A stretch of DNA of 64,000 nt from Blastococcus sp. DSM 46786 (GTDB lineage Bacteria; Actinomycetota; Actinomycetes; Mycobacteriales; Geodermatophilaceae): positions 1 to 64,000 of the forward strand of contig NZ_FOAO01000017.1 of assembly GCF_900109665.1 (NCBI RefSeq). Direction: 5' to 3'. Below the pieces are notes generated by a model. That model saw nothing but the letters and a program-made list of their open reading frames with translations. It did not search any database and was not told where the DNA came from. Positions 1-64,000 of the stretch are shown in pieces (position 1 is the first letter of the stretch; each line of letters starts with the position of its first letter). The translations under genes were made by a program, and so were the position numbers.

Positions 1-117
1 GCCCAGCAGCCGCCCGGTGGTGTCGACCGCGGCCGCGGTGTGGGTGTCGCAATGGGTGTCCACGCCACCGGCCACCTGGACCTGGTCCGGGGCAGTCTCT
101 GGTGCGATGGTGGTCAT
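1..117 (-). CDS. IS110-family transposase, N-terminal part (cut by window edge)
   Basis: Translating the - strand from the ATG at 117 gives 39 residues that end at the left edge. They contain GVDTHCDTHTAAAVDTTGRLL, close to the first catalytic block (GVDxHxDxHxAAxxD...GxxL) of DEDD transposases of the IS110/IS1111 family; the Asp in GVD would be the first acidic residue of the RuvC-like site. A ribosome binding site (GAGGAGGAC on the - strand) lies just before the ATG. The rest of the protein lies outside the window, so whether the element is intact cannot be told. Family assignment rests on this N-terminal block only, but the block is distinctive. Confidence 0.8.
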   Translation of the reverse strand, partial: MTTIAPETAPDQVQVAGGVDTHCDTHTAAAVDTTGRLLG

Positions 118-240
118 CGCCGTCCTCCTCGCTCGCAACCGACAGGGCGGCACGCACCGCCGGGCGAGCGGACAAGACAGTGATGGGTGCCTGCTGGCAC
201 AGGCTCCTATGAGGTCACACCGCCAGGCTTGGTGAGTGCA

Positions 241-330
241 GCGGGCCCCGCAGCGACCGAACCGACAGATCCGGATAAAGACCCGAGGTCAGTCACCTGA
301 AGGGTCAGGAACGGTTGCTGCGGGGCCCGC
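241..330 (-). repeat. Long inverted repeat in the IS110 non-coding end
   Basis: GCGGGCCCCGCAGC at 241-254 is the exact reverse complement of 317-330. Pairing extends to 18 bp (to 258 / 313) with one mismatch. The enclosed 54 nt can form an inner GACCC/GGGTC stem (- strand). As RNA on the transposase strand this is one large two-level stem-loop, compatible with part of an IS110 bridge RNA or with a stem that shields the element from outside transcription. Confidence 0.6.
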
Positions 331-360
331 CTACATCCTCACTGTCACCTGGTCATCAAG

Positions 361-394
361 GGTCCTGGCTCACGACCGGCGGTGAGCCAGGACC
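361..394. terminator. Perfect 13-bp hairpin, probable terminator of the rpf-like gene
   Basis: GGTCCTGGCTCAC at 361-373 pairs perfectly with GTGAGCCAGGACC at 382-394 around an 8-nt loop. It lies about 60 nt beyond the stop of the - strand rpf-like gene. There is no long T tract, as is usual for high-GC actinobacteria. The right arm is partly repeated at 403-413 (TGAGCCAGGAC). Confidence 0.5.
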
Positions 395-454
395 CCGTGC
401 GCTGAGCCAGGACGGCGGTGGCGGGCCGAAACCCGGCCGCCGCTCGGCCGGCGG

Positions 455-1267
<813 letters not shown>

Positions 1268-1300
1268 CTACGGAACGGTTCCGGCATGTGCCAGGGCGCC

Positions 1301-1402
1301 GGCTCGCTGCCGGCGCCGGTCGGGTGCCGACGGCGGCTCGATGCCGGCGCCGCTCGGGTGCCGACGGCGGCTCGATGCCTGCGCCGGTCCCGGCGACGGC
1401 CG
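1301..1402. repeat. 34-bp tandem repeat (about 2.6 copies) upstream of dop
   Basis: Two adjacent 34-nt units (1301-1334 and 1335-1368) differ at only a few positions; both contain TCGGGTGCCGACGGC. A third, diverged unit starts at 1369 (shared GGCTCGATGCC start). The array fills the space between the divergent rpf-like gene and dop and ends just before the dop -10 element. The rest of this intergenic region (1061-1300) is GC-rich leader of the rpf-like gene with no recognisable element. Confidence 0.8.
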
Positions 1403-1407
1403 CCGCC

Positions 1408-1413
1408 TAGGGT
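1408..1413 (+). promoter_or_regulatory. -10 element for a leaderless dop transcript
   Basis: TAGGGT lies 6 nt before the ATG of dop. No Shine-Dalgarno sequence precedes the ATG. This TAnnnT-6/7 nt-start arrangement recurs before many genes in the window and is the usual signature of leaderless actinobacterial mRNAs. Confidence 0.6.
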
Positions 1414-1419
1414 TGGGCC

Positions 1420-2925
1420 ATGAGCGTGCGGCGGGTCATGGGCACCGAGGTCGAGTACGGCATCTCGGTGCCGCGGCAGCCGGGGGCCAACCCGACGACG
1501 CTGTCCAGCCTGGTGGTGAATGCCTGGGCGGTGGCCGAGGCGCCGACGCCCCGCCGTCCCCGGTGGGACTTCGAGGAGGAGTCCCCGCTGCGCGACGCCC
1601 GCGGGTTCGACCTGACGCCGGCGCAGGCCCTGGACCACAACGACCTGGACGAGGACTCCGGGATGGCCAACGTCATCCTGACCAACGGCGCCCGGCTCTA
1701 CGTCGACCACGCGCACCCGGAATACTCGACGCCGGAGGTCACCACCCCGCGCGACATCGTCCTGTGGGACAAGGCGGGGGAGCGGGTCATGGCCGAGGCC
1801 GCCCGGCGGGCCGCGCAGATCCCGGGCACGCACCCGATCCAGCTGTACAAGAACAACACCGACGGCAAGGGCGCGTCCTACGGCGCCCACGAGAACTACC
1901 TGATGGACCGGCGGACCCCGTTCATCGACATCATCCGCGGGCTGGTGCCCTTCTTCGTCACTCGTCAGGTCTTCGCGGGGTCGGGCAAGGTCGGCCTCGG
2001 GGTGGAGAGCCGGACGCCGGGCTTCCAGCTCTCGCAGCGCGCCGACTTCTTCGAGGTCGAGGTGGGCCTGGAGACGACGCTGAAGCGCCCGATCATCAAC
2101 ACCCGCGACGAGCCGCACGCCAACCCGGACGAGTACCGCCGGCTGCACGTGATCATCGGGGACGCGAACCTCGCCGAGCTGTCGACCTACCTGAAGGTGG
2201 GGACGGCGTCGCTCGTGCTGGCCATGATCGAGGCGCGGGCACTCCCACCAGACCTCGCCATCGAGGAGCCGGTCGGCGAGCTGCAGGCGGTGAGCCACGA
2301 TCCCTCGCTCACCCACAAGGTGCGGCTGCGCGACGGCCGGCGGCTGACCGCGATCGAGGTGCAGCGGCTCTACCTGGAGCGAGCCGAGCGCTTCGTGGAG
2401 GCCCGCGGCGAGCGCGACGAGCAGACCGCCGACGTGCTGCGCCAGTGGGCCGCGGTGCTCGACGACCTCGAGGCGGATCCGATGCGGCTGGCCGACCGGC
2501 TGGACTGGCCGGCGAAGCTGCGGTTGCTGGAGGGCTACCGGTCGCGCGACGGCCTGGAGTGGAACGACTCGCGGCTGCAGATGGTGGACCTGCAGTACTC
2601 CGACGTCCGGCCGGACAAGGGCCTGTACAACCGGCTGGTGGCGCGAGGGGCGATGAAGCGCCTGCTCACCGACGAGGAGGTGGCCCGCGCGATGCTGGCC
2701 CCGCCGTCGGACACCCGGGCGTTCTTCCGCGGCGAGTGCCTGCGCCGATTCCCCGCGCAGATCGCTGCCGCCTCGTGGGACTCGGTGGTCTTCGACCTGG
2801 GCCGGGAGAACCTGGTGCGCATCCCGACGATGGAGCCGCTGCGCGGCACGCGGGAGCACGTGGGTGCGTTGTTCGAGGCCTCGGCGACGGCGCAGGAGCT
2901 CGTGGACACGATCACCGGTCCCTGA
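1420..2925 (+). CDS. dop: Pup deamidase/depupylase Dop
   Basis: A 501-residue carboxylate-amine-ligase fold enzyme that deamidates the C-terminal Gln of Pup to Glu and removes Pup from substrates. The N-terminus has the nucleotide/metal motif GTEVEYG (residues 8-14). The stretch at about 30-82, absent from PafA, corresponds to the Dop loop. The conserved [20 protein letters not shown] block places the catalytic Asp at position 96. [19 protein letters not shown] and [11 protein letters not shown] are shared with PafA downstream. Pup here ends in Gln, so Dop is needed before ligation. It heads the locus dop - pup - insertion - prcBA - unknown - pafA. The Mpa/ARC ATPase gene is not in the window; it would usually be upstream, where an rpf-like gene and an IS110 end are found instead. 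Confidence 0.97.
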
Positions 2926-3041
2926 GCCGCCGTCCACAGGGGCCGGCACCGTCCACCGCACCCGGTCGGTGGGCGCCGGATGTCGGTCGCTGCGGGTAGC
3001 TTCCTGATCAGCACCAGCCACGAGAAGGACCGGAGGGCAGC

Positions 3042-3251
3042 ATGGCCACCAGGGACACCGGCGGGCAGCAGAAGGCGACGCGGTCGCGCGAGGAGAACGA
3101 GGAGATCGAGGCCTCGGTCGACTCCGACGTCGCCGAGCGCCACGAGAAGATGTCCGAGGACGTCGACTCGCTCCTGGACGAGATCGACGACGTTCTCGAG
3201 GAGAACAGTGAAGAGTTCGTGAGGGCCTACGTACAAAAAGGCGGTCAGTGA
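3042..3251 (+). CDS. pup: Prokaryotic ubiquitin-like protein Pup
   Basis: A 69-residue acidic, disordered protein ending in KGGQ, the deamidatable Pup C-terminus; the central LLDEIDDVLEENSEEFVRAYVQ is the Mpa/ligase-binding helix. A good ribosome binding site (GGAGGGC) precedes the ATG, and TAGCTT at 2997-3002 is a possible -10. The codon pattern is odd: codons 1-50 all end in G or C, whereas from codon 51 (nt 3192) onward 7 of 19 end in A or T (GTT, AGT, GAA, GTA, CAA, AAA, GGT). The 3' end therefore looks like foreign sequence that still encodes the right protein, continuous with the low-GC insertion that follows. Confidence 0.97.
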   Translation: MATRDTGGQQKATRSREENEEIEASVDSDVAERHEKMSEDVDSLLDEIDDVLEENSEEFVRAYVQKGGQ

Positions 3252-4150
3252 ATAATTGCGCAGAAAACGACCTCCATGGGTCGTCGGTGTACGGACTGCC
3301 GCAGATATCTTGCAGAGGACCGCTATTACTTTGTGTCTAAGGCGAGCGGAAAGCTACGCGGTCAATGCAAAGACTGCATGCGGCAACGCAAACTCGAGCA
3401 GCGAGATCCTGCGTGGGCTCCGTCGTGCTCACGATGCGGGACGCGGCTATCTGAGCGTGCCGGCTCAGGGCGGCGCCTGCGCATTCAGTGCTTCGCGGAG
3501 ACTTACGACGTCTCCGATCCTCGAACTAATGGCGCTCATCGCATCAAGCTCAAGCCTTGCAGCTTATGTGGCGGCCGGAAGGAACGGTTCGAACGCGGGA
3601 AGGTCTGTCGGCCATGCCGCCCTTGGCTTCGATACGCCGCATCCCTTCGTCAATACGGCCTGACTCCGGCGGAGTACGTAGCGATCTTCAATGCCCAAGG
3701 AGGCCGGTGCTACGTGTGCGGTGTGCCGCCGCAGACGGTTCGGTTGTGCATCGACCACGACCACTCAATCTCGGACATGCGGCAGTCCATCCGCGGCCTG
3801 TTGTGTTCGGAATGCAACTACTCTCGGCTACCACGGTTTCAGGACAACGCCGAGATGCTGGAACGAGCAGCCTCCTACCTGATCGACCCGCCGGCGCAGT
3901 CGGTCTTCGCGACCATGCCCGTCGGCATGCCGACACCACCGCCTCCGGAGGGCGTCGTGTTCTTTCCCCAAGCGTCGGTGGGCGACGATCACAGACCTGA
4001 GGACGGGGCGCCGTGGCCGGCGGGCTGGAGGGATCAGCCGACTCGTCGGGCCGCCGGTAGGGTCGCTGACGACGTCCGGGACCACGTCCGAGCAGCACGG
4101 CGGACGTCCCGGCAGAGGAGCGGTGCACGCCGGCGGGAGCAGGCGGGAGA
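3192..4150 (+). mobile_element. Lower-GC insertion carrying an endonuclease VII gene, starting inside pup
   Basis: Base composition changes inside pup at about 3192 and stays markedly less GC-rich through at least 3900, then returns to the local norm before prcB. The segment holds one endonuclease gene. The left edge is placed by the third-codon-position switch in pup; the right edge (about 4000-4150) is uncertain. I read this as a free-standing homing-endonuclease-type insertion that brought its own copy of the pup 3' end, so that Pup stays intact. Confidence 0.55.
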
Positions 4151-4163
4151 GGCGGATGGGTGA
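3276..4163 (+). CDS. Endonuclease VII-like HNH/His-Me finger nuclease between pup and prcB
   Basis: The 295-residue protein has Cys pairs C5/C8 with C31/C34, C51/C54, and C95/C98 with C111/C114, that is, two or three small zinc ribbons. They are followed by a recombination-endonuclease-VII-type domain at about 126-185: YGLTPAEY, then GGRCYVCG (C145, C148), CIDHDH (D160-H163), and RGLLCSECN (C177, C180, N181). All expected metal and catalytic residues are present, so the nuclease looks intact. The tail after residue ~215 is Pro/Arg-rich and probably host-derived sequence read through. It begins 24 nt after pup and its TGA overlaps the GTG of prcB. Codon usage is unlike the flanking genes, a sign of transfer. 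I recall similar nuclease genes at this position in other actinobacteria but cannot verify this here. Confidence 0.8.
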
Positions 4164-5017
4164 ACGAGTCGTCAGCTGGCCGGAGCGGGTTCCCGCCCGC
4201 GTACCTGGACCGGGTGGGTTCCTCGTTCACCGACTTCCTGGCCGCATCCGCGCCCGACCTGCTGCCGGGGCGCCGGCCGGTCCCGCAGCTGCCCGTGGGT
4301 GACATCGCCCCGCACGGCACCACGATCGTCGCCGCGACCTACGACGGCGGCGTCCTCATGGGCGGCGACCGCCGGGCCACGATGGGCAACCTGATCTCCA
4401 GCCGCGACATCGAGAAGGTCTACCCGGCCGACTCCTACAGCGTCATCGGCATCGCCGGCGCCGCGGGCATCGCCATCGAGATGGTGAAGCTCTACCAGGT
4501 CGAGCTCGAGCACTACGAGAAGATCGAGGGGCTCACGATGAGCCTCGACGGCAAGGCCAACCGGCTGGCCCAGATGATCCGCGGCAACCTCGGCGCGGCG
4601 CTGCAGGGCCTGGCCGTCGTCCCGCTCTTCGCCGGCTTCGACCTCGACGCGGCGCCCGGCGAGCTCCCGGGCCGCATCTTCAGCTACGACGTCACCGGCG
4701 GGAACTACGAGGAGCGCGGCTACTCGGCCGTCGGCTCCGGCTCGCTGTTCGCCCGCAACAGCCTCAAGAAGACGTGGCGCCAGGGCCTGGACGCCGCAGC
4801 GGCCACCCGCACCGTGGTCGAGGCGCTCTACGACGCCGCCGACGACGATTCGGCCACCGGCGGCCCCGACCCGGTGCGGCGGCTGTACCCGATCGTCTAC
4901 CGGGTGGACGCCGAGGGCGCGATCCGGCTGACCGACGCCGAGATCGCCGCCGTCGCCGACGCCATCGTCGCCGAGCGCGCGGCCGCCGAACGCCAGAACA
5001 CGACGCGGGAGGCCTGA
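4160..5017 (+). CDS. prcB: 20S proteasome beta subunit PrcB
   Basis: 285 residues with GTG start ([10 protein letters not shown]...). A propeptide of about 53 residues ends in PHG, followed by [21 protein letters not shown]. Thr54 would become the N-terminal catalytic nucleophile after autocleavage. The conserved GSGS...AR segment near the C-terminal third supports an active beta subunit. PrcB forms the two inner heptameric rings of the proteasome core that degrades pupylated proteins. The start codon overlaps the stop of the upstream nuclease gene (GTGA), with a GGGAGAGG ribosome binding site about 8 nt upstream, so its translation may be partly coupled to the inserted gene. prcA follows after 3 nt. 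Confidence 0.97.
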
Positions 5018-5020
5018 GCC

Positions 5021-5884
5021 ATGACGATGCCGTACTACGCCTCCGCCGAGCAGGTCATGCGCGACCGGTCGGAGTACGCCCGCAAAGGCATCTCCCGCGG
5101 TCGCAGCGTCGCCGTCGTCACCTACGCCGACGGCGTCCTCTTCATCGCCGAGAACCCCAGCTCCACGCTGCACAAGGTCGGCGAGATCTACGACCGGATC
5201 GGCTTCGCCGCCGTGGGCCGCTACAGCGAGTTCGAGAGCCTGCGGGTCGCCGGTGTCCGCCTCGCCGACGTGCGCGGCTACTCCTACAACCGGCGCGACG
5301 TCACCGGCCGGGTCATCGCCAACGCCTACGCCCAGACCCTCGGCGCGATCTTCACCGAGCAGATGAAGCCCTACGAGGTCGAGCTCTGCGTCGCCGAGGT
5401 GGGGGAGACCCCCGAGCGCGACCAGCTGTACCGGCTCACCTTCGACGGCTCCGTCGTCGATGAGCCCGACTTCGTCGTCATGGGCGGGCAGGCCGACGCC
5501 GTCACCGCCCACCTGCGCGAGAACTTCCACCCGGGCATGGGCCTGGCCGACGCGCTCCGGGTCGGTGTCGACGCGCTCTCGGCCGTCAGCCCGGCCACCA
5601 CCGGGGCCGCTGACGGCGGCCCCACGCGGCTGACCGCCCAGCAGATGGAGGTCGCCGTCCTCGACCGCCGGCGGCCCAAGCGGGCCTTCCGCCGGGTCGT
5701 GGGAGCCGCGCTGCACACCCTGCTCGGCGACGGTCAGACCGGGGAGACGGAGACGCCTCCCTCGGGCCACGTGCCCAGCCACCCCGCGCCGGGCACGCCC
5801 GCCGGGCTCGGCGACCCGGCCGCGCCCGACACCGCCGGCGGCACCACCGACACCGGCGAGGGGCACCCGCAGAGCGACGGGTGA
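5021..5884 (+). CDS. prcA: 20S proteasome alpha subunit PrcA
   Basis: 287 residues beginning [19 protein letters not shown], the typical alpha-subunit N-terminus ([18 protein letters not shown]) that gates the outer ring. The core has [22 protein letters not shown] and no catalytic N-terminal Thr. The C-terminal ~55 residues are a low-complexity tail (Pro, Gly, Thr, Asp) that makes it about 40 residues longer than the M. tuberculosis protein. It starts 3 nt after prcB, so the two are cotranscribed and probably translationally coupled. Confidence 0.97.
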
Positions 5885-5912
5885 ACGCCGTCGGCGGGGT
5901 AGGGGAGCGGGC

Positions 5913-6260
5913 ATGCCGGACTACGACCTCAACGACGATGCCCTCGCCCGGGCGAAGAAGCTGATCGACGACGGCGACTTCGACGACCGGACCGAGTGGT
6001 CCGACGCCGCGCCGTCGGCCGACGAGGGCAACGCCGAGATCGACGCTCACGGCTGGGAGGGGTACGCCGCCTGGCACCTCGCCGTCGACCCGGAGGCGGG
6101 TGAGCAGACCAAGAAGCGCTACCACTTCCCGTACGGCGACTTCTCGAAGGTCAACCGGGCAGCGCTGATCCACGGCAAGCAGCGGGCGTCGCAGAACGGG
6201 CACGACCAGATCGAGCGGGCATTCGACGACCTGCTGCGACGGCTCGACGCGAAGCGGTAA
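5913..6260 (+). CDS. Conserved unknown protein between prcA and pafA
   Basis: 115 residues, acidic N-terminal half, with a conserved-looking core WHLAVDPEAGEQTKKRYHFPYGDFSKVNRAAL and a C-terminal helix (HDQIERAFDDLLRRLD). A ribosome binding site (GGGGAGC) precedes the ATG by 7 nt. It lies 28 nt after prcA in the same direction and 55 nt before pafA, which has its own promoter. I recognise the YxFPYGDFxKVNRxALI pattern as recurring in actinobacterial hypothetical proteins but know no function. Position suggests cotranscription with the proteasome genes; a role in pupylation is only a guess. Confidence 0.75.
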   Translation: MPDYDLNDDALARAKKLIDDGDFDDRTEWSDAAPSADEGNAEIDAHGWEGYAAWHLAVDPEAGEQTKKRYHFPYGDFSKVNRAALIHGKQRASQNGHDQIERAFDDLLRRLDAKR

Positions 6261-6303
6261 CGGCCCCGCGGTCCGGCGGCGGGCCGCTGTCGCCCCCGGC
6301 GCC

Positions 6304-6309
6304 TAGTCT
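6304..6309 (+). promoter_or_regulatory. -10 element for a leaderless pafA transcript
   Basis: TAGTCT lies 6 nt before the GTG start of pafA, with no Shine-Dalgarno sequence. pafA can therefore be transcribed separately from the prcBA unit. Confidence 0.6.
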
Positions 6310-6315
6310 CGAAGC

Positions 6316-7674
6316 GTGGAACGACGGATCTTCGGGATCGAGACCGAGTACGGCGTCACGTGCACCTTCAAGGGGCAGCGGCGGCTCTCGCCGGACGAGG
6401 TCGCCCGGTACCTGTTCCGGCGCGTCGTGTCGTGGGGCCGCAGCTCCAACGTGTTCCTGCGCAACGGCTCCCGGCTCTACCTCGACGTCGGCAGCCACCC
6501 CGAGTACGCCACCGCCGAGTGCGACGACCTCGGCGAGCTCGTCGTCCACGACAAGGCGGGGGAGCGGATCCTCGAAGGGCTGCTGGTCGACGCCGAGCAG
6601 CGCCTGGCCGAGGAGGGCGTCACCGGCGACATCTACCTGTTCAAGAACAACACCGACTCCGCGGGCAACAGCTACGGCTGCCACGAGAACTACCTCGTCG
6701 GCCGGCACGGTGAGTTCGGCCGCCTCGCCGACGTCCTGATCCCGTTCCTGGTGAGCCGGCAGATCGTCGTCGGCGCCGGCAAGGTGCTGCAGACCCCGCG
6801 CGGCGCCCTCTACTGCGTCAGCCAGCGCGCCGAGCACATCTGGGAGGGCGTCTCCAGCGCCACCACCCGATCCCGGCCGATCATCAACACCCGCGACGAG
6901 CCGCACGCCGACGCCGAGCGGTACCGCCGGCTGCACGTCATCGTCGGCGACTCGAACATGAGCGAGACGACGACGCTGCTCAAGGTCACCATGACCGACC
7001 TCGTGCTCCGCATGATCGAGGCCGGCACCCCGATCCGTGACATGACCCTGGAGAACCCGATCCGGGCGATCCGCGAGATCAGCCACGACATGACCGGCCG
7101 GCGCAAGGTGCGGCTGGCCGGCGGCCGCGAGATGTCGGCGCTGGAGATCCAGGCGGAGTACCACAGCCGGGCCATGGAGTTCGTCGACCGCGAGGGGTGC
7201 ACGCCGGTGCACCGGCAGATGCTGGAGCTGTGGGGGCGGGTGCTCAAGGCCGTCGACAGCGAGGACCTGAGCCTGATCGACCGCGAGATCGACTGGGCGA
7301 TCAAGTACAGCCTGCTCGAGCGCTACCGCGCCAAGCGCGACCTGCCGCTGTCCTCCTCGCGCATCGCCCAGATGGACCTCGCGTACCACGACATCAGCCG
7401 CACCCGCGGGCTGTACTACCTGCTCGAGCGCAACGGGCAGGTCGACCGGGTGGCCCACGAGCCGCGGATCTTCGAGGCCAAGAACGTGCCCCCGCAGACC
7501 ACCCGGGCCCGGCTCCGCGGCGAGTTCATCCGCAAGGCCCAGGAGAAGCGGCGCGACTTCACCGTCGACTGGGTGCACCTCAAGCTCAACGACCAGGCCC
7601 AGCGCACCGTGCTCTGCAAGGACCCGTTCAAGGCCGTCGACGAGCGGGTCGAGAAGCTCATCGCGTCTATGTGA
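6316..7674 (+). CDS. pafA: Pup-protein ligase PafA
   Basis: 452 residues with GTG start chosen because the family begins xxRRIxGIETEYG. PafA uses ATP to link the C-terminal Glu of Pup to substrate lysines. Visible are the GIETEYG nucleotide/Mg motif (residues 7-13), [21 protein letters not shown] with catalytic Asp57, [36 protein letters not shown] and the C-terminal domain ending EKLIASM. It lacks the Dop loop, which separates it from dop upstream. It is preceded by a leaderless-type promoter and followed by a short hairpin. Confidence 0.97.
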
Positions 7675-7676
7675 TC

Positions 7677-7695
7677 TGCGGTCCTCCGGACCGCA
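7677..7695. terminator. Hairpin just after pafA
   Basis: TGCGGTCC and GGACCGCA form a perfect 8-bp stem around a 3-nt loop, 2 nt after the pafA stop, in the convergent space with the DUF3866 gene. No T tract follows. Confidence 0.45.
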
Positions 7696-7778
7696 CCGCG
7701 GCCAGGTGCCGTCCCGACCTGCGTGGAGCCGCTGCTTCGCGCCTGCGCGGGACCCCCCGGGCCCCACTCGGCGCGACC

Positions 7779-8936
7779 TCACTCGCCGGGGGCGGTCCCT
7801 TCCGTCTCCGCGGCCGCCAGCACGGTCTCGGGGTCCACGGGGACTTGCAGAGCGGCGTAGCGGCCGGCTGCGGCGGCCGCGAGGAAGTAGGCGCGCTCCT
7901 CCGGGTAGCCGCGGCCCATCGTGCTCAGCGGCACGGGGGAGAGCCCCAGCGCCGTGTCCAGCCCGTCGGTGTCCAGCCAGACGACGGTGTTGCGCTCGGG
8001 CTGGCTCGCGAGGTCCTCGTCGACCTGCCCGCCGAGCTCGGAGGAGAGTCCCCGCGGCGCCACCAGCGTCACCCCGCCCAGCGCCACCCGCCCGAACGCG
8101 GTGAGCGAGTGGTGGGAGACACCGCGGTGCCGCGGGCGGGGATCGGCGTCGGAGATGCGCAGCGCACCGACGGGCACGCCGCCCAGCACGCTCACGGCGT
8201 TGCACGCCTCACCCGCGGCCACCCCGGAGAAGCCCCACGGCGTCCCCGTGCCGAGGTTGCCGGGCCCCTGGGTGACGATCGCCAGGTCCGCGCCCAGCAC
8301 GTGCCGCGCCGCCAGCAGGCCGGTGTGCAGGGTGACCGCCTCCAGGTCGCCCCCGTAGGCCTGGCCCACGGTCACCACGCCGGCCAGCGAGCTCTTGAGC
8401 GCGCCCACTGTGCGGGAGAACGCCGCGGGCAGCGCGCCGCCGTCGGTCATCACGTAGGCGACCTTCAGGTCGGGATCGGTGGCGAGCATCCCGATCAGGA
8501 CCGCCGGCAGCGCCGAGTGCAGGTCGGCCACGACGACCGGCATCCCGCCGAGGTCCTCGGCGTCGGCGATCGTCGCGTGGTGCTCGGTCTCCTGCTCGTC
8601 GACGCCCTGCACCATCACCTGCAGCGGCGTGTACCGGGCCTTCACCAGGTGCCCGGGGCCCTCCGGGTCCGGCGGCAGCCGGTCGGGGACGGCGACCACG
8701 AGCGCGTACCCGCCGGTGCCCAGCCCCTGCGCCAGCGCCGTCGTGTTGAGCAGCACGTCGTCGCCCACCTCGGGCACGCCCACCAGCGAGGGGTAGGCCA
8801 GTGCGCGCAGCTCGCCCTCGCCGGCCACCTCGGCGGTCAGCTCCAGCGCGTCGCGCCAGGAACGGCCGGTCGCGGTGACCCGCCCGCGCCGCCAGCGGAT
8901 CCGGGACGCGGGCGCGGGGGGAGCAGCACTGGTCAT
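7779..8936 (-). CDS. DUF3866 family protein
   Basis: 385 residues, soluble, with several glycine-rich Rossmann-like strands (GGMPVVVADLHSALPAV, VTQGPGNLGTGTPWGFSG, GVSHHSLTAF). The length and these blocks match the DUF3866 family found in actinobacteria and some firmicutes; no biochemical role is known to me. On the - strand TAGCCT (8943-8948) lies 6 nt before the ATG, a leaderless arrangement. It points against pafA and is divergent from pafB, with both starts within about 75 nt. Confidence 0.85.
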   Translation of the reverse strand: MTSAAPPAPASRIRWRRGRVTATGRSWRDALELTAEVAGEGELRALAYPSLVGVPEVGDDVLLNTTALAQGLGTGGYALVVAVPDRLPPDPEGPGHLVKARYTPLQVMVQGVDEQETEHHATIADAEDLGGMPVVVADLHSALPAVLIGMLATDPDLKVAYVMTDGGALPAAFSRTVGALKSSLAGVVTVGQAYGGDLEAVTLHTGLLAARHVLGADLAIVTQGPGNLGTGTPWGFSGVAAGEACNAVSVLGGVPVGALRISDADPRPRHRGVSHHSLTAFGRVALGGVTLVAPRGLSSELGGQVDEDLASQPERNTVVWLDTDGLDTALGLSPVPLSTMGRGYPEERAYFLAAAAAGRYAALQVPVDPETVLAAAETEGTAPGE

Positions 8937-9012
8937 ACCCGCAGGCTATCCAGCGGGCCGGTCCGCGGCCGGGCGACGACGGGCCGGCCGCGGGCTGACT
9001 AGCCTGAGGGCC

Positions 9013-10005
9013 ATGGCGGCCAAGCGGGCGGAACGACTGGTCAACCTGGTCATCGCGCTGCTGAGCACCCGGCAGTACGTGACGGCGGCGCGCATCCGCG
9101 CCACCGTGCCGGGCTACGAGGCCGACGACGGCACCGACCGGGCCGACGAGGCGTTCAAGCGCATGTTCGAGCGCGACAAGGCCGAGCTGCGCGAGATGGG
9201 CGTCCCGCTGGAGACCGGTCGCACCAGTGTCTTCGACACCGAGGACGGCTACCGCATCGCCCGGGCCGACTACGAGCTGCCCGAGATCCACCTGACCGGC
9301 GAGGAGGCGGCCGCCGTGGGCCTGGCCCTGCGCCTGTGGGAGTCCGCGCAGCTGGCCGGCGCCGCGCAGAGCGCCCTGGTGAAGCTCCGCGCCGCCGGGG
9401 TCGACGTCGACTCCGCCCGCTCGCTGCCGATCAAGCCCCGGCTGGACCGCGGCGAGGCCGCCTTCGAGCCGTGCTACGCCGCGGCGCGCGACCGACGCCG
9501 GCTCCAGTTCGACTACCAGCGCCCCGACGAGGACACCGCCGTCCGCCGCGACGTCCAGCCCTGGGGCGTCGTCGCCTGGCGCGGGCGCTGGTACCTGGTC
9601 GGCCAGGACCTGGACCGCCGGGCGCCACGGGTGTTCCGGCTGTCCCGCGTCGTCGGCACGCCGAAGGCCGTCGGCCCGGCCGGGGCCTTCGAGCCGCCGG
9701 CCGACCTCGACCTGACCGCGGTCGTCGCCGGGCAGCAGGGGCAGGGGGAGGAGCACCTGGTGGTGGTGCGGGCCCGCCCCGGCACCGCCGTGGGGCTGCG
9801 CCGGCACGCCACCTCGCTCGGGCCGGCCGACGACGACAGCGGCCAGGTGGAGGACCGCCTGCAGCTGCGCACCACCGAGCCCTGGGCGCTGGCCGACCAG
9901 ATCGCCGCGCACGGCGCCGACGTCGTCGTGGAGGCACCCACCTCGATGCGGGACGCCGTGGTGGCCCGGCTGACCCGTCTCGCCGCGCTGGAGGTGCCCG
10001 CGTGA
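9013..10005 (+). CDS. pafB: WYL-domain transcriptional regulator PafB
   Basis: 330 residues: an N-terminal winged-helix segment (RAERLVNLVIALLSTRQYVTAARIR), a WYL domain in the middle (GVVAWRGRWYLVGQDLDR) and a C-terminal WCX domain. With PafC it forms the activator of the mycobacterial LexA-independent DNA damage response. The ATG at 9013 was chosen over upstream in-frame codons because TAGCCT (9000-9005) sits 7 nt before it and the MAAKRAERL start matches the family. The last 4 nt overlap pafC (GTGA). Confidence 0.93.
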   Translation: MAAKRAERLVNLVIALLSTRQYVTAARIRATVPGYEADDGTDRADEAFKRMFERDKAELREMGVPLETGRTSVFDTEDGYRIARADYELPEIHLTGEEAAAVGLALRLWESAQLAGAAQSALVKLRAAGVDVDSARSLPIKPRLDRGEAAFEPCYAAARDRRRLQFDYQRPDEDTAVRRDVQPWGVVAWRGRWYLVGQDLDRRAPRVFRLSRVVGTPKAVGPAGAFEPPADLDLTAVVAGQQGQGEEHLVVVRARPGTAVGLRRHATSLGPADDDSGQVEDRLQLRTTEPWALADQIAAHGADVVVEAPTSMRDAVVARLTRLAALEVPA

Positions 10006-10985
10006 CCGCGGGCGGCACCACCGACCGGATGACCCGGCTGCTGGCGCTGGTCCCGTACCTGACCGCCCGCCCCGAGGGCGTGCCGCTGGCCGAGGCCGCG
10101 CGCGACTTCGGCGTGCCGGAGCGGCAGCTCCAGCGCGACCTGGAGCTGCTGTGGATGTGCGGGTTGCCCGGCTACGGCCCGGGCGACCTGATCGACGTCG
10201 CCTTCGAGGGCGACCGGGTCCGGGTCACCTTCAGCGCCGGGATGGTGCGGCCGCTGCGGCTGACCACCGACGAGGCCGTCGCGCTCGTCGTGGCGCTGCG
10301 CACGCTGCTGGAGCTGCCGGGCCTGGCCGAGCGGGATGCGGTGAGCCGGGCGCTGGCCAAGGTCTCGGCGGCCACCGGGGACGCCGCGGCGCGGATGGCG
10401 CCGCTGGCCGTGAGCGTCGAGGCCCGGGAGGAGACCCTGGCGCTCGCCCGCCGCGCCCTGCAGGAGGGGCGGGCGGTGCACCTGCACTACTACGTGCCGG
10501 CCCGCGACGAGCGCACCGAGCGCACCGTCGACCCGATGCAGCTGCTCTACGTCGACGGCCGCTGGTACCTGGAGGCCTGGTGCCGCCGGGCCGAGGGAGT
10601 CCGGCTGTTCCGGCTGGACCGGGTGGACGAGGCCACGGTGCTGGACGAGCCGGCCGCCGCACCGCCCCAGGCGACGAGCCGGAGCATCGACGACGGCCTC
10701 TACCAGCCCGGACCCGACACCCCCGCGGTGCGGCTGCGGCTGGCCCGCGCCGCGCGGTGGGTCGCCGACTACTACCCGACCGAGGACGTCACCCCGGTCG
10801 ACGACCCGCCCGGGGGGCTGGCCGTCACGGTCCGCACCGCGGACCTCGCGTGGGCGCGGCGGCTGGTCGCCCTGCTGGGCGGCAACGCGGTGGTGGAGGA
10901 GCCGGCCGAGATCGGGGCGCAGGTCGCCGCCGAGGCCCGGGCCGCCCTGGCCCGCTACGGGGTCGTGCCCGGCGACGCGGGCTAG
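10002..10985 (+). CDS. pafC: WYL-domain transcriptional regulator PafC
   Basis: 327 residues with GTG start overlapping the pafB stop. The N-terminal HTH (MTRLLALVPYLTARPEGVPLAEAARDFGV) is followed by a WYL domain (LLYVDGRWYLEAWCRRAEGVRLFRLDR) and a WCX C-terminus. It is paralogous to and coupled with PafB; the two act together as the PafBC activator with RNA polymerase on damage-inducible promoters. Confidence 0.93.
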   Translation: MTAGGTTDRMTRLLALVPYLTARPEGVPLAEAARDFGVPERQLQRDLELLWMCGLPGYGPGDLIDVAFEGDRVRVTFSAGMVRPLRLTTDEAVALVVALRTLLELPGLAERDAVSRALAKVSAATGDAAARMAPLAVSVEAREETLALARRALQEGRAVHLHYYVPARDERTERTVDPMQLLYVDGRWYLEAWCRRAEGVRLFRLDRVDEATVLDEPAAAPPQATSRSIDDGLYQPGPDTPAVRLRLARAARWVADYYPTEDVTPVDDPPGGLAVTVRTADLAWARRLVALLGGNAVVEEPAEIGAQVAAEARAALARYGVVPGDAG

Positions 10986-10994
10986 GGTGCCGTC

Positions 10995-11201
10995 GTGCTG
11001 TTCTGGATCGTCCTCGGTGTCGTCGTCGTCCTGGCGTTCGCCGTCCTGGGGGTGCTCGTGCACGGGGTGCTCGGGGCCGCCGGCCGGCTGGCGCGGGAGC
11101 TGGCCGCGGCCGAGGCCGACGTGGCGCCGGTGCGTGACGGGCTGCAGGACTCCGCCGACCGGGCCGCGCGGCTGCGCGACGCCCGGGCGTCGGCGGGCTG
11201 A
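10995..11201 (+). CDS. Small single-span membrane protein
   Basis: 68 residues with GTG start; one N-terminal transmembrane helix (LFWIVLGVVVVLAFAVLGVLVHGVL) followed by a charged helical tail (RELAAAEADVAPVRDGL...RAARLRDARA). TAGGGT (10983-10988) lies 6 nt before the GTG, giving a leaderless transcript that starts right behind pafC. Small proteins of this kind are common between pafC and tatA in actinobacteria; function unknown. Confidence 0.75.
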   Translation: MLFWIVLGVVVVLAFAVLGVLVHGVLGAAGRLARELAAAEADVAPVRDGLQDSADRAARLRDARASAG

Positions 11202-11313
11202 ACCGCCGGCGAACAGGGCTCCGGGGCGGCCGATGTTCCGCGCGCAGCCCTCTGGGGATCGGCGGTCGGCGGCGTAGCATCGCCTCAGCAACCACACCTC
11301 TGGAGGACGCGCC

Positions 11314-11643
11314 ATGGCCGGACTCGGCCCGCTGGAGATCGGCCTGATCATCCTGGCCATCCTGCTGCTCTTCGGTTACAAGAAGCTGCCCGATGCCTCC
11401 CGGTCGCTCGGCCGCTCGCTGCGCATCTTCAAGGGCGAGATGAAGGGCATGAAGGACGACGACGTCCGCACCAAGGACGCCGCGCGCACCACGCCGGTGC
11501 GCGGGGAGATCGTCGCCCCCGCCTCGCCCGCCCCGGACGACCACGGCGCACAGCTGCAGGAGGAGGCGCGGCAGGCCGAGCTCCGGGCCGCGGAGCTGCG
11601 GGCGCAGGCCGACCAGGCCCGCGCCGCCGACCGCACCCGCTGA
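11314..11643 (+). CDS. tatA: Sec-independent translocase subunit TatA
   Basis: 109 residues. An N-terminal helix (GPLEIGLIILAILLLFG) is followed by the FGxKKLP hinge, an amphipathic helix (DASRSLGRSLRIFKGEMKGM) and a disordered charged C-terminal tail. TatA multimers form the transport path of the twin-arginine system with TatC. A GGAGGA ribosome binding site lies 9 nt before the ATG and TAGCAT (11275-11280) is a plausible -10. tatC follows after 25 nt. Confidence 0.95.
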   Translation: MAGLGPLEIGLIILAILLLFGYKKLPDASRSLGRSLRIFKGEMKGMKDDDVRTKDAARTTPVRGEIVAPASPAPDDHGAQLQEEARQAELRAAELRAQADQARAADRTR

Positions 11644-11668
11644 CCGCACCGCACCCGGGGGGACGGCG

Positions 11669-12583
11669 GTGAGCGAGGCGACCCGTGGCGCGCGACGGCG
11701 TCGGCGGCCACCCCGCGACGCGCAGGCCACGATGAGCCTGATTGCGCACCTGACCGAGCTGCGCAACCGCATCCTCAAGGCGGGGCTCGCCATCCTGGTG
11801 GCCACCGCCATCTCCTTCTGGTGGTACGGGCACGGCCTGGGCGAGTTCATCCGCGCCCCGTACTGCGGGCTGCCCGAGGAGCTCCGGTACGGCGGGGACG
11901 ACGCCGGTGGCTGCGGGTTGCTGATCACGAACGTGTTCGGCGGCGTCTTCATCCGCCTCAAGGTCGCCTTCCTGGCCGGGGTGGTCCTCTCGGCGCCGTT
12001 CTGGCTGTACCAGCTGTGGGCGTTCATCACCCCCGGCCTCAAGCGCAAGGAGAAGCGCTACGGCGTCGCCTTCGTCGCCGTCTCGTCGACGCTGTTCGCC
12101 CTCGGCGCCGTCCTGGCCTACGTGTCGCTGTCGGCGGGCCTGGAGCTGCTGCTGAGCCTCGCCGGCGACGGCGTCGTCGTGGCGCTCACCGCGCAGGACT
12201 ACATCGGCTTCGTGCTGTCGCTGCTGGTCGCGTTCGGCGTCAGCTTCGAGGTGCCGCTCATCGCCGTCGCGCTGAACCTGGCGGGGGTGCTCAGCTACGA
12301 AGTGCTGTCGAAGAGCCGCCGGTGGATCTTCTTCCTCACCATCGTCTTCGCCGCCTTCGTCACGCCCACGCAGGACCCGTTCACCATGCTGCTGATGGCC
12401 GGGCCGATGATCGTGCTGTTCGAGCTGGCCATCCAGCTCGCCCGCGTCGTCGACCGGCGCCGGGCCCGCCGCGCCGCCGCGGAGCACTTCCACGACCTGG
12501 ACGACGACGTCGCCTCGCCGCTGGACGCCCGCCCGTCGGACCTGGACGAACCGGCCGAGCGCGCGCCGTCGGCCCGCGGCTGA
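11669..12583 (+). CDS. tatC: Sec-independent translocase subunit TatC
   Basis: 304 residues, GTG start, with six predicted membrane spans. The conserved N-terminal MSLIAHLTELRNRI motif receives the twin-arginine signal, and the conserved glutamate-containing VSFEVPLIAVAL segment is present. TatC recognises folded Tat substrates and recruits TatA. The N-terminal ~22 residues are Arg-rich and the C-terminal tail is acidic. It forms an operon with tatA; the lipid-kinase gene begins 5 nt after its stop. Confidence 0.95.
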   Translation: MSEATRGARRRRRPPRDAQATMSLIAHLTELRNRILKAGLAILVATAISFWWYGHGLGEFIRAPYCGLPEELRYGGDDAGGCGLLITNVFGGVFIRLKVAFLAGVVLSAPFWLYQLWAFITPGLKRKEKRYGVAFVAVSSTLFALGAVLAYVSLSAGLELLLSLAGDGVVVALTAQDYIGFVLSLLVAFGVSFEVPLIAVALNLAGVLSYEVLSKSRRWIFFLTIVFAAFVTPTQDPFTMLLMAGPMIVLFELAIQLARVVDRRRARRAAAEHFHDLDDDVASPLDARPSDLDEPAERAPSARG

Positions 12584-12588
12584 CGGCG

Positions 12589-13491
12589 GTGGAGGCCGCG
12601 GTCCTGGTCAGCCCGGCCGCCGGGCGGGGCCGGGCCCGCACCGTGTCCCGGGCGGTCCTCGACACGCTCCGCGAGGAGGGGGTGGCCACCCGCGTGCTGG
12701 ACGCGACCACCCGGCCCGACGCCGAGCGCCAGGCTGCGGAGGCGATCGCGGACGGCGCCGGGGCAGTGGTGGTGGTCGGCGGTGACGGCGCCGCGCACGC
12801 CGGGCTGCAGGCGGTCGCGGGGACGGCGGTGCCGCTCGCCGTGATCCCGGCCGGCACCGGCAACGACCTCGCCCTGGCGCTGGACGTGCCGGCCGACCCC
12901 GTGGCCGCCGCCCGCGCCGCAGCCGGCGACCTGCTGGCCGGCCGCGTGCGGGCGCTCGACGCGGGCCGCACCGCCGGCCGCTGGTGGGCCACCGTGCTGT
13001 GCTGCGGGTTCGACTCCGCCGTCACCGACCGGGCCAACCGGTTGCGCTGGCCGCGCGGCCGCCGCCGGTACGACTTCGCCGTCCTGGCCGAGTTGGTCCG
13101 GCTGCGCCCCTACGAGGTGACGCTGTCGCTGGACGGCGTGGCCCGGACGCTGCCCGCCACCATGGTCGCCGTCGGCAACACCGCCTGGTACGGCGGCGGC
13201 CTGCGGATGTGCCCGGGCGCCGACTGCGCGGACGGTCTCTTCGACGTCACCGTGGTGGGGCCGGTGTCGCGGCGAGAGCTGGTGCGCACCCGGCCCCGGC
13301 TGGCCGACGGCACCCACGTGGAGCACCCCGCCGTGACCGTGCACCGGGCGTCCCGCGTGGAGCTGTCCTGCGCCGGGCTCAGCACCTATGCCGACGGCGA
13401 ACTCCTCGCGCCGCTACCCGTCGTAGTCGACTGCGTGCCCGCCGCCGTCCGGGTGGCCGGCGCGGGGCCTCGCGACGATCAGCTGACCTGA
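12589..13491 (+). CDS. Diacylglycerol kinase catalytic-domain protein (DagK/YegS type)
   Basis: 300 residues with GTG start placed 5 nt after tatC. The N-terminal domain has SPAAGRG and VVVGGDGAAHAGLQ (GGDG nucleotide site) and PAGTGNDLALAL, the hallmark of the diacylglycerol/sphingosine kinase catalytic fold. The C-terminal beta domain has VGNTAWYGGGLRMCPGADCADGLFDV. The usual GGDGT is GGDGA here. Likely phosphorylates diacylglycerol or another lipid; exact substrate unknown. Close spacing suggests cotranscription with tatAC. Confidence 0.88.
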   Translation: MEAAVLVSPAAGRGRARTVSRAVLDTLREEGVATRVLDATTRPDAERQAAEAIADGAGAVVVVGGDGAAHAGLQAVAGTAVPLAVIPAGTGNDLALALDVPADPVAAARAAAGDLLAGRVRALDAGRTAGRWWATVLCCGFDSAVTDRANRLRWPRGRRRYDFAVLAELVRLRPYEVTLSLDGVARTLPATMVAVGNTAWYGGGLRMCPGADCADGLFDVTVVGPVSRRELVRTRPRLADGTHVEHPAVTVHRASRVELSCAGLSTYADGELLAPLPVVVDCVPAAVRVAGAGPRDDQLT

Positions 13492-13502
13492 TCGTGCGGT
13501 GC

Positions 13503-13554
13503 CCTCCCCTCACCGCCGGACGTGAGGGAGGACGCGCGGCGGTGAGGGAGGACG
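13503..13554. repeat. 13-bp direct repeats plus an inverted copy before helY
   Basis: GTGAGGGAGGACG occurs at 13522-13534 and again at 13542-13554 (20-nt spacing). An inverted, slightly imperfect copy (CCTCCCCTCAC, 13504-13514) lies just upstream and can pair with the first. The group fills the gap between the lipid-kinase gene and the helY promoter; it could be a terminator hairpin plus regulator sites. Confidence 0.6.
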
Positions 13555-13600
13555 ACCGTGGCGGCGAGCCGTCGCCGGGGTGCGCGCCTAACGTGGAGGC

Positions 13601-16438
13601 ATGTCCAGCCCCGCTGAGCGGTACGCCGCTGCCCGGCGGCGGACCTCCCACCCGACGCTGGCCGACTTCGCCGCCGAGCTGGGCTTCTCGCTGGACCCGT
13701 TCCAGGTGGAGGCGTGCGAGGCGCTGGAGGACGGCTCCGGCGTCCTGGTCTGCGCGCCGACCGGCGCCGGCAAGACCGTGGTGGGTGAGTTCGCCGTGCA
13801 CAAGGCTCTCGCCGAGGGGCGCAAGGCCTTCTACACGACGCCGATCAAGGCGCTGTCGAACCAGAAGTACAACGACCTGGTCGAGCGCTACGGCGCCGAC
13901 CGGGTCGGCCTGCTGACCGGCGACAACGCCGTGAACGGCGACGCCCCGGTGGTCGTGATGACCACCGAGGTGCTGCGCAACATGCTCTACGCGGAGTCGC
14001 CGGCGATCCACGGCCTCGGCTACGTGGTGATGGACGAGGTCCACTACCTCGCCGACCGCTTCCGCGGGGCCGTGTGGGAAGAGGTGATCATCCACCTGCC
14101 CCAGTCGGTCACCCTGGTCTCGCTCTCGGCGACGGTGAGCAACGCCGAGGAGTTCGGCGACTGGCTGGTCACCGTGCGCGGTCACACGACGGTGGTCGTC
14201 AGCGAGGTCCGGCCCATCCCGCTGTGGCAGCACATGCTGGTCGGCAACCGGGTGTTCGACCTGTTCTCGCTGCGGCCCGCGGCGCACGCGGGGGAGCAGG
14301 GGGAGGGGCCCCGGCCGCTGTCCACGCGGGAGCGCGGGGCCTCCGTCGTCGACCCCGAGCTGGTCCGCTTCGTGCGGGAACACGAGCGCCGGCTCGACAC
14401 GTGGGGCGGCTCCGGCCGCCGGGAGGGCCACCACCGGCCCCGGTACCGGCCCCCGGCGCGGTCCGACGTCGTCGAGCGCCTCGACCGGGCGGGGCTGCTG
14501 CCGGCGATCACCTTCGTGTTCAGCCGCAACGGCTGCGACGCCGCGGTCCACCAGTGCCTGCTGAGCGGGCTGCGGCTCACCGACGAGGCCGAGCGCGCGG
14601 AGATCGCGGCGATCATCGACGAGCGCACCGGCTCGCTGCCCGAGGAGGACCTGCACGTCCTCGGCTTCTGGGAGTGGCGCGAGGGGCTGCTCGCCGGGCT
14701 GGCCGCCCACCACGCCGGCCTGGTCCCCGCCTTCAAGGAGACCGTCGAGGAGTGCTTCGTCCGCGGGCTGGTCAAGGCCGTGTTCGCCACCGAGACCCTC
14801 GCCCTGGGCATCAACATGCCGGCGCGCACCGTCGTCCTGGAGCGGCTGGTGAAGTGGAACGGCGAGGCGCACGTCGACGTCACGCCGGGGGAGTACACGC
14901 AGCTCACCGGCCGGGCCGGGCGGCGCGGCATCGACGTCGAGGGGCACGCCGTCGTCGTCTGGGCACCCGGCATGGACCCGAGCGTCGTCGCCGGGCTGGC
15001 CAGCACCCGCACCTACCCGCTGCGCTCGTCGTTCCGGCCGAGCTACAACATGGCGGTCAACCTGGTCGGCTCCTTCGGCCGCGCCCGGGCCCGCGAGCTC
15101 CTGGCCAGCTCGTTCGCGCAGTTCCAGGCCGATCGCTCGGTCGTCGGGCTGGCCCGGGCGGCCGCCCGCCACGAGCGGGACGCCGAGCAGTTCGCCGCGC
15201 AGATGCACTCCGACCGGGGCGACGTCGGCGCCTACGCGCAGCTGCGGCGGGAGATCTCCGAGCGGGAGAAGGAGCTCTCCCGGGACTCGCAGGCCAAGCG
15301 CCGGATGGAGGCCGCGGATGCGCTCGCCGCGCTGCGTCCCGGCGACGTGATCCGCGTGCCGACCGGCCGACGCCAGGGGCTGGCCGTCGTCCTCGACCCC
15401 GGCATCACCGACCTGGCCGAGCCGCGGCCGCTGGTGCTGACCGAGGACAAGTGGGCGGGCCGGCTGGGCTCGGTGGACTTCCCGATGCCGGTGCACGCGC
15501 TGGCGCGGGTGCGGGTGCCCAAGAACTTCAACCACCGCAGCCCGCACGCGCGCCGCGACCTCGCCTCGACCCTGCGCAACGCCCGGGTGGAGCACGACCT
15601 CGGTGCGCGCCGGGTGAAGAAGGGGCGCTCCGCGGCGGCGGACGACCCGGTGCTGGCCGATCTGCGGCAGGCGCTGCGCCACCACCCGGTCCACCAGCTG
15701 CCCGACCGCGAGGAGCGGGTGCGGGTGGCCGAGCGCTGGCTGCGCGCGGTGCACGAGGCGGAGTCGCTGCAGCGCACGATGGCCGAGCGCACCGGCTCGC
15801 TGACCCGCCAGTTCGACCGGACCTGCGACGTCCTCGAGGAGCTGGGCTACCTGGTGCCGGAGGCCGCGCCGCTGGTGCCGGCAGACACGGAGGTGGTGGG
15901 TGCCGTGGACGACGTGGCGGTGGTGACCGACGACGGACGGCGGCTCGCCCGCATCTGGTCGGAGGCCGACCTGCTCGTCGCCGAGTGCCTGCGCGCCGGC
16001 GTGTGGCGGGGCCTGGACCCGGCCGAGCTCGCGGCCGCGGTCTCCACGCTGGTCTTCGAGGCGCGGCGCGACACCCCGGGGCTGCCCGCGGTGCCGGCGG
16101 GCAAGGTGGGTGCCGCCATCGGCGCCATGCGCGGCATCCGCTCCCGGCTGCAGGACGTCGAGCTCGACCACGGCGTGCCCGCGGGCCGCGACCTGGACCT
16201 GGGGTTCGCCTGGGCCGCCTACCGCTGGGCCGACGGGCAGAGCCTGGACCGGGTGCTGGCCGGGGCCGAGCAGGCCGGCACGGAACTCTCCGGCGGCGAC
16301 TTCGTCCGTTGGGCGCGGCAGCTGCTGGACCTCCTCGACCAGCTCGGCAAGGTCGCCGACGACCCGGTGGCGCGCACGGCGCGGGCCGCGGTGGACCGCG
16401 TGCGGCGCGGGGTCGTCGCCGTCGCCGTCGGGGGCTGA
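13601..16438 (+). CDS. helY: DEAD/DEAH-box helicase HelY (Ski2/Mtr4-like)
   Basis: 945 residues. The helicase core shows Walker A APTGAGKT, TTPIKALSNQKY, the Walker B variant VVMDEVHYLAD, SATVSNAEEF and the domain 2 motif QLTGRAGRRGID. Length and order match mycobacterial HelY, a Ski2-like RNA/DNA helicase next to tatC in many actinobacteria. After the core comes an Arg-rich insertion and a C-terminal helical DSHCT-like domain. TAACGT (13589-13594) lies 6 nt before the ATG (leaderless). The direct repeats just upstream may regulate it. Confidence 0.93.
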   Translation: MSSPAERYAAARRRTSHPTLADFAAELGFSLDPFQVEACEALEDGSGVLVCAPTGAGKTVVGEFAVHKALAEGRKAFYTTPIKALSNQKYNDLVERYGADRVGLLTGDNAVNGDAPVVVMTTEVLRNMLYAESPAIHGLGYVVMDEVHYLADRFRGAVWEEVIIHLPQSVTLVSLSATVSNAEEFGDWLVTVRGHTTVVVSEVRPIPLWQHMLVGNRVFDLFSLRPAAHAGEQGEGPRPLSTRERGASVVDPELVRFVREHERRLDTWGGSGRREGHHRPRYRPPARSDVVERLDRAGLLPAITFVFSRNGCDAAVHQCLLSGLRLTDEAERAEIAAIIDERTGSLPEEDLHVLGFWEWREGLLAGLAAHHAGLVPAFKETVEECFVRGLVKAVFATETLALGINMPARTVVLERLVKWNGEAHVDVTPGEYTQLTGRAGRRGIDVEGHAVVVWAPGMDPSVVAGLASTRTYPLRSSFRPSYNMAVNLVGSFGRARARELLASSFAQFQADRSVVGLARAAARHERDAEQFAAQMHSDRGDVGAYAQLRREISEREKELSRDSQAKRRMEAADALAALRPGDVIRVPTGRRQGLAVVLDPGITDLAEPRPLVLTEDKWAGRLGSVDFPMPVHALARVRVPKNFNHRSPHARRDLASTLRNARVEHDLGARRVKKGRSAAADDPVLADLRQALRHHPVHQLPDREERVRVAERWLRAVHEAESLQRTMAERTGSLTRQFDRTCDVLEELGYLVPEAAPLVPADTEVVGAVDDVAVVTDDGRRLARIWSEADLLVAECLRAGVWRGLDPAELAAAVSTLVFEARRDTPGLPAVPAGKVGAAIGAMRGIRSRLQDVELDHGVPAGRDLDLGFAWAAYRWADGQSLDRVLAGAEQAGTELSGGDFVRWARQLLDLLDQLGKVADDPVARTARAAVDRVRRGVVAVAVGG

Positions 16439-16537
16439 CCGGCGGGTCGACGCCGGTCGCGCCGCCGGCCGGTGCGCCGGCGGGTGCGGCACAATCCGAT
16501 CGGCCCGACGGGCCACCCCACCGAACCGGGAGCGACG

Positions 16538-17254
16538 ATGACCCACCCGCCGCACGGCGACCGGCCGCAGGAGGGCCCCGGGTCCTCCGCTCAGCCCCCG
16601 TACGGGCGGCCGGGGTGGCCGCCGCCCTCCGCTCAGCCCCCGTACGGGCAGCCGCCGCAGCCGGGCCGGCAGACGCCCCACGGCGGCCCCGCGCCGCAGG
16701 AGACGCGTCCCGTGCCCTATCCCGCGCCCGCGCCGCACGGCGTGCCGGGCCACGGCGCCCCCGGTACCGGGGCCCACGGCCACGGCCCACCCGGTCACGG
16801 GACGCACGGCTACGGCCCGCCCGCGTACGGCCCGCCCGCGTACGGGCCGGCCGGTTACGGTCCCCAGGGGTACGGACCCCAGCAGTACGGCTCGCAGGGG
16901 TACGGCCCCCCGGCGTTCAGCCCGCCCGCCCGGCAGCCGTCGGGGGGAGCGCAGCGCACCGGGCTGGTGCTGCTGCTCGCCGCCGTCGTCCTCGCGGCGG
17001 TCGCCGGCGTGGCGGTCCTCGCGACGACGACCGGGCCGACCGTCCTCTCCCGCTCGGCCGTCGAGCGCGACGTGGCCGAGCAGTTCGAGCAGCGCGAGGG
17101 CGTCGCCGTCGACCTGGACTGCGACCAGGAGATGCACGTCGAGCCGGGCGCCACCTACGAGTGCAGCGGCGTCACTGCCGACGACGAGCTGGTCACCCTG
17201 CGGATCGAGATCACCGACGCCGACGACGCCCGCTACACCTGGAGCGAGCCCTGA
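16538..17254 (+). CDS. DUF4333 membrane protein with YGPP-repeat N-terminus
   Basis: 238 residues. The first ~135 are a Pro/Gly/Tyr/Gln-rich cytoplasmic region with repeated YGPPA/YGPQ units; two identical stretches encode SAQPPYG. One transmembrane helix follows (GLVLLLAAVVLAAVAGVAVL), then an extracytoplasmic DUF4333 domain (VERDVAEQFEQREGVAVDLDCDQEMHVEPGATYECSGV) with two Cys that could form a disulfide. DUF4333 domains are common in actinobacterial envelope proteins; role unknown. The ATG at 16538 has a GGGAGCGACG ribosome binding site; upstream in-frame starts give an unlikely Arg-rich extension. Confidence 0.82.
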   Translation: MTHPPHGDRPQEGPGSSAQPPYGRPGWPPPSAQPPYGQPPQPGRQTPHGGPAPQETRPVPYPAPAPHGVPGHGAPGTGAHGHGPPGHGTHGYGPPAYGPPAYGPAGYGPQGYGPQQYGSQGYGPPAFSPPARQPSGGAQRTGLVLLLAAVVLAAVAGVAVLATTTGPTVLSRSAVERDVAEQFEQREGVAVDLDCDQEMHVEPGATYECSGVTADDELVTLRIEITDADDARYTWSEP

Positions 17255-17272
17255 CCGGTCACTGACCCCCGC

Positions 17273-18199
17273 TCAGCCCAGCGCGTCGGCCGGCCAGCCC
17301 AGGGCCGCACCGAGCCGTCCGAGCGAGGACTGCAGCCCGTGCCGCTCGGCGAGCGCGGCCAGCGCCCCGGGGTCGGCGGGGGAGCGGGGCAGCGTCCCCT
17401 CCACGGCCGGCAGGTCGACGTCCCGCGCCACGGCGACCACCACCGGGGCGGCGTCGAGGTAGTCCGCGGCCGCGTGCAGCTTCTTCAGCACGGCCGCGGT
17501 CAGCGGCGGCGCGGGGACGACGGTGCGTGCCACGGCGGCCCGGATGCCGGCCAGGTCGCCGAACCCGCCGATCAGCGCCGCCGCGGTCTTGGCGCCCACG
17601 CCCGCCACGCCCGGCAGCCCGTCGCTCGGGTCGCCGCGCAGCACCGCGAAGTCCGCGTAGGCCCGGCCGGGGATGCCGTACTTCGCGGCGACGGCGGCCT
17701 CGTCCACGTACTCGAGGTCGGAGATCCCGCGCGCGGTGTAGAGCACGCGCACCCCGCGGGCGTCGTCCACGAGCTGGAAGAGGTCGCGGTCGCCGGTGAC
17801 GACGTCGACCGGGCCGCGGGCGCGGGTGGCGAGCGTGCCAATCACGTCGTCGGCCTCGTAGCCGGGCGCGCCCACACGGGCGATCCCCGCCGCGGCCAGC
17901 ACCTCGACCAGCACCGGCACCTGCGGGACCAGCTCGTCGGGGGTCTCCTCGCCGCCGTCGGGCGCCAGGCGGTGCGCCTTGTAGGAGGGCAGCGCCGCCA
18001 CGCGGAACGCCGGTCGCCAGTCGTCGTCCCAGCAGGCGACCAGCCGGTCGGGGCCGTGGGCGGTCACCAGCCGCGCCGTCATGTCCAGGAAACCGCGGAC
18101 GGCGTTGATCGGCCGGCCGTCCGGCGTGGTGACGCTCGTGGGCACGCCGTAGAAGGCCCGGAAGTACAGCGACGCGGCGTCCAGCAGCATCGTGGTCAC
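17273..18199 (-). CDS. 5'-3' exonuclease (FEN/Pol I exo-like)
   Basis: 308 residues with GTG start at 18199 (ATG at 18190 is an alternative); the longer in-frame extension is Arg-rich and unlike the family. The FEN-type nuclease fold shows LLDAASLYFRAFYG, CWDDDWRP, YEADDVIGTLA and VVTGDRDLFQLV, with the metal-binding Asp residues, then the helix-hairpin-helix LPGVAGVGAKTAAAL. It corresponds to the free-standing 5'-3' exonuclease of actinobacteria that acts on flapped or nicked DNA in replication and repair. It is convergent with the DUF4333 gene (18 nt gap). Confidence 0.92.
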   Translation of the reverse strand: MTTMLLDAASLYFRAFYGVPTSVTTPDGRPINAVRGFLDMTARLVTAHGPDRLVACWDDDWRPAFRVAALPSYKAHRLAPDGGEETPDELVPQVPVLVEVLAAAGIARVGAPGYEADDVIGTLATRARGPVDVVTGDRDLFQLVDDARGVRVLYTARGISDLEYVDEAAVAAKYGIPGRAYADFAVLRGDPSDGLPGVAGVGAKTAAALIGGFGDLAGIRAAVARTVVPAPPLTAAVLKKLHAAADYLDAAPVVVAVARDVDLPAVEGTLPRSPADPGALAALAERHGLQSSLGRLGAALGWPADALG

Positions 18200-18326
18200 G
18201 CCCGCGCACCCTCGGCGCCGGGTGCCGTCGTCCGCTCGTCCCTCGTGCGCTCGCCCACGTCCGCGGACGGTAGCGGTACGGCAACGATTCGGGAGCACCC
18301 CCGTCCCGCCTGGCTACTCTGCGGCG

Positions 18327-19478
18327 GTGGGAAACGCGCCAGAACCCGGATCCGGCCCGCTCGTGACGCTCGACCGGCTGCACGCCGCACGGGCGGTCGC
18401 CGGCGAGCTGGGGGTCGACCTGCTCGTGCTCACCCCGGGCGCCGACCTGCGCTACCTGTGCGGGTACGCCGCCCACGCGATGGAACGGTTGACCGCCCTC
18501 GCGGTGCCGCGACGCGGCGAGCCGTTCCTGGTGGTGCCGCGGCTGGAGGCGCCGATGGTCGACGCCGCCCCCGCGGGCGCGCTCGGGCTCGAGGTCCTCG
18601 CGTGGGACGAGACCGACGACGCGTTCGCCGTCCTGGCCGGTGCCGCCGTCGGCCGCCTGGGCGCCGCGCCCGGCCGCGTCGCGGTCGGCTCCCGCACCTG
18701 GGCCGAGCACGCCCTCGGTGTCCAGCGCGCGCTCCCGGACGCGGTGCTGGAGCTGGCGTCGCCGGTCGTCGACCAGCTGCGCATGGTGAAGACGCCGGCC
18801 GAGGTCGAGGAGCTGGCCCTGGCGGGCGCGGCGATCGACCGGGTGCACGCGCGCATGGGGGAGTGGCTGACCGTCGGCCGCACCGAGGCCGAGGTGGGCG
18901 CCGACGTCGCCGCGGCGATCCTGGCGGAGGGGCACGTCGCCGTCGACTTCACCATCGTGGGGTCCGGCCCGAACGGGGCCAGCCCGCACCACGAGCTCTC
19001 CGACCGCGTCGTCGAGGCCGGTGACCTCGTCGTCGTCGACATCGGTGGCGAGACCGCCACCGGCTACCGCTCCGACTGCACCCGCACCTACGTCGTCGGC
19101 GGCAGCCCGGACGCCGAGATGGCCGAGTGGTACGCCGTGCTGCACGCCGCGCAGCAGGCGGCGACCGCAGCGGTGCGCCCGGGGGTCCCCGCCGAGGAGA
19201 TCGACGCCACCGCCCGCACGGTCATCGCCGACGCCGGCTGGGGCGGGTACTTCATCCACCGCACCGGGCACGGCATCGGGCTGGACACCCACGAGGCGCC
19301 CTACATCGTGGCCGGCAACCGGCTCCCGCTCGAGCCCGGCATGGCCTTCTCCGTGGAGCCCGGCATCTACCTGCCCGGCCGCCACGGCGCCCGCATCGAG
19401 GACATCGTCGTCTGCACCGACGACGGCGTCCGCGTCCTGAACAACGGTCCCCGTGGGCTCGTCGAACTCCCCGGCTGA
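18327..19478 (+). CDS. M24 family Xaa-Pro aminopeptidase/dipeptidase
   Basis: 383 residues with GTG start chosen from TACTCT at 18315-18320, 6 nt upstream (leaderless). The N-terminal creatinase-like domain is followed by a pita-bread catalytic domain with all metal ligands: DIGGETATGYRSDCTRTY (two Asp), HRTGHGIGLDTHE (His), SVEPGIYLPG (Glu) and ARIEDIVV (Glu). It is likely a cytoplasmic metallopeptidase cleaving X-Pro bonds. The Lrp-type regulator overlaps its last 26 nt. Confidence 0.92.
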   Translation: MGNAPEPGSGPLVTLDRLHAARAVAGELGVDLLVLTPGADLRYLCGYAAHAMERLTALAVPRRGEPFLVVPRLEAPMVDAAPAGALGLEVLAWDETDDAFAVLAGAAVGRLGAAPGRVAVGSRTWAEHALGVQRALPDAVLELASPVVDQLRMVKTPAEVEELALAGAAIDRVHARMGEWLTVGRTEAEVGADVAAAILAEGHVAVDFTIVGSGPNGASPHHELSDRVVEAGDLVVVDIGGETATGYRSDCTRTYVVGGSPDAEMAEWYAVLHAAQQAATAAVRPGVPAEEIDATARTVIADAGWGGYFIHRTGHGIGLDTHEAPYIVAGNRLPLEPGMAFSVEPGIYLPGRHGARIEDIVVCTDDGVRVLNNGPRGLVELPG

Positions 19479-19920
19479 GCCCGGCGCCGTCGACGTCGAC
19501 CGGGCGCTCATGGCGGCGCTGGCGAGGGACGGGCGGGCGAGCTTCACCGATCTCGCCGAGCGGGTGGGGCTGTCGGTCTCGGCCGTGCACCAGCGGGTGC
19601 GCCGGCTCGAGCAGCGCGGCCTGATCACCGGCTACCGGGCGACGCTGGACGCCACCCAGATCGGGCTGCCGCTGACGGCGTTCGTGTCGATCACCCCGAC
19701 CGACGCGCAGACCGACGACGCGCCCACGCTGCTGGCGCACCTCGACGCCATCGAGGAGTGCCACGCCGTGGCGGGGGTCGAGAGCTACATCCTCAAGGTG
19801 CGGGTGGCCTCGCCGGACGCGCTGGAGAACCTGCTCAAGGAGATCCGGTCCGCCGCGAACGTCACCACGCGCACGACGGTCGTGCTCTCGACGTCCTACG
19901 AGGCGCGGCCGCCGATCTGA
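19453..19920 (+). CDS. Lrp/AsnC family transcriptional regulator
   Basis: 155 residues. The N-terminal winged HTH (RASFTDLAERVGLSVSAVHQRVRRLEQRGLITGY) is followed by the RAM ligand/oligomer domain (LPLTAFVSITP...HAVAGVESYILKVRV). GTG start at 19453 lies inside the end of the peptidase gene, so the two are cotranscribed. These regulators sense amino acids; a link to peptide breakdown by the M24 peptidase is plausible. The true start could be a later in-frame codon. Confidence 0.88.
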   Translation: MGSSNSPAEPGAVDVDRALMAALARDGRASFTDLAERVGLSVSAVHQRVRRLEQRGLITGYRATLDATQIGLPLTAFVSITPTDAQTDDAPTLLAHLDAIEECHAVAGVESYILKVRVASPDALENLLKEIRSAANVTTRTTVVLSTSYEARPPI

Positions 19921-19936
19921 CCGGGTGGACACCCGT

Positions 19937-19952
19937 TCGAACGTGTGTTCGG
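19937..19952 (+). promoter_or_regulatory. LexA-type SOS box before the radical SAM gene
   Basis: TCGAACGTGTGTTCGG matches the actinobacterial/mycobacterial LexA box (TCGAAC-N4-GTTCGA) at all half-site positions except the final base. It ends 8 nt before the ATG at 19961, where bound LexA would block transcription. Confidence 0.75.
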
Positions 19953-19960
19953 ATGGGGGC

Positions 19961-22096
19961 ATGCGGTGGGACGCACAGCGGCTGGACCTCGACGAGCCCG
20001 GGGCGCTGCCCGGCATGCCCAGCATCCGGGGCCTGCTGCGCAGCGTGCAGGTGCCGGAGTTCCCGGGGCTGACCTTCCACGAGGTGCGGTCGAAGAGCGC
20101 CCTGAATCGCGTGCCGGGCGAGTCGGCGATGCCCTTCCCGTGGAGCATCAACCCCTACCGCGGCTGCTCGCATTCGTGCGTGTACTGCGTAGGGGGAGAC
20201 ACACTCGTATTGACGCCGGACAGCCGCCAGGTGCGCATCGCAGATCTCACGGTCGGCGACCGGATCGTCGGGACGGAGAAGCGCGGCCGGTACCGCTTCT
20301 ACGTGGAGACCGAGGTGCTCGCGCACTGGTCGACGGTCAAACCGGCCTACCGTGTCACCCTCGCCGACGGCACCACCTTGGTGGCGAGCGGTGACCACCG
20401 GTTCCTCACCGGACACAGTTGGAAACATGTCACCGGCACGGGCTCGGGAATCGGCCAGCGTCCGCACCTCACCCCCAACGACGAGATGCTCGGCTTCGGC
20501 CTCACCGCCGCGACGCCCAAGGAGACCGCTGAGTACCGGCGCGGATACCTCACGGGGATGATCCGCGGGGATGCGATGCTCGGGACGTACGCGTATCGGC
20601 GGGCGAACGGACGACCGGGCCTCGCCCACCGGTTCCGGCTCGCGCTGATCGACCTCGACGCGCTCCTCCGCACCCAGGGGTATCTGGAGCAGGAGGGCAT
20701 CGCCACTGCATTCTTCGCCTTCACGCCGGCGTCGGAGAGACGCCGGGCCATGCACGGAATACGCGCTTCGCGAGGTCAAGCCGTTGCTGACATTCGGGCT
20801 CTGGTGCAGTGGCCCACCGATCCGTCGGCCGAGTGGAGCCGCGGCTTCCTCGCCGGCATCTTCGATGCGGAGGGGAGCCGGAGCCAGCACATCATGCGCG
20901 TGAGCAATGCGGACGACGAGATGCTCACCCGGACCAGCGCGGCATTCGCCGCACACGGCTTCGACAGCATCCTGGAGGACCCAGGACGACCCAACCGGGT
21001 GCGCACCGTCCGTCTGCGCGGCGGACTGAAGGAGCACCTGCGGTTCATCCACCTGGTCGATCCCGCCATCCGCAGGAAGTGCCGACTGCAGGGCACCGCG
21101 ATCAAGAGCACGGCCGACCTGCGGGTGGTCAGCGTGGAGGACATCGGCCTCGAGGTGCCGATGTACGACATCACCACGGGCACCGGTGACTTCATCGCCA
21201 ACGGCGTGGTGAGCCACAACTGCTTCGCCCGCCGGACGCACGAGTGGCTGGAGCTCGACTCCGGCCGGGACTTCGACACGCAGGTCGTCGTGAAGACCAA
21301 CCTGGTCGAGGTGCTGCGGCGGGAGCTGGCGCGGCCGTCGTGGCAGCGCGAGCACGTCGCCCTGGGCACCAACACCGACCCCTACCAGCGGGCGGAGGGC
21401 CGCTACCGGCTCATGCCCGGCGTCATCGACGCCCTCGCCCGGTCGGGCACCCCGTTCTCGGTCCTGACGAAAGGCACGCTGCTACGCCGCGACGTGCCGC
21501 TGCTGGCGGCCGCCGCCCGCGACGTGCCGGTGGGGCTGGGCGTCTCGATCGCCATCTGGGACGACGACCTCCACGCCGCGCTCGAGCCCGGCGTACCCAC
21601 GCCCCGCGCGCGGCTGGACCTGGTCCGCGCCCTCGCCGACGCCGGGCTGCCCTGCGGCGTCTTCCTCGCGCCCGTGCTGCCCGGCCTCACCGACTCCCCG
21701 GAGCACCTCGACGCCGCGCTCGACGCCGTCGCCGCGGCCGGGGCGACCGGGGTGACGGTGATCCCGCTGCACCTGCGTCCGGGCGCGAGGGAGTGGTTCA
21801 TGGCCTGGCTGGGCCGCGCCCACCCGGAGCTGGTGCCGCGGTACGAGCGGCTCTACGCCCGCCGGGCCTACGTGCCGGCGGAGTACCGCGCCTGGCTCAC
21901 CCGGCAGGTGGCACCCCTGCTGGCCCGGCACGGGTTGGACCCGCGGTCCGGAGGTGCGGCGCGCCAGGTGGAGGTCACCGGTGTGCCGGGCGACGAGGAG
22001 GTGGGCTTCCCCAGCGGCAGCCTGCCGTCGCGCACGCCGGGTACGCCGGCCACGGGTGCGACCACCGCCCCGGCCGAGCAGCTGACCCTCCTGTGA
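19961..22096 (+). CDS. SOS-associated radical SAM protein (Rv2578c/SplB-like) interrupted by an intein
   Basis: 711-residue precursor; after removal of residues 76-420 the host protein is 366 residues. The N-part MPFPWSINPYRGCSHSCVY leads into the CxxxCxxC motif (C69, C73, then position 76), and the C-part continues FARRTHEWLELDSGRDFD with the rest of a TIM-barrel radical SAM fold (VALGTNTDPYQ, SVLTKGT). This matches the COG1533 SplB-like group that includes M. tuberculosis Rv2578c; a DNA repair role is inferred from kinship to spore photoproduct lyase and from the LexA box. ATG at 19961 is preferred over the GTG at 19925, which would place the SOS box inside the gene. Unspliced protein would lack a usable iron-sulfur site. 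Confidence 0.93.
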   Translation: MRWDAQRLDLDEPGALPGMPSIRGLLRSVQVPEFPGLTFHEVRSKSALNRVPGESAMPFPWSINPYRGCSHSCVYCVGGDTLVLTPDSRQVRIADLTVGDRIVGTEKRGRYRFYVETEVLAHWSTVKPAYRVTLADGTTLVASGDHRFLTGHSWKHVTGTGSGIGQRPHLTPNDEMLGFGLTAATPKETAEYRRGYLTGMIRGDAMLGTYAYRRANGRPGLAHRFRLALIDLDALLRTQGYLEQEGIATAFFAFTPASERRRAMHGIRASRGQAVADIRALVQWPTDPSAEWSRGFLAGIFDAEGSRSQHIMRVSNADDEMLTRTSAAFAAHGFDSILEDPGRPNRVRTVRLRGGLKEHLRFIHLVDPAIRRKCRLQGTAIKSTADLRVVSVEDIGLEVPMYDITTGTGDFIANGVVSHNCFARRTHEWLELDSGRDFDTQVVVKTNLVEVLRRELARPSWQREHVALGTNTDPYQRAEGRYRLMPGVIDALARSGTPFSVLTKGTLLRRDVPLLAAAARDVPVGLGVSIAIWDDDLHAALEPGVPTPRARLDLVRALADAGLPCGVFLAPVLPGLTDSPEHLDAALDAVAAAGATGVTVIPLHLRPGAREWFMAWLGRAHPELVPRYERLYARRAYVPAEYRAWLTRQVAPLLARHGLDPRSGGAARQVEVTGVPGDEEVGFPSGSLPSRTPGTPATGATTAPAEQLTLL
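20186..21220 (+). mobile_element. LAGLIDADG intein within the radical SAM cysteine motif
   Basis: The 345-residue intein begins with Cys (CVGGDTLVL) and ends VVSHN, followed by Cys as the +1 residue, the classic class 1 splice junctions (penultimate His, terminal Asn). Block B is near ASGDHRFL. Two dodecapeptide motifs of a LAGLIDADG homing endonuclease are seen: GYLTGMIRGDA (Asp204 of the precursor) and GFLAGIFDAEG (Glu304), both with the catalytic acid, so the endonuclease looks active. Splicing joins CSHSCVY to CFARRT and restores CxxxCxxC; the +1 Cys is itself the third iron-sulfur ligand. The reading frame is uninterrupted. Confidence 0.93.
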
Positions 22097-22106
22097 GCCG
22101 GCGCCG

Positions 22107-22952
22107 TCAGCCGCCGGCCCGCGCCGACCGGGCGGCGACCCGGGCGGCACGGACGACGCCCCGGGCCCCGACCGGCGGGGCGCCGGCCGCCAGCGCCAGC
22201 CGGCGGTAGCTGTCGTACGAGAGCAGCCGGTACGCGGCGGCGAGCTCCTCCACCGCTTCCCTCCGGGACGGCGTGACCGTCGCCCGGAGGTAGCCCACGG
22301 TCGAGCGCACGTGCTTGGTGAAGGTGGCCTGCAGCGCCTGGTTGGACAGCCGTCCCCCGACGCGCGAGTCCAGGCCGGGGCCGCGGCGCAGCGCCGGCAG
22401 CACCCACGGGCTCGCGGCCAGCGCCGGGAACGCCGCCCGCGTCGCCTCCCAGGCGTGCCACGCCGTGACCGCGCCGGCCACGGCCCACTCGCCGTCGTCG
22501 GTCGTGATCAGCAGGCGGCGTGCGGTCGCCCGCACCTGGTCCCGCCGCAGGGAGCGGAACGTCCCCACCGGGGCAGGCCAGCCCAGGGCGAGCGAGCACC
22601 AGGCCACCGACCTCAGGTGCTCGGGGTCCTCGGCCCGGATGCGGGTGAGCGGGCGGAGGTCGAGCTGCGGCGGATCCGGCTCGGGCGTGACGGGCAGGGG
22701 CAGCGCCAGCCCTCCGTACCGGGCGACCTTGCTGTACAGCGCGACGGTGGCCGGCTTCCAGCCCCGCGCGGCGGCCAGCTCGTCGAGCCCCTCGGCCGCC
22801 AGCTCGTCGGGGCCCCGATCCAGCTCCAGCGCGGCGTCGGCCAGACGGCGCCACTGGTCCTCGTACCCCGGCGGTGGTCGCAACCGCGCCCAGGCGCGCG
22901 CCGGTGGCAGGGCGGGCATGTCGGGCAGCGGCTGCTGCCACGCACGAGGCAT
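22107..22952 (-). CDS. Unknown protein with weak tyrosine-recombinase resemblance
   Basis: 281 residues, Arg/Ala/Leu-rich, no signal or membrane segment. The arrangement (an N-terminal helical segment with RGWKPATVALYSKVAR, then LRSVAWCSLALGWPAPVGTFRSLRRDQVR, and a C-terminal helical part ending LLSYDSYRRLALAAG) loosely recalls the core-binding and catalytic domains of XerC-type integrases. The diagnostic box I Arg and HxxR pattern are not convincing, so it may be a degenerate or unrelated protein. A leaderless -10 (TAGTAT, - strand) lies 6 nt before the ATG. It is convergent with the radical SAM gene. Confidence 0.6.
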   Translation of the reverse strand: MPRAWQQPLPDMPALPPARAWARLRPPPGYEDQWRRLADAALELDRGPDELAAEGLDELAAARGWKPATVALYSKVARYGGLALPLPVTPEPDPPQLDLRPLTRIRAEDPEHLRSVAWCSLALGWPAPVGTFRSLRRDQVRATARRLLITTDDGEWAVAGAVTAWHAWEATRAAFPALAASPWVLPALRRGPGLDSRVGGRLSNQALQATFTKHVRSTVGYLRATVTPSRREAVEELAAAYRLLSYDSYRRLALAAGAPPVGARGVVRAARVAARSARAGG

Positions 22953-22958
22953 GGCCGA

Positions 22959-22989
22959 ATACTACCGTTATCCCCAACAAACATGTTTG
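22959..22989 (-). promoter_or_regulatory. Promoter with 12-bp palindrome and shared 20-bp motif
   Basis: On the - strand TAGTAT (22959-22964) is the -10 of the recombinase-like gene. It is the end of TGTTGGGGATAACGGTAGTA (22960-22979), which recurs with one mismatch at 40602-40621. Just upstream is the perfect palindrome CAAACATGTTTG (22978-22989). The surrounding ~70 nt is much more AT-rich than the window. Confidence 0.5.
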
Positions 22990-23114
22990 AAAACTTCATG
23001 GTCACTTGCCGAAATCGATGTACGGCACCCTCCGGGCGCCGCCGCAACAACACCAGGTCCACAACGTCGGCCGTCGACCCTGCGCCCGTCGACCGACCTC
23101 CGGATCATGGAGCT

Positions 23115-24293
23115 GTGCGGACGATGGGTGTCGAGGAAGAACTGCTGGTGGTCGACGCGGACGGCATCCCCGTCGCCCGGGCGCCGGAGGCCCTGGACGT
23201 AGCGGCGCGGCGCGGCGAGGGGGAGGACGTCCACCAGCACGACCTCGAGGAGCAGGGGAGCGACGTCGCCGTCCCGGAGACCGCCCACCTGGTGCCCGAG
23301 CTGAAGGCACAGCAGCTCGAGCTCGGGACGCCGGTGTGCACCACGCTCGCCGAGGTCGGCGCCCAGCTGCGGCACTGGCGGTCCCGGGCCGACGCGGCGG
23401 CCTCCGCCGTGGGTGCCCGCGTCGCCGCGCTCGCCACCTCACCGGTCGACGTGGCGCCGGTCCCCACGGAGGGGGAGCGGTACGGGCGGCTGCACCAGGC
23501 GTTCGGGCGGACCGCCGAGGAGGTCCTCACCTGCGGCTGCCACGTGCACGTGTCGGTGACCGACGACGAGGAAGGCGTCGCGGTGCTGAACCGCATCCGC
23601 GTCTGGTTGCCCGTGCTGACGGCGCTCAGCGCCAACTCGCCGTTCTGGCAGGGCCGGGACACCTCCTACGCGAGCTTCCGGTCGCAGGTCTGGCACCGGT
23701 GGCCCTCCGCGGGCCCCACCGGACCGTTCCGCGACGCGGGGGAGTACCACCGGCTCGTCGCGGCGGTGCTGGCGACGCGGACCGTCCTGGACGACGGGAT
23801 GGTGTACTTCGACGCCCGCCTGTCCGCGAGCTGGCCCACCGTCGAGGTCCGCACCGCCGACGTGCTGCTGCGCGTCGAGGACGTCGTCACGCTCACCGGG
23901 CTGGTGCGCGGCTTGGTCGAGACCGCCGCCCGGGACGCGCGCGCCGGGGGAGCGGTCCCCGAGATGCCGGCCGAGGTGCTCCGCCTCGCCGGCTGGCGCG
24001 CCTCCCGCTCCGGGCTCGCCGGCGAGCTGGTGCACCCGCGCACCGGTCGGCCGGCTCCGGCGGCCGACGTCCTCGCCGACCTGCTGGACCACGTCCGCCC
24101 CGCACTGGCCGACGCGGGGGACGAACGGCTGGTCGGTGACGGGGTGGCCGCCCTCCTGACCCGAGGCACCGGGGCGGACCTGCAGCGGCAGGTGCACCGG
24201 GAGACCGGGGACCTCGCCGCCGTCGTCCGGGCGGCGGTCGAGGCCACCACGGGGGAGGCGACCCCCCGGGCGGCCGCCGTGACCAGCCGTTAG
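23115..24293 (+). CDS. Carboxylate-amine ligase, glutamate-cysteine ligase 2 (YbdK) type
   Basis: 392 residues with GTG start (ATG at 23124 possible). The N-terminal TMGVEEELLVVD is the Mg-ATP motif of the GCS2 family; CGCHVHVSV, RVWLPVLTALSANSPFW and FDARLSASWPTVEVRTADV are the other conserved blocks. It belongs to the glutamine-synthetase-like ligase superfamily, as do Dop and PafA, and probably forms a gamma-glutamyl amide bond, but the substrate cannot be inferred. It is divergent from the recombinase-like gene across a low-GC stretch (about 22953-23100). Confidence 0.9.
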   Translation: MRTMGVEEELLVVDADGIPVARAPEALDVAARRGEGEDVHQHDLEEQGSDVAVPETAHLVPELKAQQLELGTPVCTTLAEVGAQLRHWRSRADAAASAVGARVAALATSPVDVAPVPTEGERYGRLHQAFGRTAEEVLTCGCHVHVSVTDDEEGVAVLNRIRVWLPVLTALSANSPFWQGRDTSYASFRSQVWHRWPSAGPTGPFRDAGEYHRLVAAVLATRTVLDDGMVYFDARLSASWPTVEVRTADVLLRVEDVVTLTGLVRGLVETAARDARAGGAVPEMPAEVLRLAGWRASRSGLAGELVHPRTGRPAPAADVLADLLDHVRPALADAGDERLVGDGVAALLTRGTGADLQRQVHRETGDLAAVVRAAVEATTGEATPRAAAVTSR

Positions 24294-24302
24294 ATTCCCG
24301 CC

Positions 24303-25160
24303 ATGTACACCGCGAGCTGGCGCGACATCGTCCGTCCCGGGCTGTTCGGGCCCTCGCCCGACCCGCGGGACAGGCCCTACCGCACCATCATCCGGCTGGC
24401 GCTGGTGGTCTTCCGCCTGTTCCGCTTCCGGTTCGACGTCCGTGGTTCGGAGCACGTGCCGGCCACCGGCGGCGCGATCATCTGCAGCAACCACGTGAGC
24501 TTCTTCGACTTCACGTTCCTCGGTCTCGGGGCGCTCCCGCAGCACCGCCTGGTGCGGTTCATGGCGAAGTCGCCGGTGTTCGAGCACTGGTTCGCCGGCC
24601 GGTTCATGCGGGCCATGAAGCACATCCCGGTCGACCGGAAGGCGGGTTCGGCGGCGTTCGAGGCCGCCGTCCGCGCCCTCAAGGACGGCGAGGTCGTCGG
24701 CGTCTTCCCCGAGGCGACCATCAGCACCAGCTTCACGGTGAAGGACCTCAAGGCCGGGGCCGCCCGCATGGCGATCGACTCCGGGGTGCCGATCATCCCG
24801 GCCGCCGTCTGGGGCGGGCACCGCGTGGCCACGAAGAACCACAAGGTGGAGCTGCGCCGCGGGATCCCGGTGACGGTGGTCCTCGGCGAGCCGATCCTGG
24901 CCGAACCCGGCGAGCAGATCGCCGCGGTGCTGGGCCGCACCCGCGCCGCCATGGAGACGCTGCTCGACGAGGCGCAGCGCAGCTACCCCGACCGGCCCGC
25001 CGGGAACGACGACCGCTGGTGGCTCCCTGCCCACCTCGGGGGGACGGCGCCGACGCCGTCGGCGGCGGCCGCTGCCGACACGGTCCGCGCCGCCGGCCGT
25101 GAGATCAAGCAGAAGAAGAAGTCGCCGCTCGCCCGGCTCACCGGGCTGCTCCGCCGCTGA
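24303..25160 (+). CDS. 1-acyl-sn-glycerol-3-phosphate acyltransferase (PlsC family)
   Basis: 285 residues. The HX4D acyltransferase motif is NHVSFFD, with downstream IPVDR and VFPEATIS (the FPEG-like motif). It transfers an acyl chain to lysophosphatidate or a related acceptor at the membrane. The C-terminal ~45 residues are Lys/Arg-rich, likely membrane-associated. TAGATT (24291-24296), overlapping the upstream stop, lies 6 nt before the ATG, so a separate leaderless transcript is likely. Confidence 0.92.
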   Translation: MYTASWRDIVRPGLFGPSPDPRDRPYRTIIRLALVVFRLFRFRFDVRGSEHVPATGGAIICSNHVSFFDFTFLGLGALPQHRLVRFMAKSPVFEHWFAGRFMRAMKHIPVDRKAGSAAFEAAVRALKDGEVVGVFPEATISTSFTVKDLKAGAARMAIDSGVPIIPAAVWGGHRVATKNHKVELRRGIPVTVVLGEPILAEPGEQIAAVLGRTRAAMETLLDEAQRSYPDRPAGNDDRWWLPAHLGGTAPTPSAAAAADTVRAAGREIKQKKKSPLARLTGLLRR

Positions 25161-25169
25161 CCGGCCGGC

Positions 25170-25697
25170 TCACTCCACCACCACCGGCGCCATGAGACGG
25201 AACGCCTCCAGCTCGACGTCGTACCAACGGCGCAGCCGCCCCAGCGACGTCATGCCCAGGCGCCGGCACACCGCGATCGACGGATCGTTGCCGGGCCGGA
25301 CGACGGCGTACACCTCGGGGAGCCCGAGCGCGAAGGCGCGGTCGATGACCGCCCGGGCGGCCTCGGTGGCGTAGCCGTGCCCCCACGAGTCGGGGTGCAG
25401 GTGCCAGCCCACCTCCACCTCGCCCACGCCGTCGGGCAGCGGCTTGAGCAGCACCGTGCCCGCCGGGACGCCGTCGGGCCGCTCGATCGCCCAGCACAGG
25501 AACCGCTCGTCCCGCCGGTGCACCTCCGCCCAGCGCTCGACGAGCTCCGCCGGCGGGACCGACGGCGTCCCGCCCAGCCAGCGGGTGACCTCGTCCCGGC
25601 CGTAGAGGTCGCACAGCCGGGCGAGGTCCGCCGGGCCCGTGGTCCACGGGCGCAGGCGCAGCCGCCCGGCCCGCAGTTCCGCCCCCTCGCCACCCAT
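25170..25697 (-). CDS. GNAT N-acetyltransferase, RimJ/RimL type
   Basis: 175 residues. LRLRPWTTGPADLARLCDLY starts a RimL-like GNAT fold. VEVGWHLHPDSWGHGYATEAARAVIDRAF is the acetyl-CoA-binding motif A, and VVRPGNDPSIAVCRRLGM the motif B region with the usual N-x-x-S/A. Substrate unknown. ATG at 25697 has a weak -10 (TAGGCA) 6 nt upstream. Convergent with the PlsC gene (9-nt gap). Confidence 0.9.
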   Translation of the reverse strand: MGGEGAELRAGRLRLRPWTTGPADLARLCDLYGRDEVTRWLGGTPSVPPAELVERWAEVHRRDERFLCWAIERPDGVPAGTVLLKPLPDGVGEVEVGWHLHPDSWGHGYATEAARAVIDRAFALGLPEVYAVVRPGNDPSIAVCRRLGMTSLGRLRRWYDVELEAFRLMAPVVVE

Positions 25698-25816
25698 CGC
25701 TCCTGCCTACCGCCGGCCGGCGCACCCGGCCACCCGGATCCCGCCGGACGCGGCCGTGGTCTCCTACTCGCCGGCCCGCCGTCCTGGCAGGCGGCGGGGA
25801 GACGAGGAGGACCGAC

Positions 25817-27328
25817 GTGAGCCTGTTGCTCACCGACGTGCGGGTGGGTGACCGGCCCGGCCGTGCGGTGCACGTCGTGGACGGGCGGATCGCCTGGACC
25901 GGCGCGGCGGCGGACGCGCCGCGAGCGGACCGGGTGGTCGCGGGGGAGGGGGCGCTGCTCAGCCCCGCGTTCGTGGACGCGCACGTGCACGCGACGGCTA
26001 CCGGCCTCGCCCTGACCGGTCTCGACCTCCACTCGAGCCTGAGCCTTGCGCAGGCGATGGCCGCCCTGCGCGACCACGTCGCGGCGGCCCCCGCGGGCAT
26101 CGTCCTGGGCACCGGGTGGGACGAGACCGGGTGGCCCGAGGGTCGAGGGCCCACGCGCACCGACGTCGACGCCGTGGCCGCCGGCCGGCCCGTCTACCTG
26201 GCCCGCGTCGACGTGCACTCGGCCACGGTCTCCACCGCGTTGCTCGACCTGGTCCCGGGCATCGCCGCGCTGCCCGGCTTCTCGCCCGACGGGCGGCTGC
26301 GCCTGGACGCGCACCACGCCGCCCGCCAGGCCGCCTACGGGGCGGTCGGGGCTGCGCAGCGGGCCGCGGCGCAGCAGGCCACGCGCCGGACCGCCGCCGC
26401 CCTGGGGATCGGCAGCCTGCACGAGATGGCCGGCCCGGAGGTCTCCTCGGCCGACGACCTCCGCGAGCTGCTGGCCCTGGCCGCCGAGGTCCCGGGGCCC
26501 CGCGTCGTGGGGTACTGGGGCGAGCTGTCCGAGCGCGGGGGGCTGGACCTCGTGCGCGAGCTCGGCCTCGCGGGTGCCGGGGGCGACCTGTTCTGCGACG
26601 GCGCCCTCGGCTCGCACACCGCCGCGCTGAGCGCTCCCTACAGCGACCGGCCCGACACCTCCGGCGCGCTGCGGTTCGACTCGGCCGCGCTCGTCGAGCA
26701 CGTGCGCGCCTGCACCGTGGCGGGGATCCAGGCCGGCTTCCACGTCATCGGTGACGCCGCCGTCGAGCAGGTCCTGGACGCCGTGGGCGTGGTCGTCACG
26801 GAGCTGGGGCTCGCCGCCGTCCGGGCCTGCCGCCACCGGCTCGAGCACCTGGAGATGCCCTCAGCGGCGGTCATCGGGCGGATGCGGGCGTGGCGGATGG
26901 TCGCCAGCGTGCAGCCGGCCTTCGACGCGGCGTGGGGCGGGGACGCGGGGATGTACGCCGAACGGCTCGGCGTCGAGCGGGCGCTGGCCACCAACCCGCT
27001 GGCCGACCTCGCCGACGCCGAGGTCGTCCTGGCCCTGGGGAGCGATGCGCCGGTCACCCCGCTGGACCCCTGGGGTGCGGTGCACGCCGCCGTCGACCAC
27101 CGGAACCGGGAGTCCGGGCTGCGGCCCTTCGACGCCTTCGACGCCGCCACGCACGGCGGCTGGGTCGCCGTCCGGGCCGAGCACCCGGCCGGGCCGCTGG
27201 CCGTGGGGGCGCCGGCGGACCTCGCCCTGTGGGCCACCGACCAGGGGCTGTCCGACGTGCTGGCGGCGCGCGCCCGACCGGGGTGCGCAGGGCTGGTCGT
27301 CGACGGGCAGGTGCTGGAGGCGCCATGA
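25817..27328 (+). CDS. Amidohydrolase (YtcJ-like, amidohydrolase 3 family)
   Basis: 503 residues; GTG start with a GAGGAGGACC ribosome binding site. An N-terminal beta sandwich is followed by the metal site DAHVHAT (HxH), FHVIGDAAVEQVLD and CRHRLEHLEMPSA (His ligands) and the active-site Asp in LGSDAPVTPLDPW. The family hydrolyses C-N bonds of amides, ureas or formamides; substrate unknown. Confidence 0.9.
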   Translation: MSLLLTDVRVGDRPGRAVHVVDGRIAWTGAAADAPRADRVVAGEGALLSPAFVDAHVHATATGLALTGLDLHSSLSLAQAMAALRDHVAAAPAGIVLGTGWDETGWPEGRGPTRTDVDAVAAGRPVYLARVDVHSATVSTALLDLVPGIAALPGFSPDGRLRLDAHHAARQAAYGAVGAAQRAAAQQATRRTAAALGIGSLHEMAGPEVSSADDLRELLALAAEVPGPRVVGYWGELSERGGLDLVRELGLAGAGGDLFCDGALGSHTAALSAPYSDRPDTSGALRFDSAALVEHVRACTVAGIQAGFHVIGDAAVEQVLDAVGVVVTELGLAAVRACRHRLEHLEMPSAAVIGRMRAWRMVASVQPAFDAAWGGDAGMYAERLGVERALATNPLADLADAEVVLALGSDAPVTPLDPWGAVHAAVDHRNRESGLRPFDAFDAATHGGWVAVRAEHPAGPLAVGAPADLALWATDQGLSDVLAARARPGCAGLVVDGQVLEAP

Positions 27329-27733
27329 GGACACGCGACGATCAGTAACGATCCGATCACACTGCGACCCGGAGGTGCTCAGGGTCTCGAAACGCGGCCC
27401 CGCACTTCTTACAGTCCCTGCAGTTCCTGACCGGGAGCACCGCACGCACGTCCCCCGGCAGGCGCGTCCGTCCTCACGGCCGGCGCTCCCTCCCGGGGCG
27501 CACCCGGGCCGCCGAGGGCGGGCGGGCCGGCCGGAGACCGCGGGCGGGTACCCCGGCGGAGCCCGCGTGGACCCGCGCCATCAGACAACGGTCGCGCCGC
27601 TCGCACCCAGCGACCGGCCGTCCGGCCCGAAGGTGCGCCGTCCGCGGGGGGCTACCGCCGGCGCGTCCGGGAAAGGGGTCCGGCGGCTCGGAGGGGTGGT
27701 GCGGCGACAGCCGCGCTCGCCTGCGCCGCCGGG
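27329..27733. other. 405-nt intergenic stretch, no gene recognised
   Basis: Between the amidohydrolase stop and the earliest lnt start. A possible 7-codon ORF (ATG overlapping the stop, ending at 27348) is not convincing. The first ~100 nt (27330-27430) is less GC-rich and holds TTACAG-type -10 candidates; the remainder is highly GC-rich. No tRNA, riboswitch or repeat was recognised; it may contain the lnt promoter and leader. Confidence 0.4.
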
Positions 27734-29476
27734 ATGGGATGCTGGGTCGGGACCGCGTGGACACCGCGGTCCGGACCCCGCCCGAACGGTGCGGGGAGGT
27801 CCCGCCCGCGCAGGGCGGCTGCACCGGGGAGGCGCTGGGTGCCCGCAGGCGTTGGCGGGCCGGGGACCGGGACGCTCCCGCGGACGGCCGGCCACGGTGG
27901 TGCCGGTCCGGCCGCGCCGCCGTCGACCGGACGCGGCCCCCGCTGGTCCCGTGCACCGTGGCGCACCCTCCTGGCCGCCGCCGGCGGGCTGGCCATGTTC
28001 CTCGCTTTCCCGGGGTACGACCTGGTCGCGCTGGCCGTGCTGGGCCCGGCCGCCCTGGCCGTCGCCGTCCACGGCTGCCGCGTGCGCGCGGGTCTCTGGC
28101 TCGGCCTCGTCACCGGCCTCACGTTCTTCGTGCCGCTGCTGTCCTGGACCGGCATCTACGTCGGGGCCTTCCCGTGGCTGGCGCTCGCCGTCAGCCAGGC
28201 GCTGTACCTGGCCGCCCTGGGCGGGCTCACCGCGCTCACGTCCCGGCTCCCCGCCTGGCCGCTGTGGGCGGCCGCCCTGTGGGTGGCCGTCGAGGCCGTG
28301 CGCGGGCGGTTCCCCTTCGGGGGCTTCCCGTGGGGGCGGCTCGGCTTCTCCCAGACCGAGGGGCCGCTGCTGGCGTTCGCCGCGTACGGCGGGGTCCCGC
28401 TGGTCGGGTTCGCCGTCGCCCTCACCGGCACCCTGCTGGCCGCCGCGCTGCTGGCCGCCGTCTCCGCACGCACCCGCGCCCGCAGGTTGCGCAGGACCTC
28501 GGCCGCGCTGGCCGGGGCGCTGGCCGTGCCGCTCGTCGGCGCGCTGGCCTGGCTACCGCTGCCGGGGGAGTCCCTCACCGCGGGCGGTCCGACCACCACC
28601 GTCGCCGTCATCCAGGGCGACGTGCCGCGCGCCGGCCTGGACTTCAACGCCCAGCGCCGGGCGGTGCTGGACAACCACGTCCAGCAGACGCTGGAGCTCG
28701 CCGACGAGGTGGCGGCGGGCCGGCAGCCGCGCCCGGACGTCGTCCTGTGGCCGGAGAACAGCTCGGACATCGATCCCTACCGCAACGCCGACGCCGCGGC
28801 GCAGATCCAGCGGGCGGCCGAGGCAGTCGGCGCGCCGGTGCTGGTCGGCGCGGTCGTCGGCGGACCGGGCGAGTTCATCAGCAACACCGCGATCGTCTGG
28901 TCCCCGGAGGAAGGGCCCGGGCAGACCTACGTGAAGCGCCACCCGGTGCCCTTCGCCGAGTACGTGCCCGCCCGCGACTTCTTCCGGCTCTTCAGCGAGA
29001 AGGTCGACCTCGTGCGCCGCGACTTCGCCGCGGGCGACGAGGTCGGGGTGCTCGACGTGGCCGGGATCCGCCTCGGGGACCTGATCTGCTTCGAGGTGGT
29101 CTACGACGGCCTCGTGCGCGACGTGGTCGACGGCGGCGCCGGCATGCTCGTCGTCCAGACCAACAACGCCACCTTCGGCCACACCCACGAGAGCGCCCAG
29201 CAGCTGGCGATGAGCCGGGTGCGCGCGGTCGAGTTCGGGCGCACCGTCGCCGTGGCCGCCACCAGCGGCATCTCGGCCGTGGTGGCCCCGGACGGCACCG
29301 TCGTCCGCTCCTCCGAGCTCTTCGAGCCGGCGGTGTTCGTGGAGGAGATCGCCCAGCGCGACGACCGCACGATCGCCCAGCGCCTCGGCGTGGTGCCGGA
29401 GGCGCTGCTCACCGCCCTCGGCCTCGGTGCGGTGCTGCAGGCGGTCCTCCGGCGGCGCAGGGCGACCCGGGCGTGA
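27734..29476 (+). CDS. lnt: Apolipoprotein N-acyltransferase Lnt
   Basis: 580 residues from the ATG at 27734; GTG at 27839 is an alternative, because the first ~75 residues are Arg/Gly/Pro-rich. Membrane spans at about 80-250 precede a nitrilase domain with the catalytic triad Glu (LWPENSSD), Lys (TYVKRHPVPFAEYVP) and Cys (LICFEVVYD). It N-acylates the N-terminal Cys of lipoproteins on the outer face of the membrane. It overlaps the mannosyltransferase gene by 4 nt; the two functions are fused in M. tuberculosis Rv2051c but separate here. Confidence 0.92.
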   Translation: MGCWVGTAWTPRSGPRPNGAGRSRPRRAAAPGRRWVPAGVGGPGTGTLPRTAGHGGAGPAAPPSTGRGPRWSRAPWRTLLAAAGGLAMFLAFPGYDLVALAVLGPAALAVAVHGCRVRAGLWLGLVTGLTFFVPLLSWTGIYVGAFPWLALAVSQALYLAALGGLTALTSRLPAWPLWAAALWVAVEAVRGRFPFGGFPWGRLGFSQTEGPLLAFAAYGGVPLVGFAVALTGTLLAAALLAAVSARTRARRLRRTSAALAGALAVPLVGALAWLPLPGESLTAGGPTTTVAVIQGDVPRAGLDFNAQRRAVLDNHVQQTLELADEVAAGRQPRPDVVLWPENSSDIDPYRNADAAAQIQRAAEAVGAPVLVGAVVGGPGEFISNTAIVWSPEEGPGQTYVKRHPVPFAEYVPARDFFRLFSEKVDLVRRDFAAGDEVGVLDVAGIRLGDLICFEVVYDGLVRDVVDGGAGMLVVQTNNATFGHTHESAQQLAMSRVRAVEFGRTVAVAATSGISAVVAPDGTVVRSSELFEPAVFVEEIAQRDDRTIAQRLGVVPEALLTALGLGAVLQAVLRRRRATRA

Positions 29477-30246
29477 CCGGGCGCGTCCTGGTGGTCATCC
29501 CCACCTACAACGAGGCCGAGAACCTGGCCCGGGTCCTGGACCGCCTGCACGCCAGCGTCCCAGCGGCGCACGCCCTGGTGGTCGACGACGGCTCGCCCGA
29601 CGGCACCGGCGCGATCGCCGACGAGCGGGCTGCCGCGGACCCGCGCGTCCACGTGCTGCACCGCAGCGCGAAGGCCGGGCTCGGCCGCGCCTACGTGGCC
29701 GGCTTCCGCTGGGCCCGCGAACACGGCTACGACGTGCTGGTCGAGATGGACGCCGACGGATCGCACCCCCCCGAGCAGCTGCCCGACCTGCTCGCCGCCC
29801 TGGCCGACGCCGACCTGGTCCTGGGCTCGCGCTACGTCGACGGCGGCCGGGTCGAGGACTGGCCGGCGCACCGGCTGCTGCTGTCGCGCGTGGGCAACCG
29901 CTACACGCGCTGGGTGCTGCGGCTGCCGCTGCGCGACGCGACCAGCGGTTTTCGGGCCGCCCGGGCCGAGCTGATCGACCGGCTGCCCTTCGACGAGGTG
30001 GCCAGCGAGGGGTACTGCTTCCAGGTCGACTGGGCCTGGCGGGCGCTCCGGGCGGGGGCCCGCGTCACCGAGGTGCCCATCACGTTCACCGAACGCGCGT
30101 TCGGCCGGAGCAAGATGAGCGGCTCGATCGTTGGAGAGGCGTGGGCCCGCGTGACCGTGTGGGGCGTGCAGGACCGGCTGGCCGACTGGCTGCCGGGCCG
30201 AGCGCGCCCGCCGGTGACCCGCCCGGCCGACCCGGCCGGGCGGTAG
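29473..30246 (+). CDS. ppm1: Polyprenol-phosphate mannosyltransferase (Ppm1/DPM synthase)
   Basis: 257 residues, GTG start overlapping the lnt stop. GT-A fold of family GT2: VVIPTYNEAENLARVLD, VVDDGSPDGTGAIA, EMDADGSHPPEQLP (DxD), DATSGFRAARAELID and ITFTERAFGRSKMS. It makes polyprenyl-phosphate-mannose for mannosylation of lipoglycans and exported proteins. No membrane domain, as in the catalytic part of actinobacterial Ppm1, which pairs with Lnt. Confidence 0.95.
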   Translation: MTGRVLVVIPTYNEAENLARVLDRLHASVPAAHALVVDDGSPDGTGAIADERAAADPRVHVLHRSAKAGLGRAYVAGFRWAREHGYDVLVEMDADGSHPPEQLPDLLAALADADLVLGSRYVDGGRVEDWPAHRLLLSRVGNRYTRWVLRLPLRDATSGFRAARAELIDRLPFDEVASEGYCFQVDWAWRALRAGARVTEVPITFTERAFGRSKMSGSIVGEAWARVTVWGVQDRLADWLPGRARPPVTRPADPAGR

Positions 30247-30309
30247 CGCCCCGCCCGGCCCCGGCCGGCGGGGGAGCGGCGAAGCGACGACCGAGAGGAA
30301 GGAGGCGAC

Positions 30310-30816
30310 GTGGCTGACGTGGTGCGTCGGAGACTGCGCACGGTGGTGGGGCTGACCGCGCTGGCGGAGCTGGTGGTCTTCGTCCTGGTCGCCGCCTGGA
30401 TCGGCCTCGGGTGGACGATCGTCGCCACCCTGGTCACCAGCGTGCTGGGCTGGGTGCTGCTGGCCAGCCAGGGGCGGCGCACGCTGGCCGACCTGCGGCA
30501 GCGGGCGCGCTCGCGCGAGGCCGCAGGCCGCGAGCTCGGGAACGCCGGGCTCGTCGCCGTCGGCGGGCTGCTCATGGTCCTGCCGGGATTCCTCGGCGAC
30601 CTCATCGGGCTGCTGTGCCTGCTGCCGGGCACGCGCGGCCTGGTGCGCGGCGCGCTCCGGCGGGTGGTCCTCGCCCGGCTGCCCGAGCACCTGCGCGGAC
30701 CGGTGCGGGTCGGCAGCACCCGCACCGCGCCGGTGGACGCGACCGATGCCTACCGGCCCGCCGAGCCGCTCGTCATCGAGGGCGAGGTGCTCCGGGACCC
30801 CGACCGGCGGCCCTGA
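30310..30816 (+). CDS. fxsA: FxsA family membrane protein
   Basis: 168 residues with GTG start behind a strong AGGAAGGAGG ribosome binding site. Transmembrane segments at about 10-55 (LTALAELVVFVLVAAWIG, ATLVTSVLGWVLL) and 78-105 (GLVAVGGLLMVLPGFLGDLIGLLCLLPGTR) fit FxsA, whose PGFxxDxxGxxLLLPxxR block is evident. C-terminal tail is soluble. FxsA sits next to ppm1/rbpA in actinobacteria; its role is unclear (phage exclusion suppression in E. coli). Confidence 0.9.
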   Translation: MADVVRRRLRTVVGLTALAELVVFVLVAAWIGLGWTIVATLVTSVLGWVLLASQGRRTLADLRQRARSREAAGRELGNAGLVAVGGLLMVLPGFLGDLIGLLCLLPGTRGLVRGALRRVVLARLPEHLRGPVRVGSTRTAPVDATDAYRPAEPLVIEGEVLRDPDRRP

Positions 30817-30879
30817 GCGAACCACCGCCCCGGGGAGTACCGCAGGCCGGTGCGCCGGGCCCCGCACCCACGGACGAGC

Positions 30880-30913
30880 GACGGCCCCGGTGGATCTCTC
30901 CACCGGGGCCGTC
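30880..30913. terminator. Perfect 15-bp hairpin between fxsA and rbpA
   Basis: GACGGCCCCGGTGGA (30880-30894) and its exact complement (30899-30913) enclose a TCTC tetraloop. It lies between two convergent genes and can serve as a bidirectional terminator. Confidence 0.8.
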
Positions 30914-30953
30914 CGGAAGACGGTGGTACCCGCCTTGGGAGGCGGGTCCGACG

Positions 30954-31298
30954 TCAGCTGGCGCGCGTCCGCCGACCGCGGAGCACCTCGAGGCGCTCGG
31001 CGAGGACCTCCTCGAGGTCCTCGACGCTGCGCCGCTCGAGCAGCATGTCCCAGTGCGTGCGCGGGGGCTTCACCTTCTTGGGCGCCGGCTCGCTGCCACC
31101 GACCAGCTTCGCCGCGGAGCCGTCGAACTTGCACTCCCAGGTGTCGGGGAGCTCCGCGTCGTCGGCGAAGGGCACCGTGAACAGGTGGCCCGAGGGACAC
31201 CGGTACTCGGCGTACTGCCGCTCGATGGGCGCGGTGTTCCGCTCGGTCTCGTAGCTGACGCTGCCCAGTCGGCTGCCGCGCAGGGAACGCTCACCCAT
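30954..31298 (-). CDS. rbpA: RNA polymerase-binding protein RbpA
   Basis: 114 residues starting MGERSLRGSRLGSVSYETERN. The core has the zinc-binding region YRCPSGHLFTVPFADDAELPDTWECKFDG and the C-terminal sigma-interacting region (PRTHWDMLLERRSVEDLEEVLAERLEVLR). RbpA binds the primary sigma factor and RNA polymerase and stabilises open complexes. ATG at 31298 with a GAGAGGACG ribosome binding site; an 18-residue in-frame extension is not family-like. Confidence 0.96.
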   Translation of the reverse strand: MGERSLRGSRLGSVSYETERNTAPIERQYAEYRCPSGHLFTVPFADDAELPDTWECKFDGSAAKLVGGSEPAPKKVKPPRTHWDMLLERRSVEDLEEVLAERLEVLRGRRTRAS

Positions 31299-31489
31299 GG
31301 CACACCGTCCTCTCGTGCTCGTGTCGGTCGGGACTCGACGTCCGATGGCCAAGGCAGTACCCAGGCAACCGGGGAGTCAGAGAGATGAACGACGGAAAAG
31401 GCGGAGAGATTCCGCCGAATCGGCTGCTCATCATCGCATGGGGTGGGATCTGCGCCGTGGCCGCCCCCCGCACGGGTGAGGAGCGCCGC

Positions 31490-32227
31490 TCAGGGCAGGG
31501 CCAGCTGCCCCGGCCCGGCCGCGGTGGGGCCCAGTTCGCCGCGCACGAAGTGCCGCCGGCAGAGCACTTGGTACCGGACGCCGAGGGCGCCGGCACCCTC
31601 GCCGGGGAGCGCCGCGGGGGCGGTGTCGGCCACGACGACGGTCGCACCGGAGCGGACCACGACCCCGCCGACGACACGTGCGTTGAGCTGCCCGGGCAGG
31701 CCGCACCAGCAGAGCACCTCCACCTGGATGCGCTGCACGTCGTCGGCGAGCTCCAGCAGCCGCTGGGTGCCGGGGAACAGCCGGGTGCGGAAGTCGGTCG
31801 TCAGCCCGAAGGCGTAGACGTCGACGTGCGACTCGTCGACGAGCTCGGCCAGCTGGTCCACCTGTGCGGGGGAGAGGAACTGCGCCTCGTCCACGATGAG
31901 GTAGTCGACGCGGTGGCCGTCGGCCCAGCGGTCGCGCACCAGCAGCCGCAGGTCGGTGGCGGCGTCGATCTCGACCGCCGCCCTGCCGAGCCCCACGCGG
32001 GAGGTGATCCGCGGCGACGCGGAGCGGTCCCCCTGGGTGACCAGCAGCCCGTGCCGGCCCTGCCGGCTGTGGTTGTGGTCCACCTGCAGCGCGAGGGTGG
32101 ACTTCCCGCAGTCCATCGGCCCGTGGAAGAACCGCAGGTGCGCCGGTGCCGGGTGCCGGCGCCGGTCGCCGGAGGCGGGGACCGCGCTCGGCAGCGGGGG
32201 AGCGGCGCCCGTGGGGGAGGAGGTCAC
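31490..32227 (-). CDS. tdk: Thymidine kinase (type II)
   Basis: 245 residues with GTG start overlapping the MFS gene stop (GTGA). P-loop FFHGPMDCGKST, Walker B-like LIVDEAQFLS, zinc-binding residues in VLCWCG and LCRRH, and the thymidine-binding lasso region are present. Phosphorylates thymidine for DNA precursor salvage. An N-terminal 25-residue Pro/Ala tail and a C-terminal tail make it slightly longer than usual. Confidence 0.93.
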   Translation of the reverse strand: MTSSPTGAAPPLPSAVPASGDRRRHPAPAHLRFFHGPMDCGKSTLALQVDHNHSRQGRHGLLVTQGDRSASPRITSRVGLGRAAVEIDAATDLRLLVRDRWADGHRVDYLIVDEAQFLSPAQVDQLAELVDESHVDVYAFGLTTDFRTRLFPGTQRLLELADDVQRIQVEVLCWCGLPGQLNARVVGGVVVRSGATVVVADTAPAALPGEGAGALGVRYQVLCRRHFVRGELGPTAAGPGQLALP

Positions 32228-33579
32228 AGCTTCTCCGGCGGGGTGTTGCCTGCGGCGAGGACGGCGCGGCGCATCGGTAGTGCCGCGAGCGCGACGAAGC
32301 CGCCCACGAAGAAGACCACCAGGCTGACGATCGCCAGCCGGTAGGACCCGGTGAGCTGGTAGGTGAGCCCGAAGGCGAGCGGGCCCAGCCAGCTGGTGCC
32401 GCGGTCGCTGATCTCGTAGAAGCCGTAGTACTCGGCCTCCTTGCCCGCCGGGATCAGCTGGCTGAACAGCGAGCGGGAGAGCGCCTGGGTGCCGCCCTGG
32501 ACCAGGCCGATGACGGCGGCCAGCGCGTAGAACTGCGCGACCGCGCCCGACTGCAGGGAGAAGGCGGCCAGCAGGACGCCGATCCAGGCCACCAGCGCGC
32601 CCAGGACGACCCGCTTGGCCCCGTAGCGGCCCGCCATCCGCCCGAGCCCCAGCGCGCCGAAGATCGCGACGACCTGCACCATCAGGATCGCGCCGGTGAG
32701 CACGTCCTGGGCCAGGTCGAGCTCCTCGGTGGCGTACGTGGCCGACAGCGAGATCACCGTCTGCACGCCGTCGTTGAAGAGCAGGTAGGCGCCGAGGAAC
32801 CACAGCGTCAGCGGGAAGGCGCGCATCTCGCGGAAGGTGGTGGCCAGCTGCCGGAAGCTGCTGCCCGACCGCACCGCGGAGGCGGCCACCGGCCGGTTGC
32901 GCAACCGGGACACCGAGAACAGGGTGAAGGCGCCCCACCACAGGCCGGCGGTGGCCAAGGCGATGCGTACCGCCTCGCCGGTCGTCAGCCCGAGGTCCTC
33001 GGCCGCCACGACCAGCCCCAGGTGGACGGCGAGCAGCAGTGCCCCGCCGACGTACCCGAACGCCCAGCCCCGGCTGGAGACCTTGTCGCGCTCGTCCGGT
33101 CCGGCCAGGTCCGGCAACCACGAGTAGTAGACGACGGTGGCCGCCCCGAAGCTGATGTTGGCCAGGACGAACAGGAGTGCGCCCATCAGCCACCGGCCGT
33201 CGCCGGCGAAGAACAGGGCGGTCGTGGCCAGCGCGCCGAGGATCGCGAAGCCGGCGAGCATCTCCCGCTTGCGACCGGTGCGGTCGGCGACGGCACCGGT
33301 CAGCGGCAGCACCAGCACCTGCAGCACGACCGAGGCGGACAGGACGTAGGAGAACCAGCTTCCGGCCGCGATCGACAGGCCGAGGAACGACAGCCGCTCG
33401 TCCGGACCGGCGGCGTCGCGCGCGATCGCGGTCAGGTAGGGGCCGAGGAAGACGGTCGTCACCGAGGTGTTGAAGACCGACATCGCCCAGTCGTAGGAGT
33501 ACCAGCCGAAGCGCTCGCGCGAGAGCGCGCGGTCGGCCGGCGGCACCGACGGGTCGGCGGCGGGGACGGCGGTGGTCAC
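32224..33579 (-). CDS. MFS transporter, UMF1/Atg22 family
   Basis: 451 residues from the GTG at 33579 (MTTAVPAADPS); further upstream codons give a basic, unlikely extension. About 12 membrane spans. SRERFGWYSYDWAMSVFNTSVTTVFLGPYLT is the family's signature N-terminus, and GALGLGRMAGRYGAKRVV and EISDRGTSWLGPLAFG are typical. Members are thought to export amino acids or small metabolites. It is the first gene of a two-gene unit with tdk. Confidence 0.9.
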   Translation of the reverse strand: MTTAVPAADPSVPPADRALSRERFGWYSYDWAMSVFNTSVTTVFLGPYLTAIARDAAGPDERLSFLGLSIAAGSWFSYVLSASVVLQVLVLPLTGAVADRTGRKREMLAGFAILGALATTALFFAGDGRWLMGALLFVLANISFGAATVVYYSWLPDLAGPDERDKVSSRGWAFGYVGGALLLAVHLGLVVAAEDLGLTTGEAVRIALATAGLWWGAFTLFSVSRLRNRPVAASAVRSGSSFRQLATTFREMRAFPLTLWFLGAYLLFNDGVQTVISLSATYATEELDLAQDVLTGAILMVQVVAIFGALGLGRMAGRYGAKRVVLGALVAWIGVLLAAFSLQSGAVAQFYALAAVIGLVQGGTQALSRSLFSQLIPAGKEAEYYGFYEISDRGTSWLGPLAFGLTYQLTGSYRLAIVSLVVFFVGGFVALAALPMRRAVLAAGNTPPEKL

Positions 33580-33731
33580 CGCGGCAGGCTCCCAGGCAGG
33601 TGGGCCCCGGTCCAGCACCGGCCCTGAGCGGCCACGGGGTGTCCGCCGGGACGACGCCTTCCGGGCACGCGCCGGCTGTGGCTCCGCTGCCGGAGGCACC
33701 GGCCCGCAGGGGCGGGCACCTGGTCGGCGCG

Positions 33732-33796
33732 CAGTCGCTCTCTGCCCCGCTGAGCGGGGCAGAGAGCGACTGCCTTCGAAGGGGAACCCCTCGAAG
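33732..33796. terminator. Two tandem hairpins after the glycerophosphodiesterase gene
   Basis: CAGTCGCTCTCTGCCCCGCT (33732-33751) pairs perfectly over 20 bp with 33753-33772, a 41-nt near-continuous palindrome. A second hairpin, CTTCGAAGGGG/CCCCTCGAAG (33774-33796, one bulged A), adjoins it. They lie 55-120 nt past the - strand phosphodiesterase stop and before the MFS gene start. Confidence 0.75.
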
Positions 33797-33850
33797 AGAG
33801 ATCAGCGGCCGGCGCCCCCGGCGCGCGCAGCCACCGGTCGCGGAGCCGGC

Positions 33851-34630
33851 TCACGCCGGGGGCGCCCACTGGCCGCGCTTCTCGAGCAGCCCGCGCAGCA
33901 TCGCCGGCCGGTCGGTCATGATGCCGTCCACCCCGAGGTCCAGCATCGCCTCGGCCTCGACCGGGTCGTCGACGGTCCACACGTGCACCTGCAGCCCGCG
34001 CGCGTGCGCCGCCGCGAGGAAGCGCTCGTCGACCAGCGCGCGCCCGCCGAGCTGCAGGGGCACCTGCGCGCAGCCGGCCGAGATCCGCACCAGCCCTGCG
34101 GCGCGGGGCGAGTAGGACGACAACCGCAGCGCCGCGACACCGCGGGGACCCAGTGAGGTGCAGACCGCCGGGCCGAACAGCCGCCGGGCGGCCGCGATGC
34201 GGGCGTCGGAGAACGAGCCCAGGCAGATGCGGTCGAGGACCTGCATGCGCCGCACGAGCCGCACGAGCGGGGCCAGCACCCCGGCGGCCTTGATGTCGAG
34301 GTTGAACCGGACGTCGGGCCACGCCCCGAGCAGGTCCTCCAGGCGGACGATGGGCTCGCGGCCGCCGATCCGGGCCTCGGAGACCTGCGCCCACGTGAGG
34401 GCGTCGAGTCGGCCGCTCTGGCCGGTGACCCGTTCCAGGGTGGGGTCGTGGAAGGCGACGAGGACGCCGTCGGCCGTGACCTGCACGTCGGTCTCGAGGT
34501 AGCGGTACCCCAGCTCCACGCAGGCCTCGAAGGCCGGCATGGTGTTCTCCAGGTGCTCGATCGCCCCGCCGCGGTGGGTCATGGCCAACGGTGTCGGCGC
34601 ATCCAGGAATGCGAAGCGCGCGGCGGGCAC
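33851..34630 (-). CDS. Glycerophosphodiester phosphodiesterase
   Basis: 259 residues. GDPD TIM-barrel motifs: MTHRGG (catalytic His), ENTMPAFEACVELGYRYLETDVQVTADGVLVAFHD (Glu, Asp, second His) and the C-terminal HVWTVDDPVEAEAMLDLGVDGIMTDRP. It cleaves glycerophosphodiesters to glycerol-3-phosphate and an alcohol. No signal peptide, so cytoplasmic. GTG start at 34630 has TAGCGT 6 nt upstream (leaderless). Confidence 0.94.
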   Translation of the reverse strand: MPAARFAFLDAPTPLAMTHRGGAIEHLENTMPAFEACVELGYRYLETDVQVTADGVLVAFHDPTLERVTGQSGRLDALTWAQVSEARIGGREPIVRLEDLLGAWPDVRFNLDIKAAGVLAPLVRLVRRMQVLDRICLGSFSDARIAAARRLFGPAVCTSLGPRGVAALRLSSYSPRAAGLVRISAGCAQVPLQLGGRALVDERFLAAAHARGLQVHVWTVDDPVEAEAMLDLGVDGIMTDRPAMLRGLLEKRGQWAPPA

Positions 34631-34876
34631 GCGTCCACGCTAGTGGGAGCCTCCCGGCGCCCCGCGAGGCCCTGCCGGCGCCCCCGCGCCCGACCGGGTG
34701 CCCCCGACGCCCCCCGCCCTGTGCGGAAACTCATGTCGGCAGAGATGTGGGACCTCCGCTCGCCGGCCGGTGACGGGGCTCGCGTTGCCGCACTGTGCCC
34801 ACGACCGGCGGCCTTCCGCTCGGTGTCCTGGCGTGTCATCCGGGACTGTCGGCGGGGACGTCTACCGTGCGCAGGC

Positions 34877-35284
34877 GTGGCACAGCAACACGCGTCCGGC
34901 AGCACGGCGTCCCTCCCCGTCGCGCCGCTCCCCAGCCGGGGGAGCGGTGAGGAGCGGCGGTGCGGCTGGTGCCGCCGGGTGCTCCCTCAGCAGGGTTCGG
35001 TCGGCCGGCCGCGGCTGTACTGCGGCCAGGCCTGCCGCCAGCGCGCCTACGAGCAGCGCTCCGCGACGGCGAAGGCCGGGCTGCCGGGCGACGTGGTGCT
35101 CGTCTCCCGGGCCGAGCTGGACGGCCTGCAGGACCGGCTCTACCAGTTGCGCTGCGCCCTCGAGGACGTGCAGACGCTGTTGCAGGAACGACCGACCAAG
35201 GCCGAGCTGGAGCGTTCGCTGGCTGACCTCGTCCGCTCGACGGGTCGGCTGGACCGGCTCTGGGTCACCGAACGCTCCAGCTGA
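34877..35284 (+). CDS. Small zinc-ribbon/coiled-coil protein
   Basis: 135 residues. RRCGWCRRVLP...GRPRLYCGQACRQRAYEQR is a compact CxxC...CxxxC zinc-ribbon-like motif ending in RQRAYExR, a pattern common in actinobacterial small proteins. The remainder (RAELDGLQDRLYQLRCALEDVQTLL...ELERSLADLVRS) is a helical, probably coiled-coil domain. GTG start at 34877, with TACCGT 8 nt upstream. Function unknown; nucleic-acid binding is plausible. Confidence 0.75.
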   Translation: MAQQHASGSTASLPVAPLPSRGSGEERRCGWCRRVLPQQGSVGRPRLYCGQACRQRAYEQRSATAKAGLPGDVVLVSRAELDGLQDRLYQLRCALEDVQTLLQERPTKAELERSLADLVRSTGRLDRLWVTERSS

Positions 35285-35293
35285 CCGGCCGGC

Positions 35294-35521
35294 TCAGTCC
35301 GGGTCCTGGGTGTCCTCGTCGGTGTTCTGGTCGACCTCCGGGTTGCTGTTGTCCGGCAGGTTCTCCCGGTCCGCGTCCTCCGGGTCCACCGTCTCGACGA
35401 CCTCGTCGGTGCTGCCGTCGTTCTGATCGTCCCCGGCCGCCTGGCAGCCGGTCATCGTGGCGCCTCCGCCGAACAGCGCCAGCGAGGTCAGCAGAGCGGC
35501 GAGCGGTCGTCGGGTTCTCAT
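35294..35521 (-). CDS. Small acidic lipoprotein
   Basis: 75 residues. An N-terminal signal (MRTRRPLAALLTSLALFGGG) ends in the lipobox MTGC, followed by an Asp/Glu/Asn-rich tail with no fold. It would be a lipid-anchored cell-surface peptide. TAGGCT lies 6 nt before the ATG on the - strand. Convergent with the zinc-ribbon gene (9-nt gap). Confidence 0.75.
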   Translation of the reverse strand: MRTRRPLAALLTSLALFGGGATMTGCQAAGDDQNDGSTDEVVETVDPEDADRENLPDNSNPEVDQNTDEDTQDPD

Positions 35522-35566
35522 GGAACGAGCCTACGAAGGCACCCAGGTAGCCGCCCGTCGAACGAC

Positions 35567-35615
35567 CCCACACCACCGTCGTTCCGTCACTGTGACGCAA
35601 CAACGGTGGTGTGGG
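35567..35615. repeat. 49-nt near-perfect palindrome upstream of the lipoprotein gene
   Basis: The 24-nt arms (35567-35590 and 35592-35615) are complementary at 22 positions around a single central T. The outer 13 nt (CCCACACCACCGT / ACGGTGGTGTGGG) pair perfectly. It lies 46 nt upstream of the lipoprotein ATG and about 340 nt from the dif-like site. It may be a regulator site or a cruciform/terminator. The rest of 35616-35953 shows no gene I can support. Confidence 0.8.
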
Positions 35616-35953
35616 CGAATGGGGGGAGCGGCGACCGGAACGGCTCCCAGGGCCTGGTGCACGCCGCGATGAGGGGCGCGAGCCGTCACGGGCGATCCGG
35701 CGAGGCTCGGCATCAAGATCAACTCATGGGGGAGTCGGCGACCGATCGAGACCGATCGACGTCCCGTGGATCCACACCGGCCCGGCGGCTACCGGTGTAA
35801 CTGATCAGGGATCGGCGAACCGCCGCGACGAAGCCCGGCGCCGCATGACGGCACCGGACGCGGACGGGACCCGCGGCAACGTGCGACCAGTACGCGCGCC
35901 GACCGGGGGGCGGTCCGGGCCAGCCGTGAACCCCTTCCGGCCGGCCCGTCCAT

Positions 35954-35981
35954 AACGCCGATAATCGACGTTATGTCAACT
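35954..35981 (+). other. dif-like XerCD recombination site (replication terminus)
   Basis: The 28 nt divide into an 11-nt XerC arm AACGCCGATAA, a 6-nt centre TCGACG and an 11-nt XerD arm TTATGTCAACT. The XerD arm matches E. coli dif (TTATGTTAAAT) at 9 of 11 positions and the XerC arm keeps the inner ATAA. The inner arms (GATAA / TTATG) and 6-nt spacing are as expected. The site lies in an AT-richer patch inside a gene-free stretch of about 560 nt. Core genes on both sides are mostly transcribed towards it. Confidence 0.75.
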
Positions 35982-36058
35982 AGTGACTGTCGAGTACCTC
36001 CTACCCGAGCACCGCCCGGGCGCGCGGCCACACCGGCACTCGCGAGCGTTGCCTCCCA

Positions 36059-36092
36059 GGAAACTCTGCCCTACTGTTTCCAGTATGGAAAC
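36059..36092 (+). promoter_or_regulatory. Promoter/operator of the membrane protein-wHTH pair
   Basis: TACTGT (36072-36077) lies 7 nt before the ATG at 36085. It overlaps the inverted repeat GTTTCCAGTATGGAAAC (36076-36092), whose right arm begins within the start codon. A further GGAAAC half-site is at 36059-36064. A repressor bound here would cover both -10 and start codon; the wHTH gene downstream is the natural candidate. Confidence 0.65.
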
Positions 36093-36528
36093 GTCAAGCG
36101 ATCGAACGCCGTCTCCCCAGGAGGCCCGGGACGCTCTCGCCCAGCTCGCGAGGGACGAGGACGCCGTCCGGTACCCGCCGATCCCGCGGTGGTTCTTCCT
36201 CGTGGGAGCCGCCGTCGTCGCGGGGGTCACCCTCGCGCAACTGCTGCCTCCGAGGACCGCCGGCATCGTGGTGCTCCCCCTGGTGGTGCTCATGGCCCTG
36301 CTCGCCCACCGCTACTGGTTCAACACCGACGGCGTCTCCGGCGCCTCGGTGAAGGTGGGCGACATGGCCGCGTACCTGACCGTCTTCCTGGGGACCTTCG
36401 GGATCGGCTGGCTGGTCGAGGCCACCACCGACGCCTGGTGGATCTGGTTCCCGTGCGCGGCGGTCACCGCGACCACCGTGCTCGTCACCGGCGAACGCTA
36501 CGTTCGCGAGTTCGGGCATGCCCGCTGA
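36085..36528 (+). CDS. Small integral membrane protein paired with a wHTH regulator
   Basis: 147 residues. A charged N-terminal 35 residues (SPQEARDALAQLARDEDAVRYPP) precede four hydrophobic segments: WFFLVGAAVVAGVTLAQ, AGIVVLPLVVLMALLAHRYW, AAYLTVFLGTFGIGWLV and WWIWFPCAAVTATTVLV. No known family recognised. ATG at 36085 from the leaderless promoter; the regulator gene overlaps its last 11 nt, so the two form an operon, probably self-regulated. Confidence 0.8.
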   Translation: METSSDRTPSPQEARDALAQLARDEDAVRYPPIPRWFFLVGAAVVAGVTLAQLLPPRTAGIVVLPLVVLMALLAHRYWFNTDGVSGASVKVGDMAAYLTVFLGTFGIGWLVEATTDAWWIWFPCAAVTATTVLVTGERYVREFGHAR

Positions 36529-36820
36529 CGCCCCCGCCTTCGACGAGATCGTCCACGCCCCTCACCGGCTGCGCATCTGCGCCATGCTCAGCGCCGCCCA
36601 GAAGGTCGAGTTCGGTGCACTGCAGGAGAAGCTCGGCCTCTCGAAGTCAGCGCTCAGCAAGCAGCTGTCCCAGCTCGTCGACGCCGGTTACGTCACACAG
36701 GAAAAGGGCGTCCGCGATGCCCGCAGCCGGCTCTGGCTCGCCCTGACCGCCGAGGGGAAGCATGCCTACCGTGGCCACGTGCGCGCGCTGCAGGAGATCG
36801 TCGCCGCCGACGGTGCCTGA
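36518..36820 (+). CDS. Winged-helix transcriptional regulator (MarR/ArsR-like)
   Basis: 100 residues, essentially only a wHTH domain: HAPHRLRICAMLSAAQKVEFGALQEKLGLSKSALSKQLSQLVDAGYVTQEKG, then wing and C-terminal dimer helix (ALTAEGKHAYRGHVRALQEIV). Resembles the stand-alone one-domain repressors that pair with a small membrane protein. It overlaps the upstream gene by 11 nt. Probable target is the palindrome at 36076-36092. Confidence 0.88.
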   Translation: MPADAPAFDEIVHAPHRLRICAMLSAAQKVEFGALQEKLGLSKSALSKQLSQLVDAGYVTQEKGVRDARSRLWLALTAEGKHAYRGHVRALQEIVAADGA

Positions 36821-36822
36821 CC

Positions 36823-37911
36823 TCAGGAGGCACGGTCGCTCACGGCCAACCCGAGCCAGCCGGCGAGGGCCTCGATCTCGGCACAGACCTCGTCCCTGGC
36901 CGAAGCGGTGAGCGGGACGTCCTCGTGGAGCTCGTTCACCACGAGCCGCCCGGCCGACCGGTCAGCGACCGCGTCCATCTTCCCGACGAGCTTGTCGTGG
37001 TGCAGCACCGGGAGGGCGAAGTAGCCCCAGCGTCGGCGGGCCTTCGGCTTGTACATCTCCAGCACGTACTCGAAGCCGAAGATCTCCTGTGTGCGCACGC
37101 GGTCGTGCACGAGGCGGTCGAACGGGGAGAGCAACGCGGTTCTGCCCAGGAACGGGCGGCCGAGGGCGTTGGGGTCGACCCGCCACGTGCCCGGGACCCC
37201 CTCGACCACCGCCGGCTCCCCCGTGTCCCCCACGTCCACCGGCTCGCCCGGCACCGAGGCGCCCTTCTCGCGCGCGATGCCCAGTGCCCGCAGGCGCCGT
37301 TCGGCGCGGATGCGCCGGGCCTCGTCCTCCGGGACGACCGGCATCCCGGGCGGGTAGACCCGGTCGGCGACGTCCCACAGGCGCTGCCGACCGCGCCGCC
37401 CCGCGATCGCGACCTCGCCGCGCATCATGAGGAACTCGAGCATCTGAGTGACATTGCGGTCGTGGGTCCAGCCCGTGGAGGCCCACGGCACCGAGCTCGT
37501 GTCGGGGATCTCGCGGGAGAGCAGCGGTCCCGACGAGCGCAGTCGCTCGACGACGTCGCGCCGGAACGACTCGTTGGCCCGGAGCCACTCACGCGGCGCC
37601 TCCCGACTGGGCCAGCGGGCCATGCCCGCCAGCAACAGCGCGATGTCCTCCATCGGCCGGACCAGCGCGTTGTGCTCCACCAGGCTGCGGTCCTCGAGTG
37701 CCCGGGTCAGCTGCTCCGGGTGGTGGCTGCTCCCGAGTCGGCTCCAGGCCACCAGATCGGCGCTGGGTGCGACGGCCGCTGTGGGGTCGACCTGGAGGAG
37801 CGTCAGTTGCCGGACGGTCGCCAGCAGGTTCTCCGGGCGGTGGCGGCCCAGCCATTGGGCGCGCACGGCGATCGCCCGCGCCTCGTCCCGGTCCAGCCTG
37901 TGCGCCGACAT
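36823..37911 (-). CDS. AlkZ/YcaQ-family winged-helix DNA glycosylase
   Basis: 362 residues. Tandem winged-helix architecture of the HTH_42 (YcaQ/AlkZ) family, with the catalytic QxD motif as LLQVDPTAAV near residue 40. Also typical are ALVRPMEDIALLLAGMARWP, TGWTHDRNVTQMLEFLMMRGEV and the C-terminal FALPVLHHDKLVGKMDAVADR. Such enzymes remove alkylated or crosslinked bases; exact specificity not predictable. - strand TACGGT lies 7 nt before the ATG (leaderless). Convergent with the wHTH gene, 2-nt gap. Confidence 0.88.
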   Translation of the reverse strand: MSAHRLDRDEARAIAVRAQWLGRHRPENLLATVRQLTLLQVDPTAAVAPSADLVAWSRLGSSHHPEQLTRALEDRSLVEHNALVRPMEDIALLLAGMARWPSREAPREWLRANESFRRDVVERLRSSGPLLSREIPDTSSVPWASTGWTHDRNVTQMLEFLMMRGEVAIAGRRGRQRLWDVADRVYPPGMPVVPEDEARRIRAERRLRALGIAREKGASVPGEPVDVGDTGEPAVVEGVPGTWRVDPNALGRPFLGRTALLSPFDRLVHDRVRTQEIFGFEYVLEMYKPKARRRWGYFALPVLHHDKLVGKMDAVADRSAGRLVVNELHEDVPLTASARDEVCAEIEALAGWLGLAVSDRAS

Positions 37912-37961
37912 CTGCCGAACCGTAGCGGCGGCGGCATGCGCACGGGGGCGATGATCGGACC

Positions 37962-38552
37962 ATGCACCGCACCTGGACCCACGTCGGCCGCTGCTGGACC
38001 AACGGCGAACCGTTCCTCGCCCTGGACGGCGATCTGCTCCCGGCCTGGCGGGGCATGAGCGAGCAGGCGTACGAGGCCCTGGTCCCCCAGCTGGGCTACC
38101 AGCTGACCGGCATCCCGCTGGACGGTGGCACCGCGGCGCTGGTGCTCACCGACCCCGAGGTCGGCGACGAGGGCTGGCTGGAGGTCTTCCGCGCCGACGA
38201 CGGCAGCATCGCCGTCGTCCAGGCGGCCGCCGACGACTACCGGACCGCGCTCGACACCGCGCTCGCGTTCCCCGCGACCGACGACCAGACCGGCGACGTC
38301 GTCGCCGTGCCCAGCGGCCGGTTCGCGTTCATCAGCGCGGCGCTCGACGGCACCGGGGAGGACGGCGCCTTCCTGCTGCCCGAGTCGCCCGGCCCGACGC
38401 CGCACTCCGCCGCACTCGAGGACGACACGGCCACCGACGCGAGCCCGCTGCTCGTCGTCGCCCCCGGGACCTTCCGCCTGTCGGTGCTGTGGCGCACGGA
38501 GCTGCACGAGGAGGCGGCGTTCGCCCGCTGGCTGTTCACCCCCGAGGGGTGA
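37962..38552 (+). CDS. Unknown soluble protein
   Basis: 196 residues, acidic, no signal or membrane segment, beta-rich (GTAALVLTDPEVGDEGWLEVFRADDGSIAVVQAA). Resembles SUKH/immunity-like or small enzyme-less domains only in general composition; no family recognised. ATG at 37962, divergent from the AlkZ-like gene. Ends just before a broken VOC gene. Confidence 0.7.
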   Translation: MHRTWTHVGRCWTNGEPFLALDGDLLPAWRGMSEQAYEALVPQLGYQLTGIPLDGGTAALVLTDPEVGDEGWLEVFRADDGSIAVVQAAADDYRTALDTALAFPATDDQTGDVVAVPSGRFAFISAALDGTGEDGAFLLPESPGPTPHSAALEDDTATDASPLLVVAPGTFRLSVLWRTELHEEAAFARWLFTPEG

Positions 38553-38597
38553 TCGCTCAGTTCCCCGGGCACGGGCCGTCCACCCTGCACCGGCCGG

Positions 38598-38762
38598 GTG
38601 CTGCCGAGCATCGAGGTGCCCGACGTCGACGTGGTCCTCCTCCGTGTCGCCACGCTCGTCGGTGCGGCCCCGCACGGGTCGAACGACATGCCGTGGGGCC
38701 AGCGCGTCGCGCACGTCACCGGTCCCGACGGCAACGCCGTGAACCTGACGCAGCAGCTGTGA
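38598..38762 (+). pseudogene. C-terminal fragment of a VOC/glyoxalase-family gene
   Basis: The frame ending at the TGA at 38760-38762 reads IEVPDVDVVLLRVATLVG...MPWGQRVAHVTGPDGNAVNLTQ, the last third of a vicinal-oxygen-chelate domain (the GPDGNxVxL strand with the metal-binding region). The upstream two thirds are missing; the preceding gene runs into the break point. A GTG at 38598 is possible but a 54-residue product would not fold as a VOC domain. Confidence 0.7.
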
Positions 38763-38835
38763 CGCAGCGGGTTCCCCAGCGACCGGCACGGGGTAGGCGT
38801 CCGCGGACCGTGCACCCGAGCCGCTGGAGGACTCC

Positions 38836-39030
38836 GTGACCGAGGCCCGTCCCGACACCGACGAGCAGCGCGAACCAGGTGGCACCCCCTCCCCCGGCCC
38901 CGCGAACCTCACCGACCGGCCGCTCACGCCGGGCACGGACGACGACGGCGCCGCGCAGGCGATCCCCGGCGCCTACGAGGCCGACGACGCGGAGCAGGAG
39001 CGGGGCAAGGCGGTCAAGCCGGGGAACTGA
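38836..39030 (+). CDS. Small disordered acidic protein
   Basis: 64 residues, rich in Asp, Glu, Pro, Gly (MTEARPDTDEQREPGG...YEADDAEQERGKAVKPGN), no hydrophobic segment. A GGAGGA ribosome binding site lies 6 nt before the GTG. Convergent with the LysE gene with a 4-nt gap. Unknown. Confidence 0.6.
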   Translation: MTEARPDTDEQREPGGTPSPGPANLTDRPLTPGTDDDGAAQAIPGAYEADDAEQERGKAVKPGN

Positions 39031-39034
39031 CAGC

Positions 39035-39676
39035 TCAGCGGCTGGAGACGGCGACCCGCAGCCCCAGTGCCACCAGCACCGTGCCGCTGGCCGCCTCCAA
39101 CCGCCGCCGGACCCGGGGACGGCGGAACCACGTGCCCGCCCTGGCCACCGCGGCGGCCAGGCCGAGGTAGAGCCCGGTCTCCACCGTGACCTGCAGCAGC
39201 GCGAGCAGGGCCGTCGTCGCGAACACCGGGCCGTCGGCGGGCACGAACTGCGGGTAGAACGCCAGCATGAAGACGGCGGCCTTCGGGTTCGCCAGCTGCA
39301 CGAGCAAGCCCTCGCCGAAGGCGGTCCACCAGCCCCGGCGGCCGGCCGCGCGCGCCGGCACCTCGGGTGGGAGCGCGGTCCTGTCCCGCCACGCCGCCCG
39401 CAGCGCCCGCCCACCCAGGTACAGCAGGACGGCGGCACCCACCACGCGCAGGACGAGGTAGGCCACCTCCGACGCCGCCACCAACGCCGCCAGACCGGCA
39501 CCGGCGGCCAGCGCCCAGACGTAGATCCCGAGCTCGAGCCCGAGGACGGTCGGCACGGAGGCGCGCCACCCGCGCAGAGCGGCTCGCCGGAAGACGAGCG
39601 CCATGGCGGGGCCGGGCGTGGCCGAGATCAGCAGCACCGCGAGCAGGAAGGCAGGCAGCGACACCAGCAGGTCCAC
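39035..39676 (-). CDS. LysE/RhtB-family amino-acid exporter
   Basis: 213 residues, about six membrane spans. SATPGPAMALVFRRAALRGWRASVPTVLGLELG is the family's N-terminal signature; GEGLLVQLANPKAAVFMLAFYPQFV matches the conserved LNPK block. Exports amino acids or related small molecules. GTG start. Confidence 0.93.
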   Translation of the reverse strand: MDLLVSLPAFLLAVLLISATPGPAMALVFRRAALRGWRASVPTVLGLELGIYVWALAAGAGLAALVAASEVAYLVLRVVGAAVLLYLGGRALRAAWRDRTALPPEVPARAAGRRGWWTAFGEGLLVQLANPKAAVFMLAFYPQFVPADGPVFATTALLALLQVTVETGLYLGLAAAVARAGTWFRRPRVRRRLEAASGTVLVALGLRVAVSSR

Positions 39677-39874
39677 GCCGCGATGGTGGCAGCGCGCCGG
39701 TCAGGACGTCGATGTGATTCCGCCGGGCACCCGGGTGGTGCGGTGGGTCAGCGGTCCCGCCGGCGCCGGCCCTGCAGCCACCACTGCCGCCTGCTTCCAC
39801 GGTGTGAGCCCTGCCTCGGCCGACACCCCGGCCGCTCCCCGTCACTGCCAGGTCCGTGCGGTTGACTGCCGGGC

Positions 39875-40591
39875 GTGGAGGTCCTCGGCCGCTTCTGGGC
39901 CCGCGTGACGGCGACGGTGCCGGACCTCCCGCCGGCGGCGCTGCTCGGCACCGCCGCCGTCGCCGCGCTGGTGGTCCTCTCCCCCGCGCTGTGGCGGCCG
40001 GCCCGCAACGTGGTGACGATCGCCCACGAGGGCGCGCACGGGCTCGTGGCGCTGGCGGCCGGGCGGCGGCTCTCCGGCATCCGGCTGCACTCGGACACCT
40101 CGGGCCTGACCGTCTCCGCCGGACGCCCGACGGGGCTCGGCATGGTGCTCACGTGCGCCGCGGGCTACACCGGTCCCGCGCTCTTCGGGCTCGGCGCGGC
40201 TGCCCTGCTCGCCGCCGGGCACGCCGTCGGGCTGCTCTGGGTGCTGCTGCTGCTCCTCGCGCTGCTGCTGGTGCAGATCCGCAACTGGTACGGGCTGTGG
40301 TCGGTGCTCGTCACCGGCGCCGTCGTCTTCGCCGCGACCTGGTGGTTCCCGCCGATCGGCCAGGCTGTCTTCGCCGCGGTCGCCACCTGGTTCCTGCTCC
40401 TGGCCGCGCCGCGCGCCGTGCTCGAGCTGCAGCGCGCCCGCCGGCGGCGGGGTGCCCGGGACTCCGACGCCGACCAGCTGGCCCGGCTCACCCCGTTCCC
40501 CGCCCTGTTCTGGGTGGGTGTCTTCCTGGTCGTCGACGTCGGTGCTTTGGTCCTGGGGGCGACGTTTTTGTTCGACGCCACCACCAATTGA
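39875..40591 (+). CDS. M50-family (S2P-like) membrane metallopeptidase
   Basis: 238 residues with GTG start and about 6-7 membrane spans. VTIAHEGAHGLVALAAGRRLSGIRLH contains the HExxH zinc motif inside a membrane helix, as in actinobacterial M50B-like proteins. The C-terminal third has VDVGALVLGATFLFD; the second M50 ligand block (LDxxPG) is not obvious. Intramembrane protease or inactive homologue. Confidence 0.85.
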   Translation: MEVLGRFWARVTATVPDLPPAALLGTAAVAALVVLSPALWRPARNVVTIAHEGAHGLVALAAGRRLSGIRLHSDTSGLTVSAGRPTGLGMVLTCAAGYTGPALFGLGAAALLAAGHAVGLLWVLLLLLALLLVQIRNWYGLWSVLVTGAVVFAATWWFPPIGQAVFAAVATWFLLLAAPRAVLELQRARRRRGARDSDADQLARLTPFPALFWVGVFLVVDVGALVLGATFLFDATTN

Positions 40592-40601
40592 GTTGCCTCA
40601 A

Positions 40602-40621
40602 TGTTAGGGATAACGGTAGTA
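40602..40621 (+). promoter_or_regulatory. Second copy of the 20-bp TGTTrGGGATAACGGTAGTA motif
   Basis: TGTTAGGGATAACGGTAGTA is identical to the - strand of 22960-22979 except for one base. It lies in the convergent gap (40592-40737) between the M50-like and GH65 genes, in an AT-rich patch (40565-40625). No gene starts downstream on the + strand, so its role is unclear; the shared core includes a TAGTAy -10-like hexamer. Confidence 0.45.
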
Positions 40622-40737
40622 CAGAAGGGCCGGTGCGCCGGGCGCGACGCGGCCCGGACCCGGTGGGCAGGATCCCGACCGCACAGGGGCCGGGTCGCGG
40701 GGCTCGCCCACCGGCCGGCGGGGAGTGGGCGTGGCGT

Positions 40738-43098
40738 TCAGCCGCGGGAGCGCCGCCGCGGCTCCCGCCCGTGCGGCTGGTGCACCGGGGCGACGTCGGG
40801 GGGCGGCGGCAGCTCGAGCACCACGTCGTCGTGGTCGATGCGCACCTGCCGGCCGTGGTGCCGGATGTCCAGCGGATCGCCGTCCACCAGGCGGTAGGTT
40901 GCCCGGTCCCGCTCCACGGTGACGGTGAGCTTGCGGCCGCGGTACACCACCCGGAAGCGCAGCCGGCTGATCCGTCGGGGCAGGCGCGGCGCGAAGGTGA
41001 GTTCGCCGCCGTGGTCGCGCAGCCCCCCGAAGCCGGCGACGGCGACGGTCCACCCACCGGCCAGCGAGGCGATGTGCAGGCCGTGGCCGGAGTTGTGGTG
41101 CAGGTTCTGGATGTCCGTGAGCGCCGCCTCGGCCCAGTACTGGTGGGCGAGCTCGAGGTGACCGGTCTCGGCGGCGACGACCGCCTGCTGGATCGCCGAG
41201 AGCGAGGAGTCGCGGGTGGTGCGCTGCTCGTAGTAGGCGAAGTCGGCGATCTTCTCCTCGAGGGTGAACGCGTCACCCCGCAGGTGCAGGGCCATCACCA
41301 GGTCCGCCTGCTTGACCACCTGCTTCCGGTACAGGTCGAAGTAGGGGTAGTGCAGCAGCAGCGGGTAGCGCTCGTCGGGTGTCGCCGCGAAGTCCCAGTC
41401 CTCGTGGTGGGTGAAACCGTCGGACTGCATGTGCACCCCGTGCCGGGTGTCGTAGGGCACCGCCATCAGCGACGCCGCCCGCAGCCACTCCTCCACCTCC
41501 TCGTCGGTCACCGCGAGCCGCCCGGCCACCAGGGGCTGCCGGGCCACCGCGGCGGCGGCCTCGCGGAGGTTCCGCTGCGCCATGAGGTTCGTGTACACGT
41601 TGTTGTCCACCACGGCCGTGTACTCGTCCGGCCCGGTCACGCCGTCGATCCGGAAACCGTGCTCGGCGTCGAAGTGCCCCAGCGACGCCCACAACCGGGC
41701 GGTCTCGATCAGCAGCTCGGCCCCGTAGTCGCGGTCGAAGGCGTCGTCCAGGGTGGCGTCGAAGTAGCGGACGACGGCGTCGGCGATGTCGGCGTTGATG
41801 TGGAAGGCCGCGGTGCCCGCCGGCCAGTAGCCCGAGGTCTCCTCCCCCCGGATCGTCCGCCAGGGGAACGCGGCCCCGCGCAGGCCGAGCACGTGGGCCC
41901 GCTCCCGGGCCAGCCCGAGCGTGGTGTGCCGCCAGATGAGCGCGTCCCGCGCGGCGTGCGGCGCGGTGTAGGTGAGCACCGGCAGCACGTAGGTCTCGGT
42001 GTCCCAGAAGGTGTGCCCGTCGTAGCCCGGGCCGGTCAGCCCCTTGGCCGGGATGGCCTGCCGCTCGGCGCGGAGCCCGGCCTGCAGGACGTGGAACATG
42101 CCGACCCGGACGGCCTGCTGCAGCTCGTCGTCCCCCTGGATCTCGACGTCGGCCTCGTCCCAGTGCTGGGCCAGCAGCTCCCGCTGCTCGCGCAGCAGGC
42201 GCTCGAAGCCGGCGAGCTTGGCCGTCGCCAGCGCCGCCTCCACCTGGTCGCGGAGCGCCGGGCTGGAGCGCCGCGACGACCAGCCGTAGGCGAGGAACTT
42301 GATGATCTTCAGCGACCCGCCGGGCGGGATGCGCGCTGCCAGGGTGTACCGGGCCAGGTCACCCGCGGCTTCGATGTCCTCGGTGGAGCTGTCGGGGATG
42401 TCGATGACGTGGTCCATGCCGGCCGCCAGGCGCAGCCGGCTGCGCTTCGTGCGGTGCACCAGCACCGCGCGCCGACCGCGACCGGCGGCGAGCTCGCACT
42501 CCAGCGGACGGGCCAGCGCGGCGGCGCCGCGCGGGTCGCGGTCGCCGTCGGGGGCGCCGTCCTCGTTGGCCAGCAGGTCGGACTGGAGGGCGACGTAGAG
42601 GTCGCCGAGGTCGTCGGTGACCTCCACCTGGTACTCGATCGCGGCGATCGACCGCCGCGCCAGCGACACCAGGCGCGTGCTGGTCACCCGCACGGTCCGG
42701 CCGCTGGGCGAACGCCACTCGGTCGACCGGCGGAGGACGCCGGCGCGCAGGTCCAGGGAGCGCCGGTGGTCGATGATCTCGCCGTAGTTGAGGTCCAGCG
42801 GCGAATCCCGCACCAGGAGCCGGATCAGCTTGCCGTCGGTCACGTTGACGACGGTCTGCCCCATCTCGGGGAACCCGTAGCCGGCCTCGGCGTAGGGCAG
42901 CGGCCGCTCCTCGAAGAAGCCGTTGAGGTACGTGCCGGGGATGACGACCGGTTCGCCCTCCTCCAGCGAGCCGCGCATGCCCAGGTGCCCGTTGGCAAGG
43001 GCGAACACCGACTCGTGCACGCCGAGGCTGTCGTGGTCCAGCCCGACCTCGGTGAGCGCCCAGGGCTCGACCGGGAAGATCGCCCGCCCCTCCGTCAC
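40738..43098 (-). CDS. GH65 family glycoside phosphorylase
   Basis: 786 residues with an N-terminal beta-sandwich, (alpha/alpha)6 catalytic barrel and C-terminal beta domains. Seen are [29 protein letters not shown] near the start, [12 protein letters not shown], and [19 protein letters not shown] containing the catalytic Glu. KQADLVMAL is the phosphate-binding region, which argues for phosphorolysis rather than hydrolysis. Substrate likely an alpha-glucoside (maltose, trehalose, kojibiose or nigerose), yielding beta-glucose-1-phosphate. It overlaps the phosphomutase gene by 4 nt, which would convert that product to glucose-6-phosphate. Confidence 0.94.
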
Positions 43099-43838
43099 GG
43101 CCGGTCCAGCAGCTCGGCCAGGTCGGTGACGACCACGTCGGCCCCGGCCTCCCGCAGGCCGTCGGCGTGGCCGACCCGGTCCACGCCGACGACGAAGGCG
43201 AAGCCGCCTGCCCGGCCGGCGGACACCCCGGCCAGGGCGTCCTCGAATACCACGGCCTCCTGCGGCGTCACCCCGAGGGCGTGGGCCCCGGCGAGGAAGG
43301 TGTCGGGCGACGGCTTGCCGGCCAGCCCCTGCTGCCGGGCGACGACGCCGTCGACCCGCGTGTCGATCAGGTCGGCGAACCCGCCTGCGGCCACCACCTG
43401 CTCGCCGTTGGCCGAGGCGGTCACCACCGCGGTGGCGAACCCCGCCTCCTTCACCGCCCGCAGGTAGCGCACCGAACCCTCGTACACCTCGACGCCGTGC
43501 TCGTCGAGCTCACGCTGGACCAGGTCGTTCTTGCGGGTGGCCACCCCCTGCACGGTCGCCGCGTCCGGCGGGTCGCCGTGCTCGCCCTCGGGCAGCACGA
43601 TCCCCCGGCTGGCGAGGAAATCGCGTACGCCGTCGGCCCGCGGTTTGCCGTCGACGTGCCGGTTGTAGTCGTCCTGAGTGAACTCCGGGGCCGCGGGATC
43701 GCGTGCCCGCAGGAATGCGTCGAAGGTCCGCTTCCAGGCCGCCATGTGCACCGTGGCGGTGCGCGTGAGGACGCCGTCGAGGTCGAACAGGCAGGCCCGG
43801 ACGCCATCGGGGAGGCCGACCGATCGGGAGGTGGACAC
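43095..43838 (-). CDS. Beta-phosphoglucomutase family HAD hydrolase
   Basis: 247 residues. HAD motif [15 protein letters not shown], cap domain, [10 protein letters not shown] (motif II), [11 protein letters not shown] (Lys, motif III) and [13 protein letters not shown] (motif IV). Converts beta-glucose-1-phosphate to glucose-6-phosphate. First gene of a two-gene operon with the GH65 phosphorylase. GTG start with TAGCGT 6 nt upstream (leaderless). Confidence 0.93.
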
Positions 43839-43994
43839 GCCGCGACGCTACCGGCGCCGGGCATCCGGCACGCCTCGGGAGTGGGCCGGTACCGGGTTCC
43901 GACGGGCGCCGCGCCGCCGCGCTGCCTAGGGTCCGACGGGGACGCTCCGGCGGCCCCGACCAGCCACGCCACGCCATCGAGGGAGAGGACCACC

Positions 43995-44540
43995 ATGGCC
44001 GACCGGCCCACCCCGCCCAACCCCTACGACTTCCTGCCGCAGGTGCCGGGCTTCACCGTGACCAGCAGCGACGTCTCCGACGGGCAGCCGATGCCGATGC
44101 CGCACGTGAGCGGTGTCATGGGCGCGGGCGGCGAGGACCGCTCGCCGCAGCTGTCCTGGTCCGGCTTCCCCGAGGGCACCGGCAGCTTCGCCGTGACCGT
44201 CTACGACCCGGACGCCCCGACCGCCAGCGGCTTCTGGCACTGGGCGGTGGCGAACATCCCGGCGTCGGTGACCGAGCTGCCCGGCGGTGCGGGTGACAAG
44301 GACGCCCCGCAGCTGCCCGAGGGCGCGGTGCAGCTGCGCAACGACGGCGGTTTCGCCGGGTTCGTCGGCGCCGCTCCCCCGCCGGGCCACGGCCCGCACC
44401 GCTACTTCGTGGTGGTGCACGCCGTCGACACCGACCGGCTCGACGTCGACGCCTCCACCACCCCCGCGGTGCTGGGCTTCAACCTGTTCTCGCACACCCT
44501 CGCCCGGGCCACGCTGGTGGCCACCTACGAGCAGCGGTAG
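43995..44540 (+). CDS. YbhB/YbcL family Raf kinase inhibitor-like protein (PEBP)
   Basis: 181 residues. PEBP fold motifs: [40 protein letters not shown] and [18 protein letters not shown] form the phosphate/anion-binding pocket. Ligand and role unknown in bacteria. ATG with GGGAGAGGA ribosome binding site; TAGGGT at 43926-43931 is a likely -10, giving a leader of about 55 nt. Confidence 0.94.
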
Positions 44541-44642
44541 CCGGCACCACCGCTGCGCGGCCGTCCGGTTGCGCAGCGGTACGGCCACCCCGGTGGGCCG
44601 CGAAGACTCAGCGGCCGCGGTGAATAGTCGCCCGGACGGGGA

Positions 44643-45572
44643 ATGAGTCGGGGTGTGTCCCATCCGGTTGCCCGACACCGATCCGGTGCTCTGGCCGTGT
44701 CGCTGATCACGGCCGTGCTCACGGTCGTCCAGCTGCTCGCCCTGGAGGCCTTCCGCCCCGGGCGTGCCGCGGCCGGCGGTTCACCGCCGGCCGTGCTCGT
44801 GGCCGACGCGGTGCAGGCGTACGGGTCGGCCGGCACGCTCGCGGTCGTCGTCGACCGCCGGCAGAGCCGCATCACCGAGGGCAGCGTCCGCGCCGCCGAG
44901 GCGCGTCTGCTGCGCAGGCTCGCGTACGGCTCCGACAACGGCCCGGTGGCCGACCGATCCTTCCCGACCGCCTCCATGGTCAAGCTGTTCATGGCCGAGG
45001 ACATCCTCACCCGGGCCCGCGCCGGCTCCATCGCCCTCACGGAGGGCGACCGCGACCTGCTGCGCGAGATGATCCGCCGCTCCGACGACCCGGCCGCGTC
45101 CACGCTGTGGGTGCGGTACGGCGGCGGGCAGATGGTGCGGGACGTGGCCGAGCGCTACGACCTGGCGGGCACCGGTCCCCCGCCGGCGCGCATCCCCGGG
45201 CAGTGGGGTCAGGCTGTCACGACGGCCCACGACCTGGCCCGGTTCCTGGCCTGGCTACCCGTCGTCGCTCACCCGGAGGACGCGGCGACCCTGCTCGGCT
45301 GGATGCGTGAAGCGACCCCCGTGGCCGCCGACGGCTTCGTCCAGCAGTTCGGGCTCTTCGGCACGCTGCCGGCGGAGGCCGCGGTCAAGCAGGGGTGGAT
45401 GTGCTGCGTCGACGGGCAGCGGCACCTGCACTCGGTCGCGGTGATCGGCGCCTCGGTGGTCGTGCTGTTCAGCGAGGTCCCGCGGTCGGTGGGCTACGAC
45501 GCGGCCCGCGCGGCCCTCACGGCGGCGGGCGCCGCCGTGGCCGCCGGGAAGACGGTTCCCCGCGACAGGTGA
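44643..45572 (+). CDS. Secreted class A beta-lactamase-like serine hydrolase
   Basis: 309 residues. N-terminal signal/anchor (GALAVSLITAVLTVVQLLAL). SxxK motif in FPTASMVKLFMAEDIL, a second motif RRSDDPAASTLW (SDD in place of SDN) and KQGWMCC in the KTG position. These fit the beta-lactamase/PBP-like fold, but KTG to KQG and the missing Glu of an Omega loop that I can point to leave real beta-lactamase activity doubtful. Probably cell-wall related. Confidence 0.8.
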   Translation: MSRGVSHPVARHRSGALAVSLITAVLTVVQLLALEAFRPGRAAAGGSPPAVLVADAVQAYGSAGTLAVVVDRRQSRITEGSVRAAEARLLRRLAYGSDNGPVADRSFPTASMVKLFMAEDILTRARAGSIALTEGDRDLLREMIRRSDDPAASTLWVRYGGGQMVRDVAERYDLAGTGPPPARIPGQWGQAVTTAHDLARFLAWLPVVAHPEDAATLLGWMREATPVAADGFVQQFGLFGTLPAEAAVKQGWMCCVDGQRHLHSVAVIGASVVVLFSEVPRSVGYDAARAALTAAGAAVAAGKTVPRDR

Positions 45573-45586
45573 GGCGGCGGCCGGGT

Positions 45587-46399
45587 TCAGCCCTCCGGCA
45601 GCTCGGCGACGGCGGTGGTCGCGACCCAGGCGAAGCCGATGCGCTCGTACACCCGGGCCACGTCGTCGTCGCCCGCGGCCAGGAACACCAGGTCCGCGCT
45701 CTCCCGGGCGTGCGCGGTCAGCGCGGAGGCGAGGCCGGCTCCCAGCCCGCGACCGCGCAGCCGCGGCAGCGTCGCCACCCCCACGACCTCGCTGACCTCG
45801 GTGCCCTCGACGTCGACGGGCTGGTGCGAGCCGACCGCCACCGGCTTGCCGTGCTCCATCGCGACCATCATGACCGTGCGCCCCTCGGCGATCCGCTCCC
45901 GCAGGACCGCCGTGCGCCGCAGCGCCTCGGCCGACTGCTCCGGCGGCACCTCGAGCACGTCGTCGGCCCCGCCGGGATGGGCGAAGGCCAGCGCGGCCAC
46001 GTGCTGGTAGTGCGGCAGCTCCGGGTCGTCGGCGCCGACGAGGAAGAGCCGGACCCCGGCCGGGAGGACGACGTCGACGGGATCGTCGTCGGCCACCAGC
46101 AGCGGCAGCTCCTCGACCGTCAGGCCGGCGGCGCGGACGGCGACCGCCACCTCGGGTGAGCACTCGGGGATCCACTCCAGCGCCGCCGGCAGACCGGCCG
46201 CCCGCTGCAGCGCGATCGCCGCGCGGACGTCGTCGGCGGTCACCCGCTCGCCGCCGCGCCGGGGCCGGGCCGGGTAGGGCCAGGCGGGATCGGCGATCGG
46301 GACGTCCAGCGCCCCGGCGGCCTGGATCCGCGCATCCGGCTGCGGTGCGACGGCGAAGTAGCGCTCGATGCACTCGAGCAGCCCCGGGCGGGAAGGCAC
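45587..46399 (-). CDS. GNAT-family N-acetyltransferase with extra N-terminal domain
   Basis: 270 residues. The C-terminal half is a GNAT fold: [30 protein letters not shown] (motif A) and [20 protein letters not shown] (motif B). The N-terminal half resembles a degenerate second GNAT domain ([19 protein letters not shown]). Substrate unknown. GTG start with TAGTGT 6 nt upstream (leaderless). Confidence 0.9.
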
Positions 46400-46512
46400 G
46401 GGAGAACACTAGACCGGCTGCGCCCCGGCGGGCCGCCGCCCGCCCGCGGCGTCCCCGCCGGACACCCGCCCGGGTGACCCGCGCGCAGCCCTCCCCCGGG
46501 GTGGACGGCACC

Positions 46513-47475
46513 ATGGGGCCCGTGACGGCTGGGACACGTGGCTCCATCTCGCCCTACGCGGTGTTCGACCGCGACTCGTGGCGGGCGCTCGCGGCCGGCA
46601 CGAGCCTGCCCCTCGATGCGGCGGAGCTGGAGGAGCTGGCCTCCCTCGGCGACCGCATCGACCTCGACGAGGTCGCCACCGTCTACCTGCCGCTGGCCCG
46701 CCTGCTGAGCCTGCACGTGACGGCCAGCCGCCGGCTGTGGGCCGCGCAGAGCGAGTTCCTCGGGGACACGACCGCCAAGGTGCCGTTCGTCATCGCCGTC
46801 GCCGGCAGCGTCGCCGTCGGCAAGAGCACCACGGCACGCCTGCTGCAGACGCTGCTCGCGGCCACCCCCGGGGTCCCGCGCGTCGACCTGGTGACCACCG
46901 ACGGCTTCCTGCTGCCCAACGCCGTGCTGGAGGAGCGCGGCCTGCTGGGCCGCAAGGGCTTCCCGGAGAGCTACGACCGGCGGGCGCTGCTGCGCTTCCT
47001 GGCGGACGTGAAGTCCGGTCGCGAGGAGGTGTTCGCGCCGGTGTACGACCACCAGTCCTACGACATCGTGCCCAGCCGGGTGCAGGCGGTGGACCGGCCG
47101 GACATCCTGGTGCTGGAGGGGCTCAACGTGCTGCAGGCGGGCCGGCGCAGCGACGGCGCGGCCCCGGACATCTTCCTGTCGGACTTCTTCGACTTCTCGG
47201 TCTACGTCGACGCGGCGGAGGCCGACATCCAGCGCTGGTACGTCGAGCGGTTCCTGGCGCTGCGCCGCACGGCGTTCCAGGACACCACGGCGTACTTCCA
47301 CCGTTTCGCCGCGCTGACCGACGACCAGGCCGGGGAGACGGCGCTGGGCATCTGGTCGGCGGTGAACGGCCCGAACCTGCGGGACAACATCGCCCCCACC
47401 CGGTCGCGGGCCCGGCTGGTGCTGCAGAAATCCGCCGACCACTCGGTGCGCAGGGTCCTGCTCCGCAAGCTGTAG
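46513..47475 (+). CDS. coaA: Pantothenate kinase type I CoaA
   Basis: 320 residues from the ATG at 46513 (GTG at 46522 possible). P-loop [50 protein letters not shown] and PAPVYDHxSYDIVP-like segment, then the C-terminal [23 protein letters not shown]. First committed step of CoA synthesis, feedback-inhibited by CoA in this family. Confidence 0.96.
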
Positions 47476-47685
47476 CCGGGCCGGACACGCCGGGGCCGAC
47501 CTGCGCCGATACCTGGCACCCCCGGCCGGCATGGCAGGACCTGCCGACTCCTCCGGGTGACTTGGTGACCCAGCTCACTCCCTGACGCTTCAGTCGGCGC
47601 GCACACTTGCCGAATCCAGTAGTCAGACGAGCACGGTACGTAACCCGAACCGGCCGTCGTGGATGACGAACGAAGAGGAACCGCC

Positions 47686-47889
47686 ATGTGCCACCACGTA
47701 TCGCCCTGCCCCGACGCCACCAGCGAGGCGCGTGACCTCGCCGCCGTCGTCAGCAGCCACCCCGAGCAGGGCTGGCGCCTCCTCTGCAACGGCGTCGTCC
47801 TCTTCGACGACGACGGCGAACTGCTCCCCGACGGCCAGGCCGTCCCCGACCACCACGTCTGGCTGGCCCCCGAGCTCGTCGAGGCCTAG
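47686..47889 (+). CDS. DUF5999 small protein
   Basis: 67 residues starting MCHHVSPCPDA, with SHPEQGWRLLCNGVVLFDDDGELLPDGQ, which I recognise as the actinobacterial DUF5999 family. The CxH...C arrangement near the N-terminus suggests a metal site. AGAGGAA ribosome binding site before ATG. Function unknown. Confidence 0.88.
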   Translation: MCHHVSPCPDATSEARDLAAVVSSHPEQGWRLLCNGVVLFDDDGELLPDGQAVPDHHVWLAPELVEA

Positions 47890-47893
47890 CGGC

Positions 47894-48484
47894 TCAGCGG
47901 CCGGCGGCATCCCGGGCCACCTGCTCGAGCCGGTCCCGGTAGCCCGACCACCAGGCCGCGTCCACCTCCGGCAGGTTGCCGCCGCCCGACCGGAGGCCGG
48001 CCGCCCCGTCGACCATCTCCCGCACGACGTCGGCGTGGCCCGCGTGCCGGTGCGTCTCGGCGACGACGTGCACGAGGACCTGGTGCAGGGTCACCGCCCG
48101 CCGGTCGGGGTGCCACCAGGACACCTCCCCCGGCGCGTCGAGCGGGAGCTCGGCGACCGTCGCGTCGGTGACCGCCCACGCCCGGCGGTACAGCGCCAGC
48201 ACGTCGGCCCGGGACTCCCCGGCCGTGGCCCACATGTCGGCGTTGGGCTCGAGGTCGTCGGCCAGCCACGGCTCCACCTCGGGGACCGAGCGGCCGAACG
48301 TCGGGCCGAAGTAACCCATCTCGACGTAGGACAGGTGCTTCACCAGCCCCAGCAGATTGGTCCCGGTCGGCGTCATCGGCCGCCGGACGTCGTACCCGGT
48401 CAGGCCCTCGAGCTTCCAGAGCAGGGCCTCGCGGCCGGTCTGCAGGGCGTGCCGCAGCGAGGTCTTCGCATCCACGACCGTCAC
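47894..48484 (-). CDS. DinB-family (DUF664) protein
   Basis: 196 residues with GTG start. The four-helix DinB fold has TNLLGLVKHLSYVEMGYFG and a metal site HVVAETHRHAGHADVVREMVDG. DinB-like proteins are often thiol-dependent S-transferases (for example with mycothiol). Convergent with DUF5999 (4-nt gap). Confidence 0.88.
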   Translation of the reverse strand: MTVVDAKTSLRHALQTGREALLWKLEGLTGYDVRRPMTPTGTNLLGLVKHLSYVEMGYFGPTFGRSVPEVEPWLADDLEPNADMWATAGESRADVLALYRRAWAVTDATVAELPLDAPGEVSWWHPDRRAVTLHQVLVHVVAETHRHAGHADVVREMVDGAAGLRSGGGNLPEVDAAWWSGYRDRLEQVARDAAGR

Positions 48485-48504
48485 CCTGCCACCGGGGGCC
48501 TCGG

Positions 48505-51537
<3,033 letters not shown>

Positions 51538-51590
51538 TGCTGCGACGCTACCAGCGGCCGGCCGCCCTCCCGACCGGACGCCCGGCCCGC

Positions 51591-51650
51591 GAGCGTGTGC
51601 ACCGGCGCGGGGTTCGGGGCCGGCGGAACTGCGCGCCGGCGCACACGCTC
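51591..51650. terminator. 19-bp hairpin between the MerR gene and gcvP
   Basis: GAGCGTGTGCACCGGCGCG (51591-51609) pairs with 51632-51650 at 18 of 19 positions around a 22-nt loop. It lies just past the stop of the MerR gene and before the gcvP promoter. Confidence 0.75.
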
Positions 51651-51657
51651 CGGCGGT

Positions 51658-52233
51658 CTAGGCGGTCTGCGCGCGCCGACGGCGACGCATCGACAGCTCG
51701 TCGTCGGACGGGACGACCTGCCCGCCGTCGATCCGCTCCGCGGGCAGCTCCGCCAGCTCGCCGGACAGCTCCCGCAGCGCGCCGGAGACGGCGATGCCGA
51801 AGACGCCCTGGCCACCGGCGAGCAGGTCGACGACCTCCTCGGCGGAGGTGCACTCGTACACGGTCGCGCCGTCGGAGAAGAGCGTGACGTTTGCCAGCTC
51901 CTTCACGCCGCGCTGGCGGAGGTGGTCGACGGCCTTGCGGATGTTCTGCAGCGAGACGCCGGTGTCCAGGAGCCGCTTGACGACCTTGAGCACGAGGATG
52001 TCGCGGAAGGAGTACAGCCGCTGGGTGCCCGAACCGGTGGCGCTGCGCACGGACGGCGAGACCAGGCCGGTGCGCGCCCAGTAGTCCAGCTGGCGGTAGG
52101 TGATGCCGGCAGCGGCGCAGGCGGTGGGGCCGCGGTAGCCGACGAGGTCGGTGTCCACCTCGTCGTACTGCGGCGCCCCGACGGCGGCGTCGCTGAACAG
52201 CTGACCTTGCGAGCCGTTGCCCTGGTCGCTCAC
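51658..52233 (-). CDS. MerR-family regulator (Rv1830/McdR-like)
   Basis: 191 residues with GTG start at 52233 behind GAGGAGGAC. MerR HTH at about 35-105: GYRGPTACAAAGITYRQLDYWARTGLVSPSVRSATGSGTQRLYSFRDILVLKVVKRLLDTGVSLQNIRKAVDHLR. C-terminal effector domain contains FSDGATVYECTSAEEVVDLLAGGQGVFGIAVSGALREL. Conserved position between gcvP and the DUF151 nuclease gene identifies it as the Rv1830 orthologue, linked in mycobacteria to cell division. Confidence 0.9.
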   Translation of the reverse strand: MSDQGNGSQGQLFSDAAVGAPQYDEVDTDLVGYRGPTACAAAGITYRQLDYWARTGLVSPSVRSATGSGTQRLYSFRDILVLKVVKRLLDTGVSLQNIRKAVDHLRQRGVKELANVTLFSDGATVYECTSAEEVVDLLAGGQGVFGIAVSGALRELSGELAELPAERIDGGQVVPSDDELSMRRRRRAQTA

Positions 52234-52434
52234 GTCCAGCGTCCTCCTCAGTCCCGCCTCGGTTGCGGCAGGTAGACGGATCGGCACCCGTGGCCTCAGG
52301 TGTCACACCGTTGTCGTTCGCCGACGGTAAGCCGGGCCCGGAGGCCGGTCAACTGAGCGGGGCGGCGTGTCGCCACACCAGCCCCATTTCGAGTGACGGA
52401 TGCGACGCGGCTGCCGATAGGTACCCGATGGGGC

Positions 52435-52926
52435 TCAGGTAGGGCCGCCCCCGGAGCCGGAACCGGCCCCGAAGTCCTCCGGCGAGATCTGGTCGAGGAA
52501 CTCGCGGAACTTCTCCACCTCGTCCTCCTGCTCGTCGGGGATCTCGATGCCCACCTCGTCGAGCAGGTCGTCGGCGCCGAAGATCGGCGCCCCGGTGCGC
52601 ACGGCCAGCGCCACCGCGTCCGAGGGCCGGGCGCTGACGATGCGGTCGTCGCCGAACACGAGCTCGGCGATGTAGATGCCGTCGCGCATCTCGGTGATGT
52701 TGACCGCCTCCAGCTCGGCGCCCAGGGTGCGCACCACCTCGCGGAGCAGGTCGTGGGTCATCGGACGGGCCGGGCGCACACCCTGCTGCTCAAACGCGAT
52801 GGCGGCCGCCTCGACGGCGCCGATCCAGATCGGCAGGTAACGCTCCCCCTGCGTCTCCTTGAGCAGCAGGATCGGCTGGTTTCCGGGCAGTTCGACGCGG
52901 ACGCCGACGACTCGAAGCTCCTGCAC
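52435..52926 (-). CDS. DUF151 bifunctional nuclease-family protein
   Basis: 163 residues with GTG start. MQELRVVGVRVELPGNQPILLLKETQGERYLPIWIGAVEAAAIAFEQQGV is the family N-terminus, followed by RPMTHDLLREVV and IVSARPSDAVALAVRTGAPIF. Family members have nuclease activity in plants and are conserved in this actinobacterial locus. The tail is acidic then Gly/Ser-rich. Confidence 0.93.
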   Translation of the reverse strand: MQELRVVGVRVELPGNQPILLLKETQGERYLPIWIGAVEAAAIAFEQQGVRPARPMTHDLLREVVRTLGAELEAVNITEMRDGIYIAELVFGDDRIVSARPSDAVALAVRTGAPIFGADDLLDEVGIEIPDEQEDEVEKFREFLDQISPEDFGAGSGSGGGPT

Positions 52927-53043
52927 GGTGCGGCTCCCTCGGCTGCGGCCCGGGATCCGGGCGGGACGGTGTGATCAGGCGGCCGGTGACTCGTCGACCC
53001 GCCGGGCGGGGCCGGACGGCGACGCGTCCACGGTACGCCCCGG

Positions 53044-53778
53044 TCAGGGACGGAGGAGGTCCCGCAGGCGCGTCTCGAGCAGGGCGGTGTGCAGCTGCGC
53101 GGAGAGCGCCGCCAGCTCCTGCAGCTTCTCGGTGGCCCGCGTGCGCGCCTCCTCCGAGCGTGCCCGCAGCACCGGGGCGACGAGCTGCTCGACGAGCCCC
53201 GCCTCCCGCTCCACGGCGCTGCGGTAGACCCGCAGGTGCCGGGGCTCGATGCCGTGCCGGGCCAGCCCGGCGGCCGCCCGCGCGATGGGCAGGTCGGCCG
53301 CCGGGTGCCGGCCCTCGGCGTCGGTGGTCAGCAGCCCGAACTGCACGCAGTCGGCCAGCTGCCCGGGCTCCAGCCCGGCGGCCCGCGCGAACTGCTCCGC
53401 GGTCAGCGGGGCCGTCGCCCCCTCCTCGGTGGAGGCGGGGGGCAGCGGCGCGGAGCCGCTGCCGGTGCCGGGCAACGGCTCCCCGCGGTCGAGCGCGTCC
53501 AGGTGGTCCTTGATCACCCGCAGCGGCAGGTAGTGGTCCCGCTGGGCGGTGAGCACGTACCGCAGCCGGCTGACGTCGGCCCGCGAGAACTTCCGGTACC
53601 CCGACGGCGTGCGCTGCGGGTGCACCAGGTCCTCGGACTCGAGGTAGCGGATCTTGCTGATCGTCACGTCGGGGAAGTCGTCGCGCAGCACCGCCAGCAC
53701 CTCGCCGATGGTCAGGCGCGGCGCGTGCTGGTCGCCGGCGTCCCCGAGCGCACGCTCGCGCTCGGGCACGGCGGTCAC
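53044..53778 (-). CDS. ftsR: MerR-family regulator (FtsR/Rv1828-like)
   Basis: 244 residues from the GTG at 53778, chosen because a GAGAGAGG ribosome binding site precedes it and the length matches the family; GTG at 53829 has none. HTH region RLTIGEVLAVLRDDFPDVTISKIRYLESEDLVHPQRTPSGYRKFSRADVSRLRYVL, a Gly/Ser-rich linker, and a C-terminal helical domain. The orthologous corynebacterial FtsR activates ftsZ. Placed between the DUF151 and FHA genes as in M. tuberculosis. Confidence 0.9.
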   Translation of the reverse strand: MTAVPERERALGDAGDQHAPRLTIGEVLAVLRDDFPDVTISKIRYLESEDLVHPQRTPSGYRKFSRADVSRLRYVLTAQRDHYLPLRVIKDHLDALDRGEPLPGTGSGSAPLPPASTEEGATAPLTAEQFARAAGLEPGQLADCVQFGLLTTDAEGRHPAADLPIARAAAGLARHGIEPRHLRVYRSAVEREAGLVEQLVAPVLRARSEEARTRATEKLQELAALSAQLHTALLETRLRDLLRP

Positions 53779-53854
53779 GCCCCTCTCTCCCCGGGACCCC
53801 GTCCCGGGCTCCCGCTCCGCGGTCCCCACCTGCGGACGATCGCCGGTCGGTGCA

Positions 53855-54370
53855 CTAGCGAGCGGCCGGCTCGCCCGTGCGCGGTCCGGTCAGGTACACC
53901 AGGCGGAACTTCCCGATCTGCACCTCGTCGCCACCGGCGAGGGTGGCGACGTCGACCGGCTCCCGGTTGACGTAGGTGCCGTTGAGGCTGCCCACGTCGT
54001 GCACCGAGAAGCCACCGCCCTCGCGGTGGAACTCGACGTGCCGGCGGCTGACCGTCACGTCGTCGAGGAAGATGTCGCTGTCGGGGTGCCGGCCGGCCGT
54101 CGTGACGTCCTGGTCGAGCAGGAACCGGCTCCCGGCGTTGGGGCCGCGCTTGACCACCAGCAGCGCCGAGCCGGCCGGCAGGGACTCCACTGCGCCGGCG
54201 TGCGCATCGGCGGCCTCCACGGCTTCCGGCTGGTCGCCGGTGTCCTCGCCGCCGACCTTCGGGATCACGCTCGTGGCCTCGCCCACGCGCTCCGGGGAGA
54301 GCGCCGCACCGCACTGCGCGCAGAAGCGACTGCCCTCGGGGTTCTCGTGGCCACATCGAGTGCAGTGCAC
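53855..54370 (-). CDS. garA: FHA-domain regulator GarA/OdhI-like with zinc ribbon
   Basis: 171 residues. N-terminal CTRCGHENPEGSRFCAQCG zinc ribbon, a linker with EATSVIPKV resembling the phosphorylatable ETTS segment of GarA/OdhI, then the FHA domain (GRHPDSDIFLDDVTVSRRHVEF, SVHDVGSLNGTYVN). GarA binds and inhibits 2-oxoglutarate-metabolising enzymes unless phosphorylated by Ser/Thr kinases. GTG start with GGAGGAGA 6 nt upstream. Confidence 0.92.
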   Translation of the reverse strand: MHCTRCGHENPEGSRFCAQCGAALSPERVGEATSVIPKVGGEDTGDQPEAVEAADAHAGAVESLPAGSALLVVKRGPNAGSRFLLDQDVTTAGRHPDSDIFLDDVTVSRRHVEFHREGGGFSVHDVGSLNGTYVNREPVDVATLAGGDEVQIGKFRLVYLTGPRTGEPAAR

Positions 54371-54632
54371 GTTGCGTCTCCTCCGGTACGAGGGGCCCGC
54401 CGCGGACCTGTATCTGGCCGCGGGCGGCCGGCGGACGGTGGGCCGGACGGCCCTCCGTGGGTCGGCCGCCGCGGGTGGGCGGCGGACCGTGGGTCATGGA
54501 ACCAGCCGGTCGGCCCGAGGGTCAACCGGACGTGCAGGGCTGGGGGGCGGCTGCGCCGCAGGTCCCCCGCTGTTCTGCGCCCCGCGACGATCATAGTGAG
54601 CGATGGCCGGAATCAGCCTCCCGGCGGGCCGG

Positions 54633-55037
54633 TCACGAGCCCTCGACCACGGCCTGGTAGGCGTCGGCGTCCAGCAGCTGCCCGATCGGGTCGCCGCCCT
54701 CCCCCGGCACGGCGATGTCGACCAGCCAGCCCTCCCCGTACGGGTCGGCGTTGATCGTCTCCGGCGCGTCGGCCAGGCGCGCGTTGACCGCCGCCACGAC
54801 GCCGGTGACGGGCGCGTAGACGTCGGAGACGCTCTTCGTGGACTCCACCTCGCCGATCGGCGTGCCCGGGGCCACCTCGGCCCCCACGTCGGGCAGCTGC
54901 ACGAAGACGATGTCCCCGAGCGCGTCCTGGGCGTGGTCGGTGATGCCGACCCGGACGACGGTCGACGTGCCGTCCGTGCCCTGCACCAGCGCCCACTCGT
55001 GCTGCTCGGTGTAGCGGCGGTCGTCGGGTGTGCTCAT
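54633..55037 (-). CDS. gcvH: Glycine cleavage system H protein
   Basis: 134 residues. Lipoyl-domain fold with RYTEQHEWALV, VRVGITDHAQDALGDIVFVQLPDVG and the lipoylation Lys in GEVESTKSVSDVYAPVTG. Carries the aminomethyl group from GcvP. ATG at 55037 with ribosome binding site GGGAGACG. Confidence 0.96.
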   Translation of the reverse strand: MSTPDDRRYTEQHEWALVQGTDGTSTVVRVGITDHAQDALGDIVFVQLPDVGAEVAPGTPIGEVESTKSVSDVYAPVTGVVAAVNARLADAPETINADPYGEGWLVDIAVPGEGGDPIGQLLDADAYQAVVEGS

Positions 55038-55071
55038 GCGGCGGTCGTCTCCCGGTGAGGTGATGGAACGG

Positions 55072-55122
55072 CCTCGGTGCAGGGCCCACCTCGAGCGAAG
55101 CGAGAGGTGGGGGGCACCGAGG
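55072..55122. terminator. Two-level hairpin between the DUF881 operon and gcvH
   Basis: Outer arms CCTCGGTGC (55072-55080) and GCACCGAGG (55114-55122), inner arms CCCACCTC and GAGGTGGG (55085-55092, 55104-55111). It starts 3 nt past the DUF881 stop (- strand). Confidence 0.75.
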
Positions 55123-55125
55123 TCC

Positions 55126-55902
55126 TTAGTCGGTCTCGGGCGAAGCGTATTGAGGGCGGTCCAGCGGCCGCAACGCGTCCACGACGAGCTCGGGCGACCG
55201 GACGATCTCGACCGACCCGCCGCGCCGCTCGATCCGCTGCACCACCCCACCCGGGATGTTCATCGCCGTCTCCATGCCCTGCGGGTCGCCGAGCACCACG
55301 AACTCGTACGGCGAGCGCAGCGGCGTGCCGTCGACCACGAGGTCGCCGGCGGTGCCGGTGACGGCGGTGGAGAGCCCGATCCGGACGTCGTCGACCTGCA
55401 TGGTCTCCGCGCCGGCCCCGCGCAGCTCCTGGACCACGTCGAGCAGGTCGGACACCTGCACGGCCCCGGCAGGGTCGCGGACGGTGAGGGTGAGCCCCGG
55501 GCCCCGGGCCGCGAGCGTGCCGCCCAGGATGCCGAGGGACTCGGCGCGTTCGCGAGCCTCCTCCAGGGCCGCACCGGTCCGGCTGCCGGAGCCGTTGAGC
55601 TCCCGCAGCGCCGCCCGCTGCTCGTTCAGCTGCGACCTCAGCCGCTCCTCGCGGCTGTCGAGCTCGTCGAGGATGCGCACCAGGTCCTCCTCGCGCGCCC
55701 CGGCCAGCACCTGGGCCTCGTCGGCGTTGCGCACCTGGACGGCGAGCGCGAACCCGAGCAGGAGGGTCAGGACGCCGATGAGGGCGGCCGCGAGGGGGTC
55801 CCGCCGCCGGCGCCGCGCCGGGGTGGGCGCCCCAGCCGGGGTGGGCGCCCCCGCCGGGTCGGCGCCGGCGCCCGGCGGGTCGGGCCGTCCCGCACCGGTC
55901 AT
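55126..55902 (-). CDS. DUF881 membrane protein (Rv1825-like)
   Basis: 258 residues. Pro/Ala/Arg-rich N-terminus, one transmembrane helix (ALIGVLTLLLGFALAVQV), a coiled coil (EDLVRILDELDSREERLRSQLNEQRAAL) and the extracytoplasmic DUF881 domain (GPGLTLTVRDP...DLLDVVQELRGAGAETMQVDD). Found with a paralogue and DUF1290 in a conserved actinobacterial cluster near garA; suspected cell-envelope role. Confidence 0.9.
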   Translation of the reverse strand: MTGAGRPDPPGAGADPAGAPTPAGAPTPARRRRRDPLAAALIGVLTLLLGFALAVQVRNADEAQVLAGAREEDLVRILDELDSREERLRSQLNEQRAALRELNGSGSRTGAALEEARERAESLGILGGTLAARGPGLTLTVRDPAGAVQVSDLLDVVQELRGAGAETMQVDDVRIGLSTAVTGTAGDLVVDGTPLRSPYEFVVLGDPQGMETAMNIPGGVVQRIERRGGSVEIVRSPELVVDALRPLDRPQYASPETD

Positions 55903-56231
55903 GCGCGGAAGACGTGCCGGCGGATGGCGGCGGCGTTGCCGAAGATGCGGATGCCGAGGACGACGACGACCGCCGTCGACAGCTGCGCCCCGACGCCGAG
56001 CTGGTCGCCCAGGAAGACGATGAGCGCGGCGACCACGACGTTGGACACGAAGGAGATGACGAACACCTTCGCGTCGAAGATGCCGTCGAGCCGGGCGCGG
56101 AACCCGCCGAAGACGGCGTCGAGGGCCGCGACGACGGCGATCGGCAGGTAGGGCTGGAGCCACAGCGGGACGGTGGGGTCGAAGACCAGGCCGAGCAGCA
56201 CACCCGCCGCGAGGCCGAGGATCGGGATCAC
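55899..56231 (-). CDS. DUF1290 (Sbp) small membrane protein
   Basis: 110 residues with GTG start, four hydrophobic segments: PILGLAAGVLLGLVF, LPIAVVAALDAVFGGFRA, VFVISFVSNVVVAALIVFLG and LSTAVVVVLGIRIFGNAAAIRR. Matches the DUF1290/Sbp family. Stop overlaps the next DUF881 start (ATGA). Confidence 0.9.
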   Translation of the reverse strand: MIPILGLAAGVLLGLVFDPTVPLWLQPYLPIAVVAALDAVFGGFRARLDGIFDAKVFVISFVSNVVVAALIVFLGDQLGVGAQLSTAVVVVLGIRIFGNAAAIRRHVFRA

Positions 56232-56235
56232 GACG

Positions 56236-57132
56236 TCAGCCTCCGGGGCCGGGCTCGGTGCCGGGGACCCGGCGGGGACTGACGACCTCGGCGGAGCGGA
56301 GCTCCGGCGGGTTGGCGGCCGGCAGGGACAGGTCCTCCTCCTCGGCGAACACGAACTGCAGGCCGGTGGCCGCCGCGAACTCGGCGAGGTCGCGGACCTG
56401 GGGGTCGAGCAGGAAGTTCTGGGACAGCGCGTCGGGGTCGCCGACGGCGCTGATCCGGTACGGGCTGGTGACCGGGCGGAAGTTGACCAGCACAGCCTCG
56501 CCGGCGAACCGGATGGCGCTGGTGGGGCCCAGCCGCTGGCCGTTGATGCTGATCGCCTCCGCGCCGGCGCCCCACAGCGCGTTGACGACCAGCTGCAGGT
56601 CGCCGTCGGCCACCTGCACCGCGTCGGAGGGGGCACCGGTGCCGATCGGGTCGTCGTCGGCGTCGGCCTCGGCGTTGGCCAGCGTGACCAGCAGCCCCGG
56701 CCCGGTGACGGCGACGGCGGCGGTGCCCTGCTCGGCCCGGGCGAGGGCGTCGAGCGCCCGCTGGCCCACGGCGGTGGCGGCGAGCAGCTCGTCGCTGGTC
56801 CGGCTGACCTCGGCGCGCAGCTCCTCGAGGCGGGCGGCCAGCTCGTCGCTGCGCGCCGATTCGTCCTGGATGTCGCTGACCAGCGCCTCGCGGATCTCCT
56901 GCCGGCCCTCGGCCCGGGCGGCCGCCTGGTCGTAGGTCACCGCGGCCAGCAGGCCCGCGGCGGCCATGGTGAGCGCGACCAGCACCCGGCCGCGGCCCCG
57001 GCGGGGCGGCTCTCCCCCGGCCCGGCGCGCGGCGGCCTCCGCGTACGCCGGGTCGAGGGTCTCGGCGAGCACGTCGTCGAGCAGCGAGGCGCCCAGCGAG
57101 CGGATGCGGCCGGGCGGGTGCGCACCGGTCAC
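56236..57132 (-). CDS. DUF881 membrane protein (Rv1823-like)
   Basis: 298 residues with GTG start overlapping the CDP-alcohol transferase stop. One transmembrane helix (VLVALTMAAAGLLAAVTY), a coiled coil (SARSDELAARLEELRAEVSRTSDELL), then the DUF881 domain (VTGPGLLVTLANAEAD...DLQLVVNALWGAGAEAISINGQRL). Paralogue of the downstream DUF881 gene. 4 nt before the DUF1290 gene. Confidence 0.9.
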   Translation of the reverse strand: MTGAHPPGRIRSLGASLLDDVLAETLDPAYAEAAARRAGGEPPRRGRGRVLVALTMAAAGLLAAVTYDQAAARAEGRQEIREALVSDIQDESARSDELAARLEELRAEVSRTSDELLAATAVGQRALDALARAEQGTAAVAVTGPGLLVTLANAEADADDDPIGTGAPSDAVQVADGDLQLVVNALWGAGAEAISINGQRLGPTSAIRFAGEAVLVNFRPVTSPYRISAVGDPDALSQNFLLDPQVRDLAEFAAATGLQFVFAEEEDLSLPAANPPELRSAEVVSPRRVPGTEPGPGG

Positions 57133-57797
57133 GGCGGGCCCTGGCGTCCGGCGGAGCGCTCCGCGGCCACCAGGCCCACCACCTGGACCACGTAGAAGGC
57201 GGCGGCCAGCAGGTAGAGCGCCGTGCCCCAGATGGTGAGGGCCCACGCGAACGGCGCGGTGACGGTGGCCAGCGTGCCGTCCCCGTCGGCGATCAGCAGC
57301 GCGGGGAAGGCGTAGAGCAGCAGGAGGGTCGCCGCCTTGCCGAGGTAGTGCACCTGCAGCGGCGGGTAGCCGTGCGCCCGCAGGACGAGCAGCAGCACGC
57401 CCAGCAGGAGCTCCCGCCCGACCAGCAGCGCCACCAGCCAGACGGGCACCACCTCGCGCAGCGCGAGGGCGATCAGGGCGGAGACGATGTAGAGCCGGTC
57501 CGCGGCGGGGTCCAGCAGCGCGCCGAGGCGGCTGCCCTGGTCCAGCCAGCGGGCGAGCTTGCCGTCGAGCCAGTCGGTGAACCCCGACACCATGAGGACG
57601 ACGAGCGCCCACCCGTCCTCCTCCGGCCCGAGGAGCAGCCACAGGAACAGCGGCACGCCGAGCAGCCGCAGCACCGAGAGAGCGTTCGGCAGGGTCCAGA
57701 CGCGGTCCGGCAGGGCCTCGCGGCCGGGCAGCACCGACCTCGTCGTCCGGGGCGGGGGGACGGGTGCGGCAGCCGACGGCCCGTTCGACGACGTCAC
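57129..57797 (-). CDS. CDP-alcohol phosphatidyltransferase
   Basis: 222 residues. Signature DGKLARWLDQGSRLGALLDPAADR (DGxxAR...GxxxDxxxD) with about five membrane spans. Makes a phospholipid (phosphatidylglycerolphosphate- or cardiolipin-type) from CDP-diacylglycerol. GTG start with GGAGGGAAC; TAGCCT about 25 nt further up. First gene of the four-gene DUF881 operon. Confidence 0.93.
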   Translation of the reverse strand: MTSSNGPSAAAPVPPPRTTRSVLPGREALPDRVWTLPNALSVLRLLGVPLFLWLLLGPEEDGWALVVLMVSGFTDWLDGKLARWLDQGSRLGALLDPAADRLYIVSALIALALREVVPVWLVALLVGRELLLGVLLLVLRAHGYPPLQVHYLGKAATLLLLYAFPALLIADGDGTLATVTAPFAWALTIWGTALYLLAAAFYVVQVVGLVAAERSAGRQGPP

Positions 57798-57949
57798 GTT
57801 CCCTCCAGTCCCAGCAAAGCCGTGCCCGAGGCTAGCCGACCGGCCCCGTCTCCCCCGTCGCCCGCGGGCTCGCGGCGAGCCCTCGGACGGGGCAGCCGCG
57901 GGGCCCCGCCGCCCGCGGGTGCCCGGCGGGCCCGGCCAGGGGCGGACCG

Positions 57950-57974
57950 CCGTCCCCGGTGCTCGCCGGGACGG
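57950..57974. terminator. Hairpin after the EF-G-like gene
   Basis: CCGTCCCCGG (57950-57959) and CCGGGACGG (57966-57974) form a 9-bp stem with one bulged C, 7 nt past the EF-G-like stop on the - strand. Confidence 0.55.
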
Positions 57975-57980
57975 TGTCGC

Positions 57981-60062
57981 TCAGACCGGCACGGCCACCG
58001 CGGCGGGCGCCGGCTCGTACCCGAGCGGCCGGCGGTCGAAGCTGCCCGTCCCGTGCGTCACCGAGCGCAGGACACCGGGGTACACGAGCAGCTCCACCTC
58101 GGGCACCTCGGCGCGCACGGTGGCGCGGTCGCGGCCCGGGTCGGCCTCGCTGCCGGTCACCCGCGCCCGCCGGGAGGACAGGTCGCTCATCACCGCGCCG
58201 ACGTGCTCGGCCGGCACCCGCACCTCGACCTCGCACCACGGTTCCAGCACCTGGGTGCCCGCCGCGGCCGCGAGCTCCCGCACGGCCAGGGCGCCGGCGG
58301 CCTGGAACGCGGCATCGGAGGAGTCGACCGAGTGCGCCTTGCCGTCGACGAGCGTGACGCGGACGTCCACGAGCGGGCGGTCCCCGTTGACCCCCCGGGC
58401 CGCCTGGGCGCGGATCCCCTTCTCCACGCTGGCGTGGAACTGGCCGGGCACGGTGCCCCCGACGATGCGCTGCTCGAAGACGATCCCCGAGCCGGGCTCC
58501 CCCGGCTCCCCCTCGACGACGACGACGGCGTACTGGCCGTGCCCGCCGGACTGCTTGACGTGCCGGCCGGTCACCCGGGCCGGCACGCGGAGCGTCTCGA
58601 CCAGCGGGACCCGCACCGGCACCGTGGCGACGGCGACGCCGTGCCTGCTGCGGAGCCGCTCCAGCAGCACCTCGGCGTGCGCGTCGCCGACGCACCAGAG
58701 CAGCAGCTGCCCGGTGTCGGCCCGCCGCTCCAGCCGGACGGTGGGGTCCTCGGCGACGAGGCGGGCCAGCGCGGTGGCCATCCGGTCCTCGTCGCCGCGG
58801 GAGGCGGCCTCCACCGCCACCGGCAGCTGCGGCACCGGCAGCTCCCAGGGCGGGACCAGCCGCGGTTCCTCCGGCGAGCTCAGCGTGTCGCCGGTCTCCG
58901 CCGTCGCCAGCCGGGCGACCGCGCAGACGTCGCCGGCCGGGCACGCCGCCACCGGCCGGAGGGCGGCGCCCAGCGGGGCGGTGAGGACGCCGATCCGCTC
59001 GTCGGCGTCGTGGTCGGGGTGGCCGCGCTCCGCCATGCCGTGACCGGAGACGTGCACCGCCACGTCCGGCCGCAGCGTGCCGGAGAAGACCCGGACCAGG
59101 GAGATCCGGCCGACGTAGGGGTCGGTGGTGGTGCGGACCACCTCGGCGACGAGCGGGCCGTCGGGGTCGCAGCTGAGCGCGGGCGCCGGGGACCCGTCGG
59201 GCCGGTTGACCGGCGGGCACCCGTGCTCGGCCGGCGAGGGCAGCGCGGCGACGACGAGCTGCAGCAGCTCGCCGGTGCCGACCCCGGTGAGCGGGGCGAC
59301 GCAGACGACGGGGTGGAAGTGCCCGCGGGAGACCGCCGTCTCCAGGTCGGAGACCAGATCGGGGACGGCGAGGTCGTCACCGGCGAGATAGCGCTCCATC
59401 AGCGTCTCGTCCTCGCTCTCGCCGATGATGCCCTCGATCAGCTCGGCGCGGAGGCGGTCGGCGTCGTGGTCCCCGACCCGGGCGGGATCGAGGTGCGGCT
59501 CCAGCAGCGACACCAGGCCGCGGGCCGCCCCGTCCGGGCCGCGCTCCACCAGGTGCATGGGGTACACCCCCTCCCCCAGCATCAGCTGGCAGAGGCGCAC
59601 CGCCTCGTCGACGTCGGCGCGCGGCCGGTCGATCTGGGTGAGCACGACGGCGCGTGGCATCCCCACCGCGGCGCACTCCTCCCAGAGCTGCACGGTGGCG
59701 GCGTCCACGCCGCTGACGGCCGAGACGACGAACAGCGCCGAGTCCGCCGCGCGCAGACCGGCCCGCAGCTCGCCGACGAAGTCCGGGGAGCCCGGGGTGT
59801 CGAGGACGGTGATCCGGTGGCCGTCGTGCTCGACGGTCGCCACGCCCAGGGCGACCGAGCGCTGCTGGCGGATCTCCACCTCCTCGGTGTCGAGACAGGT
59901 GGTGCCCTCCTCGATGCGGCCGGCGCGCGGTACCGCCCCCGTGGCCACCAGCAGCGCCTCGGCGAGCGTCGTCTTGCCGGCCCCGGCCCGGCCGACGAGG
60001 GCCACGTTGCGCACCTGCGCGGCCGGGCGCGGCGCGGGGGCCGGTGGGATGTCCTTGCCCAT
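57981..60062 (-). CDS. EF-G-like translational GTPase (EF-G2/FusA2 type)
   Basis: 693 residues with ATG at 60062. G1 GRAGAGKTTLAEALL, G3 LDTPG; the G4 motif reads TQID instead of NKxD/TKxD, and G5 is APLTG in place of SA(K/L). Domains II-V follow (GRISLVRVFSGTL, GQYAVVVVEGEPGEPGSGIVFEQRIVGGTVPGQFHASVEKG, DVRVTLVDGKAHSVDSSDAAF). It belongs to the actinobacterial EF-G-like group, whose translation function is doubtful; the altered G4/G5 suggests changed nucleotide use. Not the main fusA. Confidence 0.9.
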   Translation of the reverse strand: MGKDIPPAPAPRPAAQVRNVALVGRAGAGKTTLAEALLVATGAVPRAGRIEEGTTCLDTEEVEIRQQRSVALGVATVEHDGHRITVLDTPGSPDFVGELRAGLRAADSALFVVSAVSGVDAATVQLWEECAAVGMPRAVVLTQIDRPRADVDEAVRLCQLMLGEGVYPMHLVERGPDGAARGLVSLLEPHLDPARVGDHDADRLRAELIEGIIGESEDETLMERYLAGDDLAVPDLVSDLETAVSRGHFHPVVCVAPLTGVGTGELLQLVVAALPSPAEHGCPPVNRPDGSPAPALSCDPDGPLVAEVVRTTTDPYVGRISLVRVFSGTLRPDVAVHVSGHGMAERGHPDHDADERIGVLTAPLGAALRPVAACPAGDVCAVARLATAETGDTLSSPEEPRLVPPWELPVPQLPVAVEAASRGDEDRMATALARLVAEDPTVRLERRADTGQLLLWCVGDAHAEVLLERLRSRHGVAVATVPVRVPLVETLRVPARVTGRHVKQSGGHGQYAVVVVEGEPGEPGSGIVFEQRIVGGTVPGQFHASVEKGIRAQAARGVNGDRPLVDVRVTLVDGKAHSVDSSDAAFQAAGALAVRELAAAAGTQVLEPWCEVEVRVPAEHVGAVMSDLSSRRARVTGSEADPGRDRATVRAEVPEVELLVYPGVLRSVTHGTGSFDRRPLGYEPAPAAVAVPV

Positions 60063-60227
60063 GGCGACCTCAGCCGTCGAGGCCGGTCGCGCGGGGCGGA
60101 TGAGCGGGGTGGGCTGCCACGACGCCTCCTGGTGCGGGATGTGTCCTGCGTCACAGCCTGCCCGGCGAGCGGGCGGCGGACAAGACCCCCGGCGGCCCGC
60201 GGCCCGTCGAAGACGCATGCTGGGGGC

Positions 60228-60431
60228 ATGACCAGCGACCACGCGGCCGGCCGCGACCAGGCCACCGGCCGCGCGCACGCCGTCCTCCGCAGCACCGCCG
60301 ACCTGCCGGCACCGTGGGCCGGCATCTGCGGGGCGTCGGTCGGCGTCGTCCAGGGGGCGTGGGACGGCCCGCGGGGCCGGGGGTCGGCCGACCCGTGCCC
60401 CGAGTGCGTGCGGCTCACCTCAGGCTCATGA
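60228..60431 (+). CDS. Small zinc-ribbon-like protein coupled to the thioesterase gene
   Basis: 67 residues. ICGASVGVV...DPCPECVRLTSGS gives Cys pairs that could form a ribbon. The stop overlaps the next start (ATGA), which supports real translation. Unknown function. Confidence 0.55.
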   Translation: MTSDHAAGRDQATGRAHAVLRSTADLPAPWAGICGASVGVVQGAWDGPRGRGSADPCPECVRLTSGS

Positions 60432-60850
60432 CCGGCGCCTCTCCCCAGCTCGTCGCCGAGGAGTCCGTCCGCCGCTACCTGGCCGGCGATGCCGCGGCGC
60501 GGGCGCTGGGCGTCACGGTGAGCCACGTGGCACCCGGCGTCGTCACGGCGCACATGACCATCCGGCCGGAGATGCTCAACGGCCACGGCACCGCGCACGG
60601 GGCCGCGCTGTTCGCCGTCGCCGACATCGCCTTCGCGATGGCCTGCAACTCCCACGGCCGGGCGGCGGTGGCCCGGTCGTGCGGCATCGAGTACCTCGCG
60701 CCGGCCCGGTCCGGCGACGCCGTCACCGCCGCCGCCGTCGAGCGCTCGGTCGCCGGGCGCGGGGGCATCTACGACGTCGCCGTGACCCGCGACGCGGACG
60801 GCCTGCTGCTCGCCGAGATGCGCGGGCACAGCCGGCTGCTCCCACCCTGA
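60428..60850 (+). CDS. paaI: PaaI-family hotdog thioesterase
   Basis: 140 residues. Hotdog fold with LNGHGTAHGAALFAVADIAFAMACNSHG (HGxxxFxxADxA) and CGIEYLAPARSGD. PaaI hydrolyses CoA esters of ring-hydroxylated phenylacetate intermediates; its position beside paaK/paaA fits. ATG overlaps the upstream small ORF. Confidence 0.92.
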   Translation: MTGASPQLVAEESVRRYLAGDAAARALGVTVSHVAPGVVTAHMTIRPEMLNGHGTAHGAALFAVADIAFAMACNSHGRAAVARSCGIEYLAPARSGDAVTAAAVERSVAGRGGIYDVAVTRDADGLLLAEMRGHSRLLPP

Positions 60851-60863
60851 GCCGGCCGAACCG

Positions 60864-61484
60864 TCAGGGGCCCGCCGCCGGCCGGGTGCGCAGCCCGGCG
60901 AACGCCGTGGTGACGACGGCGTCGGCGAGGTCGTCGGCGGAGAGGCCGCCGTCGGGCCGGTACCACTCGGTGAGCGAGTTGACGGTGCCGAACAGCAGCC
61001 GGCTGGTGACGGCGGGGTCGACGTCCGGGCGGACGTCGCCCTCCCCCTCCGCGGCGCGCACCAGGTCGGTGACGATGCGGTCGAACCGGCGGCGCCGCTC
61101 CAGCGCCGCCTGCTCGACGGCGGAGTTGCCGCGCACGCGCAGCAGCAGGGTGACGAACGGCAGCTCGGCGGCGAGCACCCGCACCGAGCCGCGGACGACG
61201 TGCTCGAGGCGGTCGATGGCCGGGCCGGCGGTGGCGCCCGGCTCCTCGGTGACGGCGAAGAGCGCGTCCAGGGCCCGGTCGAGCGCCAGCCGGAGCAGCT
61301 CCACCTTGCTCGGCACGTGGTGGTAGATCGCCGACTTGGTGACGCCCAGCCGCACGGCGAGCTCGTCCATGCTCGTGGCGTCGTAGCCGCGCTCGTTGAA
61401 CAGCGCCACGGCGGTGCGCAGCAGGGAGTCCAGCGAGTGACCGGGGCGCCCCCGCCGCCCTGTCGCCGTCCCGATCGCGGTCAC
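60864..61484 (-). CDS. TetR-family regulator of the paa genes (PaaR-like)
   Basis: 206 residues, GTG start overlapping the paaK stop. HTH LDSLLRTAVALFNERGYDATSMDELAVRLGVTKSAIYHHVPSK; helical ligand domain after. Position and the CTGACCG palindrome before paaA suggest it senses phenylacetyl-CoA and represses the locus. Confidence 0.9.
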   Translation of the reverse strand: MTAIGTATGRRGRPGHSLDSLLRTAVALFNERGYDATSMDELAVRLGVTKSAIYHHVPSKVELLRLALDRALDALFAVTEEPGATAGPAIDRLEHVVRGSVRVLAAELPFVTLLLRVRGNSAVEQAALERRRRFDRIVTDLVRAAEGEGDVRPDVDPAVTSRLLFGTVNSLTEWYRPDGGLSADDLADAVVTTAFAGLRTRPAAGP

Positions 61485-62830
61485 GCGGGGTCGCCGGTCG
61501 CCGGGCGTTCCCGCAGGTCGTGCAGCCGCTTGAGCTTGCCGACGGAGCGGGGCAGCGACTCGGGGTCGACGACCACGACGTCGATGCTGGTGCCGACGGT
61601 GTCCTTGACCGCCTGCGCCACCTCGGCCGCGGCGGGGTCGCGGCGATCGGGCGGGGTGTCCGGACGGGCCTCGATCCGGCAGGTCAGGTGGTCCAGCCGG
61701 CCCCGCGTCGTCAGCTCCAGGGCGAAGTGCGGGGAGAGCCCGGGGGTGCGCAGGACGATCTCCTCGACCTGGGTCGGGAAGAGGTTGACCCCGCGCAGGA
61801 TGATCATGTCGTCGCTGCGGCCGGTGATCTTCTCGATCCGCCGCATGCCGGGCCGGGCGGTGCCGGGCAGCAGCCGGGTGAGGTCGCGGGTGCGGTACCG
61901 GACGACCGGCATCGCCTCCTTGGTCAGCGAGGTGAGCACCAGCTCGCCCTGCTCCCCCTCGGGCAGCACCTCGCCGGTGAGCGGGTCGACCACCTCCGGG
62001 TAGAAGTGGTCCTCCCACACGTGCAGGCCGTCCTTGGTCTCGACGCACTCCTGGGCGACGCCCGGCCCCATGACCTCGGAGAGGCCGTAGATGTCGACGG
62101 CCTGGATGTCGAGCCGCTCCTCCATCTCCCGGCGCATCTGCTCGGTCCAGGGCTCGGCGCCGAAGATGCCGATCTCCAGGCTCGTCGAGCGCGGGTCGAT
62201 GCCCTGGCGCTCGAACTCGTCGACGACGGTGAGCATGTAGGAGGGCGTCACCATGACCACCCGCGGCCGGAAGTCGGTGATCAGCTGCACCTGGCGCGGC
62301 GTCATGCCCCCGGAGACCGGGACGACGGTGCAGCCCAGCGCCTCCGCGCCGTAGTGCGCGCCCAGCCCGCCGGTGAACAGGCCGTACCCGTAGGCGTTGT
62401 GCAGCACGTCGCCGGGGCGGCCACCGGCCGCGCGGATGGAGCGGGCCATGACGGTGGCCCAGGTGGCGAGGTCGCCCTCGGTGTAGCCGACGACCGTGGG
62501 CCGGCCGGTGGTGCCCGACGAGGCGTGCACCCGGCGCACCTGCTCCCGCGGGACGGCGAACATGCCGAAGGGGTAGTTGTCGCGCAGGTCGGCCTTGCTC
62601 GTCGTCGGGAAGCGGGCCAGGTCGGCGAGCTCGCGGCAGTCGTCGGGGTGCACGCCGGCCGCGTCGAACGCCTGCCGGTAGTGCGGCACGTTCTCGTAGG
62701 CGTGCCGCAGCGACCACCGCAGCCGGTCCAGCTGCAGGGCGCGCAGCTCCTCGAGGGGCATCCGCTCCGCCGGGTCGAGCTGCGCGGGGTGCGGGGGCTC
62801 ACCGAGCCGTCGCCGTCCGGTCGTCGTCAT
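61481..62830 (-). CDS. paaK: Phenylacetate-CoA ligase
   Basis: 449 residues from ATG at 62830. ANL fold: SSGTTGRPTVVGYTEGDL (P-loop), AYGYGLFTGGLGAHYGAEALG, DIYGLSEVMGPGVAQEC, GRSDDMIILRGVNLFPTQVE. Activates phenylacetate with ATP and CoA, first step of the pathway. Divergent from paaA; upstream in-frame starts give an Arg-rich extension. Confidence 0.95.
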   Translation of the reverse strand: MTTTGRRRLGEPPHPAQLDPAERMPLEELRALQLDRLRWSLRHAYENVPHYRQAFDAAGVHPDDCRELADLARFPTTSKADLRDNYPFGMFAVPREQVRRVHASSGTTGRPTVVGYTEGDLATWATVMARSIRAAGGRPGDVLHNAYGYGLFTGGLGAHYGAEALGCTVVPVSGGMTPRQVQLITDFRPRVVMVTPSYMLTVVDEFERQGIDPRSTSLEIGIFGAEPWTEQMRREMEERLDIQAVDIYGLSEVMGPGVAQECVETKDGLHVWEDHFYPEVVDPLTGEVLPEGEQGELVLTSLTKEAMPVVRYRTRDLTRLLPGTARPGMRRIEKITGRSDDMIILRGVNLFPTQVEEIVLRTPGLSPHFALELTTRGRLDHLTCRIEARPDTPPDRRDPAAAEVAQAVKDTVGTSIDVVVVDPESLPRSVGKLKRLHDLRERPATGDPA

Positions 62831-62906
62831 CCGTGCCGTCCTCGCCCCTCGGCTGCTGGTCCCCGCCCGGCGCTTGTGCACGCCCGCGACGTGGGTCACA
62901 CTATTC

Positions 62907-62922
62907 CTGACCGGACGGTCAG
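62907..62922. promoter_or_regulatory. Putative PaaR/TetR operator between paaK and paaA
   Basis: CTGACCGGACGGTCAG is a perfect 7+2+7 palindrome in the divergent paaK-paaA gap, 22 nt before the paaA ATG and close to both promoters, typical of TetR-family paa regulators. Confidence 0.7.
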
Positions 62923-62943
62923 TAAACAGCTCGAGGAGATCCG

Positions 62944-63918
62944 ATGTCCGCGCCCACCCTGGATCGATCCGCGACCGGGAGCCCCGACGAGGCCACCCTG
63001 CAGGAGCAGTTCGACGCGACGATCGCCGCCGACCGGCGCATCGAGCCGCGGGACTGGATGCCCGAGGGCTACCGGAAGACGCTCGTGCGGCAGGTCGCCC
63101 AGCACGCGCACTCGGAGATCATCGGCATGCAGCCCGAGGGTGACTGGCTGCTGGCCGCGCCCAGCCTGCGGCGCAAGGCGGTGCTGCTGGCCAAGGTGCA
63201 GGACGAGGCGGGGCACGGGCTCTACCTGTACTCGGCGGCCGAGACCCTCGGGGCCGACCGCGCCGACCTCACCGACAAGCTGATCGAGGGGCGGCAGAAG
63301 TACAGCTCCATCTTCAACTACCCGACGCCGGCCTACGCCGACGTCGGGGTGATCGGGTGGCTGGTCGACGGCGCGGCGATCTGCAACCAGGTGCCGCTGT
63401 GCCGCTCCTCCTACGGGCCCTACGCCCGGGCGATGATCCGGGTCTGCAAGGAGGAGTCCTTCCACCAGCGGCAGGGCTACGAGCTGCTGATGACGATGAT
63501 GCGCGGCACCGACGAGCAGCGGGCGATGGTGCAGGACGCCGTCGACCGCTGGTGGTGGCCCTCGCTGATGATGTTCGGCCCGCCGGACGACGAGAGCCCC
63601 AACACCGCGCAGTCGATGGCGTGGGGCATCAAGCGGCACACCAACGACGAGCTGCGCCAGCGCTTCGTGGACATGACGGTGCCCCAGGCGCAGGCCCTCG
63701 GCGTCACGCTGCCCGACCCGGACCTCGCCTGGGACGCCGACAGCGGGCACTGGCGGTTCGGCGCGATCGACTGGGAGGAGTTCCGCCGCGTGCTCGCCGG
63801 CGACGGGCCGAAGAACGCCGAGCGCATCGCCCGCCGGCGGGCGGCGCGGGACGACAACGCCTGGGTGGTCGAGGCGGCCACCGCCTACGCCCGCAAGCAC
63901 GAGCGGGGTGCGGCGTGA
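62944..63918 (+). CDS. paaA: Phenylacetyl-CoA epoxidase subunit PaaA
   Basis: 324 residues. Ferritin-like di-iron catalytic subunit: [20 protein letters not shown] (ExxH) and [19 protein letters not shown] (second ExxH). Forms the ring-epoxidising PaaABC(D)E complex. ATG with GAGGAG. Stop overlaps the next gene. Confidence 0.96.
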
Positions 63919-64000
63919 GCGAGGTGACCGCCGAGGGCGGGCACGGCGCGATCCCGACCGGGCCGGAGGTGCCGGTGCAGCCGCGCGCCCGCGCGGTGCA
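63915..64000 (+). CDS. Next paa-operon gene, probably paaB (cut by window edge)
   Basis: GTG start overlaps the paaA stop (GTGA). The 28 visible residues ([28 protein letters not shown]) are low complexity and do not reach a diagnostic motif; paaB is expected by gene order only. Confidence 0.5.

Follow-up and report, generated by a model that had tools for sequence, protein, structure and literature searches.

The first few hundred bases of the window, by which we mean the whole 64,000-nucleotide stretch of Blastococcus sp. DSM 46786 DNA that was analysed, contain an exceptionally strong GC-rich stem, and the question is what this structure does. An initial annotation took bases 1–330 for the structured non-coding end of an IS110 element with a possible bridge RNA and placed the stem at 241–258 and 313–330. 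The stem is real: the inverted repeat at 241–259/312–330 has 18 of 19 positions paired (95% complementary) with 52 nt between the arms. Its assignment to an IS110 element end, with a bridge RNA upstream of the transposase, is supported by the transposase start, by copies of the element and by guide–target matches. The proposed extent held in part; the left end was confirmed, although it continues to 344 and the RNA lies on the minus strand (approximately 344–168).

The element and its boundaries

On the minus strand, window 1–344 comprises the left end of an IS110-group element truncated by the contig start (contig C31 begins at window base 1). Bases 1–117 (minus strand) encode the N-terminal 39 codons of a DEDD transposase (translation MTTIAPETAPDQVQVAGGVDTHCDTHTAAAVDTTGRLLG), the remainder of which is lost at the contig start; this 39-residue fragment alone gave no match in Pfam or NCBIfam. 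The adjoining 227 nt (118–344, minus strand) form the non-coding left end (LE), which holds the bridge RNA and is common to the copies in the same genome, their flanks differing beyond it. Because the window copy ends at the contig start, its transposase and right end are not readable; other contigs and the congener G021 were used to infer them.

The same left end occurs at six places in the window's genome, one of them incomplete, and G021, a one-contig genome, carries four complete copies of ∼1.33 kb each with a left end that is 91% identical. The stem lies inside the element, being common to the five complete left ends of the window's genome and, with changes, to the four complete copies of the congener. 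The right end (RE) in G021 consists of the 16 nt beyond the stop codon, and an identical end sequence is found at the right ends in the window's genome. Left junctions read target followed by C(A/T)GTGA.GATG, and right junctions read CATAGGAGC(A/G)T followed by C.+target. A long non-coding LE upstream of the gene combined with a short RE is the layout of the IS110 group, and the guide RNA is in the LE upstream of the gene and not in the RE as in the IS1111 group. The transposase of a complete relative (L024 in G021; 361 residues) matches PF01548 (82.9 bits), PF02371 (64.4 bits) and NF033542, 'IS110 family RNA-guided transposase' (174.5 against a cut-off of 140), and is similar in sequence to the solved ISCro4 and IS621 proteins.

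Several other loci bear on the history of such elements. A degenerate copy in G007 (L027) has kept ∼118 nt of the left end, including the target-binding loop, and no donor loop was seen downstream of it. A lone right-end remnant of ∼20 bp (GACGATCCATAGGAGCAT; ∼1550–1590 of L014, contig C35 of the window's genome, G000) is still joined to half a palindrome next to a REP-like repeat; it may have been left behind by a copy that was deleted. Two places in the window's genome (L021 and L022, contigs C16 and C20) carry an IS110-family gene whose open frame has 439 codons, and this was taken for a different element.

Further into the window, a plus-strand gene at 3276–4163 encodes a recombination endonuclease VII domain (PF02945). 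It is located between a pup-like open reading frame (3042–3251) and proteasome-subunit-like frames (4160–5017 and 5021–5884), downstream of a Pup-ligase family gene (1420–2925); the pup and proteasome names are our reading of these frames. About three imperfect 34-bp tandem repeats occupy 1297–1389, between two genes.

Fold and covariation of the bridge RNA

The minus strand from 342 to 231 folds to −67.7 kcal/mol, compared with −43.0 ± 4.1 kcal/mol for dinucleotide shuffles (z = −6.08, none of 200 shuffles being as low). The longer stretch 400–118 gives a z of −8.98, but takes in a REP-like hairpin at 361–394; this hairpin was rejected as part of the RNA structure, since it lies outside the element and is a genome repeat. 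The second (donor) hairpin, 233–165, is not unusually stable by itself (z = −0.45, with 65 of 200 shuffles at least as stable). Alignment and folding with 19 relatives give a modelled bridge RNA region of 177 nt (168–344, minus strand), extending from the first LE base to CTTGTCCGC.

In this model, the stem first reported is the outer stem (P1) enclosing the target-binding loop, with its 5′ arm at 317–330 and its 3′ arm at 241–254 (both minus strand) defined by the inverted repeat, the fold and covariation. The 5′ strand of P2, CUGAC with two linker bases (302–308, minus strand), is predicted to pair with GUCGG at 262–266 and bounds the target-binding loop, and an apical hairpin, P3 (GACCUCGGGUC; 280–290, minus strand), separates the two target guides. 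Covariation was assessed in 20 distinct RNAs, namely that of the window and 19 relatives from Actinomycetes, two Trueperaceae assemblies of Deinococcota and other genomes, a set that omits sequences missed by the search pattern or repeating one already included (for example L089, L092, L093 and L099). Standard pairs are formed in 95.8% of the cells of P1, P2 and P3 taken together (100% for P2 and 97.5% for P3), compared with 32–47.4% when the partner strand is slid by 1–3 columns as a control. Changes on both sides have occurred at 18 of the 25 helix pairs. The initial annotation had tied its reading to covariance among related copies, and this is strong, 14 of the 16 P1 pairs having changed on both sides. 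None of 500 shuffles reached any of the five covariation measures. By this comparative evidence, the three predicted helices of the target loop are kept by compensatory changes. A search of the whole window against Rfam at the gathering score gave no matches.

Guides, cores and insertion sites

The left target guide (LTG; UUCAGGUGACU, 291–301, minus strand) lies between P2 and P3 and matches the left target CAGGTGAC; on this 5′ side of the target loop, CAGGUGAC agrees with the left half of the insertion site. The left target itself (GACCAGGTGA, 345–354, minus strand) is flank outside the element, as defined by junctions and empty sites. The right target guide (RTG; UUUAUCCGG, 271–279, minus strand) sits between P3 and P2 and complements the right target, its final GG pairing with the target CC; within it, AUCCGG on the 3′ side of the loop largely matches the right half of the site, where the palindrome reads CCTGAT against a predicted CCGGAT, a single mismatch.

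The LTG was tested by comparing the eight guide bases that precede the C with the final eight bases of the target at 51 sites with 21 distinct guides. Of 54 left junctions collected, 52 remained for the left-core count once L029, in which no loop was found, and L030, which is cut ahead of the loop, had been set aside; L073 was left out of the guide test because its flank is too short. Guide readings for L088, L097 and L110 were set by hand and one extra base before the L082 junction was removed. The match at positions t0–t4 is 0.48/0.90/0.76/0.73/1.00 for an element's own target and 0.22/0.47/0.42/0.24/0.74 for the targets of other elements; the LTG thus fits its own target much more closely than foreign ones, and none of 20,000 target reassignments was as good. 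All eight bases match at 22 sites, seven at 19, six at six and four or five at four (L089, L093, L098 and L103), many of the sites sharing ancestry so that these counts are not all independent. The clearest examples, in which loop and flank are the same, come from within one genus: CAGGTGAC here, CAGGAGAC in G006 and CGGCTGAC in G021.

For the RTG, the match at t9–t13 (13 guides) is equalled by only one of 20,000 shuffles. The guide predicts the first two right-hand target bases in 31 of 32 right ends, the exception being L072, and the correct predictions include the variant cores CT in four elements (guide ...GAG) and CG in L077 (guide ...GCG). The right flanks of G018, where the right guide is cut off, were left out, and L048 and L066, found after counting, are not in the counts; by eye they agree as well (guide ...ACCG with flank CGGT, and guide GCCGGG with flank CCCGGC, respectively). 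The right-target match of the elements at stop codons is weak past the first 3–4 bases. The guide loops match the targets and donors of their own elements, and the relatives show that the predicted guide spells out the insertion site of each copy.

On the donor side, the left donor guide (CAUAGGAGC, 203–211, minus strand) is identical to CATAGGAGC at the right end of the element; in the more distant L048 and L066 the match to the right end covers AGGAGC alone. The apical hairpin of the donor-binding loop, GCCUG/CAGGC (189–204, minus strand), becomes GCUUG/CAAGC in L074 and L088. The right donor guide AUCACUG (178–184, minus strand) pairs with CAGTGA at the start of the LE, and the two covary at all 43 visible sites, as CACTG/CAGTG in most and as CACAG/CTGTG in four (L078, L112, L114 and L116). 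A putative handshake guide AU in the target loop (269–270, minus strand) pairs with the AT beside the crossover in the right end; it is AC in L082, L048 and L066 (by eye in the latter two), which are the three loci found with a right end in GT. Two guide loops, one matching the target and one the donor, are thus present, as in the IS110 group. GAGGAT at 335–340 (minus strand) is a candidate −10 box, with the corresponding −35 TTGAC in the right end. In all 15 distinct RE/LE pairs, TTGAC in the RE falls 17–18 nt upstream of GANGAT in the LE; the −10 is a weak match, and the arrangement fits a junction promoter of the kind reported for IS621 and ISEc21.

The donor core of the window copy is CA at the left junction (343–344, minus strand), only the C of which is common to the target core CC. 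Left junctions read CA in 48 cases and CT in four (n = 52), and right junctions CC in 26, CT in four, CA in one and CG in one (n = 32). At the left junction, target bases run through the C and donor bases follow; at the right junction the order is reversed. The second base of the right end differs from that of the element's own left junction in 31 of 32 cases. Donor and target therefore share only one C at the crossover and not a dinucleotide. A heteroduplex spanning the differing bases would give the other arrangement in about half of the descendants, which is seen in none, and so the crossover would be confined to approximately one base pair or be followed by consistent repair. The count behind this is weakened by shared ancestry. 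Two other placements were considered and rejected: a CA core at both ends, on the grounds that no extra AT is present in the empty palindrome or at the vacant gene ends, and a two-nucleotide core with the IS621 cut positions, for which the predicted mixed junctions were not seen.

A very stable GC-rich stem upstream of a gene could in principle be a mere transcription terminator or a leader hairpin of the transposase, with no guide function. Such a hairpin leaves unexplained why the loop changes in step with the insertion site and why a second loop matches both element ends, and the guide–target test contradicts it; we regard it as extremely improbable. Compensatory changes in a stem can also arise from DNA cruciforms, so that P1 might be a DNA-level inverted repeat serving as a recombinase-binding site, with the loop matches being remnants of flanking target that were carried along. 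The target halves are, however, separated by an apical hairpin, with the right half reverse-complemented, which is the guide layout of a bridge RNA; P2 and P3 are short helices and G–U pairs are kept. This explanation is equally hard to credit. Judged from the sequences compared, the minus-strand stretch 344–118 is almost certainly the left end of an IS110-group insertion sequence that encodes its own bridge RNA.

The copies in the window's genome also raise the question of whether their sites were chosen, or whether the element inserts in many places and several of these lay next to common repeats by chance. The larger REP-like hairpin directly adjoins only two of six left ends, upstream of them (C31 and C9), and three of six right ends, downstream (C4, C23 and C43), and two of the six right flanks (CCTCGTC and CCCGAAC) depart from the palindrome, as chance would allow. 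Against this, each of the six left flanks carries GAYCAGGTGA, in agreement with the guide, and three of the right flanks read CCTGATC and one CCTGGTC, making a chance preference very unlikely. The copies here and in the congener G006 are, by guide–target comparison, guided to a palindrome or near-palindrome (GATCAGGTGACCTGATC here and GATCAGGAGA...CCTGATC in G006), often beside REP-like repeats. Empty sites of the form GATCAGGT-NN-CCTGATC occur at 13 places in the window's genome, all with a 2-nt spacer (the pattern allowed 0–8), and nine of the 13 read GATCAGGTGACCTGATC on one strand; the central GA of the palindrome probably fixes the orientation of insertion.

Copies of the REP-like repeat show the empty palindrome in place. 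The REP-like palindrome beside the present insertion (361–394, no strand assigned) lies outside the element and matches at least ∼20 other places in the genome, a lower bound, as 40 of 244 candidates were scored; 14 copies were read. Window 344–417 is a composite REP-like repeat comprising a direct repeat CCTGGCTCA, a 14-bp hairpin GGTCCTGGCTCAC...GTGAGCCAGGACC and often a second palindrome GATCAGGTGACCTGATC. A search for a REP-associated Y1 transposase in the window's genome gave no matches.

Outside the palindrome-guided copies, most relatives have a left guide that terminates in CTGAC, and TGA is the usual end of the left target. This TGA was in a coding frame, defined by the highest GC content at codon position 3 and the lowest at position 2, at 26 of 36 sites (the other ten fail the criterion), compared with ten of 110 control TGAC occurrences in the same flanks. 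The open stretch before the target TGA has a median length of 289.5 codons compared with 53 (Mann–Whitney p ≃ 1e-8). These 36 of the 54 sites exclude nine palindrome-guided ones, L029 and L030, five without TGA (L073, L087, L093, L098 and L111) and two with short flanks (L076 and L094), and the one-base removal at L082 applies to them as well. With the target TGA mostly in a coding frame, insertion is therefore usually right behind the stop codon, which stays intact. At the L114 insertion in G508, the gene end is unoccupied in eleven congeneric genomes, each with a TGA stop; five (L133, L134, L136, L137 and L138) carry GACTGA|CCG, as in the joined flanks, and in the other six different bases follow the stop. 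We take these loci to be Streptomyces-like. At the L024 insertion in G021, the gene end is covered in three relatives, all with the TGA, and the intergenic side is too different to fix the base; the gene ahead of this insertion is presumably leuS, from the way it reads.

The donor-loop pattern was found in 11 of 112 genomes of the family and in six of 394 sampled genomes of the class, the window's own included, and misses elements that are cut before the donor loop (G001, G006 and G018); a slightly narrower pattern was found in one viral contig. On an IMG/VR contig classed as viral, L119 (9033, plus strand) is an element with a bridge RNA and a right end, whose left target ends in TGA behind a 180-codon open frame. 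A DNA search of plasmids returned eight records, none covering 80% of the query, and a protein search of phages returned two partial matches. L048 and L066 represent a more distant IS110 sister lineage in the same genus, in which the stems differ and the guide layout is kept.

Proposed mechanism and comparison with known systems

By analogy with IS621, the element would leave as a circle, its joined ends bringing TTGAC of the RE and GANGAT of the LE together as a promoter that would transcribe the bridge RNA. The RNA may then keep the donor circle and the target next to each other for strand exchange by the DEDD/serine recombinase at the C they have in common. By sequence comparison, the two-base handshake guides match the incoming partner strand. 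A wider proposal, which in our judgement could equally well prove right or wrong, concerns a scattered actinobacterial IS110 lineage that also includes the two Deinococcota assemblies. The bridge RNA of this lineage would encode the donor and target cores separately, giving a crossover at one shared base pair and not at a matched dinucleotide. Since its left guides mostly end in CTGAC, the element would home to host stop codons and leave them intact, thereby sparing the gene; in the window's species and one congener it would have been naturally reprogrammed, on both target sides, to a palindrome often beside REP-like repeats.

The material amounts to a readable natural series of guides and targets within one lineage, with 21 left guides, three guide-coded target cores, two donor cores, two handshake states and empty sites. 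How little sequence identity an IS110 recombinase requires of donor and target becomes a testable question, and genome engineering would benefit from one that can work without two identical core bases in its partners. The series also suggests that RNA-guided elements can pick gene-sparing addresses such as stop codons, and that changes to a few loop bases can redirect them to repeats.

Much of the framework is already published: PMC11208160, PMC11208158 and PMC11187229 describe bridge RNAs, target covariation, REP targeting and natural redirection, the last including one case of the IS110 type for the single-copy ISMch6 (PMC11187229). No paper on stop-codon targeting by IS110 was found in the open-licence literature, which is a weak negative, and passages of PMC2516522 do not describe such targeting for IS110.

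The closest parallel is IS621 (PMC11208160, PMC11208158). Both encode the RNA in the LE upstream of a DEDD/serine recombinase, with the target loop preceding the donor loop; in each loop the left guide pairs with the bottom strand and the right guide with the top strand, and handshake guides, whose base pairing was described for IS621 in PMC11208158, are immediately 3′ of the right guides. A natural target in REP repeats is also shared, for several copies in the window's genome, and the promoter formed by the right and left ends of IS621 has a candidate counterpart here. For the IS110 group, PMC11208160 names 2–3-bp subterminal inverted repeats around the donor site.

Other guided elements offer further points of reference. 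As with the seekRNAs of ISEc21 and ISMch6, which are of the IS110 type (PMC11187229), target duplication is absent and redirection occurs by natural changes in the guide; the target and sequence are different here, and 21 guides could be compared. A DEDD recombinase with an RNA guide is shared with the IS1111 group; in that group the RNA is downstream in the RE, with 7–17-bp subterminal repeats at the ends and a reversed guide order, whereas here the RNA is upstream.

Several features depart from IS621. The donor and target of IS621 share a CT core (PMC11208160, PMC11208158), whereas here one C is shared between a donor CA or CT and a target CC, CT or CG. The LE has no 5′ stem-loop ahead of the target loop, P1 starting 14 nt from the first LE base, an absence that applies within the LE, as the RNA could start inside the RE. 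The two marks of the IS621 subtype, a shared CT core and a 5′ stem-loop, are thus both missing. Two bases separate the end of the left donor guide from the crossover, and most members here aim at stop codons. Separate donor and target cores, an offset left donor guide, a missing 5′ stem-loop and stop-codon addresses are therefore the variant features of this IS110-group lineage.

Follow-up and report, generated by a model that had tools for sequence, protein, structure and literature searches.

An intein that interrupts the iron-sulfur motif of a putative DNA damage gene raises the question of what it does there, and whether it is a mobile element, a switch for the enzyme, or a burden. Such a gene is present in a stretch of 64,000 nucleotides (the window) from Blastococcus sp. 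DSM 46786 (contig NZ_FOAO01000017.1, positions 1 to 64,000, forward strand). An open frame of 723 codons at 19925-22096 translates as RGCSHSCVY up to the insert, C(1)VGGDT...GVVSHN(345) for the insert itself, and C(+1)FARRTHEW after it. The following features can be placed on it.

19939 to 19950, plus strand: LexA (SOS) box GAACGTGTGTTC, 11 bases before the likely ATG at 19961 (motif count, conservation)
19961 to 20185, plus strand: N-extein, from MRWDAQ... to CSHSCVY, with the first two Fe-S cysteines (profile alignment, genome-search match)
20186 to 21220, plus strand: class 1 LAGLIDADG intein of 345 aa, Cys1...His344-Asn345 (junctions, profiles, conservation, fold)
20387 to 20398, plus strand: block B, S68-G-D-H71, an SxxH variant of TxxH (S68 and H71 invariant in 27 full-length relatives)
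20538 to 20582, plus strand: first LAGLIDADG helix RRGYLTGMIRGDAML, catalytic Asp at residue 129 (aligned to I-DmoI in the model)
20837 to 20881, plus strand: second LAGLIDADG helix SRGFLAGIFDAEGSR, catalytic Glu at residue 229 (model alignment, conservation)
21167 to 21220, plus strand: C-terminal intein blocks F and G, DITTGTGDFIANGVVSHN (sequence, conservation)
21221 to 22096, plus strand: C-extein, with Cys+1 (the third Fe-S ligand) FARRTH..., the remaining radical SAM barrel, and the stop (Pfam Radical_SAM, fold)

The host gene was explored through protein profiles. The whole frame matches NCBIfam NF038136 (rSAM_Rv_intein) with 855.6 bits, where the cut-off is 700, and all 574 of the 574 profile positions are covered. 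The host part matches NF038135, the model for Rv2578c/SplB-type radical SAM proteins, with 523 bits (curated cut-off 430). Pfam Radical_SAM was also matched (1.4e-13). The likely ATG is where the genome-search match to the host gene begins, and the alignment to NF038136/NF038135 begins at residue 13 of the frame. After splicing, CSHSCVY and CFAR together contain the CxxxCxxC motif. When a relative lacking the intein was modelled (pLDDT 67.8), its fold matched those of radical SAM enzymes, MiaB and spore photoproduct lyase among them. The structure search found no solved structure close by sequence to the host enzyme. By its sequence, the gene is a member of the Rv2578c/SplB-type radical SAM group, and it is predicted to hold a [4Fe-4S] cluster and to cleave SAM.

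The earlier note had called the gene "SOS-type," and the LexA box upstream agrees with this. Two sites for the LexA-box motif are present in the window, where 0.39 would be expected. The same palindrome was found at the same distance upstream of 101/101 genes of the window's family, Geodermatophilaceae, in which the Fe-S motif was found, and the box also stands upstream of recA and lexA in the window's genome. A stricter form, TCGAACNNNNGTTCG, was matched about ten times across the genome, including upstream of recA and lexA, and its reversed control gave zero matches there. The second GAACNNNNGTTC site of the window (30091-30102) lies within a glycosyltransferase-like coding frame and is probably due to chance. 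Since intein-free relatives also have the box, the SOS link is that of the host gene, with the intein or without it. Judged by the box, the gene is a probable member of the LexA regulon, and induction by damage is predicted. Similar genes are known. The available parts of three sources describe SplB-type radical SAM genes under SOS regulation (PMC8565304, PMC3323433, PMC9380542). These are splB (COG1533) of Bacteroidetes and alpha/beta-Proteobacteria and vnz_31145 of Streptomyces, which, like the gene in the window, carry an SOS box. According to the available part of PMC9380542, mitomycin C induced one LexA-site-bearing radical SAM gene of Streptomyces about 20-fold. Inteins in SOS-regulated splB genes or in vnz_31145 are not discussed in the available parts of these sources (PMC8565304, PMC3323433, PMC9380542).

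The insert lies between the Tyr and the third Cys of CSHSCVYC, immediately before the third iron-ligand Cys. Its C-terminal junction is SHN/C, a His-Asn end plus a Cys at +1. C1, S68xxH71, D328, H344, and N345 are unchanged across 27 full-length relatives. RGD is found at the first LAGLIDADG helix in 29 of 30 full-length 345-aa relatives, and DAEG at the second in 28/30. The Pfam models Intein_splicing and LAGLIDADG_3 gave weak, sub-threshold matches. The AlphaFold model of the intein (pLDDT 74.6, moderate confidence) was matched by Foldseek to PI-PfuI, PI-SceI, and I-DmoI. These best structural matches have the LAGLIDADG fold in common with the window intein at about 12-16% identity, but their targets differ from its own. 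The GC content is lower in the intein (67.7%) than in the host gene (76.3%). All 52 intein-free alleles of the family run from the third Cys directly into [FY]AR with no insert, and it is because they read straight through that the +1 Cys can be taken as the third Fe-S ligand. From these residues, the insert is a class 1 intein, and autocatalytic splicing is predicted. With both LAGLIDADG acids and an I-DmoI-like fold, it is most likely an active homing endonuclease as well, for which cleavage is predicted.

Much of this had been claimed in the earlier note. Its 345-residue class 1 LAGLIDADG intein at 20186-21220, with intact junctions, is confirmed by the frame, the profiles, the residues, and the fold. 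Its placement of the intein inside the Fe-S CxxxCxxC motif, with the +1 Cys as the third ligand, is borne out by the 52 empty alleles, which are contiguous there. Compared with these intein-free, Rv2578c-like genes, the intein falls inside the motif and not outside of it. The intein's own Cys1 does complete the motif in the precursor, as was also stated. However, this is automatic, because a class 1 intein with Cys1 that is placed before a Cys always yields it. The arrangement is already catalogued in NCBIfam. NF038136, named as an "intein-containing Rv2578c family radical SAM protein," has the same host family and the same intein, and the window copy is a further member of this known intein family. 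NF038136 is a naming model, and, going by the profile lengths, the 345-aa form of the window would be 88 residues longer than its approximately 257 intein positions. Among the literature searched, no paper on NF038136 was found.

The history of the intein can be explored through its distribution in the window's family. The survey covered 102 genes, apparently from Blastococcus, Geodermatophilus, Klenkia, and Modestobacter. Full-length inteins (344-345 aa) were found in 31 of these and deletion derivatives (138-273 aa) in 14, and 52 were empty. The remaining genes were frameshifted (3), broken by a contig end (1), or had the Fe-S motif deleted in frame (1). On the host tree, presence and absence required 30 changes, compared with a mean of 32.3 for shuffled labels. 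Thus, intein presence is no more clustered on the tree than shuffled labels are. The 14 deletion derivatives cost 14 changes and are therefore scattered tips. The other 6 genes in the subclade of the window are all empty. In the intein tree, the window's intein clusters with inteins of another genus (96% support), although a single clade for the inteins of its genus was not rejected (AU p 0.28). Of 435 pairs of family species, 0 showed an intein whose synonymous divergence was clearly smaller than that of its host gene. Therefore, no recent transfer was caught, and the transfers are either not recent or not sampled. Purifying selection is seen in both parts (median dN/dS of 0.24 for the intein and 0.24 for the extein), and both catalytic acids are retained in nearly all full-length copies. 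The family pattern is that of a homing cycle, in which the allele enters, decays, and leaves repeatedly.

Some of the damaged alleles can be described individually. The intein frameshifts in L099, L101, and L103 (genomes G054, G089, and G049) would destroy the host enzyme, and they are real or are sequencing errors. A split intein was considered for these three genes and rejected. The two halves are close neighbours within a single gene, in shifted frames, and are therefore read as frameshifts or sequencing errors. In L100 (genome G050), the in-frame deletion takes out the segment of the Fe-S motif that spans the intein insertion site. This could be the scar of an imprecise repair after cutting by the endonuclease. 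On contig 33 of the window's own genome, DnaB (L002) also holds an intein. Related species live with frameshifts in the intein, with the Fe-S motif deleted, or with the gene lost altogether, and the enzyme is therefore not essential. Splicing could then be inefficient in this strain and the enzyme largely inactive, with the intein as a burden on a broken gene. However, all of the splicing residues are present and invariant, and intein and extein are both under purifying selection in the family. A broken gene is highly improbable.

It is very likely that the SplB-like radical SAM gene of the window is SOS-induced and carries a mobile homing intein, one that is most likely active. Going by the box and the published regulons, LexA would repress the gene, and DNA damage would switch on its expression. 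Residues 1-345 would be excised through the class 1 pathway of Cys1, Asn345, and Cys+1. CSHSCVY would be rejoined to CFAR, and the [4Fe-4S] motif would be restored. The unspliced enzyme should be inactive because its barrel is split. The LAGLIDADG domain would cut alleles that lack the intein within these conserved codons of the motif, at the empty TGCGTNTAC/TGCTTCGC site, and the cut allele would then receive a copy of the intein through RecA repair. Because the intein is expressed from the SOS promoter of the enzyme, its endonuclease would appear when RecA is induced.

The earlier note had suggested that splicing could be coupled to redox state or metal availability. Oxidation or a metal would tie up the extein Cys-3 and the intein Cys1 (CVYC), and splicing would halt. 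The oxygen-sensitive enzyme would then be made only in a reducing cell. MoaA is a radical SAM enzyme, like the host protein of the window. In the available part of a review, a disulfide between an extein Cys and Cys1 is reported to block splicing of the MoaA intein of Pyrococcus abyssi (PMC10663303). The redox-trapped Ssp DnaE intein (3NZM; also 4GIG) has a Cys at -3 and Cys1 in FCPGC, with the same CxxC spacing as in CVYC. A disulfide was shown there; for the window, a pairing of Cys-3 with Cys1 would be a prediction from the spacing. Mycobacterial DnaB inteins are inhibited by oxidation and zinc (PMC6195587, PMC7360933). In addition, Cys-3 is retained in every intein-bearing allele with a readable N-junction. 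However, Cys-3 is an Fe-S ligand and would be retained in any case, and its spacing from Cys1 matches automatically because the host motif dictates it. In vitro, chemistry of this kind could be seen with any Cys-class intein and still bring the host no benefit. Half of the family is without the intein, and its presence is unclustered. In the window's family, a switch selected by the host is also at odds with the occurrence of deletion and frameshift derivatives, with the retention of the endonuclease acids, and with the fact that no further intein Cys is needed. Five of the 14 deletion derivatives hold Cys1 as their only Cys. Cys299 was considered as a conserved redox partner and was rejected; it is invariant in the full-length forms and missing from several of the deletion derivatives. 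Resting on the spacing and the MoaA review, the redox idea is chemically plausible, but the distribution does not support it. Conditional splicing is an unlikely explanation for the locus.

The intein is also found outside of the family. The earlier note had proposed a survey of homologues for inteins at the same site, and the intein-alignment search found the same intein at the same Cys in at least seven phyla: Actinomycetota, Pseudomonadota, Myxococcota, Omnitrophota, Planctomycetota, Gemmatimonadota, and Rhodothermota. Single phylum assignments could be wrong, because several carriers are metagenome bins. Carriers outside the family have 50-58% identity across the whole intein, and their host sequences diverge in the expected way. 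In the phylum sample, 30 of 296 genomes matched. Among the proteobacterial carriers, 4/12 possess a CTGT-N8-ACAG (E. coli-type LexA) box upstream. These boxes (L171, L188, L196, and L198) lie 219-278 bases before the Fe-S motif region. The search for viral carriers found no close one, only weak matches of 28-34%, one of them in a terminase-like frame. This is one old mobile intein allele.

Two Actinomycetota genera of a related family, outside the window's own, possess copies with a dead endonuclease. In the first, g42, the intein was found in 56/60 genomes, with one copy split over two contigs. It is near-fixed and mostly 292 aa (L111-L115, L206, L287-L312, L320, L322, and L323). In 32 of the copies read, the intein is exactly 292 aa, the first LAGLIDADG acid is replaced by Gly, and the second by Ala or Ser. 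Across 14 disjoint species pairs, replacement and silent differences numbered 136/360 in the dead domain, 106/310 in the splicing domain, and 159/571 in the C-extein. With site numbers taken into account, the ratios are about 0.13, 0.13, and 0.11, respectively. The constraint on the dead endonuclease domain in g42 is on a par with that on the host enzyme. In the second genus, g49, all 25 of the 25 genomes carry the intein in a 282-284-aa form. Both acids are absent by motif from 19/20 intact copies read; in the remaining copy (L286), only the second of the two motifs could be matched. The median pairwise dN/dS is 0.43 for the dead domain, 0.24 for the splicing domain, and 0.22 for the C-extein, so that the dead domain is less constrained here.

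Five species of g49 gave no match to the host family, but in each of them the intein frame has stayed in its place downstream of the LexA box, at the same locus. In two of these, L268 and L274 (genomes G540 and G541), the ends of the intein are intact and the box is kept, and the Fe-S part and the whole C-extein are gone. The other three, L262, L263, and L264 (genomes G189, G534, and G544), have in common a 301-aa intein-derived frame directly behind the box. The C-terminal His-Asn has been lost from it, as have the His of block B and the two endonuclease acids. Between the three frames there are 8-11 replacement differences and at most 29 silent ones, with a dN/dS of 0.11-0.18, where neutrality is about 1. 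By a simple pairwise method, in one clade of three species, the 301-aa frame is under purifying selection. At such values it is therefore probably translated and useful. Pairwise differences revealed no significant constraint in the two-species group. Nothing else in the intein series is as unfamiliar as the orphan frames.

Homing could thus have been lost in some lineages and the intein kept for a role of the dead domain or of the whole intein, a role that would serve the cell or splicing. The near-fixed g42 copies, with their acids gone and the dead domain constrained, are consistent with this, as are the g49 copies, carried by every genome, and the intein frames that outlived the host gene, three of them constrained. 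However, this does not describe the window's copy, because it has both acids and its family is patchy. Furthermore, the g49 dead domain is less constrained than its splicing domain, the two-species orphan group lacks significant constraint, and a dependence of HINT on HEN for splicing, reported in the available part of PMC8966425, could explain g42. Domestication is possible but doubtful as an explanation. The same source describes HEN-inactive VMA inteins (PhoVMA) and HINT-HEN mutualism, in which a dead LAGLIDADG domain is kept, like in the g42 and g49 copies (PMC8966425). Both dead endonuclease domains and a HINT-HEN dependence had been described before, so that the g42 case is less novel. 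No description of genus-wide fixation with extein-level constraint, or of an intein frame that outlives its host gene, was found in the available part of PMC8966425. A bolder reading is that the allele was domesticated more than once. In the two Actinomycetota genera, it would have ceased to home and be held by selection on the dead domain, and in one clade it would have become a stand-alone LexA-controlled protein after deletion of the host enzyme. The window copy would be a still-mobile, ancestor-like form whose endonuclease is made with RecA under SOS. This is rather unlikely as a whole.

The wider family is an unusually complete series from a mobile to an apparently domesticated intein. 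At one Fe-S ligand, it includes apparently active homing, deletion derivatives, empty sites, fixed dead-nuclease copies, and orphan frames. With this allele, it can thus be asked within a single host gene whether inteins are parasites only or can turn into regulators. Because of the Cys-3/Cys1 pair, the idea of a redox switch can be put to a direct test in an enzyme that is sensitive to oxygen, and the LexA box that intein and enzyme share prompts the further question of whether homing is synchronized with the induction of RecA.
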